Part shown: positions 1 to 64,000 of the stretch, piece after piece
How positions within the stretch are numbered: position 1 is the stretch's first letter
Layout: every line of letters begins with the position of its first letter
NCBI RefSeq assembly: GCF_000970305.1
Contig: NZ_CP009517.1
Location: 2,976,001 to 3,040,000, forward strand
Length of the DNA stretch: 64,000 nt
From: Methanosarcina barkeri 3
GTDB taxonomy: Archaea; Halobacteriota; Methanosarcinia; Methanosarcinales; Methanosarcinaceae
Reading direction: 5' to 3'
The notes under the pieces: generated by a model
The model's database searches: none
The model's input: only the letters and a program-made list of their open reading frames with translations
What the model was told of the DNA's origin: nothing
Program-made: the position numbers and the translations under genes

Positions 1-1
1 G

Positions 2-529
2 CTCAACCGCCTTACCCTTTACTTCGGAGGGCTAAAGCAGTATGACCGTATAGCTGTGGCTCTGCCTGCAGGCGAAGGGCTGATTCCGAAATACGGACTT
101 CCGCAGGTAAAGGGAACTGATAAAATGAAACTCTGCGCTTATGAGCCAGAACCGTCCGTAGTTGCAGCCGAACTGTTGCCTGAACTTGCAGAATCCATGA
201 TGCAGATGGCAGGGCCTCTTATGGGAGGTTTTGAACTTTTCAGAGTTGACAAAAAAAGACTTTTATTGACATCGGATGCCCTGATAAAGCAGTCCATGAT
301 CAAAAATCATTATCTGGTGCTAAAAGTCTGCCCATTTGAACCAAAAGAGATCAATAAATTCTTGAAAGGCCAGAATATAGGGAGCGTTGTCCTCAGAGCA
401 GGCGTGAAGCCCGAAGAATACTGGGAAGTGCGAAATACGGTTGAAAAAGGCCTCGAAGGGAATAAAACCGTGCACCTGTTTGTAAAAGATGGAACTGCAA
501 TCCTTTGCGAAGTTATCTTTAACGATTGA
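2..529 (+). CDS. C-terminal part of a class I SAM-dependent methyltransferase with THUMP-like domain (5' end outside window)
   Basis: The reading frame is open from base 2, so the gene begins before the window and only about 175 residues are seen. The visible part matches the THUMP-like C-terminal domain of a class I methyltransferase family: a YEPEPSVVAAELLPELAE stretch, then a strand-rich tail with KVCPFEPKEINKFLK, IGSVVLRAGVKPEEYW and a terminal LFVKDGTAILCEVIF. In the family this domain follows a Rossmann methyltransferase domain, which would lie upstream. The GTG at 56 is not a credible start, because the protein match continues upstream (YFGGLKQYDRIAVALPAGEG). The substrate is unknown, probably an RNA. 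The gene converges on alaS. Confidence 0.6.
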   Translation, partial: LNRLTLYFGGLKQYDRIAVALPAGEGLIPKYGLPQVKGTDKMKLCAYEPEPSVVAAELLPELAESMMQMAGPLMGGFELFRVDKKRLLLTSDALIKQSMIKNHYLVLKVCPFEPKEINKFLKGQNIGSVVLRAGVKPEEYWEVRNTVEKGLEGNKTVHLFVKDGTAILCEVIFND

Positions 530-570
530 TTGAAAAACAATTGAAAATAATTAAAAAAATGAAAGGAAAG

Positions 571-640
571 AAAAAGATAGGGAAGAAAAAGATAGGGAAG
601 AAAAAGATAGGGAAGGAATTGCCGGGAATTAAAAACCCGG
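571..640. repeat. Three 15-bp tandem repeats followed by a GC hairpin
   Basis: Three perfect copies of AAAAAGATAGGGAAG (571-615) lie just after the stop of the first gene. They are followed by an inverted repeat CCGGG/CCCGG (622-626 and 636-640) with an A-rich loop. The hairpin sits between two convergent genes and may end transcription, but it has no strong T-tract on either strand. Confidence 0.5.
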
Positions 641-700
641 TATCTTCAGGCTACCTGTAGACTTCCTTTTTTCAGGCTTACCTGTACTTACTTTTTAGGC

Positions 701-3472
701 TTATTTGCAAGCTTCTTTTACGAGTTCAAGCCCACGGGTAAGGGCATCCTGAATTCTTGAAGGATCAGTTCCACCACCCATAGCAAGAGCAGGTTTTCCG
801 CCTCCGCCTCCGCTCACAAGCTTCGACATCTCGCGAACAAGGCTGCCTGCATTGACTCCACAGCTTAAGGCTTTTTGTCCGGCAGAAGCTACGAGTTTAA
901 CCCCTTCGGCATCACTTGCCAGAAGAGTTACCACATCTTCATATTTCAGGAGCTCAGTAGCGGTCTTCTGGAGTTCAAGAGAATCGGCTTCGGGAATGAA
1001 TTCGGCAATAACCTTGAGGCCTGCAACCTCTGAAGCTCCTCCAAGCAGCCTGTAAACCCTGGCACGAGCAATCTCTTCCTTAAGTTTCTCGTTTTCTTTC
1101 TTGAGGTCTTTCCATTCCCCAAAGAAACGCTCAACACTTGCAGGAAGCTGCTCTGGGGGCACACTCAGAGTCTTTGCGGAATCGGTCAGGAGAGAGTCTA
1201 TCTTTTGCATGGCACGTACGGCTGCAACTCCTGCTGCAAACTCAACCCTTTCAACTCCATCCTGGATCCTCTCAGTCCTCAGGATTTTGATCGGGCCGAC
1301 AACTCCTGTACTGACGCAGTGCGTACCTGCACAGGCCTCAACATCGTCTCCGACCTTTACAACCCTGATTTTTTCTCCCGGAGGCACTCCACCCTGGTAG
1401 AGCCCAAAGCCGTATTCCTGCTCGGCTTCAGTCCTTGGCATCCACTCCGTAATAACACGCTTATTTTCCATAACCATGCGGTTTGCCAGGAGCTCTATCT
1501 GTTTCAGTTCTTCAGGGGAGATATGTTTGTAATGCGAAAGGTCAAGCCTCGAATGGTCCTCAAACTTCTGGGCACCGGCCTGCCAGATGTGTTTTCCAAG
1601 GACTTTTCTGGCTGCATCGTTTACAATATGGGTTGCTGTGTGATGCCTTGCAAGAGTCATCCTGCGCCTTTCGTCTACTTTGCCATTGACAATATCACCT
1701 TTGCGGACATCAAGATTCCCATCAGAGTTCTCTACGGTGTGTACTATTACACCGTCATAGACCTGGACGTCCACCACCCTGTATACCGCATACCCGGTAG
1801 TGATTGTTCCCATATCTGCAGGCTGCCCTCCGCCTTCAGCATAGAAAAAGGTGTTATCCAGTACTATGTTGTTGTCAAAGACATCCAGAACAACAGCCTC
1901 GAATTCCAGGCGTGTGGGTTCATCATAGAAGCTACGCTTTGTCTTCGGAAGGTGTTTAAGCCTATCTGCAAACGGAACGACTTCTTCTTCCTTTTCTTCA
2001 GCCTTGTTATGCAGCTCACCAATAATGGAATAGAAGTTGTCAGGGAATTCTACATCCACTCCGATTTCGGATGCTACTTCTTTTGCCATCTCGGGTGGGA
2101 TTCCGTGGGAATCATAAAGTTCAGTTAACTGGGATAAAGGAATTTTTTCTCCGGTTTTCTTGAAATGAGACGCCGATTTCTGAATGATCCTGCGACCTCT
2201 CTCCATTGTATTACGGAACTTCTCTTCTTCGGATTCCAGGATATCCTGTATGACCGGGAAATTTTCCCTGAACTCGGGATACTCCGGCATATTCTGTATG
2301 TGCATATCCATAATCTCGGAAAGCGGAGTATGGATATCAAGGTCACCCATCATGCGTAAAGTCCGCCTGAGGACAAGCCTTGCAAGGTACCCTGCCTTGA
2401 CGTTTGAGGGAATAATCCCGTCTCCAAGCATGAAAGTCAGACAGCGTGTATGGTCAGTAATTGAATAGACTTTCTCTACGGGCTCCATTATAGACGAGAG
2501 TTTTTCCACGGTCATTCCGATACTTGAAGCAACCTTTTTCCTGAGTTCCAGAAGGTTTGCCTGTTCACTGACATCCATAAACCCTGCAAGCCGTGCGTTC
2601 TGGGCCAGAATATTTGCATATTCGGAATTGTCCAGTTCATGCTCAAGTCCTGCAAGACCCATGAGTTCGTTCACTATGCCAGGGAAAAGTGCGTCATAGA
2701 TTGTAGGTGAGCCCTTAGAAGCCCAGACAAAACGTTCGAGTCCGTATCCTGTATCCACGATATAGTTATCCATCTTCGAATAGGTCTCACCTTTAATGAG
2801 AATGTCACCTTTTTTGTCAGCTTTCAGGTCCATGAAAACAAGGGTAGCAAGCTCAAGCCCGTTCACAAGAACCTCGACACAGGGCCCTGCATTTCCTCCG
2901 CCTGCCCAGGGTTCTTCCTTGTAACTTACAGCAAAGGGATCTAACTTAAGTGAACTAAGGAGTTCATCACAGAGTTCCAGGGTGTGTTCCTTCCAGTAAA
3001 TTTCATGATCTCTTTTATTGAAGGCGTGATGTGCCATCATTTCAAAGGTTGTAAGATGGCGTCCGCTCCTGCCCACCGAATCCAGGTCGTTCAGTCGAAT
3101 GCAGGGCTGGGAAATCGTGAGGGGGTTTGCAGGTGGGGGAACCTGTCCTGAGGTTACGAAAGGCTGAAAGTCTGCAATGGATGCAATTGTAAGATAAAGG
3201 TCATCCCTCCAGCGGGCAACTACAGGATAACGGTTGATCCTTGTGTGCCCTCTTTCCTCAAAGAAGGAGAGGTAATACTCACGCATCTGGGAGATATCAA
3301 ATTCCCTGGAAAAAACTGGGTTTCCTATAAAGGTATAAGGATCACAGGGCGCATCTCCGCATGTCTTTCTGTCAGGGTCACGTGTCCAGAAGAATTTGCC
3401 ACATGACTGGCACTGCTTCCGGACGAACCCGTTATTTTTGAAAAATTCAAGTTGATATTCATCTTCAAGCAT
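701..3472 (-). CDS. alaS: Alanyl-tRNA synthetase, archaeal type
   Basis: AlaRS charges tRNA-Ala and hydrolyses mischarged Ser/Gly-tRNA. The 923-residue product has the archaeal N-terminal extension with cysteines (CQSCGKFFWTRDP, CGDAPC), a class II catalytic domain, and the AlaX-type editing domain with the zinc ligands HHTATH and CAGTHC. It ends in a coiled-coil and DHHA1-like tail containing a glycine-rich GGGGGKPALAMGGG segment. The ATG at 3472 (MLEDEYQLEFF) is preferred over an upstream in-frame ATG at 3526 because archaeal AlaRS normally begins there and a GGAGAG ribosome site precedes it. The gene stands alone, convergent with the methyltransferase fragment. A TATA-like TTTATATAAAT lies near 3650 on this strand. 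Confidence 0.97.
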   Translation of the reverse strand: MLEDEYQLEFFKNNGFVRKQCQSCGKFFWTRDPDRKTCGDAPCDPYTFIGNPVFSREFDISQMREYYLSFFEERGHTRINRYPVVARWRDDLYLTIASIADFQPFVTSGQVPPPANPLTISQPCIRLNDLDSVGRSGRHLTTFEMMAHHAFNKRDHEIYWKEHTLELCDELLSSLKLDPFAVSYKEEPWAGGGNAGPCVEVLVNGLELATLVFMDLKADKKGDILIKGETYSKMDNYIVDTGYGLERFVWASKGSPTIYDALFPGIVNELMGLAGLEHELDNSEYANILAQNARLAGFMDVSEQANLLELRKKVASSIGMTVEKLSSIMEPVEKVYSITDHTRCLTFMLGDGIIPSNVKAGYLARLVLRRTLRMMGDLDIHTPLSEIMDMHIQNMPEYPEFRENFPVIQDILESEEEKFRNTMERGRRIIQKSASHFKKTGEKIPLSQLTELYDSHGIPPEMAKEVASEIGVDVEFPDNFYSIIGELHNKAEEKEEEVVPFADRLKHLPKTKRSFYDEPTRLEFEAVVLDVFDNNIVLDNTFFYAEGGGQPADMGTITTGYAVYRVVDVQVYDGVIVHTVENSDGNLDVRKGDIVNGKVDERRRMTLARHHTATHIVNDAARKVLGKHIWQAGAQKFEDHSRLDLSHYKHISPEELKQIELLANRMVMENKRVITEWMPRTEAEQEYGFGLYQGGVPPGEKIRVVKVGDDVEACAGTHCVSTGVVGPIKILRTERIQDGVERVEFAAGVAAVRAMQKIDSLLTDSAKTLSVPPEQLPASVERFFGEWKDLKKENEKLKEEIARARVYRLLGGASEVAGLKVIAEFIPEADSLELQKTATELLKYEDVVTLLASDAEGVKLVASAGQKALSCGVNAGSLVREMSKLVSGGGGGKPALAMGGGTDPSRIQDALTRGLELVKEACK

Positions 3473-3980
3473 AACAATCTCTCCGGAGGGTTGGGTTTTG
3501 CTCTGCCCTGGTCTATCTGGAAACAAAAGGGGAAATACCCCAACTCAACCGTTTTAAGAAACTTCCGGGCACTTAAAGTGCACATATTATGAAGTTTTTA
3601 TGGAATTTTGAATTCTTATACGTAATTCGGTTTATTCGTTCGTCAACATTTATATAAATTATAGGGAGACTGGTCTGAAATAATGAAACATCTATAATAT
3701 GTAAATTATGTGTGAATAATTTGCAACTGGATGTTGCTTTTGCAGCATAAATAACTTACTAACATGGCGAAATATATAATAAGTCTATATTAAAGCAACT
3801 TCATACTTATAGACTTTAACCTATTACATAGATTCTACTGAAAAACTTTGTTCCTCATTTTAAAAGGCAGGAGATTATTCTTAATTAAGTAAAAGACAGG
3901 CTTTGTATTCGAAAGCTCGTCAAAAATCGGATTAGAAAAAAGATAATTCCTGCATCTTAACTCTTACCTGCATAGAGTTC
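3473..3980. other. Gene-free interval upstream of alaS
   Basis: No credible gene. An AT-rich promoter-like stretch (CATTTATATAAAT, about 3648-3660) probably serves alaS. I see no RNA gene or repeat here. Confidence 0.5.
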
Positions 3981-4241
3981 TTACCTGTATAGAACCACTG
4001 TCCTTCCACGTACCTCTATCACAGTGGATCTCGTAGCTGTAGCAATTTCCTCTGCGATAGCCTTTAAATCTTTTCCTTCTTCAGCACTTTTCAATACCCT
4101 TACCTTCACAAGCCTGTTAGCTTTTATATGCTTATTCAGTTCTTCAACCAAAGAGTCCGTTATCCCATTCTTTCCGACATTAAGAATAGGAGAAAGCTGA
4201 TTTGCTTCAGCTTTCAACCTGTACAACTTTTCTTTCTCCAT
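3981..4241 (-). CDS. YhbY/CRM-domain RNA-binding protein
   Basis: This 86-residue protein is a single CRM (YhbY) domain: MEKEKLYRLKAEANQLSPILNVGKNG at the N-terminus, then the family GKNG loop and a basic second half ending VRGRTVVLYR. Bacterial YhbY binds pre-50S ribosomal particles, and archaeal members are assumed to act in ribosome assembly; that role is inferred from family. Its length is typical of stand-alone CRM proteins. No operon partner is evident. Confidence 0.85.
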   Translation of the reverse strand: MEKEKLYRLKAEANQLSPILNVGKNGITDSLVEELNKHIKANRLVKVRVLKSAEEGKDLKAIAEEIATATRSTVIEVRGRTVVLYR

Positions 4242-4295
4242 TGCCCTTCCTCATACTAATTTGTAAAATTAATTCCGCCAATGATGAAATATTTA

Positions 4296-4505
4296 TATTA
4301 TTATATTTTAGATCTTATTATATTTTAGATCTTATTATATTTTATACCTTATTATAGTTTACACTTTACTGTATTTTACAACTTATTATTTTATAAATTA
4401 TTATATATTACAATTTATTATATTTCATATTGTAGTATATTTTACATTTAATTATATTTTGCATCTTATTATATTCCATGTCTTATTATACTCATATTTT
4501 ATTAT
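4296..4505. repeat. Degenerate AT-rich tandem array, about 17-bp period
   Basis: A run of imperfect copies of a unit like CTTATTATATTTTAGAT, at least ten, decays in both directions. The 62-residue frame that crosses its right end is low-complexity and not believable as a gene. The array starts just upstream of the YhbY gene and may include its promoter. Confidence 0.75.
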
Positions 4506-4842
4506 ATTTATTACGAAAAAATTATACGATCAATAAATGGAACATTATGAGTCTCTGGAAACTAATTACCACTTACTTGGGAGCTACACGCAACTTACCT
4601 GGAGTTATTTACCATTCCTCCAGGTTTCTCCCTTTTCTCATTATCTTCTATATCAACGTTTCCTAGAAAACCGAAAAGCAAGCAGATGAACTTCTGGATT
4701 TATAATAAGAACGAATTAAGCTTCGAATTTTAATACAGGCAGTAATTTGGGTTTCACATTGACACATATAACAGGTTAAATTCTATGAAAACTGATCGTA
4801 ATATAACCTTTCAAACGGGTATAAGCAATAAATTATGTGTAA

Positions 4843-5020
4843 TTAGGTATAAGTTAGGTATAAGCCAGGTATAAAGTTAGGTATAAGTTAGGTATAAGCC
4901 AGTTATAAGTTAGGTATAAGCCAGTTATAAGTTAGGTATAAGCCAGTTATAAGTTAGGTATAAGCCAGTTATAAGTTAGGTATAAGCCATGTATAAAGTT
5001 AGGTATAAGCCAGGTATAAA
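4843..5020. repeat. 22-bp tandem array built on AGGTATAAG
   Basis: Alternating AGGTATAAG and CCAGTTATAAGTT blocks form a 22-bp unit repeated about seven times, with variant units at both ends (CCAGGTATAAAGTT). There are no unique spacers, so it is not a CRISPR. The surrounding gap from 4242 to 5334 contains no convincing gene. Confidence 0.85.
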
Positions 5021-5334
5021 CTAGTAAAGTTTGCTCAGGATTCTGCGTTTGTTCTTTTTAACTTAATTGAGTTTATCAACTCATTCTGGACTCACAAGAA
5101 GAAGATAAAAAGAAAATAAGGATTGTAGGAGAATTTTCGTCTGTAAATTCGTTAAATAATGACTATTTTCCCAATTAGGGAAGAAATAGGACGAAGTTTT
5201 CAAATAATTTCGATACCTTTATTAGCAGTTTGGCTCCATAAAGAGCTTAAAAAGCGGACAACGGAAAGCGAACAATAAAAAACAGAACCGATGAACAAAA
5301 CCTTTTTTCATAAGTTCAGGATGGAGACTATAAA

Positions 5335-6120
5335 ATGAGTTCCAATTTGCTTGATCTTATCCTGTTTTCAGAGAAGAGAAAAGATTTTCTTCTGCTCCTG
5401 AAAGAAGGCCCCAAAAGTATTGAAGAGGCACTTGAAAAGCTTCAGGTGCCGAGGACGGCTCTTCTTCCGCAAATAAAGAAGTTAAAAGAGGAGGAGTTGG
5501 TAATACATGAAGAAGGAACATATCGGCTCAGTGAGATAGGGGAAATTGTTGTCGAAAAAATGCAGCCACTGGTTGAGACTCTATCAGTATTTGAGAAAAA
5601 TGAAGAATATTGGGCCGATAGAAAGCTTGCTCCTATACCACCCTATCTTGTAAATAGAATAAATGAGCTTGGAGATTATCGCCTCATAGAACCTGACCTC
5701 AGTCATACTTTTGATCTGAACCCGGAACTTTTGAAAAACCTTTCAAAGTCAACCTATACCCACATGCTTTACTCTTATTTCCATCCTCAACTTCCTGCTT
5801 TTGTACTCAACCTTGCAAAAAAAGGTATTGAAATTTCCCTTGTTTTGAGTGAAGCAGTATACTTACGGCTTGTAGAAGATTTCAAAGAAGAAGGGAAAGA
5901 ATTTCTCAAAATGGAAAATTCAAGTCTTTATATTCTGGAAAAAAAAAGAGTGGAAATTCCAGCGCTCATTGCTACCGCTAACAATATAATGACTATGGGA
6001 TTGTTTAACGAAAGCGGGAGGTTTGACCGTCAATATGTGATAAGTTTCGAACCACAGGCAATAAAATGGGGACAAGAACTGTTCGAATACTACAGAGATA
6101 TGAGCAGGGAAATAAAATGA
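5335..6120 (+). CDS. Methanogen winged-helix transcriptional regulator (FilR1-middle/DUF1724 type)
   Basis: 261 residues. The N-terminal ~75 residues form a winged helix (FLLLLKEGPKSIEEALEKLQVPRTALLPQIKKLKEEELV). The second half (about 130-250) matches the FilR1_middle/DUF1724 ligand domain found in methanogen regulators such as the Msr family of Methanosarcina, which control methyltransferase genes. The start ATG follows an AGGATGGAGAC ribosome-site-like stretch. No target gene is adjacent in the same direction, so its regulon cannot be read from context. Family assignment is firm; the signal it senses is unknown. Confidence 0.85.
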   Translation: MSSNLLDLILFSEKRKDFLLLLKEGPKSIEEALEKLQVPRTALLPQIKKLKEEELVIHEEGTYRLSEIGEIVVEKMQPLVETLSVFEKNEEYWADRKLAPIPPYLVNRINELGDYRLIEPDLSHTFDLNPELLKNLSKSTYTHMLYSYFHPQLPAFVLNLAKKGIEISLVLSEAVYLRLVEDFKEEGKEFLKMENSSLYILEKKRVEIPALIATANNIMTMGLFNESGRFDRQYVISFEPQAIKWGQELFEYYRDMSREIK

Positions 6121-6416
6121 AATAAAATAGCAATATATAGACCCGCAGATTACTGAGTGATAAATTATTAATTCCTGAACCATTGAGGTAAAGACTATTG
6201 AGATAAAGACCTGAGCCTAAATCAAAAATCAAAAATTGACTTTTGAATCTCTCGTACGAGTTCCTTAGAATAAAGTCAAAACATTGGGATACAAAACCAA
6301 CTGCAGTCATCGTTATTGCTAACAACGGTTTCGAAGAAACTCAAACCTTCATTTGAGAATATAGAAAAGAAAAACGCTTTATTTTCATAAAGCGTTTATT
6401 CCTACTTCTCATGATC

Positions 6417-6968
6417 TTATCCTTGGTTACATTCCGTAGTTACACCGTCAAATGTATCTGGATTTGCCTCTGCTTCTTCCTTCGTGGCGTGCGTGGTTTG
6501 ATCCTTGTGAACAGGTGGCGAATAGATCACATAGAATTTTAGAGAACCTGTTTCCAGAGTGTTAATGACATTGTGCTGAGCACCGGCAGGCACAACCACC
6601 GCAGACCCGTTACCTACTTCATATTCGTTACCGTTAATTATGCATTTCCCCTGTCCTTCCTCAAAGCGGAAAAACTGGTCATTTCCCTCATGCACTTCCA
6701 TCCCGATTTCTTCTCCGGGCTTGAGGCTCATAAGTACCAGCTGGCTATACTTTGCAGTATAGAGCACCTTGCGGAAATTGTTATTTTCCAAAGTAGCATT
6801 TTCGATATTAATAGAAAATCCTTTCATTTTGTTTTTTGTCTTCTCTGCAGTCTTATATGTTTCCTTACCAGCCGTACAGGGCGCTTCTTTGGAATTTACT
6901 GCCACTGCGGCAATTGACAGTAAAAAACAAACTGCCAGCAAAATACCCAGTGTATTTTTAAGACTCAT
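6417..6968 (-). CDS. Exported cupin-domain protein
   Basis: 183 residues. A hydrophobic N-terminal segment (NTLGILLAVCFLLSIAAVAV) acts as signal peptide or anchor. It is followed by one cupin barrel: LKPGEEIGMEVHEGNDQFFRF supplies the first cupin motif (H, E and Q/H-type metal ligands) and VPAGAQHNV the second. Cupins of this small type bind a metal and are often annotated as mannose-6-phosphate-isomerase-like, but substrate cannot be told. The ATG at 6968 is chosen because GGGGGAG lies just upstream; the TTG further upstream lacks a site. The last ~30 residues are Thr/Glu-rich. Confidence 0.8.
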   Translation of the reverse strand: MSLKNTLGILLAVCFLLSIAAVAVNSKEAPCTAGKETYKTAEKTKNKMKGFSINIENATLENNNFRKVLYTAKYSQLVLMSLKPGEEIGMEVHEGNDQFFRFEEGQGKCIINGNEYEVGNGSAVVVPAGAQHNVINTLETGSLKFYVIYSPPVHKDQTTHATKEEAEANPDTFDGVTTECNQG

Positions 6969-7573
6969 TACCGACTCCCCCAATCCATTTCAACGAACCA
7001 ATTTTGCAGATGTTAGTTTTTCAGTTCACCCATGTTGGCAAATATATTCGTTTTATCAACAAATCGTCCAATGTACTTTGGTGAAGGTTCTAATAACGTA
7101 CATTCTATCTTCGTTTTATATCATAGAACATACCAACAAAGGCAATTTCAAGTACATGCAATAAAAGAATTAAATTTATAAAATATAATATTAACAGAAA
7201 TATAAATAGAGAAAAAAATTAAAATAAAAATTACAAAATTGATTTTTTCTACTCAAGTTTTCCAAAATAGATATAAGAATTATATATTTCACAATATTTC
7301 CTCTTCAAAAATATCGCATTTTGACTGGGTTACTAAGTTTGGAGCCTAAGCTCATAAAATGTTTGATTAACCGAGAAAAATCAAGATTACTGTCCTCTAA
7401 AAAAGCCTTGAAAATTTTACATAGTAAGGCTGAAAATTCATTCTGGAGTGAGATTACAAACTGAAACTTGAACTAAAGGTTCAGGTTAAAAGATTTTTTG
7501 ATTGGAGACTATATAAAATTTATATATGCAATGAATTTGGAGAAAATTTTGTCACTTGCAGTAACCTTAAATA

Positions 7574-7618
7574 TTAGGCATGCCTAAATAGCGCAAATCG
7601 ATAATTAGGTTTGCCTAA
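7574..7618 (+). promoter_or_regulatory. Two DtxR/IdeR-type iron boxes upstream of feoB
   Basis: Box 1 (7574-7587) is a perfect 14-bp palindrome TTAGGCATGCCTAA. Box 2 (7605-7618) is TTAGGTTTGCCTAA. Both have the TTAGG-N4-CCTAA form of the core of the DtxR/IdeR operator, and their centres lie 31 bp apart, about three helical turns. They directly precede the feoB start, so iron-dependent repression is the obvious reading. No DtxR-family regulator gene lies in the window. Confidence 0.8.
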
Positions 7619-7634
7619 AAATAAGAGTAAAAGT

Positions 7635-9785
7635 ATGAAACTGCCAGTTACCTGTCCTGAAAAAGAATGCTGCTGCGGAAAAACAAGATGCACTCCAGGA
7701 AAAGGGCTTCCGAAAATTATACTGATAGGAAACCCTAACGTGGGAAAAAGCAGCCTTTTTAATGCCCTCTCCGGAAGTTATACCCTGGTTTCCAATTATC
7801 CGGGAACCTCAGTTGAAATCACTCATGGAAAAGCAAGGATTGGAGAAAGGGAATATGAAATCATTGACACACCAGGGATGTATTCCCTGCTCCCTGTAAG
7901 TGAAGAAGAAAGGGTCTCTCAGCTTCTGCTCTTTGAGGAAAAGGCTTCGGTTTACCTCCATGTTGTAGATGCCCGAAACCTCAGACGCATGCTTTCTTTC
8001 ACCCTTCAGCTACTTGAAGCCGAGCTTCCTCTCATCCTTGTCCTGAATATGATGGATGAGGCTGAAGAAAGGGGAATTGAAATCAATATACCTGAGCTCA
8101 GCCGTTCCCTGGGAATTCCGGTTATAGGAACCATTTCAAGCGAAGAAAAAGGGATAGAAGAGCTTAAAGCTGCAATTTCAGAGTTTACCCTGGAAAACAA
8201 TGCGCAAAAGTTCAGGCAAAAACTTGACTACGGCTCGGAAATTGAACCATGTATCGAAGCAGTTGAAGGTCTTCTTGAACCTTCAGAAGACGCCGAAATC
8301 TCAACCGGAATCTCAAGAAGAGCAATCTCACTCCTGATGCTCCAGGAAGACAGGACAGCTTTTGAATACCTGCGCAGAGCTGAAAAAACACCAGGATATT
8401 GGGATGAAAGCCATGAAAAAAACTCTGAAGAAATCAGGAAACTTGCGAAAGCTGCCTCAAAGATAACTGAAGTCCCTCTTTCCTATCTATTCACTCTGAA
8501 GCGCCAGGAACATGTAAACGGAATAGTAGAACAGGTAATGGAGATCCCTGAGAAAAGCAAGAACAAAAGTAGTGGGAAAAACGGAAAAATAAGAGCACAA
8601 GACGATACTGGAAAGAAAGGAAGTAAAACGCAGAACAGCAATCTCGATTTTTCCGAGAAAATCGACAGTATTCTCATTCACCCTGTACTTGGGATACCTG
8701 CGTTGTTTTTAATCCTGTACTTCGGACTCTATCTGTTCGTAGGCGTATTTGCAGCGGGAACCGTTGTTGACTATCTGGAAAATACGGTTTTCGGAGGATA
8801 CATAAACCCCTTTGTAACTGCAAAGTTTATATCGCTTGTACCCTATCCGGCTCTTCAGGACCTTTTTGTAGGAGAATACGGGATTTTTACCCAGGCTGTA
8901 ACATATGCAATTGCCCTTATACTTCCGATAGTGGGAGCATTTTTCCTTGTGTTTTCAATTATTGAAGATACCGGATATCTTCCAAGGCTGGGACTGCTCC
9001 TGGATAGCATGTTTAAGAAAATAGGGCTCAGCGGGAGGGCAGTAATCCCAATGGTACTCGGATTTGGCTGTTCCACGATGGCTACGATGGTTACCCGTAC
9101 CCTTGAAACAAAGAGGGAAAGGCTTATTGCAAATGTCCTGCTGGCTCTTGCAATTCCCTGTTCGGCACAGCTAGGTATTATTCTTTCAATCCTTTCGGGA
9201 AATCCCGAGAGCCTTCTTATCTGGTTTATAGTAATATTACTGGAGTTCGTCCTGATAGGTTTTCTGGCTTCCAGAGTCCTGCCAGGAGAAGCTCCTACCT
9301 TCATACTTGAAATGCCCCCTCTCAGGAAACCAAAGCTTTCGAATATACTGGTTAAAACTTACTCCAGAATGCACTGGTATTTCCTTGAAGTTCTGCCCCT
9401 ATTTGTACTGGCAAGTGTCCTGATCTGGATAGGCAGGCTAACCGGCCTTTTTGCTCTTGCCCTGAAAATCATAGAATACCCGACAGTCTGGATAGGCCTG
9501 CCTCCTGATGCAGCTGATATCTTCCTTTTCGGCTTTTTCAGGAGAGATTTCGGGGCAGCCGGACTTTATGGAATGCATGATTCCGGATTACTGACAGGTG
9601 TGCAGCTCGTAGTTGCAGCCATTACTCTTACCCTTTTCATGCCCTGTATAGCTCAGTTCATGATGACAATAAAAGAAAGGGGTTTTAAGACAGCCCTTGC
9701 AATTTCAGGCTTTATATTCCCATTTGCATTTCTTACAGGTTTCATTGTAAACACCATACTGAAGGCTCTGGGGGTGAGCCTGTGA
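7635..9785 (+). CDS. feoB: Ferrous iron transporter FeoB
   Basis: FeoB is the GTPase-coupled Fe(II) permease of the cytoplasmic membrane. In the 716-residue product the G motifs are clear: GNPNVGKS (32-39), NYPGTS, DTPG (78-81) and NMMD (138-141). They are followed by the helical regulatory domain, a low-complexity Lys/Ser/Gly linker, and the two Gate/FeoB membrane modules with the conserved segment GFGCSTMATMVTRT. The N-terminus carries five cysteines (CPEKECCCGKTRC) before the G domain, possibly a metal-binding tail. The ATG at 7635 is chosen over TTG at 7611 because the latter lies inside an operator; neither has a strong ribosome site. First gene of feoB-zinc ribbon-feoA. Confidence 0.96.
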   Translation: MKLPVTCPEKECCCGKTRCTPGKGLPKIILIGNPNVGKSSLFNALSGSYTLVSNYPGTSVEITHGKARIGEREYEIIDTPGMYSLLPVSEEERVSQLLLFEEKASVYLHVVDARNLRRMLSFTLQLLEAELPLILVLNMMDEAEERGIEINIPELSRSLGIPVIGTISSEEKGIEELKAAISEFTLENNAQKFRQKLDYGSEIEPCIEAVEGLLEPSEDAEISTGISRRAISLLMLQEDRTAFEYLRRAEKTPGYWDESHEKNSEEIRKLAKAASKITEVPLSYLFTLKRQEHVNGIVEQVMEIPEKSKNKSSGKNGKIRAQDDTGKKGSKTQNSNLDFSEKIDSILIHPVLGIPALFLILYFGLYLFVGVFAAGTVVDYLENTVFGGYINPFVTAKFISLVPYPALQDLFVGEYGIFTQAVTYAIALILPIVGAFFLVFSIIEDTGYLPRLGLLLDSMFKKIGLSGRAVIPMVLGFGCSTMATMVTRTLETKRERLIANVLLALAIPCSAQLGIILSILSGNPESLLIWFIVILLEFVLIGFLASRVLPGEAPTFILEMPPLRKPKLSNILVKTYSRMHWYFLEVLPLFVLASVLIWIGRLTGLFALALKIIEYPTVWIGLPPDAADIFLFGFFRRDFGAAGLYGMHDSGLLTGVQLVVAAITLTLFMPCIAQFMMTIKERGFKTALAISGFIFPFAFLTGFIVNTILKALGVSL

Positions 9786-9949
9786 AATGTCCACTCTGCG
9801 GAAACGAGTTTGAGAAAGCTGATGAAAAAAAGTGTACCGGCTGCGGGAAACTCCACAGCTGCAACAAGCAATGCTGTCCTAACTGCGGATATGAACTTGT
9901 AAAAGAAGCAAAGATAATTCAATCCATAAGGAAGTTATTCAAATGGTAA
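9782..9949 (+). CDS. 55-residue zinc-ribbon protein between feoB and feoA
   Basis: Starts with GTG overlapping the feoB stop (GTGA) and ends overlapping the feoA ATG by 7 bases, so all three genes should be translationally coupled. The product begins MKCPLCGNEFEKADEKKC and contains eight cysteines in CxxC-like pairs (C3/C6, C18/C21, C27, C31/C32, C35), then a basic C-terminal helix ending RKLFKW. Two small metal-binding knuckles are likely. Bacterial Feo operons often encode a third small protein, FeoC, but that is a winged helix with cysteines; this one is not recognisably homologous. A role in Fe(II) handling or FeoB assembly is inferred from position only. Confidence 0.8.
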   Translation: MKCPLCGNEFEKADEKKCTGCGKLHSCNKQCCPNCGYELVKEAKIIQSIRKLFKW

Positions 9950-10194
9950 CCGGAAACTCACATTTACCCATGAAAACTACAACTCTCTGCGCAATGGAAC
10001 CCAGAAACACCGGAAAAATTGACCACCTTGAAACGAAGAATCCGGGAATTTTACAAAAATTAATGGCTATGGGTATCCTTCCAGGCATGCCTATTACCCT
10101 ACTCAGAAAGTCTCCCTCATATCTTTTCGAGGTAGACCAGACCAGATATGCTGTTGATAGGGAAATTGCGAACCATATTTATGTCAGTTGTTGA
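9943..10194 (+). CDS. feoA: FeoA domain protein
   Basis: 83 residues with the SH3-like FeoA fold: MAMGILPGMPITLLRKSPSYLFEVDQTRYAVDREIA matches the family core, including the GI-PG turn and the terminal strand around the ALD-equivalent AVDREIA. FeoA is a small cytoplasmic partner needed for FeoB transport. Translation begins inside the upstream zinc-ribbon gene. An in-frame ATG further in (MKTTTLC) is possible, but overlap coupling favours the first. Confidence 0.9.
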   Translation: MVTGNSHLPMKTTTLCAMEPRNTGKIDHLETKNPGILQKLMAMGILPGMPITLLRKSPSYLFEVDQTRYAVDREIANHIYVSC

Positions 10195-10317
10195 CTAACT
10201 TGCTAATGAAGGAACGTGGGGGGCTATAAAAAGGAATAAATTAAGAAACCAATTAGGCAGAGCTCACTTACTCGCATGAAAAAATAGTCTAAGAAACAGG
10301 CAGGCAAAGAGAGAAAC

Positions 10318-10857
10318 TTATTCCCTCACATGCCTTACAATATGCCCGGCCTCAGGAATTATAATTTCAGAAAGCGCCAGTTTCACAGCGTTTGGCGACC
10401 CAGGCAGGCAAAACACCGCTTTTCCTTTAATCACGCCTGCTACAGCCCTGGTAAGGATTACAGACGTTCCTATATCTTCAATGCTTTTGTACCTGAAAAG
10501 TTCGCCGAAACCTGAGATTTCTTTTTCAAAAAGAGGGGTTACAGACTCGATTGTAATATCCTTTGGTGCAAGTCCTGTGCCTCCGCTAGTAATAATAATA
10601 TCTGCTGAGCTGTCAAGAGCAGCAAGAACAGCATCGGTAATCGAGGTTTTTTCGTCGGAAACCAGCCTGTAGAAAGAAACTTTATGGCCTGCCGCTTCGA
10701 GAAGATCTTTCATGGCTTTTCCTGAAAGGTCTTCAGCTTCCTCAGGTGAAGCAGGATTTCCGTATTTTTCGTATCTTGAAGTCGAAATTGTGATTAAGGC
10801 AAAAGAAAAGGATTTTTTTGCTTCTTTTTTGTGAATTTCCGGTGTGGACTCTTTCAT
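10318..10857 (-). CDS. moaB: Molybdenum cofactor biosynthesis protein MoaB/Mog family
   Basis: MoaB/Mog-type proteins adenylylate molybdopterin before metal insertion. The 179-residue product shows the MPT-binding signature TSGGTGLAPKD, the ITISTSRY strand at the N-terminus, and FCLPGSPNAVKLAL near the end. The ATG at 10857 is used because AAGGTGG lies just upstream; a GTG three codons earlier sits within that site. Methanogens need molybdopterin for formylmethanofuran dehydrogenase. It is convergent with feoA. Confidence 0.92.
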   Translation of the reverse strand: MKESTPEIHKKEAKKSFSFALITISTSRYEKYGNPASPEEAEDLSGKAMKDLLEAAGHKVSFYRLVSDEKTSITDAVLAALDSSADIIITSGGTGLAPKDITIESVTPLFEKEISGFGELFRYKSIEDIGTSVILTRAVAGVIKGKAVFCLPGSPNAVKLALSEIIIPEAGHIVRHVRE

Positions 10858-10951
10858 GAAAACCACCTTATTGTCATGAGGCTAAACAATGAAACTTCAA
10901 GGGGATATAAAGTATTTTGGTTGCAGCAATTAAAAGAATGACTATAACTAT

Positions 10952-11037
10952 AAAATAACAAAAACTATAGAATTACTATCCAAAATAGCAAAAAGTATAG
11001 AATTACTACCCAAAATAGCAAAAAATATGGAATTCAC
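10952..11037. repeat. 30-bp direct repeat, just under three copies
   Basis: Two full copies of a 30-bp AT-rich unit (10952-10981, 10982-11011) and a partial third. Each contains a variant of TATAGAATTACTA and AAAATAGCAAAAA. It lies in the divergent intergenic space between moaB and the debranching enzyme gene. Confidence 0.8.
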
Positions 11038-11129
11038 AAGTATATAAAGATTAATTGATTGTTTACAGCAACGCATTGCTTTTTTTCAAACACACAGCTA
11101 TTTAATAACTCGACTCAAATTAAGTATAC

Positions 11130-13109
11130 ATGAGTGGGTTCAGGTTTGGGACAGATTTTCTTTCGACATACGATGAAGGAATAAAAAAGGAATGGATTAT
11201 AGGAAACGGGCTTGGAGGTTTTGCTTCCTCTACGTTAATTAACGCAAGAACAAGGACTTATCACGGACTGCTTGTGGCAGCTCCGGAGAACTATCCAGGG
11301 AGACATTTGATACTTTCTTCCCTTGATGAGGAAATTTCTACCGACGAAGACACTTATAAACTTGCAACTCATAGATATCCGGGGACTATTTCTCCTACAG
11401 GTTTTACTTATCTTTCAGAGTTTTCTCAAAATCCATTTCCTACCTGGGTTTATCATGTCGGCGATTTAACCTTAAAGAAAACAGTCTTTATGATTCGCAA
11501 CAGTAATACAACCTGTGTCCTCTACGATATAGAATCCAGAAAAGAGGAAGCTTTACTAAGAATCTTTCCTCTGGTAAGTTCAAGAGACTTTAATCTCACT
11601 GCTCGCGCAGCATACCTTTCATTTACCCAGGAAGCTACTCCTGGTGGAGCAGAGCTGGCAAGTTCTAACGGTTTTACTTTCTCGCTTTCATCCGATCTCC
11701 GGTATCATCCTGATCCCACATGGTACTATAACTTAGAGTATGACACTGAGAAAGAACGGGGGCTTAACTCTGAGGAAGATAACTTCAGTCCGGGTTATTT
11801 TGAAGGCAAGCTAGGATTAGGAAATTTCCGTTTTTTTGTTGCTGCTTCAACAGAAAATATTTCTTCTCTGACTCTCAAGCAAATTGATAAACTCCGTACC
11901 AGGGAAGCAAATCGGCAGAACCTTCTTGTTCTTGATTCGAAACTTATTGATCCTTTTGCTCTTAAACTTATCAGGGCAACTGATACTTTCGTAGTGAGAA
12001 GCCATATTTCAGGTGAAGATACTATAATTGCCGGGTATCACTGGTATTCTGACTGGGGAAGGGACACCATGATTACTTTGCCTGGACTGCTTTTAGTTCC
12101 TTACCGTTTTGAGGAAGCAAGAACAGTTCTCGATTACTTTGCCAGGTACTGTAGGAGAGGCTTAATCCCTAACACTTTCCCGGCTTTCGGAGGAGAGCCA
12201 ATTTACAATACAGTGGACGCTTCTCTCTGGTTTATTCATGCCCTTAGCCGCTATTTCGCTTATACAAACGATTTTCTCTTCCTCTCGGATATCTGGGACA
12301 CAGTAGTTAACATTATAGATCATTATTTTACAGGCACGGATTTTGGAATCGGCATGGATTCAGACTATCTCATCCGTCAGGGATCCCAGCTAACCTGGAT
12401 GGACGCTAAAGTCGGAGAATGGGCAGTGACCCCAAGAGCAGGTAAAGCCTGTGAGATAAATGCTCTCTGGTACAATGCCCTGAAAACTGCTTCTTACCTT
12501 GGCACTCTTCTCGGCGAAGAAATTTCTCCATACGAAACTCTTGCAAGTGGTGTTGTCTCGAGTTTTGAGAAAACTTTCTGGAATCCGGAAACTAACTGTC
12601 TCTTTGACCTGGTATATAAGGATGAAACAGGAAACGAGATTAAAGACCCTGCAATCCGACCTAATCAGATCTTTGCCGTATCCCTACCTTATACTATGCT
12701 TTCTCCTGAGAAGGAAAAAGCGATTGTGGACAGAGTTGAAAAAGACCTTTTGACACCTTTTGGACTTAGAAGTCTTTCGACAGATAACTCCTTATATAAA
12801 GGACAGTATCACGGAGATGCCTTAACCAGAGACGCAGCCTACCATAACGGAACCGTTTGGCCCTGGCTTCTTGGAGCTTATGTGAAAGCTTACAGGAAAG
12901 TCAATAATTATTCGGAAGATAGTCTTGAGAATATGCGGGCTCTACTCAAAGGTTTTGATATGCAGCTTGGAATAGCAGGTATTGGCTCCATTTCTGAAGT
13001 GTTTGACGGTGACTACCCTCACTCTCCAGGCGGATGTATCGCCCAGGCCTGGAGCGTTGCAGAAATTTTAAGGGCATATGTAGAGGATGTACTTGGGATC
13101 AAACCTTGA
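11130..13109 (+). CDS. Glycogen debranching enzyme (amylo-alpha-1,6-glucosidase, GH133-like)
   Basis: 659 residues with the two-part layout of archaeal GDEs: an N-terminal beta domain (GNGLGGFASSTLINARTRTYHGLL) and a C-terminal (alpha/alpha)6 barrel. The barrel has the conserved WYSDWGRDTMITLPGL, NTVDASLWFIHA, QLTWMDAKVGEWAVTPR and HNGTVWPWLLG segments. It removes alpha-1,6 branches of glycogen in the cytoplasm; Methanosarcina store glycogen. The start ATG has no ribosome site and lies close behind a TATA-like stretch, so the mRNA may be leaderless. Monocistronic. Confidence 0.92.
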   Translation: MSGFRFGTDFLSTYDEGIKKEWIIGNGLGGFASSTLINARTRTYHGLLVAAPENYPGRHLILSSLDEEISTDEDTYKLATHRYPGTISPTGFTYLSEFSQNPFPTWVYHVGDLTLKKTVFMIRNSNTTCVLYDIESRKEEALLRIFPLVSSRDFNLTARAAYLSFTQEATPGGAELASSNGFTFSLSSDLRYHPDPTWYYNLEYDTEKERGLNSEEDNFSPGYFEGKLGLGNFRFFVAASTENISSLTLKQIDKLRTREANRQNLLVLDSKLIDPFALKLIRATDTFVVRSHISGEDTIIAGYHWYSDWGRDTMITLPGLLLVPYRFEEARTVLDYFARYCRRGLIPNTFPAFGGEPIYNTVDASLWFIHALSRYFAYTNDFLFLSDIWDTVVNIIDHYFTGTDFGIGMDSDYLIRQGSQLTWMDAKVGEWAVTPRAGKACEINALWYNALKTASYLGTLLGEEISPYETLASGVVSSFEKTFWNPETNCLFDLVYKDETGNEIKDPAIRPNQIFAVSLPYTMLSPEKEKAIVDRVEKDLLTPFGLRSLSTDNSLYKGQYHGDALTRDAAYHNGTVWPWLLGAYVKAYRKVNNYSEDSLENMRALLKGFDMQLGIAGIGSISEVFDGDYPHSPGGCIAQAWSVAEILRAYVEDVLGIKP

Positions 13110-13292
13110 AAACGGAGTGCTTGTGTATATAGTCTTTACTTTTGATAATCAAAAAACCGTGAAAACACTCTTTTAGTATTCCTAACTAATTCAGTATTCT
13201 GGCAAATTTCATATAGGGTTCCGCTCTCCAATGCCCTGCTTACTTCCACTTGCTTGCCTATGTTTTAATATCTTACTAACCAATGCACGTTT

Positions 13293-14429
13293 ATGCTTAT
13301 ACTTGCAGTGGATGTAGGAACGGGTACTCAGGATATTCTGTACTTCAATTCAGAAAAAGAAGTGGAAAATAGCCTGCTTATGGTCATGCCTGCTCCTACC
13401 CAGATAATTGCGAAAAAGGTACGGAAAGCTACCAAAAAGGGAAAAACAATAGTTTTTACCGGAAACATAATGGGAGGAGGCCCCTCAACATTTGCTATCA
13501 GGACTCATCTAAAGGCAGGTTTTCGGGTATATGCTACTGAAAAAGCTGCTTTGACTATCAATGATAATATTGAAAAAGTAAAGTCATTCGGAATTCAAAT
13601 TGTCTCCGAAGAGGAAGCAAAAAAACTTGCATCTGAAGAGAATGTACAGGAAATTGTTATGCAGGACTTCGATCCTGAATCAACTTCGGCTGCACTTTCA
13701 GCCTTTGAGGTTCAGATGCCTACAAACTATGCCGTGGCAGTACAGGACCACGGAAATGCTCCTGAGAAGAGCAACAGGATATACCGTTTTGAACTCCTTC
13801 GAGAACTCATTGAAAAAGGAGGAGAACTTGAGAACTTCGTTTACAGGCCCGAGGAAATTCCTGAGGCTTTTACCCGAATGAAAGCCCAGGCAGATTCTCT
13901 TCTCAAAGCTACAGGGGACCGGAAAAACAGGGCAGTTTTCATGGATACCGGGCCGGCAGCAATTTTTGGAGCGCTTACTGATCCTGCGGCTGTACAGCCT
14001 TCTGTTGTGGTTAATATAGGAAATGGGCATACTCTGGGAGCGCTTGTGAACGAAAACAGGATCATGGCCGTTTTTGAGCACCATACTTCCCTCATGAGTC
14101 CTGAAAAACTCCAGGACTACATTATAAGGCTTGCCGATGGAAAACTTGGTTTTGACGAAGTTTTCGAAGACGGAGGGCATGGTGCATATAGAAGGGAAGC
14201 TCCGGGTTTTGAACAAATTAGCTTTGAGCAGGTTAGATCTATACTTGTTACGGGCCCAAAAAGAGAAAAGCTTGAGAAGGCTTCGGAATCCGAAATTCGA
14301 GAAGAGATATCAAATAAACTGCATTTTGCTGCGCCTTTCGGGAGCATGATGCTTTCAGGATGTTTTGGGCTTCTTGCAGGATTTCTGGAGAAGTACCCTG
14401 AACCATCAATAAACCTTATAAACCACTAA
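13293..14429 (+). CDS. DUF1786 family protein (ASKHA-like N-terminus)
   Basis: 378 residues starting MLILAVDVGTGTQDILYF, a phosphate-1-type motif as in sugar kinase/Hsp70-fold proteins. Further glycine-rich segments are FTGNIMGGGPSTFAI and VVNIGNGHTLGALV. The family is DUF1786, sometimes mis-described as pyruvate-formate-lyase-activating related. It is common in methanogens and without proven function. ATP binding is plausible from the fold; I do not assign an activity. It stands alone, without a ribosome site before the ATG. Confidence 0.8.
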   Translation: MLILAVDVGTGTQDILYFNSEKEVENSLLMVMPAPTQIIAKKVRKATKKGKTIVFTGNIMGGGPSTFAIRTHLKAGFRVYATEKAALTINDNIEKVKSFGIQIVSEEEAKKLASEENVQEIVMQDFDPESTSAALSAFEVQMPTNYAVAVQDHGNAPEKSNRIYRFELLRELIEKGGELENFVYRPEEIPEAFTRMKAQADSLLKATGDRKNRAVFMDTGPAAIFGALTDPAAVQPSVVVNIGNGHTLGALVNENRIMAVFEHHTSLMSPEKLQDYIIRLADGKLGFDEVFEDGGHGAYRREAPGFEQISFEQVRSILVTGPKREKLEKASESEIREEISNKLHFAAPFGSMMLSGCFGLLAGFLEKYPEPSINLINH

Positions 14430-14646
14430 GTACTTAGGGAGTAAGTCGCTTAAGCCCAGAATATACAAATTTTCAGGGGTTATAGAAATCTAATTCCGAA
14501 TCCCTATCAGGGAGACGGGAAAATACAGTAGCTGCCTGCAAGAAGTCCACAGGACAGGTTTACAGATAAATGTAAATACAGGCAGGTATCTCTATATGCA
14601 CATATCTCATACTGAATCGTTTGTTAGACGGTTTTTACGAACTTAA

Positions 14647-15255
<609 letters not shown>

Positions 15256-15290
15256 TCAGTTAAACTGTTAATATCAAAAGGAGCAATAAC

Positions 15291-15899
15291 ATGTACGATT
15301 ACGAAGAGCTTTTGAACCGTGCAATGGCGAAAATGCCTGACACCGAGACTACGGATGCTCGATTCGTAATCCCTGAGCCCAGAATTTTTTCCGAAGGAAA
15401 AACTACAATTCTTGAGAATTTCGGAAATATTGCAGATATCCTTAACCGGGACCCTGACCACTTGATGAAATATCTCACAAGGGAACTTGGGACTGCAGGG
15501 AAAATAGAAGGCACACGTGCAGTCTTCCAGGGAAGGTTTACGAGAGCCCAGATCTCTGATAACATTCAGGCTTATGTGGACGAATACGTTATGTGTTCGG
15601 AATGCGGACGCCCTGACACCCAACTTGTCAGGGTGGACAGGGTACTTGTCCTGAGATGCTCTGCTTGCGGAGCTCACAGGCCTGTCAAAAAGAGAAAGGT
15701 AAGCAATGTAGTTGTCAGAGATGCCATCGAAGAAGGCGGCACCTATGAGCTCCGGATCGATGCAGTCGGGTCTAAAGGCGACGGAATTGCAAAGATAGAT
15801 AAATATACGGTTTTCGTGCCCGGAGCCGCAAAAGGCGACGTGGTCAAAGTAAAAATAAAGAAAATAAGCGGAAATCTCGCCTTTTCAGAAAGGGCCTGA
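15291..15899 (+). CDS. eif2b: Translation initiation factor aIF2-beta with C-terminal TRAM domain
   Basis: 202 residues. The aIF2-beta core (about 1-135) includes [12 protein letters not shown], the central [11 protein letters not shown] fold and a C-terminal zinc ribbon (CSECGRPDT...[10 protein letters not shown]). A TRAM domain (about 143-202: [40 protein letters not shown]) is fused behind it; TRAM is a small RNA-binding beta barrel. aIF2 delivers Met-tRNAi to the small subunit. An AAGGAG site precedes ATG and rpl10e lies just upstream. The TRAM fusion is a feature I recall for methanosarcinal aIF2-beta proteins. Confidence 0.96.
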
Positions 15900-16045
15900 G
15901 GTTTAAGTTTATTTAAATATTCTAGAAAGCAGCTCAGGTCGATTACTTTCATGTTCGTGCCTGGGTAGCTTAATTTTTCTATCAGGTTTGAGTTCGCACT
16001 CCATAGTTAAATCTCTGGGAAATTCGAGATGACTTGCTACAACTT

Positions 16046-16225
16046 GCTTTTAGGCCAAGCCTTTTTTCAAAATATAAAAGACTTATTTTTCAGTCAAGCC
16101 TTATTCAAAAGGGTGTTTCGAAATATAAAAGACCTTTTTTCGGTCAAGCCTTTTTTCGGTCAAGCCTTTTTTCAAAAGGGTTGTTTCAAAAAGGTTGTTT
16201 CAAAAGGGTTGTTTTAAAAAGGGTT
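16046..16225. repeat. Low-complexity repeat cluster built on GGTCAAGCCTTTTTTC and AAAAGGGTTGTTTC
   Basis: Several copies of GGTCAAGCCTTTTTTC and of a CAAAAGGGTTGTTT block alternate here. The 27-nt segment 16157-16183 recurs in inverted orientation at 54678-54704 with one mismatch, so this is a dispersed family. An upstream extension of the following gene reads through the repeats and gives a Phe/Lys-rich nonsense peptide; I therefore start that gene after the repeats. Confidence 0.75.
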
Positions 16226-16270
16226 GATTATAAATATTCAGCAGGCAAATCAGGAACCTGTGAAGAAAGA

Positions 16271-17497
16271 ATGACTTTTGAAAAAAAAGATGTACCGGAA
16301 GTTTCATTGAGAGAAACTAAAAAAAAGGAAAAAAATATAGAAATTCTCTCAATTCCCGGACTGTCAGTAAACCTCAGGCATGTAGGGGATGTTCCGGAGC
16401 TTACGGCAAACGGGACTCTGAAAGCAGCTTTTAACCCTATCTTGAAAAAGATGAACTCCCGTCTCAAGGAGGAAAAACTCGCCCTAATAGAAGACGACAG
16501 GGTCATTGCTTCGGCCTGGCTCCCTCCAATCCCGAGTCCTGCATTTAAACGCCTTATTTTTTCGGAGATACAGATAGCTCTTGGAAAATATATTCCTGAA
16601 ACCGTATCCATTGAACTTACCCGCCAGAACAGTTCGAGATATCCACCAGGAACGGTTGCAGACGAGTTGGACACGGATATTATAAAAAAAATAATCGATG
16701 AAGCCCTTGAATCCGGCACCTTCATTATCACATTTACCGAAAACGATCCTCTCCTGAGGGAAGAAGTTTTTGAGCTGATAAGGTATGTGGACAAGAAGCG
16801 GGCTATAGTAAACTGTTCCACCTGGGGTACGGACTTTTCAGCAGAAACAGCCTCCTGTCTGAAAGATGCGGGGCTCCATTCCCTTATGGTAGGGATTTAC
16901 TCAACTGATCCTGAAAAACATGATGCTGCCCGAAACTCAAGGGGAGCATACGAAAGAGCGGTTTCTGCCATAAAACTGGCACTTGAAGCCGGACTCATGG
17001 TTGTAATGACAACACATGCATCTCCCTCAAATATACAGGAACTGCCTGCGCTCTATAACCTTGCATCGGAACTAGGAGTCCATGAATTTTCAGTCTGGGA
17101 AGCAATGCCAAAAACCAGGGATGAGCCTGTGCTCAATGACGAAGACAGGAAAAGCATCCTTGAGATGTACCACAGGATAAATTCCAGCCAGAATGGCCCA
17201 AGGATGTTTGCGAATACTTATTTTGAAGGTCAGATGCTGGGTGCAATGGAAGGCAGACGCTGGATGCACATAACGGCAGACGGAGATGTAAAAGCCGGTC
17301 CTTATCCGCCTTTCAGTTTTGGGAGTATAAAAGAGGAATCTTTAAAAAGCGCCTGGCAGAAAATCAGGAGTTACCCTTACTTCCAGAAGCAGAAACATCT
17401 GGCTCCGATGCACGATCCGGAATTTATGGAGTTTGTTGACAGGATTCCGGCAGGAGCAAAACTGCCATATCCTTTTGGAAAGGTTTGTGAAAAGTAA
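16271..17497 (+). CDS. Radical-SAM/SPASM-like protein lacking the cluster-binding cysteines
   Basis: 408 residues that follow the radical SAM barrel and SPASM tail layout: SIELTRQNSSRYPPG at the place of the usual CxxxCxxC loop, then FTENDPLL, a TWGTDFSAETASCLKDAGLHSL strand-helix and YSTDPEKHDAARNSRGAYERAVSAI. A C-terminal HITADGDVKAGPYPPF followed by FGSIKEESL is the usual start of SPASM cluster ligands. All expected Fe-S cysteines are replaced in both regions; only three scattered cysteines remain, none in a motif. The protein therefore probably cannot carry out radical chemistry and may be a regulatory or scaffold paralogue. Start at ATG 16271; the ribosome site is weak (GAAGAAAG). Confidence 0.7.
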   Translation: MTFEKKDVPEVSLRETKKKEKNIEILSIPGLSVNLRHVGDVPELTANGTLKAAFNPILKKMNSRLKEEKLALIEDDRVIASAWLPPIPSPAFKRLIFSEIQIALGKYIPETVSIELTRQNSSRYPPGTVADELDTDIIKKIIDEALESGTFIITFTENDPLLREEVFELIRYVDKKRAIVNCSTWGTDFSAETASCLKDAGLHSLMVGIYSTDPEKHDAARNSRGAYERAVSAIKLALEAGLMVVMTTHASPSNIQELPALYNLASELGVHEFSVWEAMPKTRDEPVLNDEDRKSILEMYHRINSSQNGPRMFANTYFEGQMLGAMEGRRWMHITADGDVKAGPYPPFSFGSIKEESLKSAWQKIRSYPYFQKQKHLAPMHDPEFMEFVDRIPAGAKLPYPFGKVCEK

Positions 17498-17797
17498 AAA
17501 AGAATAAGTTGCAGGATATCCCTTTACAGTTTTTTTCCAGGCATTCTCTCCGGTACATTGATATTCCTTTTAACCTGAATTTAGTTGGGATGGCAACCAG
17601 GGAGAGTTAAAAACCTCATACTTCTGGAAAGCCATTTGAATCTAACTGCCTGTCCGAAGATAAACATTTACATATTAGCACGTATTCTTAAAGAGCAATT
17701 TAGCTGGAACTGAATTCATATCTTTAACTATTTTCAGCAAGAGAAAGCTGCCTGCCTGAAGTTTTTCCCAGAAAATCGGCAGCCAACGAGGGACTTT

Positions 17798-19273
17798 ATG
17801 ACTAATAAACTTGATCCATGGAGTTCAAGCGAGATTAATGACTATTCCAAGTTATTCGAAGAATTCGGGATTTCTCCATTTGAGAATGTACTTCCTGAAA
17901 TCCCCTCTCCACATATGTATATGCGGAGAAGAGTTATCTTCGGGCACCGTGATTACGAACAGATTGCAGAGGCCATGAGGACAGGTGCCCCTTTTTCGGT
18001 TATGGACGGTTTTATGCCTTCAGGGAAAGTTCACCTCGGGCACAAGATGGTTATGGACCAGATAATCTGGCACCAGCAAAAGGGAGCGTCGGCTTTTGTC
18101 GGGATTGCGGACAGAGAGGCTTTCTCAGTACGCGGTTTTTCCTGGCAGAAATGCAGGGAAATTGGGGTAGAAGAATATATACTAAGTCTTATTGCTCTCG
18201 GTTTTAAGCCCGATGGCCTTATTTACTTCCAGTCAGGATGTGGCAGCGTTAAAGACCTCGCATTTGAACTCGGTGTCAAGGTCAATTTCTCTGAATTGAG
18301 CGCTATTTATGGGTTTTCGGGAGAGACAAACCTTTCCCATATGATAAGTGTAGCAACCCAGGCCGCTGATATTCTTCAACCACAGCTTGAAGAATTTGGA
18401 GGACCAAAGCCGGTTGTTGTCCCTGTAGGACCTGACCAGGACCCTCACCTTAGGCTGACGCGAGGGCTTGCAGGCAAGATGAGCATGTTCAGGGTAGAGG
18501 AGAGAGAAAACGCAAATGGTGGGAAATACCTGAGCGTGCGCAGCAAAGGAGCCCCGAAGGAAGCATTACAGGAACTCAAAAAACAAATTCCGGGTAAGGT
18601 GAAACTCTATGAAGAGCACCTTGACATAATTCAAACTCCTGACTATCCGTTCCTGGAAAGACTTGTTTCGCAGATAAACCAGCCTGAGAAAAAAAGATAC
18701 TTCACGGCCGAGCTTGAAGAGGTCTCGAAATTTGCTAATGAAATTAAACCATATGAATTCTCAGGTTACGAAGAATACTTTGTTTTCAGAAAAGTGTGGA
18801 AACTCACCCGAAAAATATTGGATGAGATTGTAGCTAAAGTAGCTGCTGAGTTCGAAGGCTATGCTTTCATTCCTCCTGCATCTACCTATCACCGCTTCAT
18901 GAGTGGGTTGCAGGGAGGAAAGATGTCGAGCAGCATCCCTGACAGCTATATTGCTCTAACTGACGACCCGAAAGAAGGCGCAAAAAAAGTAAAAAGGGCA
19001 AAGACCGGCGGTTGTGTAACCCTTGAAGAACAGAAAAAACTGGGCGGAAAACCTGATGAATGTTCTGTCTTCGAACTGCTGCTTTTCCACCTGGCAGAAA
19101 ATGATGATGAATTGCTGGAAATAAGAGAAGAATGTGTCTGTGGAACCAGGATGTGTGGCTCATGCAAGCAGCTTGCGGCTGAAAAGATGTACGAGTTTCT
19201 CAAAGACCATCAGGAAAAGCGGGAACAGGCAAGAGAACACCTTGATGAATATAATATAATTTATAAGAAATAA
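17798..19273 (+). CDS. trpS: Tryptophanyl-tRNA synthetase, archaeal type
   Basis: 491 residues. Class I motifs are visible as [11 protein letters not shown] (HIGH equivalent) and GGKMSSS (KMSKS). [15 protein letters not shown] is typical of archaeal/eukaryal TrpRS. The C-terminal region contains a four-cysteine cluster, [11 protein letters not shown], probably a metal site. It charges tRNA-Trp in the cytoplasm. AACGAGGGACTTT before ATG contains a GAGGG site. The 300-bp gap upstream shows no gene; pheS follows after 160 bp in the same direction. Confidence 0.96.
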
Positions 19274-19435
19274 CTTAGGGAATTAATTTATAAATAATCG
19301 TTTACAAGGCGATTTTGCAAAGTAAATTTGCCAAATAAATCACATAAGATAACTTTACAAACTAAACTTTACGAAAATTGACCTGTTATAATAATGAACT
19401 CACAATGTTTCAGGAATTTCAGGATGTGATCATAT

Positions 19436-20914
19436 ATGAGTATTCAGGACAATCTCACAATCAACGAGAAAAAAGTCTTGCTTGCCCTTGAGGAAATAGG
19501 ATCTGCTGCTCCCGAAAGGCTGGAGGAGAAATCAGGATTGCAAGTAGATGCGGCAATGCAGGCAGCTTTCATGCTTGAGGAGAAAGGGCTGGTTTCGGTT
19601 TCTGAAAAGGTGCTTGAACGTTATTCCCTTACAAAGGAAGGAGAAGAGTACACAAAAAACGGGCTTCCGGAGCGCCAGATTATTGACTTTCTGAAAAACC
19701 CTACCTCGCTTGAAGAACTGAGAAGCCATTTCTCTCCGCAAATGGTAGGGATTGCAACCGGCTGGCTCGTAAAAAAAGGATGGGCGAAAGTTGAAAACGG
19801 GGTAATGGTACCGTCGGGAAAAGTGAATGCAGGAAAAGATGAGGAAACCCTTGCGGCTTTCACAGACAAAGCAAAAACTCTTGAAGAGATCGGGGCCGAC
19901 CAGGGAACAATAAAGGATCTTCTCAAACGTAAACTTATCATAAAACACGAAGAAAAGTCCAGGACTGTTTCCATAACTGATGCAGGAAATACACTTGCCA
20001 CTCAGGGACTTGTCCTTGAAGAAGAAATTGCTCAGCTCACGCCCGACTTATTGAAGAGCGGAGCCTGGAAGGAGAAGAAGTTCAGGCCTTACCGCCTTGA
20101 TATTACCCCCAAACCCCTTTATGGAGCCAAGATTCATCCTTACAGACGTCTTATAGAGCAGATGCGCCAGATCTTCCTGGAAATGGGATTTTCCGAGATT
20201 AAAGGCGGGATCATCCAGAGTTCTTTCTGGAATTTCGATGCTCTTTTCCAGCCTCAGGACCACCCCGCAAGGGATATGCAGGACACTTTCCACCTGGGCA
20301 GTACCTGTCAGCTTCCGGCTGAATACTTTGAGGAGGTTGCTGCAATGCATGAACACGGAGGAGAAATCGATTCCTGCGGCTGGGGAGGAACCTGGGATAA
20401 GGAACTTGCAAGGCGCAACGTGCTGAGAACCCATACAACATCCGTCACTGTCAAATATCTGGCTGACCACCCCAAATCACCTGTAAAAGCTTTCTGCATT
20501 GATAGGGCTTACCGCAGGGAAACCATTGACCCTACCCATACTCCGGAGTTCGAGCAGCTTGAAGGGGTTGTAATGGACAAAGATATGTCTTTTGCAGACC
20601 TGCTCGGCTTACTGGCAGAATTCTACCACAGGATGGGATTCGAAGAAGTCCGTTTCCGTCCCGGATATTTCCCATACACCGAACCAAGTGTGGAACCTGA
20701 AGTCTATGTGGACGGCCTGGGTTGGGTTGAACTTGGAGGTGCAGGCGTTTTCAGAAAAGAAGTTACTGAGCCTTTAGGGATTAAAGACCCTGTTCTCGCC
20801 TGGGGGCTCGGAGTCAGCCGGCTTGCTATGCTGAAGCTAGGGCTTAAAGACCTCAGGCTTCTATATCAGTCTGACATTGACTGGCTTAGAAAGAGTGAAG
20901 TTTGCCGGACCTGA
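19436..20914 (+). CDS. pheS: Phenylalanyl-tRNA synthetase alpha subunit
   Basis: 492 residues. Two N-terminal winged-helix repeats ([30 protein letters not shown] onward) precede a class II catalytic domain with [23 protein letters not shown] and [12 protein letters not shown]. Motif 2 is around [25 protein letters not shown] and motif 3 is [14 protein letters not shown]. It forms an alpha2-beta2 enzyme with PheT, whose gene is not in the window. The start ATG follows AGGATGTGATC, a plausible site. A 26-bp tandem array begins only 22 bp after the stop codon. Confidence 0.96.
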
Positions 20915-20936
20915 GACCTGAACTGAGGGTTCATAA

Positions 20937-21170
20937 CCTGAAATCTGAATTGAAGGTTTATACCTGAAATCTGAATTGAAGGTTTATACCTGAAATCTGA
21001 ATTGAAGGTTTATACCTGAAATCTGAATTGAAGGTTTATACCTGAAATCTGAATTGAAGGTTTATACCTGAAATCTGAATTGAAGGTTTATACCTGAAAT
21101 CTGAATTGAAGGTTTATACCTGAAATCTGAACTGAAGGTTTATACCTGAAATCTGAATTGAGGGTTTATA
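20937..21170. repeat. Nine 26-bp tandem repeats directly after pheS
   Basis: Nine contiguous 26-bp units start at 20937, 20963, 20989 and so on to 21145. Seven are identical and the last two have one change each; the core is CCTGAAATCTGAATTGAAGG followed by TTTATA. Degenerate half units flank both ends. There are no spacers, so this is a minisatellite and not a CRISPR. The array lies in the 3' untranslated region of pheS. Confidence 0.95.
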
Positions 21171-21427
21171 ACCTGAAATTTCTCAGGTTAAAACTTTTTA
21201 TTTTAACTTAGACAAAAAGCTACAGCCGACAAGGCAATTAAAGGCAAACTATAAAAGTCAAGGATATAAAAAGCTAAGCTATAAAAATACGTAGAGAGAT
21301 ATTTACCTTACAGAATCCTAGTTCCTAAACATAATTTCATTAGAGATATATAATTACGAAGTATACTAACTGGTGAAACCAGGGATGAAAAAATTGCGTT
21401 AGCAATTAAACAAAAGGGGGGTAAGTA

Positions 21428-22009
21428 ATGGCAGATATCCAATCAGAGATAGATAAACCATCAGAATCTTCAGCAGAATCTTCATTAGAGTCTTCAGCAG
21501 AATCTTCATTAGAGTCTTCAGCAGAATCTTCATTAGAGTCTTCAGCAGAATCTTCATTAGAGTCTTCAGCAGAGTCTTCAGCAGAATCTTCATTAGAGTC
21601 TTCAGCAGAATCTTCATTAGAGTCTTCAGCAGAATCTTCAGCAGAGTCTTCAGCAGAGTCTTCAGCAGAATCTTCAGCAGAGTCTTCAGCAGAATCTTCA
21701 GCAGAACATGTGACTGGCCCTAAAAAATTGGTAGGTTTTCCGGAAGATCAGAAGACAGTAGAATCACATGCAGTAACTACGAAAACTGGCATAGCAACTA
21801 GGTACTGGCTTGAACTGATGTCCTATCCTGCAGACAGCACAAGAAGTTTATGGCTCTTTGTTAACGACGACTGGAGGCACCTGGACAACCCCGATCTTGG
21901 CACTCAGGTTTCTGTGCAGGATGCTTTTTGCAGTTGTTCGGAACGCCTGGAAGTTCTGGTCTGGTACTCCGAAGATACGATAAAAGGACTAATAGTAAAG
22001 ACGAAGTAA
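21428..22009 (+). CDS. Ser/Ala/Glu-repeat protein with a small C-terminal domain
   Basis: 193 residues. Residues ~14-93 are a run of SSAE and SSLE tetrapeptides encoded by 12-bp repeats. Residues ~95-193 form an ordinary-looking domain (KTGIATRYWLELMSYPADSTRSLWLFVNDDWRHLDNP, VQDAFCSCSERLEVLVWYSED), probably all-beta; I do not recognise the family. An unusually G-rich site (AAAGGGGGGTAAGTA) precedes the ATG. No signal peptide or membrane segment. The acidic, serine-rich half is probably disordered, and its length is likely to differ between strains. Function unknown. Confidence 0.75.
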   Translation: MADIQSEIDKPSESSAESSLESSAESSLESSAESSLESSAESSLESSAESSAESSLESSAESSLESSAESSAESSAESSAESSAESSAESSAEHVTGPKKLVGFPEDQKTVESHAVTTKTGIATRYWLELMSYPADSTRSLWLFVNDDWRHLDNPDLGTQVSVQDAFCSCSERLEVLVWYSEDTIKGLIVKTK

Positions 22010-22338
22010 CTGAAATAAATAAATAAATGACTCAAGCAAGGTGACTGGAGCTCGGAATCTTTTTACTCCTCTGCTGCACAGGCAGTTCAATAAACGAGAT
22101 GAAAGGACTAGTCTAACTTGAACCCAATTCTATAGATCCCAGGAAACTTTTCTCTTTTTCTAACTTTTAGCGGTTCATATTAAATATTTTAAGATTTTTG
22201 CGGCTTTAAAAGATTTATTTGGTCTTTTAATCCAAAAAAAAGACAAAAATACCATTAAATAACTGCAAATCGTATTTTCCAGTATAAGTTATTCGAGAAC
22301 GGAGTATAAAAGAAGCAGAATAGGGGGGTTGGTGGACT

Positions 22339-22689
22339 ATGAACAGAAACAAGTACTGGAAAATTACGCGAAGCGGTTTGTACGGGACCGCTAAGGTACT
22401 TTTAGAGTTCATAGTAGTAATTATGATATCATCAGTTTTCCTGCTTGCAAGCTACTGGTATCTCTGGCTAATGATAATAGCCGGGTTTCTTATCTTGCTT
22501 TTAGTATGGCACACAAAAAACTTTGCCTATCTCTGTCCCGGATGCGGCGAAGTATTCGAAGTTTCAACGCTTAAAGGTTTCATCAGCCCAAACGGTGTGA
22601 ATAAAAAGTACCTGAGATGTCCGAGGTGTGGGAAAAAGGCATGGGCTGATATGCTGAGAATTAAAGAGAAAACTGCCCTTAAGAAGTAG
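22339..22689 (+). CDS. Membrane protein with C-terminal zinc ribbon
   Basis: 116 residues. Two close membrane helices (about 18-38 and 40-58) are followed by a cytoplasmic-type zinc ribbon with CPGCGEVFEVST and CPRCGKKAW. A GGGGGGTTGGTGG site precedes ATG. Function unknown; the design resembles small archaeal proteins that anchor a ribbon to the membrane. The stop codon is UAG (22687-22689), which in this pyrrolysine-using organism could be read through for 19 further codons to TAA. Confidence 0.75.
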   Translation: MNRNKYWKITRSGLYGTAKVLLEFIVVIMISSVFLLASYWYLWLMIIAGFLILLLVWHTKNFAYLCPGCGEVFEVSTLKGFISPNGVNKKYLRCPRCGKKAWADMLRIKEKTALKK

Positions 22690-22784
22690 CTGTTATCTGA
22701 AAAACGAACATGCCAGTTATATGAAAAGGAAAAAGGAACCTAAAACCCTGGGAAAAGGTTTTCGAAAACGAACCCTGAGGAAAG

Positions 22785-24134
22785 ATGAAAAAGGAAAACA
22801 AAGGCCAGAAAGGCAATCCAGGTCCTCGTACAGGAGAAAACGTTTCCCTCCTTCCAATTCTTGCTGTAAATTTCATAGGCACGCTCGGGTTTAGCATTGT
22901 ACTCCCTTTTCTGGTATTTCTGGTCAACCGATTGGGAGGAAACGCTTTCATTTATGGGCTGGCAAGTTCGATGTATCCGGCTTTTCAGTTAATAGGAGCC
23001 CCTATTCTAGGCAGGTGGTCTGATATTTACGGCCGCAAAAAAATACTTTTTATAAGCCAGCTAGGAACTTTACTTTCATGGATTATCTTCCTTGGGGTTC
23101 TTTTTCTTCCGGTAATAAGCCTCTTTAAAGTAGATTCCGGAGTTCTGGGAGCTTTTACAGTTACCCTGCCTCTTACAGTGCTCTTTTTCGCCAGAGCACT
23201 TGACGGACTGACCGGAGGAAATGTGTCGGTAGCCAATGCGTATCTGGCTGATATTACTTTAGAAAGAGATCGGAGCCGAGATTTCGGTAAGATGGCGATT
23301 TCCGAGAATCTTGGATTTGTAGTTGGTCCTGCTCTTGCCGGAATACTAAGTTTAACAGCGTATGGGGATGTAGCTCCTGTACTTGGAGCAATAGTAATCT
23401 CACTTATCGGAACATTGCTGATTATACTTTATCTTCCTGAAAGTAAAGAGTGCGTTCCCGGTAAGCCTGAAGATTCTGAGAATATACGGAAAATTTTCGG
23501 TTATGAGATCAGGAAATGCAAAACAAAGCCTGGGAAAGAAAAACCTGAATTTAAGGAGGTTTTGAGACTTCAAAGCATTCCCTATATGCTGGGACTGTAC
23601 TTTCTAATCGATCTTGGTTACAATGTATTCTATACAGCTTTTCCTCTGCACGCAATTTCAACTCTCAACTGGAGCATTGCGAAAATGGGTGTCTATTTTA
23701 CGGTGTTGAGCGGGCTCCTGATACTTGTACAGAGTACTGTACTTCCCAGGGTTTCAAGAAAATATTCGGACGCAACTCTGATAATTTTCGGAAGCCTTAT
23801 GCTTGGTACGAATTTTCTGCTTCTCATCCCCGGAAATGTCTTCCTTACTTACCTTGCAGCAGGTTTTTTTGCACTTGGAGACGGGATTATGTGGCCTTCC
23901 TTTCTTTCCCTCTTATCAAAAGTCGCAGGGAAAAAATACCAGGGTACGGTACAGGGTATTGCCAGCAGTTCCGGAGGCCTTGCCAGCATCACAGGACTTA
24001 TCCTTGGTGGCCTTTTATATGAAACACTTGCAGGAACTTCGTTCCTGATTGCAGGTCTGGTAATCTATACAGTTTTTGTGCTCAATTTCCGGCTCAGGCG
24101 TTTTGAAGAACAGATAAGTTTGAGAAACGAATAA
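22785..24134 (+). CDS. Major facilitator superfamily transporter (TetA-like)
   Basis: 449 residues with about twelve hydrophobic segments. The MFS loop 2-3 motif is GRWSDIYGRKK (76-86), and the sequence RALDGLTGGNVSVANAYLADIT is typical of the TetA-type drug/H+ antiporter group. A ~35-residue hydrophilic loop separates the two halves (about residues 220-260). A GAGGAAAG site sits next to ATG. Exporter of an unknown small compound in the cytoplasmic membrane. Confidence 0.9.
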   Translation: MKKENKGQKGNPGPRTGENVSLLPILAVNFIGTLGFSIVLPFLVFLVNRLGGNAFIYGLASSMYPAFQLIGAPILGRWSDIYGRKKILFISQLGTLLSWIIFLGVLFLPVISLFKVDSGVLGAFTVTLPLTVLFFARALDGLTGGNVSVANAYLADITLERDRSRDFGKMAISENLGFVVGPALAGILSLTAYGDVAPVLGAIVISLIGTLLIILYLPESKECVPGKPEDSENIRKIFGYEIRKCKTKPGKEKPEFKEVLRLQSIPYMLGLYFLIDLGYNVFYTAFPLHAISTLNWSIAKMGVYFTVLSGLLILVQSTVLPRVSRKYSDATLIIFGSLMLGTNFLLLIPGNVFLTYLAAGFFALGDGIMWPSFLSLLSKVAGKKYQGTVQGIASSSGGLASITGLILGGLLYETLAGTSFLIAGLVIYTVFVLNFRLRRFEEQISLRNE

Positions 24135-24237
24135 ACTGAATCTCAGGACCGGTAAAATTACATAGCCGAAACATAATATTCAGACAGCTTCTAAGTCTTT
24201 CTCATTCAGTCAAAGGCTATAGATTTGTCGCTGATAC

Positions 24238-26967
24238 TTAAGTGTTTTTTTCAATTACTTTAAACCTTACAGTAAACTCAGTACCTTTGTTCCTTTTCAA
24301 TTTAAGTTCTCCATCTAACTGATTTACTAGAGTGTTTACTAACTGCATGCCAAGTGACTCGACACTTTCTAATTTCAGACCTTCGGGAATTCCTTTTCCA
24401 TTATCTGAGACTGTCAGACAGAAATCTGACCTGTGAATTCCGTTGACAGTCTCTTCATACCTACGAAGTTGAATTCCAATATCTCCTTCTTTCTTTTCAG
24501 TGAATGCATGTTTGAGAGAATTGGAAATTAGTTCATTAACAATTATGCCTAAAGGAACAGCGGTATCCATATCAAGAAATGCGTTCTCTTCCAGATCCAT
24601 ATTCAAACGGATATTTATGCTGCTAAGTTTATAAGTCATCAACAGGTTATCAGCTAATTTCTTAAGATACGCTGAGAAGTTAAGTTTTTCTCCCTGTCCT
24701 CCTTTGTAGAGTTCTTCGTGGATTAGAGACATTGAGAGTACACGGTTCTGACTTTCACTGAAAGCTTGTTTGACTGTCTTGTCCTCAAACTTTTCAGCCT
24801 GGAGGTCCAAAAGAGAAGAGATTACCTGCAGGTTATTTTTGATTCTGTGGTGAATCTCTTTTATACGGACTTTTTCGAGTTTTATCAGGGCTTCTTCTGT
24901 TTTTTTACGTTCAGTTATATCTTGAATTATTCCTCTAACTCTAATAGGAGCGTTTTTTTCATCAAAAATCACTTGTCCCTGTGCATAAAGTATATGTTCT
25001 TCTCTATCAGCTGAGATAACTCTAAAGTCGATTTCAAAAGATTTCCCGTAAAAAGCTTCTTTAAAAGCATTATTCACATATTCTCTATCTTCTGGAAGAA
25101 CAAGATTCAAAAATGCGTCATAAGTCTCATCGAACTCCTGAGAGCGAAGTCCGAAAATATTGCGTATTTCATCTGACCAGTATAATTCATCAGTTACCAG
25201 GTTCCAGTCCCAATTTCCGAGATGAGCTATTTTTTGAGCTTCACTTAGTCTCATTTTATTTTCAAGTAATGAGTTATAAGCCTCTTCAAGTTCAATTGTA
25301 CGCTCTTTAATTTTTTCTTCTAATGTATCATTTGCTTTTTTTAATGCCTCTTCAGCTCTTTTGCGCTCGGTAATGTCAACTGCAATACAGATAATTCCGA
25401 CAATGGCTCCTGTGGCATCAAGCAATGGCTCAGTGGTCATCTCATTGAAAAAATCTCCACCACTAGAAGAAGGCCTATGGATAACCACTTCATCACATCT
25501 GCTGACACCACTAGTCAAAACCTGCTTTTTGATAGAGGCAAGAGTCTCAGCGTCATCCAACTGATATATATCATAGTCACTCTTACCTAGAAGGTCTTCA
25601 AGTTTGAAACCAGGCGAAGGGTTATAAGCCCACGTATATCTCAGATCACGGTCTTGACTGGAAATAACAATAGAAGATCCCTGCAAAGCGACACGGAAGC
25701 GCTCTTCGGACTTATGTAACATTTCTTCGATTTGCGCTCGCTCTATAATATCTGCCGCCTGCTGAGCTAGCAGGTCAATTAACTGAAGTTCATGACCTTG
25801 TAGTTTATGTGGTTTTTTGTAATGTGTTGAGAACATGCCGAGTAACCTTCCTGACCGGCTTACAATTGGTGTAGATTGTACCGCTCTTATTCCGGCTTTA
25901 AGCTGGATTTCCAGAGCAGGGGTACCTACGAAAATTGGACTTTGTTCAACATCCTCGACAATTGCCCTCTCTTTACGTCCAAGTGCAGTACCACAAGTTC
26001 CTTTTCCCATCGATACACTGTTCCAGAAGTCCAGCCACCATTTGGGAAATCCACGATAAGCTACAATCTTAAGTTCAGACGATTCTGGGTTCAGTAATTG
26101 GATATTGCCAAAGTCAGCACTAGAAATTGCAATTGCTGCATCGACGATCTCGCCAAGAACTGGTTCAAGAGAGCCTTCATGAACGAACAGCGTGCCGATC
26201 TTATGAAGTCTAGTCATAGCATTAAGGTCGGCCTGTAGACGTTTTTTGCTATCGTTCAATGCTTTCTCTGACCTGGCCTGCTCTATCATGTCAGCTGCCT
26301 GCCGTGCTAGCAGGTCAAGCCTCCAGAGATCATGCTTATTTGGAGAATAAGGAAAGTTCCATTGGGTCGTAAGGATACCAAGAAGCTCACCCGTTCGGCT
26401 TAATATTGGTGTGGACTGAATCGCTCGTACTCCGGCTTCGCGCATCACAGTCAGGGAAGGTGTCCCGACAAACACAGAACTTGTTTCAACATCCTCAATA
26501 ACAATACGTTCTCCTTGTTGCATCACCTTTCCACAAACCGAAGCCACGTTCTCAGCAGATGCAAAATAATCCAGAAAAGGCTGTTTGTGACCATAATGAG
26601 CAACAATATGTAGCGAATCATCCTCAAGAAGTTGCAAAGTACCCATTTTTGCGTCTACGATAGAGATTGCTGCGTCCATTATTTCTTTTAATAGTGGTTG
26701 AATCCCTTCCGATCCCAGAAGTTTTGTACTCAGTTCATGTATTTGAGTCAGTGCTTCCAGATCGGCTTTTACAAGAAGATGTGCCTGTTTTTTCTCCGGA
26801 TCTAGTTCATCAATATCGTACTTAGGTCCTTTATCCTGCTTCAAACATGCTCTTAGGCTCTGTATCTTGTCTTTTAAGGCACGATTTTCGTCCACCAGTA
26901 GCTTATTCTCATCTAATAATGCTTGATATTTTATAGGCTCACAGCCATCAGTATATTTGGTAGCCAT
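24238..26967 (-). CDS. Soluble sensor histidine kinase: GAF-GAF-PAS-PAS-HisKA_2-HATPase
   Basis: 909 residues, no membrane segments. Order: a short coiled coil (DENKLLVDENRALKDKIQSLR), GAF1 (~75-220), GAF2 (~255-405), PAS (~425-535), a coiled coil, a PAS/PAC (~595-690), HisKA_2 with phospho-acceptor EIHHRIKNNLQVISSLLDLQ (~705-780), and HATPase_c with NELISNSLKHAF and DNGKGIPEGLKLES. This is the common methanosarcinal kinase type. The signal is unknown; GAF domains in related Methanosarcina kinases can bind haem, but I see nothing that proves this here. GAF2 is almost duplicated in the next gene. No response regulator gene is nearby. Confidence 0.93.
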   Translation of the reverse strand: MATKYTDGCEPIKYQALLDENKLLVDENRALKDKIQSLRACLKQDKGPKYDIDELDPEKKQAHLLVKADLEALTQIHELSTKLLGSEGIQPLLKEIMDAAISIVDAKMGTLQLLEDDSLHIVAHYGHKQPFLDYFASAENVASVCGKVMQQGERIVIEDVETSSVFVGTPSLTVMREAGVRAIQSTPILSRTGELLGILTTQWNFPYSPNKHDLWRLDLLARQAADMIEQARSEKALNDSKKRLQADLNAMTRLHKIGTLFVHEGSLEPVLGEIVDAAIAISSADFGNIQLLNPESSELKIVAYRGFPKWWLDFWNSVSMGKGTCGTALGRKERAIVEDVEQSPIFVGTPALEIQLKAGIRAVQSTPIVSRSGRLLGMFSTHYKKPHKLQGHELQLIDLLAQQAADIIERAQIEEMLHKSEERFRVALQGSSIVISSQDRDLRYTWAYNPSPGFKLEDLLGKSDYDIYQLDDAETLASIKKQVLTSGVSRCDEVVIHRPSSSGGDFFNEMTTEPLLDATGAIVGIICIAVDITERKRAEEALKKANDTLEEKIKERTIELEEAYNSLLENKMRLSEAQKIAHLGNWDWNLVTDELYWSDEIRNIFGLRSQEFDETYDAFLNLVLPEDREYVNNAFKEAFYGKSFEIDFRVISADREEHILYAQGQVIFDEKNAPIRVRGIIQDITERKKTEEALIKLEKVRIKEIHHRIKNNLQVISSLLDLQAEKFEDKTVKQAFSESQNRVLSMSLIHEELYKGGQGEKLNFSAYLKKLADNLLMTYKLSSINIRLNMDLEENAFLDMDTAVPLGIIVNELISNSLKHAFTEKKEGDIGIQLRRYEETVNGIHRSDFCLTVSDNGKGIPEGLKLESVESLGMQLVNTLVNQLDGELKLKRNKGTEFTVRFKVIEKNT

Positions 26968-27267
26968 ATTTTTATACTGACCTTTTAAGATTAATTTTAT
27001 CTTGCTGATATAGTTCTCTTAAATCATTTTTTACTTTAATATTCGATTAACATCTCCAGTATTTTTACGTTAATAGCGCTAGTTTCTGCTTCTTTTGACA
27101 CTGCTTTCTTGAGATTGCACTTAACAAATGTTATGCCAGTTATTTGGATAGCCTGATTTCACGCTTGAGACTTTTAATGGTGTGAAATTATAAGGGAAAT
27201 TTATAATAATTGAACAAGAATTATATTTCTTCAGGTTTTATTTTCACTGTCACAACTATTCACTTTT

Positions 27268-27990
27268 TTAAAGATGTGCCCTTTCGATAATATCTGCTGC
27301 ACTGCGAGCTAGAAGATCCAACATTTGAAGCGTGTTTTCGTCCGGCTTATGTGGCTTTTTATATTGTGTTGAGAACATGCCGAGCGGTTTTCCTGACCTG
27401 CTCACAATTGGTGTAGATTGTACCGCTCTTATTCCGGCTTTAAGCTGGATTTCCAGAGCAGGTGTACCTGCAAAAATCGGGCTTTGTTCAACATCCTCGA
27501 CAATTACTCTCTCCTTACGTCCAAGTGCAGTACCACAAGTTCCTTTTCCTACAGATACACTGTTCCAGAAGTCCAGCCACCATTTGGGAAATCCACGATA
27601 AGCTACAATTTTAAGTTCAGATGTTTCAGGGTCCAGTAATTGGATATTGCCAAAGTCAGCACCAGAAATTGCAATTGCTGCATCGACTATCTCGCTAAGA
27701 ACTGGCTCAAGATTGCCCTCACGAACGAACAACATGCTGAGTTTATACATTCTGGTCATTGCATCGAGATCGAACATTAACTGTTTCTCGCGCTCACTAG
27801 AAGTTGTCTCTGCCTGTTCCGGATCAATTTTGTCTGTAATCCGTTCAACTCCTTCAGTCTGCCCCAGACATGCTCTTAAACTCTGTATCTCCTCCTTTAA
27901 TGTATTATTTTCACCTACCAGTAACTTATTCTCATCCAATAGTGTCTGATACGTTGTGGATTCTTGACTTGTAGTATATCTAGAACTCAT
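27268..27990 (-). CDS. GAF-domain protein, truncated copy of the neighbouring kinase
   Basis: 240 residues: a coiled coil (TLLDENKLLVGENNTLKEEIQSLRACL) and a single GAF nearly identical to GAF2 of the kinase downstream (IQLLDPETSELKIVAYRGF, GKGTCGTALGRKERVIVEDVEQS). It ends AADIIERAHL exactly where the kinase continues into its PAS domains. No kinase remnant follows, so the protein is either a GAF-only sensor partner or a recent partial duplication. Start at ATG 27990 (MSSRYTTSQ), preceded by a GGTGG site; a longer in-frame start to 28110 has no similarity to the kinase. Confidence 0.75.
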   Translation of the reverse strand: MSSRYTTSQESTTYQTLLDENKLLVGENNTLKEEIQSLRACLGQTEGVERITDKIDPEQAETTSSEREKQLMFDLDAMTRMYKLSMLFVREGNLEPVLSEIVDAAIAISGADFGNIQLLDPETSELKIVAYRGFPKWWLDFWNSVSVGKGTCGTALGRKERVIVEDVEQSPIFAGTPALEIQLKAGIRAVQSTPIVSRSGKPLGMFSTQYKKPHKPDENTLQMLDLLARSAADIIERAHL

Positions 27991-28490
27991 GCTTTCCACC
28001 ATCCATAAACAATCTGTTAATCTTCGAAATTTTGAGTTTTCGATAAGTTTGAGTTTTCGATAGTTTGTAGTAAACATGCCTAAAAATTGACTAATTATAC
28101 AATGGGACAATTGATTCTATTTAGTTTAAAGCCTGGATAGAAAACTTATCTGAAATTCAGGTGTATATTTACCCTTGAGTCGAATTTTGAACCCCAATTA
28201 TGCAATCAAATGTAGTTATGAGGCTATATGGCTACTATGATTTTTACTTTGATTTTTGATTAGAATTATAAAAATACTAAATATGAACCTAATTATATTT
28301 AGTATAAAATGGATTAAATAAAAATCTTAACTTAAGTTATATATAGATATATTATAATATTCATATTTATGTTATAATCCTTAATAATAATCATTAAATT
28401 ATTAGATATATAGATAGGACATATTATTTAATACCTGCTTTAGTAACAAGCACAGTACAACAAATTAAGAGATTAAAATCAAAGTTGCAC

Positions 28491-28678
28491 TGGCGCACCC
28501 TGCTGCAAGCAACGGGGTATATTCGCGCCACCGCTTGAAATTTCGTTAAAAGAAATAGTAACCCCTAAACGGTTAGTTTGAGCAGAAGTTAACAACCGAA
28601 AAATGGAACTGATAAATTTATAATCATCAACGGTTACTGGAGAAGTTTCCATCCCCGCAGCAAGCTAGCGGGTATTCG
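28491..28678. repeat. Pair of related hairpin sequences
   Basis: Two GC-rich islands in an AT-rich gap. 28498-28525 and 28653-28678 share the pattern CCC-GC-GCAAGC-GGG-GTAT-TTCG. Each can fold (CCCGC/GCGGG in the second). The first is nested within TGGCGC/GCGCCA arms (28491-28496 and 28525-28530). They may be ends or remnants of a small dispersed element. The rest of 27991-28844 has no gene. Confidence 0.5.
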
Positions 28679-28844
28679 ACTGGAATAAAAAATCAATATG
28701 GTATTATTTACAAAACAAGTGAATAAAATCAAATGTTTTAACAATAAAAGACGTGCTTAAGTACTAGAATTTTATTATAAATAATTATGAAAAATTACCA
28801 ATTTGTAAGCATATATTCGAAAATAAAAATTCGAGACTGATAAA

Positions 28845-29063
28845 GTGATCGGCTTTTCTTATGTTTTTATTCTTTTCGCATTGATTGGTTTACTTTCCTT
28901 TATTTTCTGGACATAGATTCTTATTGACTGTGCAAAGAATGAGACAGATATAGGAAACACACGCCTGATCTGGATCGCAATTATTGTCTTAACCTTTATC
29001 GTGGGAGCTTTTCTATACTATCTCATCCGACGCCCTAAGAGACTTTTAGAGCTGGGGGAATAA
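28845..29063 (+). CDS. PLDc_N-type small membrane protein with in-frame UAG (codon 24)
   Basis: Reading from GTG 28845 gives 72 codons to TAA 29061-29063 with a single TAG at 28914-28916. Residues before it form one membrane helix (FSYVFILFALIGLLSFIFWT). Residues after it continue the same family without frame change: ILIDCAKNETD, then a second helix and GAFLYYLIRRPKRLLELGE. This is the PLDc_N (phospholipase D-nuclease N-terminal) two-helix domain, which has a W-x-W-x-x-x-D-C pattern at the helix 1 end. The UAG falls where the second tryptophan is expected, one transition from TGG. In a genome with pylT it may be read as pyrrolysine; otherwise this is a nonsense mutant. Confidence 0.6.
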
Positions 29064-29118
29064 AATCGGATAGGAAAAAACCGGAAAATAAAAATGGAGA
29101 TATAACATCTAAATAAAT

Positions 29119-29562
29119 ATGAACATATTCAAATTATTAATGGCTATTCTTATGGTTGTAAGTGCCGCGATAATTGCACAGCTGGTTAACGATCCTGCTG
29201 AAAAAGACAGTGCAGGAGATCGAGACAGCATCCTGGAGAAGAATTCTCTGGAGGTGTTTGTGAGCGAATCCAGAAATTATGAAGACCGATTAGTATTTAC
29301 TTACAGTCCAAAAAATCCGGACTCAAAGTTTGACTGTTACATAACATATCAGCTCAGAGAAAATGGAAATACCCTCGAGAACATTAATAAAGAATTTTAC
29401 GGTAACATTTCTACTGAAAATCCGATTGTACTCGAATTTCCAAGAAAGAAAGATTTCACCTACGAACTGGAAACTGCGATAAAAGACAAAAGCGGAATCA
29501 ACATGTACAAAAACAATACCGAAATCGGTCCTTCAACTATAGTAACTGAAACAAGCAGTTAA
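29119..29562 (+). CDS. Exported hypothetical protein
   Basis: 147 residues. An N-terminal hydrophobic segment (LLMAILMVVSAAIIAQL) acts as signal anchor. The extracellular part has alternating beta-strand patterns (LEVFVSESRNYEDRLVFTYS, CYITYQLRENG, FTYELETAIKDKSG). No family recognised. It follows the PLDc_N-like gene by 55 bp in the same direction and could be co-transcribed. No strong ribosome site. Confidence 0.65.
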   Translation: MNIFKLLMAILMVVSAAIIAQLVNDPAEKDSAGDRDSILEKNSLEVFVSESRNYEDRLVFTYSPKNPDSKFDCYITYQLRENGNTLENINKEFYGNISTENPIVLEFPRKKDFTYELETAIKDKSGINMYKNNTEIGPSTIVTETSS

Positions 29563-29699
29563 ATAAAAGATAAAAATTTGAACCCGAAGTTCACTAGAAC
29601 ATAAAGAAACTAGAAAGTAAAAATGTTTTTTAATACCCGAGTTCTGGAACGAGGTCCTTCCATTAACTTTTAATGATTTTCCCACTTACAACTCTAAAT

Positions 29700-29807
29700 T
29701 TATCTTTTCTTTTTCTTCCCCATAAGCCTGGAAATAAATCCGATTATAGTGGAAGCAAGTGCGACGAAAGCAAGTATTTTTTTTATACTACGTAAGATTC
29801 CCAGCAC
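29700..29807 (-). CDS. Small single-helix membrane protein, 35 residues
   Basis: GTG start 4 bases after the copper ATPase stop on the same strand. The product has one helix (LAFVALASTIIGFISRL) and a strongly basic tail KKKKR. Position and coupling suggest it is the last cistron of the ATPase transcript. The coding status is inferred from spacing and composition only. Confidence 0.4.
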   Translation of the reverse strand: MLGILRSIKKILAFVALASTIIGFISRLMGKKKKR

Positions 29808-29811
29808 AAAA

Positions 29812-32343
29812 TCACCCCATCTTTAAAGTTTTAGCGTTTATTGCTACAATCACGGTGCTCAAGCTCATGAAAACTGCGCCAATAGCAGGACTCAATAAGA
29901 TTCCGTATCCATAGAGTACCCCGGCTGCAAGAGGAATGGCAAAAACGTTGTATCCTGTTGCCCAGAGGAGGTTCTGATACATCTTGGAGTAAGTTTTTCT
30001 GGAAAGCTTAATTATATAAACTACATCCCTAGGATCATTTTTTACCAGGACAATATCAGCGGTCTCAATTGCAACGTCAGTACCTGCACCGATGGCTATC
30101 CCGACGTCAGCCTGAGCCAGGGCAGGTGCATCATTAACCCCATCTCCAACCATACCTGTGATATATTCCGCCTGGACTTCCTTGACTTTCTCTGCTTTTT
30201 CGTGAGGAAGGACTTCAGCGAAATAATCATCGAGTTCTAATTCCTGGGATACCCAGGCTGCTACGTAACGATTATCTCCTGTAAGCATAAGGCATTTAAT
30301 TCCCATGCTTTTAAGTTTTGAGATAGCTTCCCTGGACTCTTTCCTGATAATGTCGGCAAGTGCAACAGCTCCAAGTACACGGTCCTCCTGAAGCAGGAAA
30401 ACTACAGTTTTTCCCTGTGTTTCGATTTCTTCAATCTTTTCGTTTTTGAGAGAAATTCCGTTTTCTTCAAGGTAGCCAGGGCTTACAACAAGAAATTTTT
30501 TTCCTCCAACCAGGCCATGTACTCCTTTTCCCGGAATTGAACTGAATTCTTCCACGGACTGAGTCTGTAACCCTTTTTCCCGGGCACTTTCCAGAATACC
30601 TGCAGCAATAGGGTGCTCAGAACTGGCTTCCAGAGAGGCTGCAAGGCTTAAGATTCTATCACTACTCATTCCGTTATCTCCGTCCCCAGACCCAATTTTT
30701 TCTCCTGAAAGAGAAACTACATCCGTAACTCCAAACCGACCTTCGGTCAATGTACCGGTTTTGTCAAAAATAATAGCTTGAAGATTGCGTGCTCTTTCAA
30801 ATGCCTGTCTGTCCCGGATAAGAAGCCCGGTTTTTGCGGCAATAGACGTTGAAACTGCGACCACAAGAGGTATTGCAAGCCCAAGGGCATGCGGACAGGT
30901 AATAACCATTACAGTCACTGCCCTTTCAAGTGCAAAGACAAGCTGCTGGCCGATAAGAATCCAGACAATAAGAGTGAGAGTTCCCACGGAAAGGGCTATG
31001 ATTGTGAGATACATGGCAGCCCGATTTGCCAGGTCCTGGGTTTTTGATTTGCTTTCCTGAGCAGCTCTGACAAGTTCGACAACCTGGTTGAGATAGGTAT
31101 CCTTTCCGGTTTTTTCTACACTAACAACGAAAGCCGCTTCTCCGTTAATCGAGCCACCAATAACGTCATTTCCAGGCTTTTTCGTAACAGGCTTCGACTC
31201 TCCGGTAAGCATGGATTCGTTGACGCTGCTTGTCCCCTCTACAACAGTTCCGTCTACAGGCACTTTTTCTCCGGGCTTAATCAAAACCTTATCCCCGACC
31301 TTTAGCTGGTCAACTGCGATATCGACAACTTCACCATTTTTCTTCATATGGGCAACCGAAGGCATAATTTTTACCAGCTCTTCGAGGGCTCTTGAAGCTC
31401 CCATAACCGAACGCATCTCAAGCCAGTGCCCAAGCAGCATTATATCGATAAGGGTCACGAGCTCCCAGAAAAAAACCTCACCATGAAGCCCGAAAACCAC
31501 AGCCGAACTGTAAAAATATGCCACGCTTATTGCAATGGCTATAAGAGTCATCATTCCAGGGGATTTTTCGGAAAGTTCCTCTTTAATCCCCCTTAGAAAA
31601 GGGTACCCACCATAGAAATATACAACAGAAGAAAGCAAAAAAATTATATAGTCTGCACCTGGAACACGAAACTCAAAATTGAAAAAATCCTGGATCATTG
31701 GCGAAAGCAGCAAAACGGGAAAAGTTAACACAAAAGAAACAATAAATCTTTTTCTAAAATCTTCAAGCATGTGAGTATGATGGTTGCCGTGCTCTTTCCC
31801 ACCTGTTGCTTCGTGACCTTCGTGACCTTCGTGTTTCATCCCTTCGTGTTTCATCCCTTCGTGTTTCATCCCTTCGTGTTTTATCCCTTCGTGTTTCATC
31901 CCTTCATGTCTTATCCCTTCATCCTTCATCCCTTCGTGTTTTATCCCTTCATGTTCCATCTCTTCAGGTTTTATCCCTTCATGTTCCATCTCTTCAGGTT
32001 TTATCCCTTCATCCTTCATGCCATGCCGCTCATGCTGTGTCTCACCCAATTTGTGTTCCATTTCGCTACGTTCGTGTTTCATTTTATCAGGCTGTTCAGA
32101 GCTACTATGACCCACTTCTTCACGTTGCCCTTGGTCCAGTGATTTTTCTTCAGTACGCATGGTTTGCTCTTCGGGATTACCGTGATGCACCATACCTGCA
32201 GGCTTATTCCTACGTTCCTCGTGAGACCCACGTGAATTTCCTTGCATGCCTCTTCCGAACTCGCGCTCTTTATCATTGGATGAGGATTCATTTACCTGAC
32301 TATTAGAAATCCCGGTGTCCACTCTCTTCTCTTCAGCCTGCAT
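29812..32343 (-). CDS. copB: CopB-type copper-translocating P-type ATPase with Met/His-rich repeat tail
   Basis: 843 residues. The transport core is a P1B ATPase with TGES, the CPH motif (ITCPHALGLAIPL) that marks the CopB/P1B-3 group, DKTGTLTEG, MLTGDN and MVGDGVNDAPALAQADVGIAIG. It would export Cu (or Ag). The first ~185 residues are hydrophilic and contain tandem pentapeptides of the EGMKH/EGIKP type followed by HEGHEATGGKEHGNHHTHM. These give a dense Met/His metal-binding tail encoded by 15-bp repeats at about 31810-32030. Start ATG has a GGGGA site. A small membrane protein gene follows. Confidence 0.93.
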   Translation of the reverse strand: MQAEEKRVDTGISNSQVNESSSNDKEREFGRGMQGNSRGSHEERRNKPAGMVHHGNPEEQTMRTEEKSLDQGQREEVGHSSSEQPDKMKHERSEMEHKLGETQHERHGMKDEGIKPEEMEHEGIKPEEMEHEGIKHEGMKDEGIRHEGMKHEGIKHEGMKHEGMKHEGMKHEGHEGHEATGGKEHGNHHTHMLEDFRKRFIVSFVLTFPVLLLSPMIQDFFNFEFRVPGADYIIFLLSSVVYFYGGYPFLRGIKEELSEKSPGMMTLIAIAISVAYFYSSAVVFGLHGEVFFWELVTLIDIMLLGHWLEMRSVMGASRALEELVKIMPSVAHMKKNGEVVDIAVDQLKVGDKVLIKPGEKVPVDGTVVEGTSSVNESMLTGESKPVTKKPGNDVIGGSINGEAAFVVSVEKTGKDTYLNQVVELVRAAQESKSKTQDLANRAAMYLTIIALSVGTLTLIVWILIGQQLVFALERAVTVMVITCPHALGLAIPLVVAVSTSIAAKTGLLIRDRQAFERARNLQAIIFDKTGTLTEGRFGVTDVVSLSGEKIGSGDGDNGMSSDRILSLAASLEASSEHPIAAGILESAREKGLQTQSVEEFSSIPGKGVHGLVGGKKFLVVSPGYLEENGISLKNEKIEEIETQGKTVVFLLQEDRVLGAVALADIIRKESREAISKLKSMGIKCLMLTGDNRYVAAWVSQELELDDYFAEVLPHEKAEKVKEVQAEYITGMVGDGVNDAPALAQADVGIAIGAGTDVAIETADIVLVKNDPRDVVYIIKLSRKTYSKMYQNLLWATGYNVFAIPLAAGVLYGYGILLSPAIGAVFMSLSTVIVAINAKTLKMG

Positions 32344-32626
32344 GTTTTCCCAATCCCCTGGTTTTAATTTTTATTTTTAAATATATTAGAGTTTCTGATA
32401 TATTTGAAGGCAACGATGCTAAAAGAACCAAATACCCTGCAAAAAAAAGAAAAAATCTTTTATAACCAGCTAATTCAAAGGATTAATTTTTAAAAGAGAA
32501 AAAGAGAAAAAACTAAAGAAATATCTAAAAAAGTTCGTAAACAGACGAAGGAACAGAAACCAAAACTAAGCTACTTTAAGCCTTCTAGAGGGAAAATAAA
32601 GAAAAAAATATGCATGTAGAAAATAT

Positions 32627-32779
32627 TTAATGGTTCGCTATCCGAACACTATGACGCACAGTGAGGATCAGAATAAAAAGCAAAACGATGCTAAAGATCC
32701 AGATAAAAATAGCATCCCTAAAAGCTATGTCCAGAGGAATATGACTAATAGACCCATAATCTGGAGGTAAGAAAGTCAT
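32627..32779 (-). CDS. Small membrane protein, 50 residues
   Basis: ATG at 32779 to TAA. MTFLPPDYGSISHIPLDIAF is followed by one long hydrophobic helix (AIFIWIFSIVLLFILILTV) and a basic end RHSVRIANH. No family recognised. It lies about 280 bp upstream of the copper ATPase gene on the same strand. No ribosome site is seen. The helix-plus-positive-tail pattern makes it more credible than a random frame. Confidence 0.45.
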   Translation of the reverse strand: MTFLPPDYGSISHIPLDIAFRDAIFIWIFSIVLLFILILTVRHSVRIANH

Positions 32780-33263
32780 AATTTAATCTACGTACTCAAA
32801 TATAATAAACTTATCGAATTGTCTTATACAAGACATAAAATAAATAAATATGTCAGACGATTTAAAAACAGAATCTAGAACTGCAAAATTAAAATTCATG
32901 CACACATGTTTCTTCATATGTTTCTTCAAGATGTCCACTAATACTGGTTTTATATTATAATCAGCTACATATAATTGAAGAGCTTGTAGAAAAGCTAAAC
33001 AAGAATAACTCAAAACTCATATTCACGGGTTAACGTAAAAAGAACGAAAAAGAAATATTTTCAGAGTATGCGGCTACTCTTCTTTGCGTGGTTGGGGATT
33101 TATATGTTATTAAATCTATTAAATCCATAATCTGAATTACAAATATCAGATTAATCCCTGACCGGAAAATAAGATCTATCTCATATTTTTCTCTGTTATT
33201 AAGTCTTGTTATGATCTCATTTTGACAATTAATGATCCGAGCATGAATTAAAATAGGAAGATT

Positions 33264-33731
33264 ATGTCGCCAACCGTACAAGATTTGTTTTTGTATTTCT
33301 TTGCGATATATTTCTCTTTAATAATAGCTCGCTCCCACGAAATATACAAGCCTTGGGACACATATAGTGCCTGGAAGGGAAAGTCTCACAATATCAAACG
33401 CTTATTAACAGGATGGATTATTTTATTCATTGTACCACTGTTGCATTTCGCAGTTTTATTTATCCTTTTGGGGTCAGTTGACATTCCGCTCGACATGACA
33501 ATTAGCAGCATTTTAGACGTTACCTTAATCAGCATTGGTTCATTTTTTGAATTTGGGTACTTCAGAATTTATGAAGCTTTTCTGCACAAATATCCAGATT
33601 CTTTTTTCACTGATGAAGATAGTATAAGAAGAGAAATCTCAGTTCGTTCGGACTTTTGGGCTCATTTTATACCTGGTATTTTATACGTGGCCGTATCAAC
33701 TTTGATGGTAATAATAGCGATTTACCTTTGA
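33264..33731 (+). CDS. Integral membrane protein of unknown function
   Basis: 155 residues with four likely membrane helices (about 5-22, 48-70, 80-100 and 133-153). No recognisable motifs. The isolated gene begins with ATG after AGGAAGATT, a moderate ribosome site. AT-rich flanks suggest an accessory gene. Confidence 0.6.
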   Translation: MSPTVQDLFLYFFAIYFSLIIARSHEIYKPWDTYSAWKGKSHNIKRLLTGWIILFIVPLLHFAVLFILLGSVDIPLDMTISSILDVTLISIGSFFEFGYFRIYEAFLHKYPDSFFTDEDSIRREISVRSDFWAHFIPGILYVAVSTLMVIIAIYL

Positions 33732-34000
33732 GTTTATCTCAAAATTCATTTCAGATTAATTATTACAGACTTTTCAGTATAGAAGTTCTAAGATTTTTCT
33801 CACTTTTTAATTCTCAAAACCTATGAAATTAAATTAAAAATAGTAGCTTAAAGTTTCAAAAAACCTCAATAGCAGATAAGTTAACATATCTGAAATTTAT
33901 TCCAGATTGGCACAAGTTTAACATATACTCTTTAAGAATTAGTATAAATTTTTACTTAAGGAAATTTTGGCAAAATTTGGAAGATAATTTTGATGTTACA

Positions 34001-34252
34001 TCAGAAATCATACAGATATCTAGTTTCTTTGACGACTTTACCAGTACTGTCTTTTTCTACGAATCTCATGATTTCTTTGTCATAAGTAATCACTGCATTG
34101 CAGTAAGGACATGACTCTCTGTTTTTATACATTATAGAGTGCAGAAACGACTCTTCATCTTCAAACTGAAGAAGTTGTGAGCTGAACCAATTTCTACACT
34201 TTGTGCATCTAACTTCACAGCTTTTTGTATTGTTCATTTCTTTCATCTTCAT
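34001..34252 (-). CDS. Small zinc-ribbon protein
   Basis: 83 residues from ATG 34252. One CxxC pair (CTKCRNWFSS) and a second (CPYCNAVITY) form a zinc ribbon separated by ~30 residues. The C-terminus is DSTGKVVKETRYLYDF. Family unknown to me; such ribbons are frequent in Methanosarcina. The start could also be 34246 or 34237; none has a clear ribosome site. Confidence 0.6.
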   Translation of the reverse strand: MKMKEMNNTKSCEVRCTKCRNWFSSQLLQFEDEESFLHSIMYKNRESCPYCNAVITYDKEIMRFVEKDSTGKVVKETRYLYDF

Positions 34253-34581
34253 ACTTAGTTTTAGTATTAATAAAATATTATCGAACTTATATATAACCAA
34301 CGTGACTGAAATTAGTTATGTTATATTACTTAAAAAATAAACATACTCTAATATTCTTTACTTATTCTTAGAACAAAGGATATTACAGAATATACGCCAA
34401 TTATGAAGAGAAAGATAAAACTTGAGTAAGAGAAAAAACGGATAAATTATAAGAGAATTAACTGACTTAAAACTCTAATTTTTTAGATAATTCTATATAA
34501 AAGAAATAGAATAGAGTATAAAGAAATTTACTTTAAATATATAGCATTACAGCATCAGTAAAATTGAAAGGTAGTAAGCTA

Positions 34582-35397
34582 ATGATCGAACAAAGTTTTT
34601 ATGATAACATCAATATTCTTGAATGCGTTGAGAGAGAAGGGATAAAAATTGAGATCCTTCAGTACAAAAATCTGCGAGGGCTTAGAGACTCTCGTCTTGC
34701 AGAAAATCTGTATAATATTGAAAAAGTAGGAATGAGCCTGAAGCAGGTAAAAATTACTCTTCAAAACAGCTCGATAACTACCGAACCGGGAGCTCTTTAC
34801 TTTCACAAAGGGAATATTTGTGCAGAATGCCAGATAGGAGGGGTTGGAGGCCTTGCAAAAAAACTGATAAAGAATTCACTGACCGAGGAAGCTGCCTTCA
34901 ATCCTACTTATTCAGGTACTGGAGAGATTTTTCTTGAACCAAGTTTCGGTCATTTCATATTGATGGAACTGAACAATGATCCTATTATTGTAGATAAGGG
35001 AATTTTCTATTGCTGTGAAAGCGGAGTCAGTGTAGAAGTTTCATCCCAGAAAAATCTATCTTCAGGGCTATTTGGAGGAGAAGGTTGGTTTCAGACCAAA
35101 CTCAGTGGAAAGGGCCTATGTGCTCTTGCAATCCCGGTACCTCTAAGTGAGGTTCTGAAATATGAACTTAATAATGAAAGACTGCAAGTCGATGGAAACT
35201 TTGTATTCTTAAGATCATCCTCTATCAAGTTTACAGTAGAAAGATCTGCAAAGAAATTGGTTGGAAATCTAGCCAGTGGAGAGGGAACTCTTCATACCTA
35301 TGAAGGCACTGGAAAAATCTGGATGGCTCCTACACAGTCGGTATATAAAACACTTGGACAGAACTATCCACCTAGTGGAGAAAACATTGGCGAGTAA
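34582..35397 (+). CDS. AIM24 (DUF124) family protein
   Basis: 271 residues. The AIM24 beta-sandwich is recognised from GALYFHKGNICAECQIGG, FLEPSFGHFILMEL, GIFYCCESGVSVEV and LSGKGLCALAIPVP with repeated glycine-rich turns. Members occur in all domains; in yeast mitochondria AIM24 supports inner-membrane organisation, while archaeal function is unknown. An AAGGTAG site precedes the ATG at 34582. Stands alone. Confidence 0.8.
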   Translation: MIEQSFYDNINILECVEREGIKIEILQYKNLRGLRDSRLAENLYNIEKVGMSLKQVKITLQNSSITTEPGALYFHKGNICAECQIGGVGGLAKKLIKNSLTEEAAFNPTYSGTGEIFLEPSFGHFILMELNNDPIIVDKGIFYCCESGVSVEVSSQKNLSSGLFGGEGWFQTKLSGKGLCALAIPVPLSEVLKYELNNERLQVDGNFVFLRSSSIKFTVERSAKKLVGNLASGEGTLHTYEGTGKIWMAPTQSVYKTLGQNYPPSGENIGE

Positions 35398-35428
35398 CAA
35401 AGACTGATTTTAATGTTTAGTTTTACAG

Positions 35429-35584
35429 GATTATGAAGAGATAAAGAATAGCTCAAAAACGAGAGAGAAGTTGAAGAAACTTAAAGACGAATTCATCAAA
35501 AAACACGAGCAACCTAATAATTTAACAAAATAGATTAACGGGCTAGAAAAAGAATCATTTGCATTCGGTAAAGAAATATGTTAA
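35429..35584 (+). pseudogene. Possible remnant of a coiled-coil gene with an in-frame UAG
   Basis: This frame reads a Lys/Glu-rich coiled coil (KTREKLKKLKDEFIKKHEQ), meets TAG at 35531-35533 and continues INGLEKESFAFGKEIC to TAA. No start codon is found in frame upstream before a stop. It is probably a gene relic; the rest of the 35398-35886 gap is empty. Confidence 0.25.
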
Positions 35585-35886
35585 TATCAAAATGACTGTT
35601 CCAATCGTCAATTTATCTCAATTATATTTATAAGTTTACGGAAACAGTAATAAAAAAGCATTTCAGGTAGACCGTATTTTAACCAAACGTAGATAAATTC
35701 AATTAAAGAGTTATTATCTGTCTTTACTTTTGATTTTTCAGGTACTAAGAACGATTTTTGTCTGAAAAAAGCAGTTAGCAACTGGAATCTATAGAGAGTA
35801 GAAGTTAAAATTACTTACCTTTCAGTTATATCTTACGGTTAAATATTATGCAATTTGGGTTATAGATTGGATACCTACCTGCGGTT

Positions 35887-36723
35887 CTACTTAAAGAATA
35901 ACTTTATAAGACTTACAATAACACTTAAAATTATGCCTCCAACTACTGTAATTAAAATCCCGTTACGAATTTCTTTATCCTGTTTTGTTTCTTCTTCTTC
36001 CTCAACCTTCTTGGCCACAGTTTCAACTGTCTTAGCCGCATTCTCAACTATATGGGCTGCATCATCAACTGTCTTAGCCATATCCTCAGCCGACTGAGAC
36101 TCATTACTAGCCGTCGAAAACTCATACTTATCAGACTGCCCCTCATACCTAACCTTCTTGGTCTCCTCCTCAAGATTAGCCAGTTTATCCTCATACTCAG
36201 CCAGTTTACCCTCATACTCAGCCAGTTTCTCTTCAGACTCAGACGTCTGGTCCGTCTCATCAGACGTCTGGCCAGTTTCATCAACCATATGGCCCGTCGT
36301 CTCAGTCGTCTGTAAAGTCTCATCGGCCGTCTGTAAAGTATTATCGGTGTTTTCTTCAGAAACAGCCTTTCCTACGTAATGATTTACCAGCTTGAGGTCA
36401 ATTCCTTGCTTGGAGATCTCTTTCCCGAACTCATTGAAGTATATGCTACCGTATCCTTCTGCTGAGTATGGATTTACATAATACAAGCTGAGTATCTGAT
36501 TATCAGTTTTTTTATCTACCCATGTATCACAGTTCCATGTCGGCTGTTTATTTTTCACGGCATCAAATACTGTGTTAATATAGTCATCAGATACTGGTAT
36601 CTCAGTAATAAAATCAGTTATTTCTTTTTTTGTTGGCAGATCTTTGTTTTCAGTTGCTACTACACACGATGTCAGCAGAGTGACGATTAAGAAGATACCA
36701 GTTATTTTTAGTGCCAGTTTCAT
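35887..36723 (-). CDS. Putative surface lipoprotein with acidic/coiled-coil middle and C-terminal anchor
   Basis: 278 residues from ATG 36723. The N-terminus has a signal with a lipobox-like TLLTSC. A globular N-terminal part (DFITEIPVSDDYINTVFDAV, SLYYVNPYSAEGYG) is followed by Thr/Asp/Glu-rich repeats (TLQTADETLQTTETT, TGQTSDETDQTSE) and a coiled coil with LAEYEGKLAEYEDKLANLEEE. A C-terminal membrane helix (GILITVVGGIILSVIVSLI) ends it. It is thus anchored at one or both ends and mostly outside the cell. The stop codon is UAG; the next in-frame codons include a second UAG and then TAA. Confidence 0.65.
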   Translation of the reverse strand: MKLALKITGIFLIVTLLTSCVVATENKDLPTKKEITDFITEIPVSDDYINTVFDAVKNKQPTWNCDTWVDKKTDNQILSLYYVNPYSAEGYGSIYFNEFGKEISKQGIDLKLVNHYVGKAVSEENTDNTLQTADETLQTTETTGHMVDETGQTSDETDQTSESEEKLAEYEGKLAEYEDKLANLEEETKKVRYEGQSDKYEFSTASNESQSAEDMAKTVDDAAHIVENAAKTVETVAKKVEEEEETKQDKEIRNGILITVVGGIILSVIVSLIKLFFK

Positions 36724-36741
36724 TTTAACTCCTGCTTTCAA

Positions 36742-37381
36742 TATGTTGTAAATAATTTGTATAATCTGAAATGTTCATCCTAGAATGGCTATATTTTAAA
36801 AAATATATGATGTATATTTAAATTTTGAGTATAAATAATAAGCTCTTTCGTTGAATAGTGTCATGCATAAGAATACTTAAATAATTGAGTTTGAATTTTA
36901 ATAGATAAGGCATCCCTGATTTACCATATCCTATATTGTTGTCAAAATATTGGCTCAAGGGCGTATCAGTGAAAAGAGAAGAAAACCGGTTACTAAAATT
37001 CTTTATGTTACTAAATTCCTAGTTCCCAAACAAGGTCTCCAATTTTAGCCTCTCTACTTAAAACAAAGGATGGAATTTAACATTTAATTGATAACGCAGA
37101 GAAATCTTATTCTCACATTTTTCAAGAAATTTAAAATCAGGACATAAAAAGGGCTTGAAAAAGATACTTTTTTAATAGACCTTATGCATTCTGTGTCAAA
37201 AATTAAATACAATAACATCGTGGTTTAAATTAGGTTTAAATTAATATTTTAAACATTTATTAGTTGATAGTATTGTTTTTCAGTTCAAATGTGTAAGTCC
37301 TATCCCAATTGTAGACTTAAATCTAATTTGAGATAATTTTTTACACTCACTAACGCAGCTATGTTAAAAAAAGATGGAGAA
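36742..37381. other. Gene-free interval with a degenerate transposon-end-like sequence
   Basis: No credible gene. CAAATGTGTAAGTCCTA (37287-37303) resembles the right end of the MITE at 42240-42356 (CAAATGCGTAAGTCCTG) and may be a relic of the same family. Confidence 0.35.
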
Positions 37382-37645
37382 TTAATATCTCCTGAAGTAC
37401 TGTTTATTGAAATAAACTTCCTGCACAGAATCTTTCTTTTTCTTTGCGGTACTGATTCCAAGAATGGAGTAGGGAGTGCAGTGTCTCAGGATTGAGCTAA
37501 CAAGACCAGTAAAAGCGATCAGCGCAATAATCCATTTCCATCGAGATCTTTTTACAAGGCCTGTTGCTAGCACGAGAGTTGCAAGTACTCCATATATGGT
37601 TCGGCACAGGAGATCAAAGCCTCCTACATTTTCTTCCAAAAGCAA
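37382..37645 (-). CDS. DUF2892/YgaP-like small membrane protein
   Basis: The recognisable part is ENVGGFDLLCRTIYGVLATLVLATGLVKRSRWKW and HCTPYSILGIST, the two-helix YgaP-type membrane domain with its conserved cysteine-proline turn. The start is uncertain: the frame is open up to 37795 but no ATG lies near the domain. TTG at 37645 gives about 87 residues, in keeping with the family. Function unknown; some relatives are fused to rhodanese. Confidence 0.6.
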   Translation of the reverse strand: MLLEENVGGFDLLCRTIYGVLATLVLATGLVKRSRWKWIIALIAFTGLVSSILRHCTPYSILGISTAKKKKDSVQEVYFNKQYFRRY

Positions 37646-37952
37646 TTTTTTAAGATTCGTCGGACAAAACCCCCTTATAAGCCCTCTTACATACTTATAG
37701 ATCCTTGAATATATAGCATTATTCCGTTTGTACCCCCTTTGTATTATATCCACATATGTTTTGCAATACGTTTGTACTATATTTACAGTATACACTTATC
37801 ATATTTGTAGTGCCTGTGCAGTATCCTTGCACCATGTTTATATTATATTCATATTTCCAAAAAGTCTGAAGAGAAATTATGTAGATCTCCCTAAAAGGTT
37901 GACACCCGAAAAATCACAAAGTATAATAACAAGAGATGGAAGGTTTCTAATT

Positions 37953-39227
37953 ATGCCTGAAATAAAACTTGACAGATCGATCTCATATCTCGAAGGGACA
38001 CAGCGAGTATATGATGAAGCCACAACCCTGGAAAACACTAAAGATGAGATAAAAAAGATAGGGGTTACCCGAATTGCAGATATTACAAACCTTGACAGGC
38101 TAGGAATCCCTATTTTTTCGGCAATCCGCCCCAGTGCCGCAAGGGGAGCGATCAGTATATACTCAGGCAAGGGCTCAACTGAGCAAAGGGCCCGGATTTC
38201 GGCGATAATGGAAAGTTTTGAGCGCTGCCTTGCAGAAAGACCTGGCCTGAACGCAAATATTAAAAGTGAGATTTCTGCCCCGACCCTTGTAGAATCCTAT
38301 GTCAGAGCTATAGAAAGCTGCACAGTGCTCGACCCTGCAACGCTACTTCTACCCCAGCCTTATCTTCCCCAGTCTTTGCTTGAATGGGTTGGAACATACG
38401 ATTTAATGAACAATGAAGAAGTGTTCGTAAGCTCTAACTCGGTTTATCACCCGTACGACTCACCCGGACAATGTCAGAAACTCTTCCTGAGCAATACCAA
38501 TGGGCTGGCGTCCGGAAACGTGATTGAAGAAGCTATTCTTCACGGGATGCTTGAGGTTATAGAAAGGGACGCAATAAGCATAGCACAGTATTCCCGCAAT
38601 CTCGGAAAAGAAATCGTGCTAACTGAGAAAGATGGATACCTGTACGAACTTGCCAGCAAATTTAAAGATGCAGGAATAGAACTCAAAATCTGGCTGGTCC
38701 CGAGCGATACCGGCATTCCGACAGTAATTGCGGTAACTGATGACGTAAAACTTAAAGACCCTGCGCTTCTCGTCATGGGTGCAGGCTCCCACCTGAAACC
38801 CGAAATTGCAGTTGCGAGAGCTATAACCGAAGCTGCCCAATCACGAGTAGTTCAAATTCAGGGAGCAAGGGAAGACACGGATAGAGAAGGTTTTATCCGA
38901 AGTGTGGGATATGACCGCATGAAGCGGTTAAACAGGTTCTGGTTTGAAGATGGAGAAAAAATATCTCTTTCCGAAGTACAGGACCTATCCAGAAAAAGCC
39001 CTGCAGAAAATATCGATGTAATCCTCGAAAAACTTAAAGGTCTAGCCGAAAGAGTGCTGGTGGTAGACCTCTCAAGAGAAGAGATTAAAGTGCCGGTTGT
39101 GCGAGTAATAATTCCCGGATTAGAACTTTTCACTATTGACAGGGATCGGAAAGGAAAAAGGATCGGCTCTCAAAGGAAGAAAGAATTCTCCAGAAACAAA
39201 AATGAAAAGCCGTGGAAGAGACGATGA
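37953..39227 (+). CDS. ycaO: YcaO protein for McrA thioamidation
   Basis: 424 residues. YcaO enzymes use ATP to activate a peptide backbone amide. The family signatures are RISAIMESFERCLAERP and EEAILHGMLEVIERDAISIAQYSR, plus AVARAITEAAQSR. In Methanosarcina acetivorans the ycaO-tfuA pair is known to install thioglycine in methyl-CoM reductase subunit McrA, and the same pairing here makes that the best assignment. The ATG at 37953 has a GGAAGGT site; longer frames run into AT-rich noncoding sequence. The stop overlaps the tfuA start (ATGA). Confidence 0.93.
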   Translation: MPEIKLDRSISYLEGTQRVYDEATTLENTKDEIKKIGVTRIADITNLDRLGIPIFSAIRPSAARGAISIYSGKGSTEQRARISAIMESFERCLAERPGLNANIKSEISAPTLVESYVRAIESCTVLDPATLLLPQPYLPQSLLEWVGTYDLMNNEEVFVSSNSVYHPYDSPGQCQKLFLSNTNGLASGNVIEEAILHGMLEVIERDAISIAQYSRNLGKEIVLTEKDGYLYELASKFKDAGIELKIWLVPSDTGIPTVIAVTDDVKLKDPALLVMGAGSHLKPEIAVARAITEAAQSRVVQIQGAREDTDREGFIRSVGYDRMKRLNRFWFEDGEKISLSEVQDLSRKSPAENIDVILEKLKGLAERVLVVDLSREEIKVPVVRVIIPGLELFTIDRDRKGKRIGSQRKKEFSRNKNEKPWKRR

Positions 39228-39883
39228 AAGCAAAAGTGGTGATCTTTACAGGCAACAGCATTAGCCATGAGGACGCAAGAAAAGTTCTCAGGGCAAATTA
39301 CCAGCCTCCTGTACGCAGGTTCCAGCTTGAAAAATTCGTTCAGAAAGGGTATAAGGTAATAGGAATAATAGACGGAATGTTTTTTGACAGGGCAGCTGTT
39401 GGACACAGGGAGATTCTGTCTGCGCTTGATGCAGGTGTAAAGGTAGTTGGAGGTGCCAGCATGGGAGCTCTACGGGCTTCTGAACTGGATGTCCACGGCA
39501 TGATAGGAGTAGGAAAGGTTTACGAATGGTACAGGGACGGTGTAATCGAATCAGATGATGAAGTTGCAGTAAGCACAAACCCTGACACTTTCGAGCCCAT
39601 TTCCGTACCCCTTGTCAATATAAGAGAAACGCTAAAAGCCGCATTTGCCTCAGGACTTTTGAGTAAAGAAGAACATGACGGTCTTCTGGAGCTTGCAATT
39701 AACACTTATTATCCTGACCGGAGCTATCTCGGACTTGTAAAAGAAGGGGCAAAAAAAGGGCTAATCCCGGAAGAAAAGAAAAAATCCTTTCTGAATTTTT
39801 TCACAGGCAATGAAGTTGACGTAAAAATGGAAGATGCGGTCCTGGTACTTGAAACCGTAAAAAAACTGATTGAAGAAGCTTGA
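39224..39883 (+). CDS. tfuA: TfuA-like protein, partner of YcaO
   Basis: 219 residues of the TfuA family: VVIFTGNSISHEDARKVL at the N-terminus, then GYKVIGIIDGMFFDRAAVGHREILSAL and GASMGALRASELDVHGMIGVGKVYEWY. TfuA is thought to deliver sulfur or support YcaO during thioamide formation on McrA. Translation starts inside the ycaO stop (ATGA overlap), so the two are coupled. A 15/16-bp repeat array follows. Confidence 0.93.
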   Translation: MKAKVVIFTGNSISHEDARKVLRANYQPPVRRFQLEKFVQKGYKVIGIIDGMFFDRAAVGHREILSALDAGVKVVGGASMGALRASELDVHGMIGVGKVYEWYRDGVIESDDEVAVSTNPDTFEPISVPLVNIRETLKAAFASGLLSKEEHDGLLELAINTYYPDRSYLGLVKEGAKKGLIPEEKKKSFLNFFTGNEVDVKMEDAVLVLETVKKLIEEA

Positions 39884-39967
39884 AACTTCAAACGTCTACT
39901 TTCAAGTTTCTCCTTTCAGATTTTCCCTTTCATACCTCTCCGAGTAGCAGTTTCTAATTTTTAGACT

Positions 39968-40166
39968 TTTTTCAGCTTTTTCTATTTCCAGCTTTTCCCT
40001 TTTCCAGCTTTTCTATTTCCAGCTTTTCTATTTCCAGCTTTTCTATTTCCAGCTTTTCTATTTCCAGCTTTTCTATTTCCAGCTTTTCCCTTTTCCAGCT
40101 TTTCCCTTTTCCAGCTTTTCCCTTTTCCAGCTTTTCCCTTTTCCAGCTTTTCCCTTTTCCAGCTTT
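39968..40166. repeat. Tandem array of 15- and 16-bp TTTCCAGC units
   Basis: First copies of AGCTTTTCTATTTCC (15 bp), then of AGCTTTTCCCTTTTCC (16 bp), about thirteen units in all. The array lies between the convergent tfuA and a small membrane protein gene, and reaches the stop codon of the latter. Confidence 0.9.
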
Positions 40167-40168
40167 TT

Positions 40169-40426
40169 TCAGCGTTTTACAATGTATAGCCTGATGATGT
40201 ACAGACTTGCAATCAAGACAAGGAAGTTGTAAACAGCCCTGAAAATTGGAATATATTGATGCTCAAACCAAATTTCAATTATCCGCTCTATGGAGAAATA
40301 GAGCTGGAAAGTGGCTACAAGTAGAAGCAGCATTGAAATAAGAAAGATTCCTTTTTTGAAGTTCTCCCCCATGTCTGACACTTTTTCCCCTTTTGGCTCT
40401 GGTCTCATGTCTAAGGTTTCACTCAT
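40169..40426 (-). CDS. Small membrane protein downstream of the PGF-CTERM protein
   Basis: 85 residues with two helices (about 27-45 and 62-80: FLISMLLLLVATFQLYF and IFRAVYNFLVLIASLYII). Its ATG overlaps the upstream stop (ATGA), so it is coupled to the PGF-CTERM lipoprotein gene and may act with it. No known function. Confidence 0.7.
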   Translation of the reverse strand: MSETLDMRPEPKGEKVSDMGENFKKGIFLISMLLLLVATFQLYFSIERIIEIWFEHQYIPIFRAVYNFLVLIASLYIIRLYIVKR

Positions 40427-41406
40427 GCAAACCGCCTCCTCAGAATTACTACCAGACAGATCAAAATTGCAGATAAAGATAGGCTGAATCCTGGTGAATC
40501 TTCTTTTGCACTTTTATATTCCTCTTCAGGAATCTCTTCGGGTTCCACCACATTTTCAAATTCGCTTGTCTGAATTTCTCGAGCTTTAGTGGTATTTTTA
40601 TCTTTAACCTCAACTACGGGGTTGAGCTGAATATAATCTTCTCCACGCTCGACAATGGTATCATTGTTCCAGATCAGGACTTCTACAACGTAATTGTACT
40701 GGTCAGGCATTGTCAGGTTGACAGTCTGGATAATTGTGGCTTCAGGTTTGATTTCTCCTGTGTGCGTCCAGACTTTATCCGCAAGGAGTCCGGCATCCAT
40801 TTCACGGACCTTAACAAGCATGCGAAAATCTTTGCTGGTTTCCCTGCCTTCATTTGTCAGATAGATATCGCTTTCAACAAGGACTTTACCGCCTTCCACT
40901 TTTTTCACCCTGAAGTCCATCTCGGGGATTCCAAGCCCTGTTTCCTGTACATCCGCAGGCAAGGAATCCAGGTTGTAAACTTTGATTTCTCCATTGCTTT
41001 TCTGCACATTTTCCTCAAAAAGGACACTCTGGAGATCGTATCCTCCAACTTTCGGAAGGGTCAGGACCTGACTTACTGATTTCGTATCTCCTTTCTTTAG
41101 CGCTCCCAGTTCTATCTTCTTCTGTGTTTTAAGCAGCCCACTTTCACGGCTATAGGCTTTAAGGAGAAGTGAGGTATTTTTCGCACTGTCCCCCTGAACT
41201 TTTTCGACATACGTTGTGACGTTCAGATCTATGAAAGCTGCTCCTGTACGGTCTGCTGAGATATCCATATCCCTAACATTATAGTAGCTCTCTTCTTCAA
41301 AACTCTTGACACAGCCGCTTCCAACGGCGAAAATAGTAATAAAGAATATTAAGAGTAAACTTTTCAAAAATAAGATTTGAGATGACTTAATTCCCAATTT
41401 TTTCAA
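40423..41406 (-). CDS. Surface lipoprotein with PGF-CTERM sorting signal
   Basis: 327 residues. The N-terminus has a hydrophobic stretch ending FAVGSGC, a lipobox-like site. The middle contains two beta-sandwich-like repeats (DMDISADRTGAAFIDLNVTTYV and MDFRVKKVEGGKVLVESDIYL) of the kind seen in archaeal surface proteins. The C-terminus SPGFSLSLSAILICLVVILRRR fits the PGF-CTERM signal that archaeosortase A cleaves before lipid attachment. TTG at 41406 is the likely start because GAGGAGG precedes it; the ATG at 41439 leaves that site inside the gene. Confidence 0.75.
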   Translation of the reverse strand: MKKLGIKSSQILFLKSLLLIFFITIFAVGSGCVKSFEEESYYNVRDMDISADRTGAAFIDLNVTTYVEKVQGDSAKNTSLLLKAYSRESGLLKTQKKIELGALKKGDTKSVSQVLTLPKVGGYDLQSVLFEENVQKSNGEIKVYNLDSLPADVQETGLGIPEMDFRVKKVEGGKVLVESDIYLTNEGRETSKDFRMLVKVREMDAGLLADKVWTHTGEIKPEATIIQTVNLTMPDQYNYVVEVLIWNNDTIVERGEDYIQLNPVVEVKDKNTTKAREIQTSEFENVVEPEEIPEEEYKSAKEDSPGFSLSLSAILICLVVILRRRFA

Positions 41407-41695
41407 GATCTGCCCTCCTCTTTGATAATTATATTCCAAAGTATATACTTTTTGCCTTCATGGACGCTTTTTCTTCTTCAGAGAACAATTGAATGAAAAT
41501 TATTAATATGAACACATCAATATTCAGATAGAGGACAAAATAAGGTGGTCAGAACATAGAACGCAAGTTTAAAGGACTCTAATTGCGATCTGTGCCTCTG
41601 AAGTACTGAAAAAAACCGTAAACTGTAAAAAAGATGAAAGTTCCGGATACTGGAATGAAATCCAGGAATACAGATTGATAAAATGAGGGGTAATA

Positions 41696-42187
41696 ATGGG
41701 AACTATTGAAATTGAATCTAGACCGCAAAGACAGATACTGATCGCTACCGATGGCTCAGAGACAGCAAACGAAGCCGCAGACTTTGGGATCGAAATGGTT
41801 GGGTGTAGTGGGGCAAAAATATTTGCTGTTTATGTCATCGATACAACACCTTACCGTTCAGTTCCGCTGGATCAAATCTGGTCAGACAAAGTGCTTGAAG
41901 AATTCGAGAAAGAAGGACGTGAAGCAACCTCTTATATAGAAAAAATTGGAGAAGCTGCAGGAGTGGAAGTGGAATCGAGGGTGCTTAGAGGCCATCCGGC
42001 TGAGAAGATTGTGACTTTTGCAGAAGATAATAATATCGATATGATCATAATGGGTTCGCTTGGAAAAAGCGGATATGAGCGCATACTGCTTGGGAGCGTA
42101 TCCGAAAAAGTTATAAGGCATGCAAAAATTCCGGTCCTGGTTGTTCGAGAACGGCATAAAAGTGAGAAAAAATTGATACAGGAATAA
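41696..42187 (+). CDS. Universal stress protein (UspA family), intact copy
   Basis: 163 residues of the nucleotide-binding Usp fold: QILIATDGSETANEAADFGIEM at the start, HPAEKIVTFAEDNNIDMIIMGSLGKSG and the ATP-loop GS-SEKVIRHAKIPVLVV at the end. It probably binds ATP; cellular role unknown. A GAGGGGT site precedes ATG. It is the first of three related genes in this strand, the other two being damaged. Confidence 0.9.
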   Translation: MGTIEIESRPQRQILIATDGSETANEAADFGIEMVGCSGAKIFAVYVIDTTPYRSVPLDQIWSDKVLEEFEKEGREATSYIEKIGEAAGVEVESRVLRGHPAEKIVTFAEDNNIDMIIMGSLGKSGYERILLGSVSEKVIRHAKIPVLVVRERHKSEKKLIQE

Positions 42188-42239
42188 CCAGTTCTGAGTA
42201 GCTAAATTGGATAATTTGATCCTTTTTAGAAACAATTTT

Positions 42240-42356
42240 AGGACTTACGCAGTCGAACCGAGAAATCAATATCATTAGACCATTAACTGTCTAGAATATG
42301 GCTTTGATCCCCATTCTTTGCCGTAATTGATCTTGTTTCTCAAATGCGTAAGTCCT
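42240..42356. mobile_element. 117-bp MITE-like element
   Basis: Perfect 12-bp terminal inverted repeats AGGACTTACGCA (42240-42251) and TGCGTAAGTCCT (42345-42356). Subterminal sequences are also partly complementary (GAGAAATCAAT against ATTGATCTTGTTTCTC). No coding capacity. It separates the intact usp gene from a broken one. A transposase with matching ends should exist elsewhere in the genome. Confidence 0.75.
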
Positions 42357-42421
42357 GAATTAGGCTAGTCGCTAAGTTAAAGAATGAGCTTAAAGCAGGG
42401 GTAGGTGGGGAGGAAAAGGGT

Positions 42422-42644
42422 ATAGAGAAACCTTTACAGAAAATCCTGACTGCTACTGACGGTTCGGAGAACGATGCGTGGACAATAAGTGTCACTGATG
42501 TGATTTTGGTGAGATTTCTCGGGAAAAACAATGTCAAACGCTTTCTTCTTGGAAACGTGTCTGAAAAAAATCGTTGAAGAAATTGTCAGAAACGCACAAG
42601 TTCAGGTACTTATCTTAGACGAAAAGAGCTTGCGAGAGGGATGA
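42422..42644 (+). pseudogene. Usp pseudogene with internal deletion and frameshift
   Basis: The frame reads PLQKILTATDGSENDA (Usp strand 1 and loop), then jumps to GKNNVKRFLLGNVSEK of the ATP loop, so roughly 80 residues are deleted. A run of seven A's at the SEK codons then breaks the frame. The rest, IVEEIVRNAQVQVLIL, is in the next frame. It is clearly derived from the same family as the flanking genes. Confidence 0.8.
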
Positions 42645-42905
42645 ACTCCGGAATACTTTAATGAAACAAATCCATAATTCAAATTTTTTGTTTTGAAGTT
42701 TATTATTGAAACTTATCTTTTGAATAGTCGAGTTTCCTATCTTGAAAGCAATTATAGAAACATAAATTAGTAAAAATAAGACAGATTTCAGTATTAACTC
42801 ATTAATAATATAATAATATAAGAATATAATAATATAATAATATAATAGCATAATTATAGTAAATCTAATAACAAACCTAATAAATCTAATATATTGTAAT
42901 CTAAT

Positions 42906-42944
42906 GGGAGTAAGTATAGGGAGTAAGTATAGGGAGTAAGTATA
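42906..42944. repeat. Three 13-bp tandem repeats upstream of the third usp gene
   Basis: GGGAGTAAGTATA occurs three times in a row and is followed by GGGGG. An AT-rich AATAT run (42806-42850) precedes it. The repeats introduce stops directly upstream of the usp reading frame. Confidence 0.8.
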
Positions 42945-42974
42945 GGGGGTAAAATAACTACGGAGGGGGTACGT

Positions 42975-43517
42975 ATAGAGGAGAGCAGTGAGCTTAAACC
43001 CAAACTACAAAGGCAAATTCTGATTGCTACTGACGGCTCAAAAGCCGCTGAAAATGTAGTGGATTTCGGGATGGAAATTGCTGGGTACATTGGGGCAAAA
43101 GTCTATGCCTTATATGTCATAGATATAAGCTTTCTTGACTCCGTTCTGATGGATGAATCGTGGGTAAAAAATGTCTATGAACAATTTGAAAGAGTTGGCC
43201 GTGACGCAATTTGCTGCATAGAAGAAAAAGCAAAAGCTTCCGGGATAGAAGCTGCAACCATACTGCTTAAAGGAAATACGGCTGAAAAAATCCTTGATTT
43301 CGCAGAGAATCAAAAAGTTGATATGATTGTCATAGGCTCTACTGGAAAAAGCGGGGTTAAACGTTTCATGCTTGGAAGCGTATCCGAAAAAGTTGTGAGA
43401 AACTCGAAAATCCCGGTACTTATCGTACATCAGAGAGTTAAACCTAAAAGTTTTGTCCGTTGTGGTCAAGAAGATAAAGAAATTTCATCCAGTATCGCAT
43501 CTAATGAGACAAAGTGA
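42975..43517 (+). CDS. Universal stress protein without a normal start codon
   Basis: The body is a full Usp domain: KLQRQILIATDGSKAAENVVDFGMEIAG, VDMIVIGSTGKSGVKRFMLGSVSEKVVRNSKIPVLIV. No ATG, GTG or TTG lies in frame between the upstream stop (42930) and strand 1. ATA at 42975 sits a few bases after GGAGGGGG. Alternatively GTG 42988 follows an ideal GAGGAG site but is in another frame; a -1 shift on C-TTA-AAC (42993-42999) would join it to the Usp frame. The ORF-internal GTG 43059 would delete the ATP-binding strand. It may be silenced, AUA-started or frameshifted. Confidence 0.6.
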   Translation: MEESSELKPKLQRQILIATDGSKAAENVVDFGMEIAGYIGAKVYALYVIDISFLDSVLMDESWVKNVYEQFERVGRDAICCIEEKAKASGIEAATILLKGNTAEKILDFAENQKVDMIVIGSTGKSGVKRFMLGSVSEKVVRNSKIPVLIVHQRVKPKSFVRCGQEDKEISSSIASNETK

Positions 43518-43568
43518 AAAGTCGGAAATCTAAACCAAGAAACTGTACCAGGTAACTATTTCAAACAA

Positions 43569-43609
43569 ACTTTATAAAAAATTGGTCAAAAAGAATATAT
43601 GTTGACCAA
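43569..43609 (+). promoter_or_regulatory. TATA-like box and inverted repeat before ferritin
   Basis: ACTTTATAAAAAATT (43569-43583) is TATA-like. TTGGTCAA (43582-43589) and TTGACCAA (43602-43609) are exact reverse complements, 12 nt apart, just downstream, where transcription should start. A repressor site is plausible; the regulator is unknown. Confidence 0.5.
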
Positions 43610-43697
43610 AAAGGAATATGTGCATGCATACTAGTTTTAAAAAGAAGAATTACAGAACGAATTTTCAGGTTATATTCAGGAACGGGAGGGAAAACCA

Positions 43698-44195
43698 ATG
43701 CTGAATGAAAAGATGGAAGAAGCACTGAATGAACAAATCAATAAAGAAATGTACTCGTCTTATCTGTACCTTGCAATGTCAGCATATAGTTCATCAGTTG
43801 GGCTTCCGGGCTTTGCCCACTGGTTTAGAGTCCAGGTTGACGAAGAAAATATCCATGCAATGAAGCTCTTTGATTACGTAAACAGTCAGGGTGGAAAGGT
43901 TAAACTTAAGGAGATCAAAGAGCCACCCATGGAATTTGGGACAGCTATGGAAATGTTCCAGCAGACTCTGAAGCACGAACAGTTCATCACCCGCTCAATT
44001 AATGAGCTGGTAGAGCTTGCCCGTGCTGAAAAAGATGAAGCTACGGCTTCTTTCCTTCAATGGTATGTTGAAGAGCAGGTCGAAGAGGAAGAGAACGACA
44101 ACGAAGTTATCGCCAAACTGAAAGGCATTGATAAAAATGAATATGTAGTTTATTCAGTTGATGAAGAGCTGGCAAAAAGAATTTCTCTCAGATAA
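43698..44195 (+). CDS. Ferritin
   Basis: 165 residues, the bacterial-type (FtnA-like) ferritin four-helix bundle: NEQINKEMYSSYLYLAMSAY, GFAHWFRVQVDEENIHAMKLFDYV with the ExxH ligand pair, and EEQVEEEENDNEVI. It oxidises and stores iron in a cytoplasmic 24-mer. GGGAGGG precedes ATG. The last two codons and the stop lie in the first unit of a 19-bp repeat array. The iron-uptake genes feoBA are 33 kb away. Confidence 0.95.
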   Translation: MLNEKMEEALNEQINKEMYSSYLYLAMSAYSSSVGLPGFAHWFRVQVDEENIHAMKLFDYVNSQGGKVKLKEIKEPPMEFGTAMEMFQQTLKHEQFITRSINELVELARAEKDEATASFLQWYVEEQVEEEENDNEVIAKLKGIDKNEYVVYSVDEELAKRISLR

Positions 44196-44320
44196 TTAGT
44201 TTAAACTCAGATAATTAGTTTAAACTCAGATAATTAGTTTAAACTCAGATAATTAGTTTAAACTCAGATAATTAGTTTAAACTCAGATAATTAGTTTAAA
44301 CTTAAATAATTAGTTTTAAA
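44187..44320. repeat. 19-bp tandem array starting inside the ferritin stop
   Basis: Six perfect copies of CTCAGATAATTAGTTTAAA (44187-44300) plus a degenerate seventh. The first copy includes the ferritin TAA, so the array apparently grew from the gene end. Confidence 0.95.
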
Positions 44321-44397
44321 TCTTGATTCGATTCAAAAATTATTGTTATCCGGGAAGCTGTCTCTTTTAACTCTCTTCTTTTTGCCCACTTCAAAAA

Positions 44398-44955
44398 TTA
44401 CTTTCTGACCATTGGAGTCCCACACTTTTCACACTTGACCTCAATGCAGGGCACGCCAGGCTTATGGGGCGCTTCATATCCACATTCAGAGCATATGCAC
44501 ATTCCGTCAGGACCTCCAGAACTTCTTCCCCTGCACCTTCCTTTGCCTTTTCCACCTCTGCCTATTCCAGGCCCTTTACCTTCGGGACCATTACCGTCTC
44601 CTCCTGGCATCCTATAATTTCCTCCTTCGATTCTTACTGATTTTCCATAAACAAGTGCTTCGGTTATCTTTACAAGTGCTCTTTTAAGTGTCCTCTGGAA
44701 AGTAGACTGGTGAACATCCATGCAGGTTGCAGCCTCAGTTTGAGATAAACTTTCCAGGAAACTTAATCTCATGGTTTCAAGTTCATCAACTGTCAGGACT
44801 ACTTCTTCCAGATTATCTTTCTCTAAACGATTTTTTTCAAAATGATTTTTTTCAAAATGATCTCTTTCTAAATGGTCCTCTTCTAAGCCTTCAGGTTTGA
44901 AGTGTCTCATTCGATGCTCGAAATTCACTAATTTTCGTTTCCTTGGGCGCACCAT
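44398..44955 (-). CDS. DUF134 helix-turn-helix protein with zinc ribbon and repeat insertion
   Basis: 185 residues. The DUF134 HTH core is [45 protein letters not shown] and [13 protein letters not shown]. Between FKPEG and LEEVV, where relatives have a few residues, there is an insertion of [15 protein letters not shown] pentapeptides coded by 15-bp repeats. A Gly-rich linker then leads to a C-terminal zinc ribbon [15 protein letters not shown] / CEKCGTPMV. Probably a DNA-binding regulator; its target is unknown. Confidence 0.8.
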
Positions 44956-45060
44956 TATGCATAATAATGCGTAATTTTAGATATAGTTTATCCCTTGTAC
45001 AATATCTAAAAATAAAAATTTAGAAATTAAGTAAAAGACTATGCAGTCAGGTATTAATAT

Positions 45061-45804
45061 ATGAAGCCTGAAAAGCACAATAAAATGTCAAACAACCTGG
45101 AATTCGATATTGTGAAAAACAGTTTTGAATGGCTCTCTGCCCAGCGAATTCAGTCCGTAAAGGAACTTTCAAGTACCTTATCCGCACATGCCCTCTGGGA
45201 ACTTCCAAACCCTTACATAACCCGCCTTATTCTTGAACAGGATAACGATGGTTCCTGGAACTCTTCAATCAGAGACACCGCAAGGGCCAGCTCAGCCCTT
45301 TCAACAGAAGGAATAGTATTCACGGCTTCAGCAAGATGGCTGCTCGCCAGAAAAAAAGAAAACTTCTGGAACAGAGATGTTTACGACACAGCCTATGCCC
45401 TTGCAGCGCTTGCAGACATGGGAACTCAGAACAAAGACGGATGCAACTGGCTATCCGAAAATTATTGCCCTGCCTGGGAACAGATTGGCACTACATCCCT
45501 TATAATCACAGCTCTCAAAAAACAGGATAATCTGACAAAGACCAGAACCTTTGAAACTTTTATCCAGGAAAAAGCCAGATGGATTCTTTCAAAAAAAAGG
45601 CTAGACGGCGGCTGGATACACATTTCCACAAGCAATCTTGCAATTCAGGCCCTGCTTCTTGCAGGTTTTAAAGATGAGGTTGAAGATTCAGTCAATTGGC
45701 TCCTTGAAAACGTCCATGAAAATGGAGCATGGGGAAATAAAGGCGACGATATAAACGCTACTGCTCTGACTCTAAGTACATTGGGGCTTTATAAAAAGAG
45801 TTGA
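45061..45804 (+). CDS. Prenyltransferase/squalene-cyclase-repeat protein
   Basis: 247 residues of alpha-toroid repeats with QW-like motifs: LEQDNDGSWNSSIRDTARASSAL, YDTAYALAALADMG, KRLDGGWIHISTSNLAIQALLLAG, ENGAWGNKGDDINATALTLSTLG. No DxDD catalytic motif is seen, so it is not a proven cyclase; the toroid may act as a binding or scaffold protein. Divergent from the DUF134 gene. Starts with ATG at a TATA-proximal position without ribosome site. Confidence 0.75.
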   Translation: MKPEKHNKMSNNLEFDIVKNSFEWLSAQRIQSVKELSSTLSAHALWELPNPYITRLILEQDNDGSWNSSIRDTARASSALSTEGIVFTASARWLLARKKENFWNRDVYDTAYALAALADMGTQNKDGCNWLSENYCPAWEQIGTTSLIITALKKQDNLTKTRTFETFIQEKARWILSKKRLDGGWIHISTSNLAIQALLLAGFKDEVEDSVNWLLENVHENGAWGNKGDDINATALTLSTLGLYKKS

Positions 45805-45988
45805 AAAAACTTAAAAAGACTCGAATAGAATTGAAGAGACTTGAAAAAAACTCAAAGAGACTTGAGAAGATTTGAAGAGACTTAGAAAAAATCATAAAGA
45901 CTTGGAATGGCTTGAAATGGCTTGAAATGGCTTGAAATGACTTGAAATGGCTTGAAATAACTTAAAATTACTTCAAGTGGCTTGAAAT
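45805..45988. repeat. Short-period repeats after the toroid gene
   Basis: Imperfect GACTTGAAAAAACT-type units pass into a 10-bp tandem CTTGAAATGG repeated about six times (45908-45960). It is another array positioned directly at a gene's 3' end. Confidence 0.8.
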
Positions 45989-46056
45989 AATAAAAAATTT
46001 GTCTTCGTTATTTTGTTTTTCCTTCTTTTATTTTCAGCGTATTCTTTTAATTATTT

Positions 46057-47010
46057 TTAATCTGATAATACTCTTTTACAAACATTGTTTTTGGCATTTA
46101 GATAGGATCTACTTGCTATTTCCATACTTCCTTCCATTTCAGCAATACTCATATCAAAAGTTTGGGCATAATCCAAGACATTTTCATCGAATTCACTTCC
46201 TGTAGAAATATTATTATTGATTTTGACAACCTTTTTATAATGCCTTTTCAAAAAACTGTCATTAAAGTCAGAAGTGTTATTAGATTCCTTTCTCATTTGT
46301 TTCCAACTGGAAGCCCACATAGGAGTCAGATATATCATACCCGTACCATTCCCACCCTGCATAACTTCAGCATAATTATCGTTGCCCCCAAGAGCTACGC
46401 TAATACAATCGTCCACGATCTCTCCTTTTTCATCTTTGAGGAAGTAAAGAGAGCAAGGGAGATCTTTAAACTCCTCTTCCGTGTTCCTAAGAGAGTGCCC
46501 ACAATTTCCATAGAAAATAAGAATGCCATCTGAAAAAGCTGCCATTTTTTTAATATGCTGGTAGATTTCAGATCTTAAGAGTTCACAATCTGCATGTAGC
46601 CCAAGTTTCAGAGTGTTTACAACAATAATAGGCTTTTCTTTGTTCTTTTCATTGTTTTTTTCATCGTTTTTTTCATCGTTCTTTTCATTGTTCTTTTCAT
46701 TGTTCTTTTCTTTACTTTTTTTTCTGATATGATGAGGTATTTTCTCGAAAAATTGAAATTTCAATAAAAGTTTCAAGATATTCACAGATGCAGAATTATA
46801 TACGGAGTTATTTACCCCTTTTAAAAAAATAGGTACCTTTTCCAAAGGAAAAAGTCTGAGCTGGCAATTTCTGGATTTAAGCTTTCGAACAAACCTGAAA
46901 CTTTGCCTGTTTTCAAGTACAATCAATTGACCCAAATCGTGGTCTTCTGAGAGGACATATGCCAGTTCGTCTTCAAGCATTTCACAGGCAATTATGCTAA
47001 GTACAGGCAT
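46057..47010 (-). CDS. DUF1638 protein with Lys/Asn/Glu repeat insertion
   Basis: 317 residues from ATG 47010 (MPVLSIIACEMLEDELAYVL), preceded by GGTGA. It resembles its neighbour at both ends of the DUF1638 domain: LKLGLHADCELLRSEIYQHIKKMAAFSDGILIFYGNCGHSL, LYFLKDEKGEIVDDCISVALGGNDNY. A run of KNNEKNDEKN units (46640-46720) is inserted in the first third, encoded by 12-bp repeats. DUF1638 proteins are common in methylotrophic methanogens and often lie near methyltransferase/corrinoid genes, which fits this position; their biochemical role is not established to my knowledge. Confidence 0.8.
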   Translation of the reverse strand: MPVLSIIACEMLEDELAYVLSEDHDLGQLIVLENRQSFRFVRKLKSRNCQLRLFPLEKVPIFLKGVNNSVYNSASVNILKLLLKFQFFEKIPHHIRKKSKEKNNEKNNEKNDEKNDEKNNEKNKEKPIIVVNTLKLGLHADCELLRSEIYQHIKKMAAFSDGILIFYGNCGHSLRNTEEEFKDLPCSLYFLKDEKGEIVDDCISVALGGNDNYAEVMQGGNGTGMIYLTPMWASSWKQMRKESNNTSDFNDSFLKRHYKKVVKINNNISTGSEFDENVLDYAQTFDMSIAEMEGSMEIASRSYLNAKNNVCKRVLSD

Positions 47011-47071
47011 CCGCTCACCGTTCATATACAAACGCAAATTTTTTCAATACATTTCAACATTTTGTTTTTTT

Positions 47072-47878
47072 CTAAATTTCCATTTTGAGTTCGTTATAGC
47101 AATCTTTAAAGATTTCCTGATTACCATCATCGAATTCCAAAATTTCGAAATCAAACAAATTTGCAAACTCCCGAATAGAAGCGTCGAAATTTTCGGTATA
47201 TTTGAGGCCAGTATTAATCTTAGCAACTCTTTTGTAACCAATCATTTCATGGGTTTTTTTCATTAATTTCAATGCTTTGACAGGGTCTTTATTTAGCTTA
47301 TTCAGGTCAAGTATTTCCTTCCAGCCCTTGCTGTACATGGGAGTAAAGAGGTATGTTCCAGCATCACTAACACTTTTGAGTATCTTTAAATAGTTATTAA
47401 CTCCTCCTACAGTAGCTCCTATGCAGTCGTCTACAATCCTGTGGTCTTTGTCTTTAAGGATGCGGACAGGACATGAGATTGAACTAAGTCCAAAATCCTT
47501 TTCAAAATCTTTTTCAACGTCTCCCAGTACATTTCCACATAAACCGTAAAAGAGTAAAATACCCGACGAAAATGGAGCAAGAGTCTTTATAGTCTCATAT
47601 ACCTTAATTTTCAACTCTTTAGGACTTCTATGAAGGCCCAGTTCCATCAGATGAATCAAAACCGTATATTTACACTCACTTTTAATTTCGGGAAGTGAGG
47701 AAATATCTTCCAGAGAGAGCACTTTATACTGAAGGTTTACTTTATCCAGTTTTTCTACGAATTCTCGTATATTTTCATTATCAACTATAACGATCTCATC
47801 AATGGAAGAGTCATTTTCAAGAATCCAGATAATTTCATCCTGCATTATCTTACATGAAATAATACTCATGGTAGGCAT
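47072..47878 (-). CDS. DUF1638 protein
   Basis: 268 residues. Same domain as the downstream gene: MSIISCKIMQDEIIWILEND, IHLMELGLHRSPKELKIKVYETIKTLAPFSSGILLFYGLCGNVLG, DKDHRIVDDCIGATVGGVNNYL, YLFTPMYSKGWKEIL. The conserved GLCG and DDCIG cysteines suggest a metal or cofactor site. A strong GAGGAGG site precedes ATG. TATA-like ATATAAATAA lies near 47940, and a 27-nt operator-like sequence lies directly upstream of it. The stop is UAG; read-through would add only five codons. Forms an operon with the second DUF1638 gene (61-bp gap). Confidence 0.85.
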   Translation of the reverse strand: MPTMSIISCKIMQDEIIWILENDSSIDEIVIVDNENIREFVEKLDKVNLQYKVLSLEDISSLPEIKSECKYTVLIHLMELGLHRSPKELKIKVYETIKTLAPFSSGILLFYGLCGNVLGDVEKDFEKDFGLSSISCPVRILKDKDHRIVDDCIGATVGGVNNYLKILKSVSDAGTYLFTPMYSKGWKEILDLNKLNKDPVKALKLMKKTHEMIGYKRVAKINTGLKYTENFDASIREFANLFDFEILEFDDGNQEIFKDCYNELKMEI

Positions 47879-47948
47879 TGAGATATCCTCCTCAGAAGTC
47901 TTGCCAGAAGATCTAATTTTTGAGAAACAGATTTATTTATATTAGGAT

Positions 47949-47975
47949 AATATACTTACTTACATATAAGTAAGT
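47949..47975 (-). promoter_or_regulatory. Operator-like palindrome upstream of the DUF1638 operon
   Basis: The core has 9-bp arms ACTTACTTA and TAAGTAAGT separated by 4 nt (47954-47975). It sits just upstream of the TATA box of the DUF1638 operon, between it and the tetR gene. The whole 27 nt is repeated exactly at 48808-48834. A TetR-family binding site is the likely reading. Confidence 0.75.
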
Positions 47976-47992
47976 TATGGTTAGGAAAAAAA

Positions 47993-48619
47993 TCAATCCT
48001 TCCACCCAAGGTCGAATTTAATTAGAGAAATGGATCTAACTAGTGTTTTTCTCCCTTTAATGCTGGATAATTGTCTGGCACCCATTAAGGCTTCGACTAC
48101 CAACTCTGCACGTGCCTCCACAGGATCGGAAAAACTAAATTCTCCCTGTTCCAAACCAATTTTAAGAACTCTGGAAATCCAGGCCAAGATATCATCCAGT
48201 AACAGCAAATTTTGCTTTTTAACTTTCTCAGGAAGTTCTTCAAAATCGAGAATTACCGAGCCTGGAGGACAGATACTTTTGCCTTCATCAAACTCTTTCA
48301 GTGCATAATCAAAGTAGTATTGAAGCTGATCACGGGCTGAGCTCCCAGATTCCTCTATTTGAGTAATATTTGCAGCTAAACTCTTTCTGCTGTCTTCGAG
48401 CAAGGCTGCAACCAGATCTTCTTTTTTGGGATAGTAGTTATGAATTGCTGCATTCTTTATTCCCAGTTTTTGAGAAATATCTTTGTAACTAAATCCATTA
48501 TAGCCTCTACATTGCAAAAAATTCCTTGCGTAATAGAGTATTTGTTGATTAGTCTGATTTATGTCCTTCATAACAACACTTGTATTCTTTAATGAGTTAA
48601 TTGAATAGTGCTCATTCAT
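47993..48619 (-). CDS. TetR-family transcriptional regulator
   Basis: 208 residues. The N-terminal TetR HTH is NQQILYYARNFLQCRGYNGFSYKDISQKLGIKNAAIHNYYPKKEDLVAALLED; the C-terminal helical ligand domain carries a CPPGSVILDFEELPE loop. ATG 48619 lies about 25 bp after a TATA-like CATATAATAAAG, so a leaderless start is likely; ATG 48571 is an alternative. It lies upstream of two DUF1638 genes on the same strand, with identical palindromes on either side. It probably controls them and perhaps itself. Confidence 0.85.
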   Translation of the reverse strand: MNEHYSINSLKNTSVVMKDINQTNQQILYYARNFLQCRGYNGFSYKDISQKLGIKNAAIHNYYPKKEDLVAALLEDSRKSLAANITQIEESGSSARDQLQYYFDYALKEFDEGKSICPPGSVILDFEELPEKVKKQNLLLLDDILAWISRVLKIGLEQGEFSFSDPVEARAELVVEALMGARQLSSIKGRKTLVRSISLIKFDLGWKD

Positions 48620-48655
48620 ATAAACTTAGTTTTTCGCTTTATTATATGAGAAACA

Positions 48656-48723
48656 TCTTACATTTTATATTATCTTACATTTCACGTTATCTTACATTTC
48701 ATATTCTCTTACATTTCATAAAG
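48656..48723. repeat. Four 17-bp tandem repeats
   Basis: Four units beginning TCTTACATTT (48656, 48673, 48690, 48707) with small differences in the last bases. They lie in the tetR upstream region. Confidence 0.85.
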
Positions 48724-48807
48724 TACTCCCCTCAGTATGCACCGAAGATGCTCATTAGCCCTCATCTGGATTTTTAGAATCGCAATCTGAGTTTATCTTC
48801 ACTATAG

Positions 48808-48836
48808 AATATACTTACTTACATATAAGTAAGTAT
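48808..48836. promoter_or_regulatory. Second copy of the TetR-like palindrome
   Basis: Exact repeat of the 27 nt at 47949-47975, here with 11-bp arms ATACTTACTTA/TAAGTAAGTAT. It is about 190 bp upstream of the tetR start and 175 bp beyond the end of pylD, further from a promoter than expected. Confidence 0.65.
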
Positions 48837-48887
48837 CGGTTTAAATAACCATTTAATAAAAGATCGGAATTCTTGAGCGGAGCGAAG

Positions 48888-48973
48888 AGGACAGCCTGCT
48901 GTTGTGATTACATAGCAATTCCCAGAAAACCGAAGATTTTTCTGCAATCTTGAAGCGCAATTGGGGCTGTCCT
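48888..48973. repeat. Inverted repeat in the tetR-pylD gap
   Basis: AGGACAGCC (48888-48896) and GGCTGTCCT (48965-48973) are exact reverse complements about 68 nt apart. The left flank CTTGAGCGGAGCGAAGAGG resembles part of the 59-bp repeats near pylT (their reverse complement has CTTGAGCGAAGCGAAAAGG). It may be a remnant of a dispersed element. Confidence 0.5.
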
Positions 48974-49009
48974 ATCGAGACAGAATTTGAGCGAGATGGG
49001 AATCGAGTG

Positions 49010-49789
49010 TTAGAGCACAGAATACAGCATTGATACCGTTCCGATTCCAAGAGGTTCAGCTACAAGTTGTACATCATATTTTGTTCGAAGTTCTTCAGAG
49101 ATTGCACAGGGAATTCCTGGAGTTGAAAGCACGCAGTTCTCCGAAAGTACAGGTTCAGGAATCGTGTTTGCGCACGGAGTCGCTTCGAAAATAATGGAAA
49201 ACTTTTTTGGTTTTTCAGGGTTGAACGGGATAACCCCGAGGCTTGAAACGGCTCTCTGAAGGAAGTTTTCATCAGGATCATAACCGTAAACCCTGAAGCC
49301 TTTCTGCACAAGGTGGGCTGCTCCGGGAAAACCTACCTTTCCGAGTCCCACAACAAGTACGTTCTTTGAATCGGCTTTCAGGTATCTGGAAGCAATCTCA
49401 GCATAAATTATACCTGTGCAGGGTTGGTTATTGGCCATTTTTCCGTTTTTGAGGTTATGCGCAAGAAAAGTGTAGTCGTCGGCCATGAGAATAATCTCAG
49501 CTCCGTTCCGTACAGCTTCATAATAGCCGCTAACATCCAGCATATCCGTAACAAAACTTTCAAATCCGAAATACTGAGTAATCGCGTTCAGGGAAGCGGA
49601 AAAGTTTCCTATTATCCCATTTCCCGAAGTTACGGGAACAATACCTACTTTTTCGGAACCAGGGAAAGTACCGTAGAGAGCTTTACAGATGCCTTTTATG
49701 TCAAGCCCTGTTACTCTTTGAACAGTAGAATCGGCTTCCTGAAGCTGTTTATTAATATTTATCAAATCGTTTGGAGTTAAAAGTGCCAT
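49010..49789 (-). CDS. pylD: Pyrrolysine biosynthesis dehydrogenase PylD
   Basis: 259 residues. PylD oxidises the lysine-methylornithine peptide, which then cyclises to pyrrolysine. A Rossmann core VLVVGLGKVGFPGAAHLV is visible, with IFEATPCANTIPEPVLSENCVLSTPGIPCAISEEL towards the end. ATG 49789 (MALLTPNDLININKQLQ) matches the known start; an upstream in-frame extension is ignored. Last gene of pylSBCD. The start region is almost identical to units of the tandem array between pylB and pylS. Confidence 0.96.
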   Translation of the reverse strand: MALLTPNDLININKQLQEADSTVQRVTGLDIKGICKALYGTFPGSEKVGIVPVTSGNGIIGNFSASLNAITQYFGFESFVTDMLDVSGYYEAVRNGAEIILMADDYTFLAHNLKNGKMANNQPCTGIIYAEIASRYLKADSKNVLVVGLGKVGFPGAAHLVQKGFRVYGYDPDENFLQRAVSSLGVIPFNPEKPKKFSIIFEATPCANTIPEPVLSENCVLSTPGIPCAISEELRTKYDVQLVAEPLGIGTVSMLYSVL

Positions 49790-49970
49790 TTTTATCGCCA
49801 TTTTATGTTTTGGGGGATTTAAGTCTAATTTCATTAAATTCGGATTTAATAAAATTTGATTTCCTTAAACCTGGGTATTTAATGCCATTTTATCAAAATT
49901 TGAGTGTTCTAAGTCTTAGATTCACTAAATATTATTTTTCATTTCCTTTTTAATTTACTTTAATACTCTT

Positions 49971-51062
49971 TCAGACAGCTGCTCCGAAACGATCTTTCAG
50001 AACTGAAAGTCCTTTGCATTTTTTTGCTCCGGCTTCTTCCCTGTCTTTGCCCCAGAAAATCAGGGTAAATACCGGATTCTCTCCTTTGCATAGAAAAATC
50101 TCAATGCCAGGTTCTTCATAGAATTTTCCGTAATCACTCCCCATGGAAAATACCTGTTCTCCCACAGGAACAAGAATCCCGTTTTCTCCAAGCATAAGAT
50201 GCTCATAAATGCAATATTTATCCTCGGGAAAAGACCCGGTTTCCTCAATACCGTCAGTAAAGGCACGGAACAGGAGTTCTATCAGGTTGATCCCTGAAGA
50301 ATAATAAACGACTGTCGGGGTCTGGCTTGGGAAACGAGCATCAATTTCGATTACTTTAAGCCCTTTTGGACCGAAGATTGCTTCCACATCCATAATCCCT
50401 TTCAAGGAAAGGTTTGCTGCAAGAGCATGGGAGATCTGCCTGAATAAAGGATTAGCAGGAAGCGGAGTTACCATGTGGCAGTCATAAGTTTCGTCTATAT
50501 GGACCTGGGTCTCTTTTACCACGGCAAAATTACTTCCATCACCTATAACTTCGAGAGAAACGACCTCACCTTCCACATATTCTTCAACCAGCATGTCAGG
50601 CTCAAGGGTTCCAAGCTCTTCATTATCGTAAATGATCCTGGTCCCCACACTGCTGCTTTCACAGGGTGGCTTTACAAAATAAGGTGGCTCTGAAGGCTTG
50701 TCCTGCGGAGTCGGGACTCCTATGGACTTAAAGTAATCTTTTGAACTTTTCTTATCCCTGCTTACTCGATAAGCATCAAAATCGAAAAGAACCGGACAAG
50801 AGAACTTTTCTTTGATTGAATTCAGAAATTCGATGCAGGCCAGGTTTTCGTTGACAGGAAGTATAGCATCAACCTTTATTGAGAGATCAAGAAGTTTCTC
50901 AGGCTCCTTTATTACGTCAAAACAGTAAAACTCATCCGCATAGTTACGGATGAGAGCCTGCGGATTTTTATCTACCAGAACTACTTTTATTCCGGCTTTT
51001 TTAGATAGATACGCAGCTTCGAAGCCCTGGAGTTTCCCACCTACAAGACAGATCGTTTTCAA
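49971..51062 (-). CDS. pylC: Pyrrolysine biosynthesis ligase PylC
   Basis: 363 residues, an ATP-grasp ligase that joins 3R-methyl-ornithine to the epsilon-amine of lysine. It begins MKTICLVGGKLQGFEAAYLSKKAG (TTG start at 51062). ATP-grasp elements include PPYFVKPPCESSSVGTRII, MLVEEYVEGEVVSLEVIG and GLKVIEIDARFPSQTPTVVYYSSG. A GGGGTG site lies inside the end of pylB, and the TTG overlaps the pylB amber stop by one base spacing (TAGCTTG), so the two genes are coupled. An ATG at 51086 is in frame but not used by relatives. Confidence 0.95.
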   Translation of the reverse strand: MKTICLVGGKLQGFEAAYLSKKAGIKVVLVDKNPQALIRNYADEFYCFDVIKEPEKLLDLSIKVDAILPVNENLACIEFLNSIKEKFSCPVLFDFDAYRVSRDKKSSKDYFKSIGVPTPQDKPSEPPYFVKPPCESSSVGTRIIYDNEELGTLEPDMLVEEYVEGEVVSLEVIGDGSNFAVVKETQVHIDETYDCHMVTPLPANPLFRQISHALAANLSLKGIMDVEAIFGPKGLKVIEIDARFPSQTPTVVYYSSGINLIELLFRAFTDGIEETGSFPEDKYCIYEHLMLGENGILVPVGEQVFSMGSDYGKFYEEPGIEIFLCKGENPVFTLIFWGKDREEAGAKKCKGLSVLKDRFGAAV

Positions 51063-51063
51063 G

Positions 51064-52116
51064 CTAGCACCCCAGGATTGTCTCAAAGTCAGCCTGCAGG
51101 GCAGGTTTCATACCCATAATCTCAAGCCTTCTGACAACACTTTTTATATCCCGGTCTCTTTCTTCAAGGTCACGGTCATAGTTTGCAACGCCTTCTAGTT
51201 GGGAATCAGGAGGAAGAATAGAAGTAACAATGTTTGCTCCTGCGTTTAAGCGGTGGACCATGCCGTCAATGCCTTCCAGGTCAAGGGAAGCAGGAATGAG
51301 GCGTTTGGGAAACATTAACCTGAGAACCGAGATGATTTTCAGTTCCGAGAGGTTTGATTTATCTCTGAAACCTTCAAGCGGGGTTCCATCCTGGGGCAGG
51401 AAGGTCATAACTCTGACCATATCAGGATTGTTTGTACTCATTCCCCTTAAGGACAAAATAGTGGATTCAATATCATTTCCAACCCCTGTGAGGATTCCGT
51501 CTTCTATACAATATCCCTGCTTTTTAGCAAAACGGCGTGCGTTGACACGCCCATCGAATGACTGTTCAACTCTAAGTTTCCTATAGAGTTCGGTGTCATA
51601 TGTTTCCTGGTAAAGGGCAAGGAAGTTTGCTCCTTTTTCCCTGGCTTTGAGAAGAGTAGCATTATCCATCAATCCCGGAGAAATCATTATGGGTAACCCA
51701 AGTTCCTCTTTTACTATCTGGACAAGCTCAACGAACCGGTCCGGATCTTCATAGTAATAGGGGTCTTCTCCCATGGTCAGGTCAACCATATGAAAGCCTG
51801 CTCCTTTCAGGGCTTTGCAGGTTTCTTTTATCTCTTCCATGGTCAGTCGATAGCGATGGATCTCGTTTCGACAATTATAGTAGCAAAAAGAACATTGATT
51901 TTTACAGTAAGTAGAGAAATAGATGAAACAATTAAGAAATACCCTGTTGCCAAAATAATGATCTCTTACTTTTCGCGCTGCAGAGTAGAGTCTTTCCAGG
52001 TCTTTTTCGGATTCAAGGGAAAGAAGAGCTCTCAAGTCATCATCAGTTAATTGGTACCCTTCAATGACCTTTTTCCCTAAACTGTCAAATTTATCAAGTG
52101 CCATTTTTTGGATCAA
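51064..52116 (-). CDS. pylB: Methylornithine synthase PylB (radical SAM)
   Basis: 350 residues. PylB rearranges lysine to (3R)-3-methyl-D-ornithine. The [4Fe-4S]-SAM motif is CKNQCSFC (C71, C75, C78), in a TIM-barrel of the BioB/HydE group (DLTMGEDPYYYEDP, NFLALYQETYDTELY, GVGNDIESTI, MTFLPQDGTPLEGF). The TTG at 52116 follows GAGGGTGA, and the resulting MIQKM start agrees with known PylB. The stop codon is UAG; read-through would add pyrrolysine plus 20 residues to a TAA at 51001-51003. Confidence 0.96.
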   Translation of the reverse strand: MIQKMALDKFDSLGKKVIEGYQLTDDDLRALLSLESEKDLERLYSAARKVRDHYFGNRVFLNCFIYFSTYCKNQCSFCYYNCRNEIHRYRLTMEEIKETCKALKGAGFHMVDLTMGEDPYYYEDPDRFVELVQIVKEELGLPIMISPGLMDNATLLKAREKGANFLALYQETYDTELYRKLRVEQSFDGRVNARRFAKKQGYCIEDGILTGVGNDIESTILSLRGMSTNNPDMVRVMTFLPQDGTPLEGFRDKSNLSELKIISVLRLMFPKRLIPASLDLEGIDGMVHRLNAGANIVTSILPPDSQLEGVANYDRDLEERDRDIKSVVRRLEIMGMKPALQADFETILGC

Positions 52117-52261
52117 AATTTCACCCTCTCATAAATTATTTAGATGTTTATCGACCTTAAAAAGGCCGATTAAGAATTCAATCTCGCCATTTAGCCTATT
52201 TTACCATATTGAGTATTTACCATCCCATTTTTTATTCAATATTGCCATTCAATATTGTTAT

Positions 52262-52459
52262 TTTACATTTTGCCATTCTTTATCGCCATTTTATGTTTTG
52301 CCATTCTTTATTGCCATTTTATGTTTTGCCATTCTTTATTGCCATTTTACATTTGTCATTCTTTATTGCCACTTTACATTTTGCCACTTTTTATTGCCAT
52401 ATTACATTTTGCCACTTTTTATTGCCATATTACATTTTGCCACTTTTTATTGCCATTCA
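52262..52459. repeat. About seven ~29-bp tandem repeats between pylB and pylS
   Basis: Units of the type TTTTGCCATTCTTTATTGCC + ATTTTATG drift gradually into TTTTGCCACTTTTTATTGCC + ATATTACA. The left unit (52271-52300) matches the pylD start region (49784-49812) in 29 of 30 positions. Several short frames across it are repeat artefacts. It lies in the pylS-pylB intergenic part of the operon. Confidence 0.9.
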
Positions 52460-52526
52460 ATGTGAAGCTCTGATATCTTCAATCTGTATTTAGCGGCCTC
52501 AAACTGCTTTAAATAGGTTTTCAAAC

Positions 52527-53801
<1,275 letters not shown>

Positions 53802-53868
53802 TTAAAAGCCCGGATGATTTCCAAGAAATAGTATTTCAAAATCCCGGCTTACTGAATATAAGCACGGA

Positions 53869-53941
53869 GTCAGCAATTTGCTGACAGCTACCCGGAAAAT
53901 AAAATCGATCCACATAACAGAAACAATTTATATAGTCTGGA
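53869..53941 (-). promoter_or_regulatory. pylS promoter and leader hairpin
   Basis: On the minus strand, ACTATATAAATTG (about 53923-53937) is a TATA box for pylS, giving a leader of about 120-130 nt. Inside that leader GTCAGCAA-T-TTGCTGAC (53869-53885) forms an 8-bp inverted repeat. A role in control of pylS is possible but unproven. Confidence 0.5.
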
Positions 53942-54032
53942 AAAATATATCCAGCTTTTATAAAAGATTCCAGCGGAATATTCTGAATGTATCTTGAATG
54001 TTATTATATTACCATTCCGGGATTCAGAAATA

Positions 54033-54104
54033 TGGCGGAAACCCCGGGAATCTAACCCGGCTGAACGGATTTAGAGTCCATTCGATCTACATGATCAGGT
54101 TTCC
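54033..54104 (-). tRNA. pylT: tRNA-Pyl (CUA anticodon)
   Basis: 72 nt including an encoded CCA (complement of 54033-54035). The acceptor stem GGAAACC/GGTTTCC pairs perfectly. It has the peculiar features of tRNA-Pyl: a tiny D-loop region (TGATCATGTAGATC), a 6-bp-type anticodon stem around GGACTCTAAATCC with CUA (54072-54074 on the complement), a very short variable loop, and a T arm CCGGGTTAGATTCCCGG. It decodes UAG as pyrrolysine. It is transcribed in the same direction as pylS, with AT-rich promoter-like sequence upstream (54160-54200). Confidence 0.97.
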
Positions 54105-54255
54105 TCCTAGGCAAAATAGATTGAACAAGCGTTTTGCTTCCTATATGGTGGTCTTAATTAGTAGTATAAAATAATATTGTTTAATATATATGTTTATTGG
54201 TGAAAAATTAAGGAAAACAAGTTATTATTTATAAGTTTATTGCCCGGGTTCCGTC

Positions 54256-54432
54256 ACCCGAGTCCCGTCTCGGGAGGACGGGGCCCTTTTCGCTTCGCTC
54301 AAGAGGGCTGAATTACCCGAGTTCCGTCTCGGGAGGACGGGGCCCTTTTCGCTTCGCTCAAGAGGGCTGAATTACCCGAGTTCCGTCTCGGGAGGACGGG
54401 GCCCTTTTCGCTTCGCTCAAGAGGGCTGAATT
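54256..54432. repeat. Three 59-bp GC-rich tandem repeats
   Basis: Units start at 54256, 54315 and 54374. Each contains CCCGAG-N6-CTCGGG, which can form a hairpin, then GGACGGGGCCCTTTTCGC and TTCGCTCAAGAGGGCTGAAT. They are strikingly GC-rich within AT-rich surroundings and probably belong to a dispersed structured repeat family. Confidence 0.9.
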
Positions 54433-54540
54433 ATGGACAAGATAAGTTGCTTTTCAATTTGCTGAAAGGGACCGGTTTCCCCGCAAACCTTTTGAAAAAG
54501 AATGCCCGAAAGTTCCTACTTGCTCGAAAACGATGTGACG

Positions 54541-54765
54541 GCGTGATCAATCGGTGCAATGGTTGATCGAAAATTCTGGCAACGTTCGAATTTGAGAAAC
54601 TTATTCCCAAACCCTATAGGCGTGATCAACCGGCGCAACGGTTGCGGGTCAACGGTTGCGGGTCAACGGTTGTGGAACAACCCTTTTCAAAAAAGGCTTG
54701 ACCGAAAATATCTTAGCAACGACAAGGTCAACATCGTAACGTTTGTGGGTTAACGGTTGAACCAT
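54541..54765. repeat. Mosaic of short repeats between pylT and ramA
   Basis: GCGTGATCAA-CGG-GCAA-GGTTG occurs at 54541-54565 and 54620-54644 with four differences. CGGGTCAACGGTTG is then doubled (54645-54672), and a degenerate copy lies at 54747. 54678-54704 is the inverted copy of the repeat at 16157-16183. The small frame crossing this is not a gene. Confidence 0.75.
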
Positions 54766-54821
54766 GTGAAGAAAAGGTGAAAAGTAAGAAAAGTTAGTGG
54801 GAATCTGATTCCCACCATAGG

Positions 54822-56444
54822 TTATTTAGCTGTGATTTTCAGTTTTGTTATATCGATAGCATCTTCAGGGCAGACACTGACACAGCGTCGGCAGCTTGTA
54901 CCAAGGCACTTCTGGCTGTCGTACTTTGCGATTCTCTGACTGTTTCTTTCTACGATTTCAAGAGCATTTTCCGGACATTCTTTTACGCATTTTTTGCAGT
55001 AGATGCACTTTTCCACCGGGACTTCGAGGATTATACCAATTTCTTTGAGGATGGAAAGCCCGCCTGATCCGACCTCTTCTATGTCTTTGCTGACTCTCTT
55101 TTCGATGCTTACGTGTTCGAGAGTTTTCGGGAGAGGAGGCAGGTTGTAGAGGTCAAGCATCTGGTTGTACATCTCAAGTGGCATGCCCTGTGTCCAGTAG
55201 GAAAGCTCGCAGAGGTAGAAATTGTTGAAAGTCTCGCTGGTCGCCATCATGAGGTGGTCGGCAGTAATTTTCTTTGCAATCGCAATTACATCATCCAGCC
55301 TGGATTTTTCCAGTACAAGTTCCCTGGCAAGCGCAAGCGAAGTATTTCCGAACTGAACAATTTTTTTTGCATAACCCGGTGCAGCTCCGAGCCTGCGGGC
55401 ATCTTCAGCGTCCACATAGGCCCCTGAGGCTCCTGACATATATGCGTACTCCAGGTCTTCGTACTTGATTCCGGATTCAACAATAAGGGTCATGTGAGCA
55501 GCCCGAATTGCCCCAATAGCTTTTCCTGCTTCTTCGACATCCTTTTCAGTGATCTCAATCCCGGGACCCAGGATCAGCTTTCCGTTTGGAAGTTTAGGAG
55601 ATTTTTCAATCAACCCGCTTCTCAGTGCAAGAGAAAAAGCCGAGATAACTCCTGTACCTGTGATCCCGATTGTTTCATATCCGTAGGACTCCTTTATCTC
55701 CCCCGTAATCGGATCAATGAGATAAGCATTCTGTTTTTCCATCTCCCTGTCAAGAACCATAATTCTCCAGTACTGCCCCTCTGGCTTTACATCACAGATC
55801 GCACCCGGGCTTGCAAGCATGCCTGAACTTATTCCCTGTCCTTCAATCGCAGGTCCTGCTGCTGCGCTTGCAGTGATAATTCGATCCCCTATTTTCAGAG
55901 CCATTTCGGCATTTGTCCCGTAATCGGTGACAAGCGAAGGTTCAGATTGGATAAGGAAATCGGTTTCAAGCATCATAGCCAGAGCGTCAGCCCCAATTTC
56001 GTGCTTGATTGCAGGGGGTACGATAACTTCACAGTTTGGCAGGTCTTTTTCCCCGAAAATTTCGGATGCAGAAAACATACGGGCATCTCTTTTTACATTC
56101 CTGACTCCAAGCGTCTTCTGCTTGTTTTCTCCTGCATAGGCAAGGTCCCTTATCTCAGTATTCTGGAAAAGGGAAAGCTGGATAGGGTTTCCACAGACTG
56201 CAAGCCGTTCCACTCTTGAGAGGTCAACGTCAAACCGCAGGAACATCCTCCTGATTGTCTCGATGATTACCTCGTGAGCCACATCTTCACCTGTTGTAAT
56301 TGCAAAGTCCAGGTGGTCCATAACATTCCCTCCGGGAAGGGGATGACCCATGGTTATGACTGTCTTTAAGGTTTCCTTCGTTTCAAGATCAATAAGCTGG
56401 GCTCTAAAACCACTGGTACCCAGATCAAGTGCTATTCCATACAT
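54822..56444 (-). CDS. ramA: RamA, ATP-dependent reductive activator of corrinoid methyltransferase proteins
   Basis: 540 residues. RamA reduces inactive Co(II) of MtmC to Co(I) at the expense of ATP. The N-terminal ASKHA-type fold starts MYGIALDLGTSGFRAQLIDLE, with further signatures DYGTNAEMALKIGDRIITASAAAGPAIEGQGI and YMSGASGAYVDAEDARRLG. The C-terminus carries two [4Fe-4S] ferredoxin motifs, CIYCKKCVKECPENALEI and CLGTSCRRCVSVCPEDAIDI. A methyltransferase gene lies upstream on the same strand, and mtbA/mtmCB diverge beyond it. Confidence 0.97.
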   Translation of the reverse strand: MYGIALDLGTSGFRAQLIDLETKETLKTVITMGHPLPGGNVMDHLDFAITTGEDVAHEVIIETIRRMFLRFDVDLSRVERLAVCGNPIQLSLFQNTEIRDLAYAGENKQKTLGVRNVKRDARMFSASEIFGEKDLPNCEVIVPPAIKHEIGADALAMMLETDFLIQSEPSLVTDYGTNAEMALKIGDRIITASAAAGPAIEGQGISSGMLASPGAICDVKPEGQYWRIMVLDREMEKQNAYLIDPITGEIKESYGYETIGITGTGVISAFSLALRSGLIEKSPKLPNGKLILGPGIEITEKDVEEAGKAIGAIRAAHMTLIVESGIKYEDLEYAYMSGASGAYVDAEDARRLGAAPGYAKKIVQFGNTSLALARELVLEKSRLDDVIAIAKKITADHLMMATSETFNNFYLCELSYWTQGMPLEMYNQMLDLYNLPPLPKTLEHVSIEKRVSKDIEEVGSGGLSILKEIGIILEVPVEKCIYCKKCVKECPENALEIVERNSQRIAKYDSQKCLGTSCRRCVSVCPEDAIDITKLKITAK

Positions 56445-56697
56445 TTTTCAGGTCCTCCGGAAGCATATAATTTTTTGAGGCGTCCGGCAGTAAGAACAAC
56501 CTCATAAAAGTGTGGGATATGAGGACTATAATTTTAGTTAAATTTCTAATTCGGCGTCAATAGGGAAAAGATATAATAATTTTAGAATTTAGGAACTATA
56601 TAAACTATTACCAGTACCTGGCTAGAAGGTATTAATAAGTGGCTATTAAACTACTGTTACTCTTCAAATCTGTTCTTCTCTATTCTTCTTCAAAAAA

Positions 56698-57399
56698 TCA
56701 TTTTATACAAATGTAACCTGCCATAAACCCATCACATTCAACAGACTCAATACAAAACCCAGCACTTTTTAGAAGACCCTCCATAATCCAATCAAGCGTT
56801 GAAAATTCTTCTCTTATGTGGATTTCCGTCTCTTCAGCAATTTCGTCCCCTGCAGAGATCTTAAGATCAGTTATGATTTTATCAAAATAACTATCATAAT
56901 TCCGGACAAAGGAGGGGAACACGACATCACGCAAATAAAATTTTCCGCCTTCCTTTAACATTCCGTAGATTCTTTTCAGAGCTATCATTTTCCAGTAGTC
57001 TGGAAGGTGATGTAAAGCTAGCTGAGTGACAATAACATCAAACGGCTCATCATAGTTTTCATATGTTAAAAATCCGGCATTACAAAAATGTATATTTGTT
57101 TTTCTCTGGCTTTCAGCCTTCATTTTTGCAAAGGAGATCATAGTTTTCGAAATATCGATAGCTACAACTTTTCTACAATACGCCGAAAACCTGAGTGCCA
57201 GTTCCCCTGTTCCCGTACCGATCTCAAGAATTAAATCCGTATTCTTTATTTTAAGAAGTTCGCGAATACGGTTAGCCTCATATTCAGTATCTCTTAATTT
57301 CTGCATACGTAAATCATAAGCCTGTACTTCTTCGAGATCTGTATAATTTACTCCAATTTGTTTGAACTCATCATAATACCAGCCTGGATACTGGCTCAT
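56698..57399 (-). CDS. Class I SAM-dependent methyltransferase
   Basis: 233 residues with motif I LILEIGTGTGELALRF, motif II region VVAIDISKTMISFAKMK, and DVIVTQLALHHLPDYWKM followed by GMLKEGGKFYLRDVVFP. The substrate is unknown. It lies between ramA and mtbA and could modify a component of the methylamine system, but that is only suggested by position. A GGAGGAC site precedes ATG. Confidence 0.85.
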   Translation of the reverse strand: MSQYPGWYYDEFKQIGVNYTDLEEVQAYDLRMQKLRDTEYEANRIRELLKIKNTDLILEIGTGTGELALRFSAYCRKVVAIDISKTMISFAKMKAESQRKTNIHFCNAGFLTYENYDEPFDVIVTQLALHHLPDYWKMIALKRIYGMLKEGGKFYLRDVVFPSFVRNYDSYFDKIITDLKISAGDEIAEETEIHIREEFSTLDWIMEGLLKSAGFCIESVECDGFMAGYICIK

Positions 57400-57859
57400 A
57401 TTAGTCCTCCTGTCAATAAATAGCGAATTATCTGTTTATTTGCCAAGTTTCAAACAGAAACATACTTGAAACAAAAAAAATACAAAATCAATCGGGATTA
57501 GGAATTTAGAGAATTTTTGTAGATACTTTGACAAATAATTGTTTAAATAATTATAGAATAGGAGTTTGTCCAAAGATAATATTAACGCTTCCCCTATTTA
57601 GTAGTCTGCTGCCTGCCTTTGTTAAAGTTCAAAGAATAACAGAAGTTCTCTCTTGTATTTTCTTAATATGCAAGCAGCAATCTATTTCAACCCTCATAAT
57701 CAATTAAATAGTGATTAAAGTCGCAAACCCCCAACTATTTTAAGCTTTTTGTCCTGCAGGTGTGAATAAAACAAATTAACTTGTTTTGAAGAAATTTTCA
57801 GGTTATTCAGGCCGTTCAATTGATAACTTTTTATAACATAATTTTTAATTAAACAATTA

Positions 57860-57882
57860 AATACATATTTGTAGTATGTATT
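57860..57882 (+). promoter_or_regulatory. Inverted repeat upstream of mtbA
   Basis: AATACATA and TATGTATT are exact reverse complements separated by 7 nt, about 45 bp before the mtbA start and within an AT-rich promoter. It may be a binding site for a methylamine regulator; no regulator gene is adjacent. Confidence 0.45.
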
Positions 57883-57927
57883 TTTAATAATTAAACCCGT
57901 CTATTATAACTTAGAGAGGGATTATAA

Positions 57928-58947
57928 ATGGCAAAATATACCCCAAAAGAAAGATTGTACCGTGCATTAAGAAAACAGCAGGTGGACAGGATGCCAGCTG
58001 TCTGTTTTACTCAGACTGCAACTGTTGAACAGATGGAAGCTTGTGGAGCCTACTGGCCAGAGGCCCATGCCGACGCAGAGAAAATGGCGACTCTTGCGGA
58101 AGCAGCACACACTGTAGTAGGTTTTGAAGCTGTGAGAGTTCCCTTTGACATTACGGCTGAAGCTGAATTTTTTGGCTGCGGAATAAAGGCCGGCGACCTG
58201 AAGCAGCAGCCGTCAGTGATCAAACCCAGCGTTAAGAACCTGGAAGATCTGGATAAGTTAAAGAATTACAACCTGAAAGAAGGCAGAATTGCAGTGGTCC
58301 TCGAGGCCGTCAAGATTCTCTCCGAAAAATACGGAAAAGAGCTCCCGATTATAGGGTCTATGATAGGTCCTTTCTCTCTTGCCCAGCATATTAACGGAGA
58401 TGCCTGGTTCGGAAACCTTTTCACAGGAGAAGAGATTGTTCCCGCACTTCTGGACTTCTGCTCGGATTTCAATGTAGCATATGCAAAAGCGATGGTCGAA
58501 AACGGTGCAGACACCATAGCTATCATTGATCCTACAGCAAGCTATGAGCTTATTGGTGGAGAGTTCTACGAGAAGTATGCTCTTCCCTATCAGAAAAAGA
58601 TAGCTGACGCAATGAAGGAACTGGATGTGGCTACAGTGCTCCACATTTGCGGGAACACGACCAACGGCCTTGGAATTATGGACAAGACTGGTGTAAACGG
58701 GATTAGCGTAGACCAGAAAGTAGACGTCAAGACCGCAACAGGTAATGTAAAAGACGCAATCATTGTCGGAAACCTTGACCCTGTAGCTGTGCTCTGGAAT
58801 GGAACTCCTGAAGAGATTGAAGAAGCTTCCAAGAAGGTCCTTGAAGCAGGCGTTGGGTTACTCACTGTTGGCTGCGGGACTGTCAGTATGACTCCTACAG
58901 TCAATCTCCAAAAGATGATTGAGTGCGCAAAAAACCACACATACTAA
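57928..58947 (+). CDS. mtbA: Methylcobamide:CoM methyltransferase MtbA
   Basis: 339 residues of the uroporphyrinogen decarboxylase fold. MtbA transfers the methyl group from methyl-MtmC to coenzyme M, using a zinc held by H239 and C241 (HICGNTTNG) and C316 (LTVGCGTVS). [18 protein letters not shown] is typical of MtbA rather than MtaA. A GAGAGGGATTATAA site precedes ATG. A terminator hairpin follows. This enzyme serves mono-, di- and trimethylamine pathways. Confidence 0.97.
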
Positions 58948-59028
58948 AAACATTACTTAACAGGACCAGATACTGAATATATCGGACACTGATAGTGTGC
59001 CATATTAACAGAATTTAAAAATGGATCA

Positions 59029-59054
59029 GCCGGCCTTAAGCCGGCCTTATTTTT
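59029..59054 (+). terminator. Terminator after mtbA
   Basis: GCCGGC-CTTAA-GCCGGC (59029-59045) forms a strong hairpin followed by CTTATTTTT. It lies about 80 bp after the mtbA stop. Confidence 0.75.
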
Positions 59055-59828
59055 AAGAATTTTCCAAAAAAATTACTTTATCAGATTTGGTCTCTTTCGT
59101 CCAATCTCGAATTTTTCAGGATAAATTATGTATTCTTCCCGCCATGTCAAGTTATTATTTTAAGATCTCCTTTTAAGAATTCGAAATATAGAGCCTTAAA
59201 GCAGAGAATAAATGTCTTGAAGCAGAAGACAAATTTCTGGAAGTAGGAGATTGAATATATCGAAAAGATTACGGCGACTCCAAACTTTAGTATTTATACT
59301 TTTCGCTTTCATGCCCAATATTATCTAAGATCTTTCATAAAAAAGATATATAGCACAGGACTTTGAAGCTGGTGAGTGCATATATAAAGGAGATTACAAC
59401 AGCTTGAAATCCCAGTATTTATATTTTTTGCTTCCATACTTAGATCTCGAATTTTAAGAGAAAAAACAATGGGAAAAATCCTGAATTATAGTAGTAAAGA
59501 TTACAAATCATTATTATATAAAAATTTTTATAAATAATGGTTGTAAAAAATATAGTATTCGTTTATATAGTATAATTTTAATCTTTGTTTAGGGATTGAG
59601 TCTGAATGTTCAGGACAGTTCCAGGCAGTTCCAACAGGCATACTGTTGGGAAATTCGGGATATAATGCTAATTCGACTGGGAAACAAATTTGCAGTTTCC
59701 GGCAAGTAAATTCCCCGGTAACAATGTCATAAGAGAAGAAATTATTCACAAAGGGTCCCGAACATGTTCGGGCAAAATGGCAATGACAGTGAGTAATTTT
59801 GAATATAAACAGTCAGAAAATTCATAAA
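59055..59828. other. Long gap upstream of the mtmCB leader
   Basis: No gene. Two imperfect copies of an AGTATTTATA-TTTT-GCTT segment (about 59288 and 59413) suggest an old duplication of ~130 bp. From about 59726 the sequence is weakly similar to 62750 onward, upstream of the second mtmCB copy. Confidence 0.5.
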
Positions 59829-59982
59829 GGAATCTCCTTGCGCCTAATGGCTGAAAAATATAAGGCAGCAAGGATCTGAACCTAAAACGAGAACCCCATG
59901 CAAACGCTCTTTTTTAACTAGCGGAGCTTGGGTCTGTGTTCAAGCATAAAGCCTTTGCGAAAAAATGACTCTGGAGACATTT
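59829..59982 (+). ncRNA. Conserved 5' leader of mtmC-mtmB copy 1 (candidate regulatory RNA)
   Basis: About 154 nt, nearly identical to 62851-63002 before copy 2 (four substitutions or indels; from 59890 to the end there are none). Sequence on either side is much less similar. Pairings visible: TCCTTGC with GCAAGGA (stem 1), GCTTG with CAAGC (stem 2), and a T6 tract between them. Short frames: ATG 59847 (MAEKYKAARI, stop TGA) and ATG 59898, which meets UAG at 59919-59921 and then stays open into mtmC. Function inferred. Confidence 0.6.
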
Positions 59983-60035
59983 TACTGCCCAACGATACTG
60001 CACAGAACTGCAAATCTCAGTGGAGGTTTACAAAA

Positions 60036-60689
60036 ATGGCAAATCAAGAAATTTTTGATAAATTACGCGACGCAATTGTAAGTCAAAACATTGCGGGTAC
60101 TGCACAGCTATGCAAGGAGGCTCTAGCTGCAGGAATTCCGGCACTTGATATTATTACGAAGGGCCTTTCCGTCGGAATGAAAATCGTCGGTGACAAATTC
60201 GAAGCCGCCGAGATTTTCCTGCCTCAGATCATGATGTCTGGAAAAGCAATGAGCAATGCAATGGAAGTCCTTACCCCCGAACTTGAAAAGAGCAAGAAAG
60301 AAGGAGAAGAAGCTGGACTTGCAATTACTTTTGTTGCAGAAGGAGATATTCACGACATTGGTCACAGGCTTGTTACCACCATGCTTGGAGCAAACGGGTT
60401 CCAGATCGTTGACATGGGAGTTGACGTCCTGAATGAAGACGTCGTAGAAGAAGCTGCAAAGCACAAAGGAGAAAAAGTCCTCTTAGTAGGTTCAGCCCTT
60501 ATGACTACATCCATGCTTGGCCAGAAAGACCTGATGGACAGGCTTAGAGAAGAAGACCTCAGGGACAGTGTAAAGTGCATGTTCGGAGGAGCTCCTGTAT
60601 CTGATAAATGGATTTCCGAAATTGGAGCGGATGCAACTGCAGAAAACGCTGCCGAAGCTGCAAAAGTTGCACTTGAGGTTATGAAATAA
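60036..60689 (+). CDS. mtmC: Monomethylamine corrinoid protein MtmC, copy 1
   Basis: 217 residues. The N-terminal four-helix domain (LFDKL-like EIFDKLRDAIVSQN...GLSVGMKIVGDKFEAAEIFLPQIMMSGKAM) is followed by a B12-binding Rossmann domain with DIHDIG (D104-G109; H106 is the lower cobalt ligand) and the later GSALMTTSM and GGAPV. It carries the methyl group between MtmB and MtbA. ATG 60036 follows a GGAGG site; the frame open further upstream belongs to the leader, not to MtmC. mtmB follows after 19 bp. Confidence 0.97.
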   Translation: MANQEIFDKLRDAIVSQNIAGTAQLCKEALAAGIPALDIITKGLSVGMKIVGDKFEAAEIFLPQIMMSGKAMSNAMEVLTPELEKSKKEGEEAGLAITFVAEGDIHDIGHRLVTTMLGANGFQIVDMGVDVLNEDVVEEAAKHKGEKVLLVGSALMTTSMLGQKDLMDRLREEDLRDSVKCMFGGAPVSDKWISEIGADATAENAAEAAKVALEVMK

Positions 60690-60708
60690 TCCTGGGAGGC
60701 AAAAGAAA

Positions 60709-62085
60709 ATGACATTTAGAAAATCATTCGACTGCTACGATTTCTACGACAGGGCAAAAGTAGGGGAAAAGTGCACCCAGGACGACTGGGACCTCATGAG
60801 GATCCCGATGAAGGCAATGGAACTCAAGCAGAAATACGGGCTTGACTTCAAGGGAGAGTTTGTTCCGACAGACAAGGAAATGATGGAAAAACTCTTCAAC
60901 GCAGGCTTTGAGATGCTCCTTGACTGCGGAATTTACTGTACAGACACACACAGGATCGTAAAGTACACTGAAGATGAAATCTGGGATGCAATTAACAACG
61001 TGCAGAAAGAATTCGTGCTCGGAACTGGCAGAGATGCAGTAAACGTAAGAAAGAGAAGTGTTGGTGACAAGAAAAAGCCAATAGTGCAGGGTGGACCTAC
61101 TGGGTCTCCGATTTCCGAAAATGTGTTTATGCCTGTTCACATGAGCTATGCCCTCGAAAAGGAAGTAGACACCATTGTTAATGGTGTGATGACCTCTATA
61201 CGCGGGAAAGCGCCTATTCCAAAGAGCCCTTACGAAGTTCTTGCAGCAAAGACAGAAACAAGACTAATTAAGAATGCTTGCGCCATGGCTGGTAGGCCTG
61301 GCATGGCTGTCTAGGGACCAGAGACCTCCCTGTCCGCTCAGGGAAACATTTCCGCCGACTGCGCTGGCGGAATGACCTGTACGGACAGCCACGAGGTCTC
61401 GCAACTCAACGAACTTAAAATCGACCTGGATGCAATTTCAGTTATTGCTCACTACAAGGGGAACAGCGACATCATAATGGATGAACAGATGCCGATTTTC
61501 GGTGGATATGCAGGCGGAATTGAAGAAACCACAATTGTTGATGTTGCAACCCACATAAATGCCGTGATAATGAGCACCGCAAGCTGGCACCTTGATGGGC
61601 CTGTCCACATCCGCTGGGGATCAACCAACACCAGGGAAACACTGATGATTGCAGGATGGGCATGTGCAACAATTTCAGAATTTACAGACATACTGTCAGG
61701 TAACCAGTACTACCCATGTGCAGGTCCATGCACTGAGATGTGTCTCCTTGAGGCTTCAGCCCAGTCCATTACTGATACAGCTTCTGGAAGAGAAATCCTT
61801 TCAGGTGTCGCAGCCGCAAAGGGTGTGGTTACAGACAAGACCACAGGTATGGAAGCCAGGATGATGGGAGAAGTGGCAAGGGCAACTGCAGGAGTAGAAA
61901 TTTCAGAAGTAAATGTGATCCTTGACAAGCTTGTAGCACTTTACGAGAAGAATTATGCAAATGCTCCGGCAGGAAAGACATTCCAGGAATGCTACGACGT
62001 AAAGACAGTAACACCAACTGATGAGTACATGCAGGTATACGACGGAGCAAGAAAGAAGCTCGAAGAATTAGGGCTTGTATTCTAA
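60709..62085 (+). CDS. mtmB: Monomethylamine methyltransferase MtmB with pyrrolysine (UAG codon 202)
   Basis: 458 residues when the in-frame TAG at 61312-61314 (codon 202, after AMAGRPGMAV) is read as pyrrolysine. The frame continues GPETSLSAQGNISADCAGG and ends KLEELGLVF. MtmB is a TIM barrel in which pyrrolysine orients the methylamine for attack by Co(I) of MtmC. The two stretches on either side are one gene, as in all known MtmB; the position of the UAG matches the family. GGGAGG precedes ATG. A strong terminator follows. Confidence 0.98.
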
Positions 62086-62129
62086 TCCGAAAGTCCAGAG
62101 CCTGAAGTTTACACTTAAGGAAACGGAAA

Positions 62130-62159
62130 GCCAGCGATACTTCGCTGGCGAATTTTTTT
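62130..62159 (+). terminator. Terminator after mtmB copy 1
   Basis: GCCAGCGA-TACT-TCGCTGGC: an 8-bp perfect stem with a 4-nt loop (62130-62149), followed by GAATTTTTTT. Confidence 0.9.
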
Positions 62160-62850
62160 AATAAAACTCAGGCAAGACAATTATAAAAATGCTTCACGAT
62201 TTATGTAGAAACTTTTTGCATAAACCGATATATTCTGGCTTTTGGACTGATGGCCGCTGGGTGCCAGTAAGGCTTCAAAAAGGATGGTTGAAAGAAAAAG
62301 ATAGTAAAGCTGTTATTAATCACAGTTTTCAAAATTCTCTGCCTTTTACATCTTCAGACAATTGAATATCTTTTCTCAGTCTTTAATCCGACCTTTTTAG
62401 TTAATCGAAATTTCAGGTCGTACATTAGTAGATAATTGATATTTTGTATTTGAGTACTTTTGCTCAGTAACATCTTTTTCTAAACTTACCTACTTATGGA
62501 AATTGCGTGTACACAAAGCAGAAAATGAGAGCGAATGTGTGAGTACTCCGGGAAATATCAACTGATTATTGAGGGACCGCTAAATTTCAATATGATTAAA
62601 AATTCTCATGGCTTGAGCCATATCCATTAAGCCTGGCAAAACTCATTTGCGTTTCAAATGTATAGATGACAAGTCAGTACCTATCTTTTTTGAAAAAACC
62701 TCACGGATTAGGCTAAATAGTTCGGAGTATATGAAAATATGGCACAATGTCAGGAAAAAAGAAATTGTTCACAAAAACCCGTACCTGTTCGATAAAATGG
62801 CAAATGACAGTGAATAATTTCTGTTGTGGATAATTCAAAGATTCGTAAAA
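62160..62850. other. Gene-free promoter region of the second mtmCB copy
   Basis: No gene seen. The last ~100 bases (from about 62750) are recognisably related to the region before copy 1 (GAAATT-TTCACAAA; TGTTCG; ATGGCAA-TGACAGTGA-TAATTT) but clearly diverged. This makes the near-identity of the following 150 nt stand out. Confidence 0.5.
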
Positions 62851-63002
62851 GGATCTCCTTGCGCCTCATGGCTGAAAAATAGAAGGCAGCAAGGATCTGA
62901 ACCTAAAATGAGAACCCCATGCAAACGCTCTTTTTTAACTAGCGGAGCTTGGGTCTGTGTTCAAGCATAAAGCCTTTGCGAAAAAATGACTCTGGAGACA
63001 TT
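62851..63002 (+). ncRNA. Conserved 5' leader of mtmC-mtmB copy 2 (candidate regulatory RNA)
   Basis: Second copy of the leader at 59829-59982. Here the first small frame (ATG 62868) reads MAEK-UAG-KAARI before TGA: the TAT of copy 1 is TAG (62880-62882). The second frame (ATG 62919) again meets UAG at 62940-62942. If UAG is decoded, this second frame runs past the mtmC start in another frame. Stem 1 is longer than in copy 1 (GATC-CCTTGC-GCC with GGC-GCAAGG-ATC). Function inferred. Confidence 0.6.
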
Positions 63003-63054
63003 GTACTCTGCTTAACTATACTGTATAGAACTGTAAAAATGGAGGTTTACAAAA

Positions 63055-63708
63055 ATGGCAAATCAAGAGATTTTTGATAAGTTACGCGACGCGATCGTAA
63101 ATCAGAACGTCGCAGGCATTGCGCAATTAACTCAGGAAGCCCTTGACGCAGGGATTCCGGCACTTGATATTATTACAAAGGGCCTTTCCGTCGGAATGAA
63201 AATTGTCGGTGACAAGTTCGAAGCCGCCGAGATTTTCCTGCCTCAGATCATGATGTCTGGAAAAGCAATGAGCAATGCAATGGAAGTCCTTACCCCCGAA
63301 CTTGAAAAGAACAAGAAAGAAGGAGAAGAAGCAGGACTTGCAATTACTTTTGTTGCAGAAGGAGATATTCATGACATTGGTCACAGGCTTGTTACCACCA
63401 TGCTAGGAGCAAACGGGTTCCAGATCGTTGACATGGGAGTTGACGTCCTGAATGAAAACGTTGTAGAAGAGGCTGCAAAGCACAAAGGAGAAAAAGTCCT
63501 CTTAGTAGGCTCAGCCCTTATGACCACCTCTATGCTCGGTCAGAAAGACCTGATGGACAGGCTTAGAGAAGAAAACCTCAGGGACAGTGTAAAGTGCATG
63601 TTCGGAGGGGCTCCTGTATCTGATAAATGGATTTCCGAAATTGGAGCAGATGCAACTGCGGAAAATGCTGCCGAAGCTGCAAAAGTTGCACTTGAGGTTA
63701 TGAAATAA
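63055..63708 (+). CDS. mtmC: Monomethylamine corrinoid protein MtmC, copy 2
   Basis: 217 residues, differing from copy 1 at few positions, mostly near the N-terminus (VNQNVAGIAQLTQEALDAGIP against VSQNIAGTAQLCKEALAAGIP). The DIHDIG cobalt-binding motif and the rest of the B12 domain are unchanged. Preceded by a GGAGG site. Duplicate mtmCB operons are known in Methanosarcina and are differentially expressed. Confidence 0.97.
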   Translation: MANQEIFDKLRDAIVNQNVAGIAQLTQEALDAGIPALDIITKGLSVGMKIVGDKFEAAEIFLPQIMMSGKAMSNAMEVLTPELEKNKKEGEEAGLAITFVAEGDIHDIGHRLVTTMLGANGFQIVDMGVDVLNENVVEEAAKHKGEKVLLVGSALMTTSMLGQKDLMDRLREENLRDSVKCMFGGAPVSDKWISEIGADATAENAAEAAKVALEVMK

Positions 63709-63727
63709 TCCTGGGAGGCAAAAGAAA

Positions 63728-64000
63728 ATGACATTTAGAAAATCATTTGACTGCTATGACTTTTATGACAGGGCAAAAGTAGGGGAAAAGTGCACCCAGG
63801 ACGACTGGGACCTCATGAGGATCCCGATGAAGGCAATGGAGCTCAAGCAGAAGTACGGGCTTGACTTCAACAGAGAGTTTGTCCCGACAGATAAGGAAAT
63901 GATGGAAAAGCTCTTCAATGCAGGATTTGAGATGCTCCTTGAGTGCGGAATTTACTGTACCGACACACACAGGATCGTAAAGTACACTGAAGATGAAATC
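63728..64000 (+). CDS. mtmB: Monomethylamine methyltransferase MtmB, copy 2 (3' end outside window)
   Basis: First 91 codons, MTFRKSFDCYDFYDRAKVGEKC to VKYTEDEI, nearly identical to copy 1 (differences include FNRE for FKGE and LEC for LDC). GGGAGG site before ATG. The UAG at codon 202 would lie about 330 bp beyond the window. Confidence 0.96.
   Translation, partial: MTFRKSFDCYDFYDRAKVGEKCTQDDWDLMRIPMKAMELKQKYGLDFNREFVPTDKEMMEKLFNAGFEMLLECGIYCTDTHRIVKYTEDEI

Follow-up and report, generated by a model that had tools for sequence, protein, structure and literature searches.

A lineage-specific in-frame TAG codon in the gene of a PLDc_N-type membrane protein in a Methanosarcina genome with pyrrolysine genes

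Introduction

In methanogens that carry the pyl genes, UAG is a stop codon and a sense codon alike (PMC2933860). For the methylamine methyltransferases MtmB, MtbB and MttB, pyrrolysine (Pyl) was proposed to act in the transfer of the methyl group (PMC2933860). When an amber codon was introduced in uidA in M. acetivorans, 20-30% of full-length pyrrolysine-containing product was obtained, and PYLIS was found not to be essential for pyrrolysine insertion (PMC2933860).

The tRNA-His guanylyltransferase (Thg1) of M. acetivorans contains an in-frame amber codon that is species-specific and neutral. PMC2933860 reports, after Heinemann et al. 2009, that the presence of pyrrolysine in this protein was physically observed and that the residue was not essential for activity. 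Like neutral reasoning was applied to other in-frame amber candidates (PMC3639795). Here we describe an in-frame TAG codon in a gene of the PLDc_N family and compare it with these systems.

Results

A PLDc_N-type gene interrupted by a single TAG

The stretch of DNA analyzed here, 64,000 nucleotides in length and referred to as the window, comprises bases 2,976,001-3,040,000 of a Methanosarcina chromosome of 4.56 Mb, which is complete and was assembled as a single closed contig. The gene and the features belonging to it are the following, each with the evidence used.

28845..29063, + strand: gene of a two-helix PLDc_N-type membrane protein (frame, Pfam match, intact orthologues)
28914..28916, + strand: in-frame TAG for ancestral TGG (Trp24), with base 28915 changed from G to A (direction taken from comparison with M. 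spelaei, UBA11020 and four other species)
28845..28847, + strand: start codon GTG, where 17 of 17 Methanosarcina orthologues read at the start codon have ATG (codon alignment)
28832..28835, + strand: Shine-Dalgarno core, GAGA here and in L007; GAGG in M. spelaei, UBA11020 and three further relatives of the barkeri group (comparison with relatives)

The 72 codons at 28845-29060 on the forward strand, followed by TAA at 29061-29063, read VIGFSYVFILFALIGLLSFIFWT[TAG]ILIDCAKNETDIGNTRLIWIAIIVLTFIVGAFLYYLIRRPKRLLELGE in one frame, and the TAG at 28914-28916, codon 24, was the only in-frame interruption. When residue 24 was entered as tryptophan, the translation matched the Pfam family PLDc_N (PF13396) with 31.6 bits (E=1.6e-7). 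When the TAG residue was entered as O, which was passed to the programs as K, the score was 25.4 bits, still above the cut-off of 23.3. Hydropathy indicated two membrane segments, at about residues 1-28 and 37-61; residue 24 lies close to the end of the first. The gene thus has the profile match and the two segments of a PLDc_N member, and lacks the uninterrupted frame because of the TAG. In six close relatives, the orthologues were 83-97% identical, covered 71-72 of the 72 residues and were free of stops. This result indicated that both halves belong to a single gene and did not align by chance. The frame, the Pfam score and the intact orthologues all agreed with the preliminary description, in which the PLDc_N halves share one frame broken only by this TAG.

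No in-frame ATG, GTG or TTG was present 3' of the TAG within the frame of 28845-29063. A search of the own genome to E 10 found no second copy of the gene able to substitute for it.

Distribution of the gene and of residue 24

The sequence search of the genus gave a match in 20 of 31 genomes (one of them weak), and the only orthologue with a stop was that of the window. By the family search, 22 PLDc_N sites were found in 19 genomes of the genus, with a stop at one site. When the search was widened to the order, 99 of 186 genomes had a match, and further internal stops occurred only in a few distant matches. Orthologues with an unbroken frame were present across Methanosarcinaceae. Neither in the genus nor in the order did any other orthologue have TAG at codon 24, and no relative made a short form of the 23-residue type.

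The gene was not found in 11 of the 31 genus genomes by the sequence search and in 12 by the family search. Some of the assemblies without the gene were incomplete, and several were 99% complete, so the gene can be lost. Judged from this distribution, the PLDc_N gene is evidently dispensable in the genus and its loss is tolerated.

Codon 24 was TGG in all Methanosarcina orthologues read there, except for CGG (Arg) in L018. The tryptophan at the TAG site, which had been called conserved, was found in 32 of 35 homologues, the window protein included, but it was not invariant: one homologue had Arg, another, a distant paralogue, had Cys, and the window had the stop. Of the other conserved PLDc_N positions, D28, C29 and W43 were retained in the window protein, with D28 and W43 invariant across all 35.

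Direction and timing of the change

The nearest records found were M. spelaei MC-15 and the metagenome-assembled genome UBA11020, whose DNA in the neighbourhood was about 97% and 94% identical to that of the window; these values were assigned to the two relatives by match positions in an output that pools loci L023-L026. The changes on the window branch were polarised with M. spelaei, UBA11020 and the four further relatives as reference. Four coding changes were found: ATG to GTG at codon 1, TTA to TTG at codon 13 (silent), TGG to TAG at codon 24, and GTC to ATC at codon 44 (V44I). Since all close relatives have TGG, the TAG was made by one G-to-A change at 28915 after the split from M. spelaei. 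By this codon comparison, TGG is the ancestral state and TAG is confined to the window lineage. A look at close strains had been proposed beforehand as a check on this codon, with TGG in sister strains as part of the refuting outcome; at the level of sister species, M. spelaei, UBA11020 and the other close relatives all gave TGG.

The GTG start was unique to the window gene. The Shine-Dalgarno pairing was predicted with an assumed anti-Shine-Dalgarno sequence. Its energy was -4.7 kcal/mol in the window and -9.4 in M. spelaei; because intact orthologues ranged from -3.7 to -9.4, the weaker pairing of the window gene is suggestive at most. Of the five changes that the branch shows in the gene and the 20 bases 5' of it, three affected the start codon or the Shine-Dalgarno core or made the stop; random placement gave p of about 0.003 for this, in a test framed post hoc. 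This clustering leans toward relaxed constraint.

The sole change 3' of the TAG was the conservative V44I, with no indel and no second stop. In a simulation of a gene dead from the TAG onward, the chance of having neither a second stop nor an indel was 64-83%, depending on the assumed indel rate. With just four substitutions on the branch, the lack of decay is uninformative and does not discriminate between a living and a dead gene. The earlier remark that the gene is otherwise free of decay held for the coding frame, but not for the start codon (ATG to GTG) or the Shine-Dalgarno core (GAGG to GAGA).

Other stops in the genome

In the 264 kb sampled, 67 genes (21,523 codons) were conserved in two relatives, and among them the TAG of codon 24 was the one mid-gene nonsense codon. 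One further stop in the same sample was a TAA located ten codons after a predicted start that is probably mis-set. The fraction of ORFs of at least 120 aa ending in TAG was 12/198 (about 6%) in the host, compared with 8/187 and 7/196 in two relatives. The 264 kb sampled gave no sign of a shift of the host to general sense use of TAG, in a sample too small to test for an excess of TAG over TAA and TGA.

When the ORFs of the window were compared with four relatives, the PLDc_N gene alone was interrupted against all four. The other interrupted ORFs were rejected as candidates, being short or probably spurious ORFs or gene fragments that were not conserved in all four relatives.

Pyrrolysine machinery in the window

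The following genes of the pyrrolysine machinery were located in the window.

54033..54104, - strand: pylT, tRNA-Pyl with anticodon CUA
52527-53783, - strand: pylS, NCBIfam equivalog match above cut-off
51064-52116, - strand: pylB, NCBIfam equivalog match above cut-off
49971-51086, - strand: pylC, NCBIfam equivalog match above cut-off
49010-49834, - strand: pylD, NCBIfam equivalog match above cut-off

The pyl cassette (pylT, S, B, C and D) is thus complete and lies wholly within the window, with pylS to pylD spanning 49010..53783 on the reverse strand. From the cassette and the uidA result, partial read-through is expected by default, given transcription of the gene and expression of pyl. By this analogy, some pyrrolysine read-through at codon 24 is plausible as a by-product.

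No PYLIS was detected at 28914-28916 by an Rfam search, and the RNA 3' of the TAG showed no unusual fold (z-score 0.72, weaker than the shuffle mean).

The window also contains mtmB at 60709-62085 on the forward strand. This gene has an in-frame TAG of its own (61312-61314) and matches PYLIS_1 with 108.7 bits; it was recognised from that match and from its sequence, with no NCBIfam match, and is a pyrrolysine gene of the ordinary conserved kind. The reverse-strand pylB at 51064-52116 terminates in TAG in the window; the stop of pylB was described as TAA in M. barkeri and as TAG in M. mazei, M. acetivorans and M. burtonii (PMC2933860).

Neighbourhood of the gene

A repeat of about 215 bp was found at 28475-28690, 155 bases upstream of the PLDc_N gene. 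Dozens of copies with 70-92% identity were present in each of four related genomes, and it looks like a short mobile repeat. At 24238-28110 on the reverse strand, two adjoining GAF-domain-like sensor proteins share DNA segments of about 86% identity, and the second ORF is without the kinase end; the pair is apparently a recent partial duplication. A metal-transporting P-type ATPase at 29812-32343 (reverse strand) has a long His/Met-rich N-terminal stretch with tandem EGMKH-like repeats. The YcaO- and TfuA-related proteins of McrA-glycine thioamidation are encoded at 37728-39883 (forward strand) by two ORFs with a 16-base overlap, while UBA11020 has one fused ORF of 736 residues. Either the ORFs are naturally fused in UBA11020 or one of the assemblies contains a frameshift.

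Discussion

Origin and reading of the TAG codon

We consider it very likely that the TAG is a recent nonsense allele in a dispensable gene, with incidental read-through and no selected role of pyrrolysine, like the amber codon of Thg1. A G-to-A transition at 28915 would have turned the Trp24 codon into UAG after the split from M. spelaei. Most ribosomes arriving at UAG24 would probably terminate and leave a 23-residue first-helix peptide, and a minority would probably insert pyrrolysine by means of tRNA-Pyl(CUA) and the synthetase, giving the complete 72-residue protein. Residue 24 would then have no selected role, and the gene would either carry its amber neutrally, as Thg1 does, or be on its way to becoming a pseudogene. 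The derived GTG start and a Shine-Dalgarno weaker than that of the sister species were counted for the nonsense allele. However, GTG is usable as a start and the weakened Shine-Dalgarno is inside the range of intact orthologues. The intact frame 3' of the TAG, changed only by V44I, is also the pattern of a functional protein.

That same frame, together with the complete pyl cassette, would suit a functional pyrrolysine protein outside methylamine metabolism, in which UAG24 is efficiently read and the residue or its dependence on pyl is kept by selection. The Arg24 of L018 adds to this, as a long polar residue was accepted at that position and pyrrolysine might be accepted too. Such a protein is nevertheless very unlikely: no other orthologue has the TAG, in contrast to the ambers of the methylamine methyltransferases, which are conserved; neither a PYLIS match nor an unusual fold follows the TAG; and the gene appears dispensable in the genus. 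To our knowledge, PLDc_N proteins have no chemistry that uses pyrrolysine. We would likewise give very little credence to a working PLDc_N protein that has pyrrolysine in place of the tryptophan close to the end of its first membrane helix, and whose full product would be made only with active pyl genes and in an amount tied to growth on methylamines.

An error of sequencing or assembly at base 28915, with TGG as the true codon, would concern a single base in a single genome, for which the collections searched contained no second isolate. The single closed contig speaks against it. Errors of this type must be rare in the genome, because the 67 conserved genes were otherwise without a mid-gene stop, bar the TAA near a predicted start, and the separate changes of start codon and Shine-Dalgarno are unlike one local error. 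We therefore regard an error as improbable. If the TAG were instead a useful stop, the product used would be the 23-residue first-helix peptide, and the first hydrophobic segment is indeed almost complete before the TAG. But the short form was found in no relative, and the second half has no ATG, GTG or TTG of its own after the TAG, which makes a useful stop extremely unlikely.

The preliminary description had offered a new pyrrolysine protein, a read-through product and a very recent nonsense mutation as options. The nonsense mutation agrees with an ancestral TGG and a lineage-specific TAG, read-through is plausible as a by-product in view of the pyl cassette, and the selected pyrrolysine protein found no positive support. 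As it stands, the case is one point mutation in a gene that seems dispensable, and it urges care before new pyrrolysine proteins are declared on the basis of a single genome. If read-through were shown, the gene would be a further natural example, after Thg1, of a UAG-decoding genome tolerating chance ambers, and it would bear on how codons become ambiguous.

Comparison with known systems

The window gene resembles the PLDc_N proteins (PF13396) of Methanosarcinaceae by homology over 71-72 residues, with up to 97% identity, and by two predicted membrane segments. It differs from those of close relatives, in all of which the frame is unbroken and starts with ATG.

With MtmB, MtbB and MttB it shares an in-frame TAG in a pyl-bearing methanogen, and an mtmB gene lies in the same window. 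The amber of these genes is, however, conserved among genes and species, whereas that of the PLDc_N gene occurs in one lineage, without PYLIS and without related chemistry. Thus, from the features of a selected pyrrolysine codon, the Pyl machinery is present, and the conserved amber and PYLIS (helpful, not essential) are absent.

Pyrrolysine was observed in Thg1, whereas its insertion in the PLDc_N protein is a prediction; the PLDc_N gene also appears dispensable and has changed start signals. The two are nevertheless alike in the features of a neutral amber, namely an amber confined to one species, homologues that are intact elsewhere and a pyl-bearing host, and neither has a role in methylamine metabolism.
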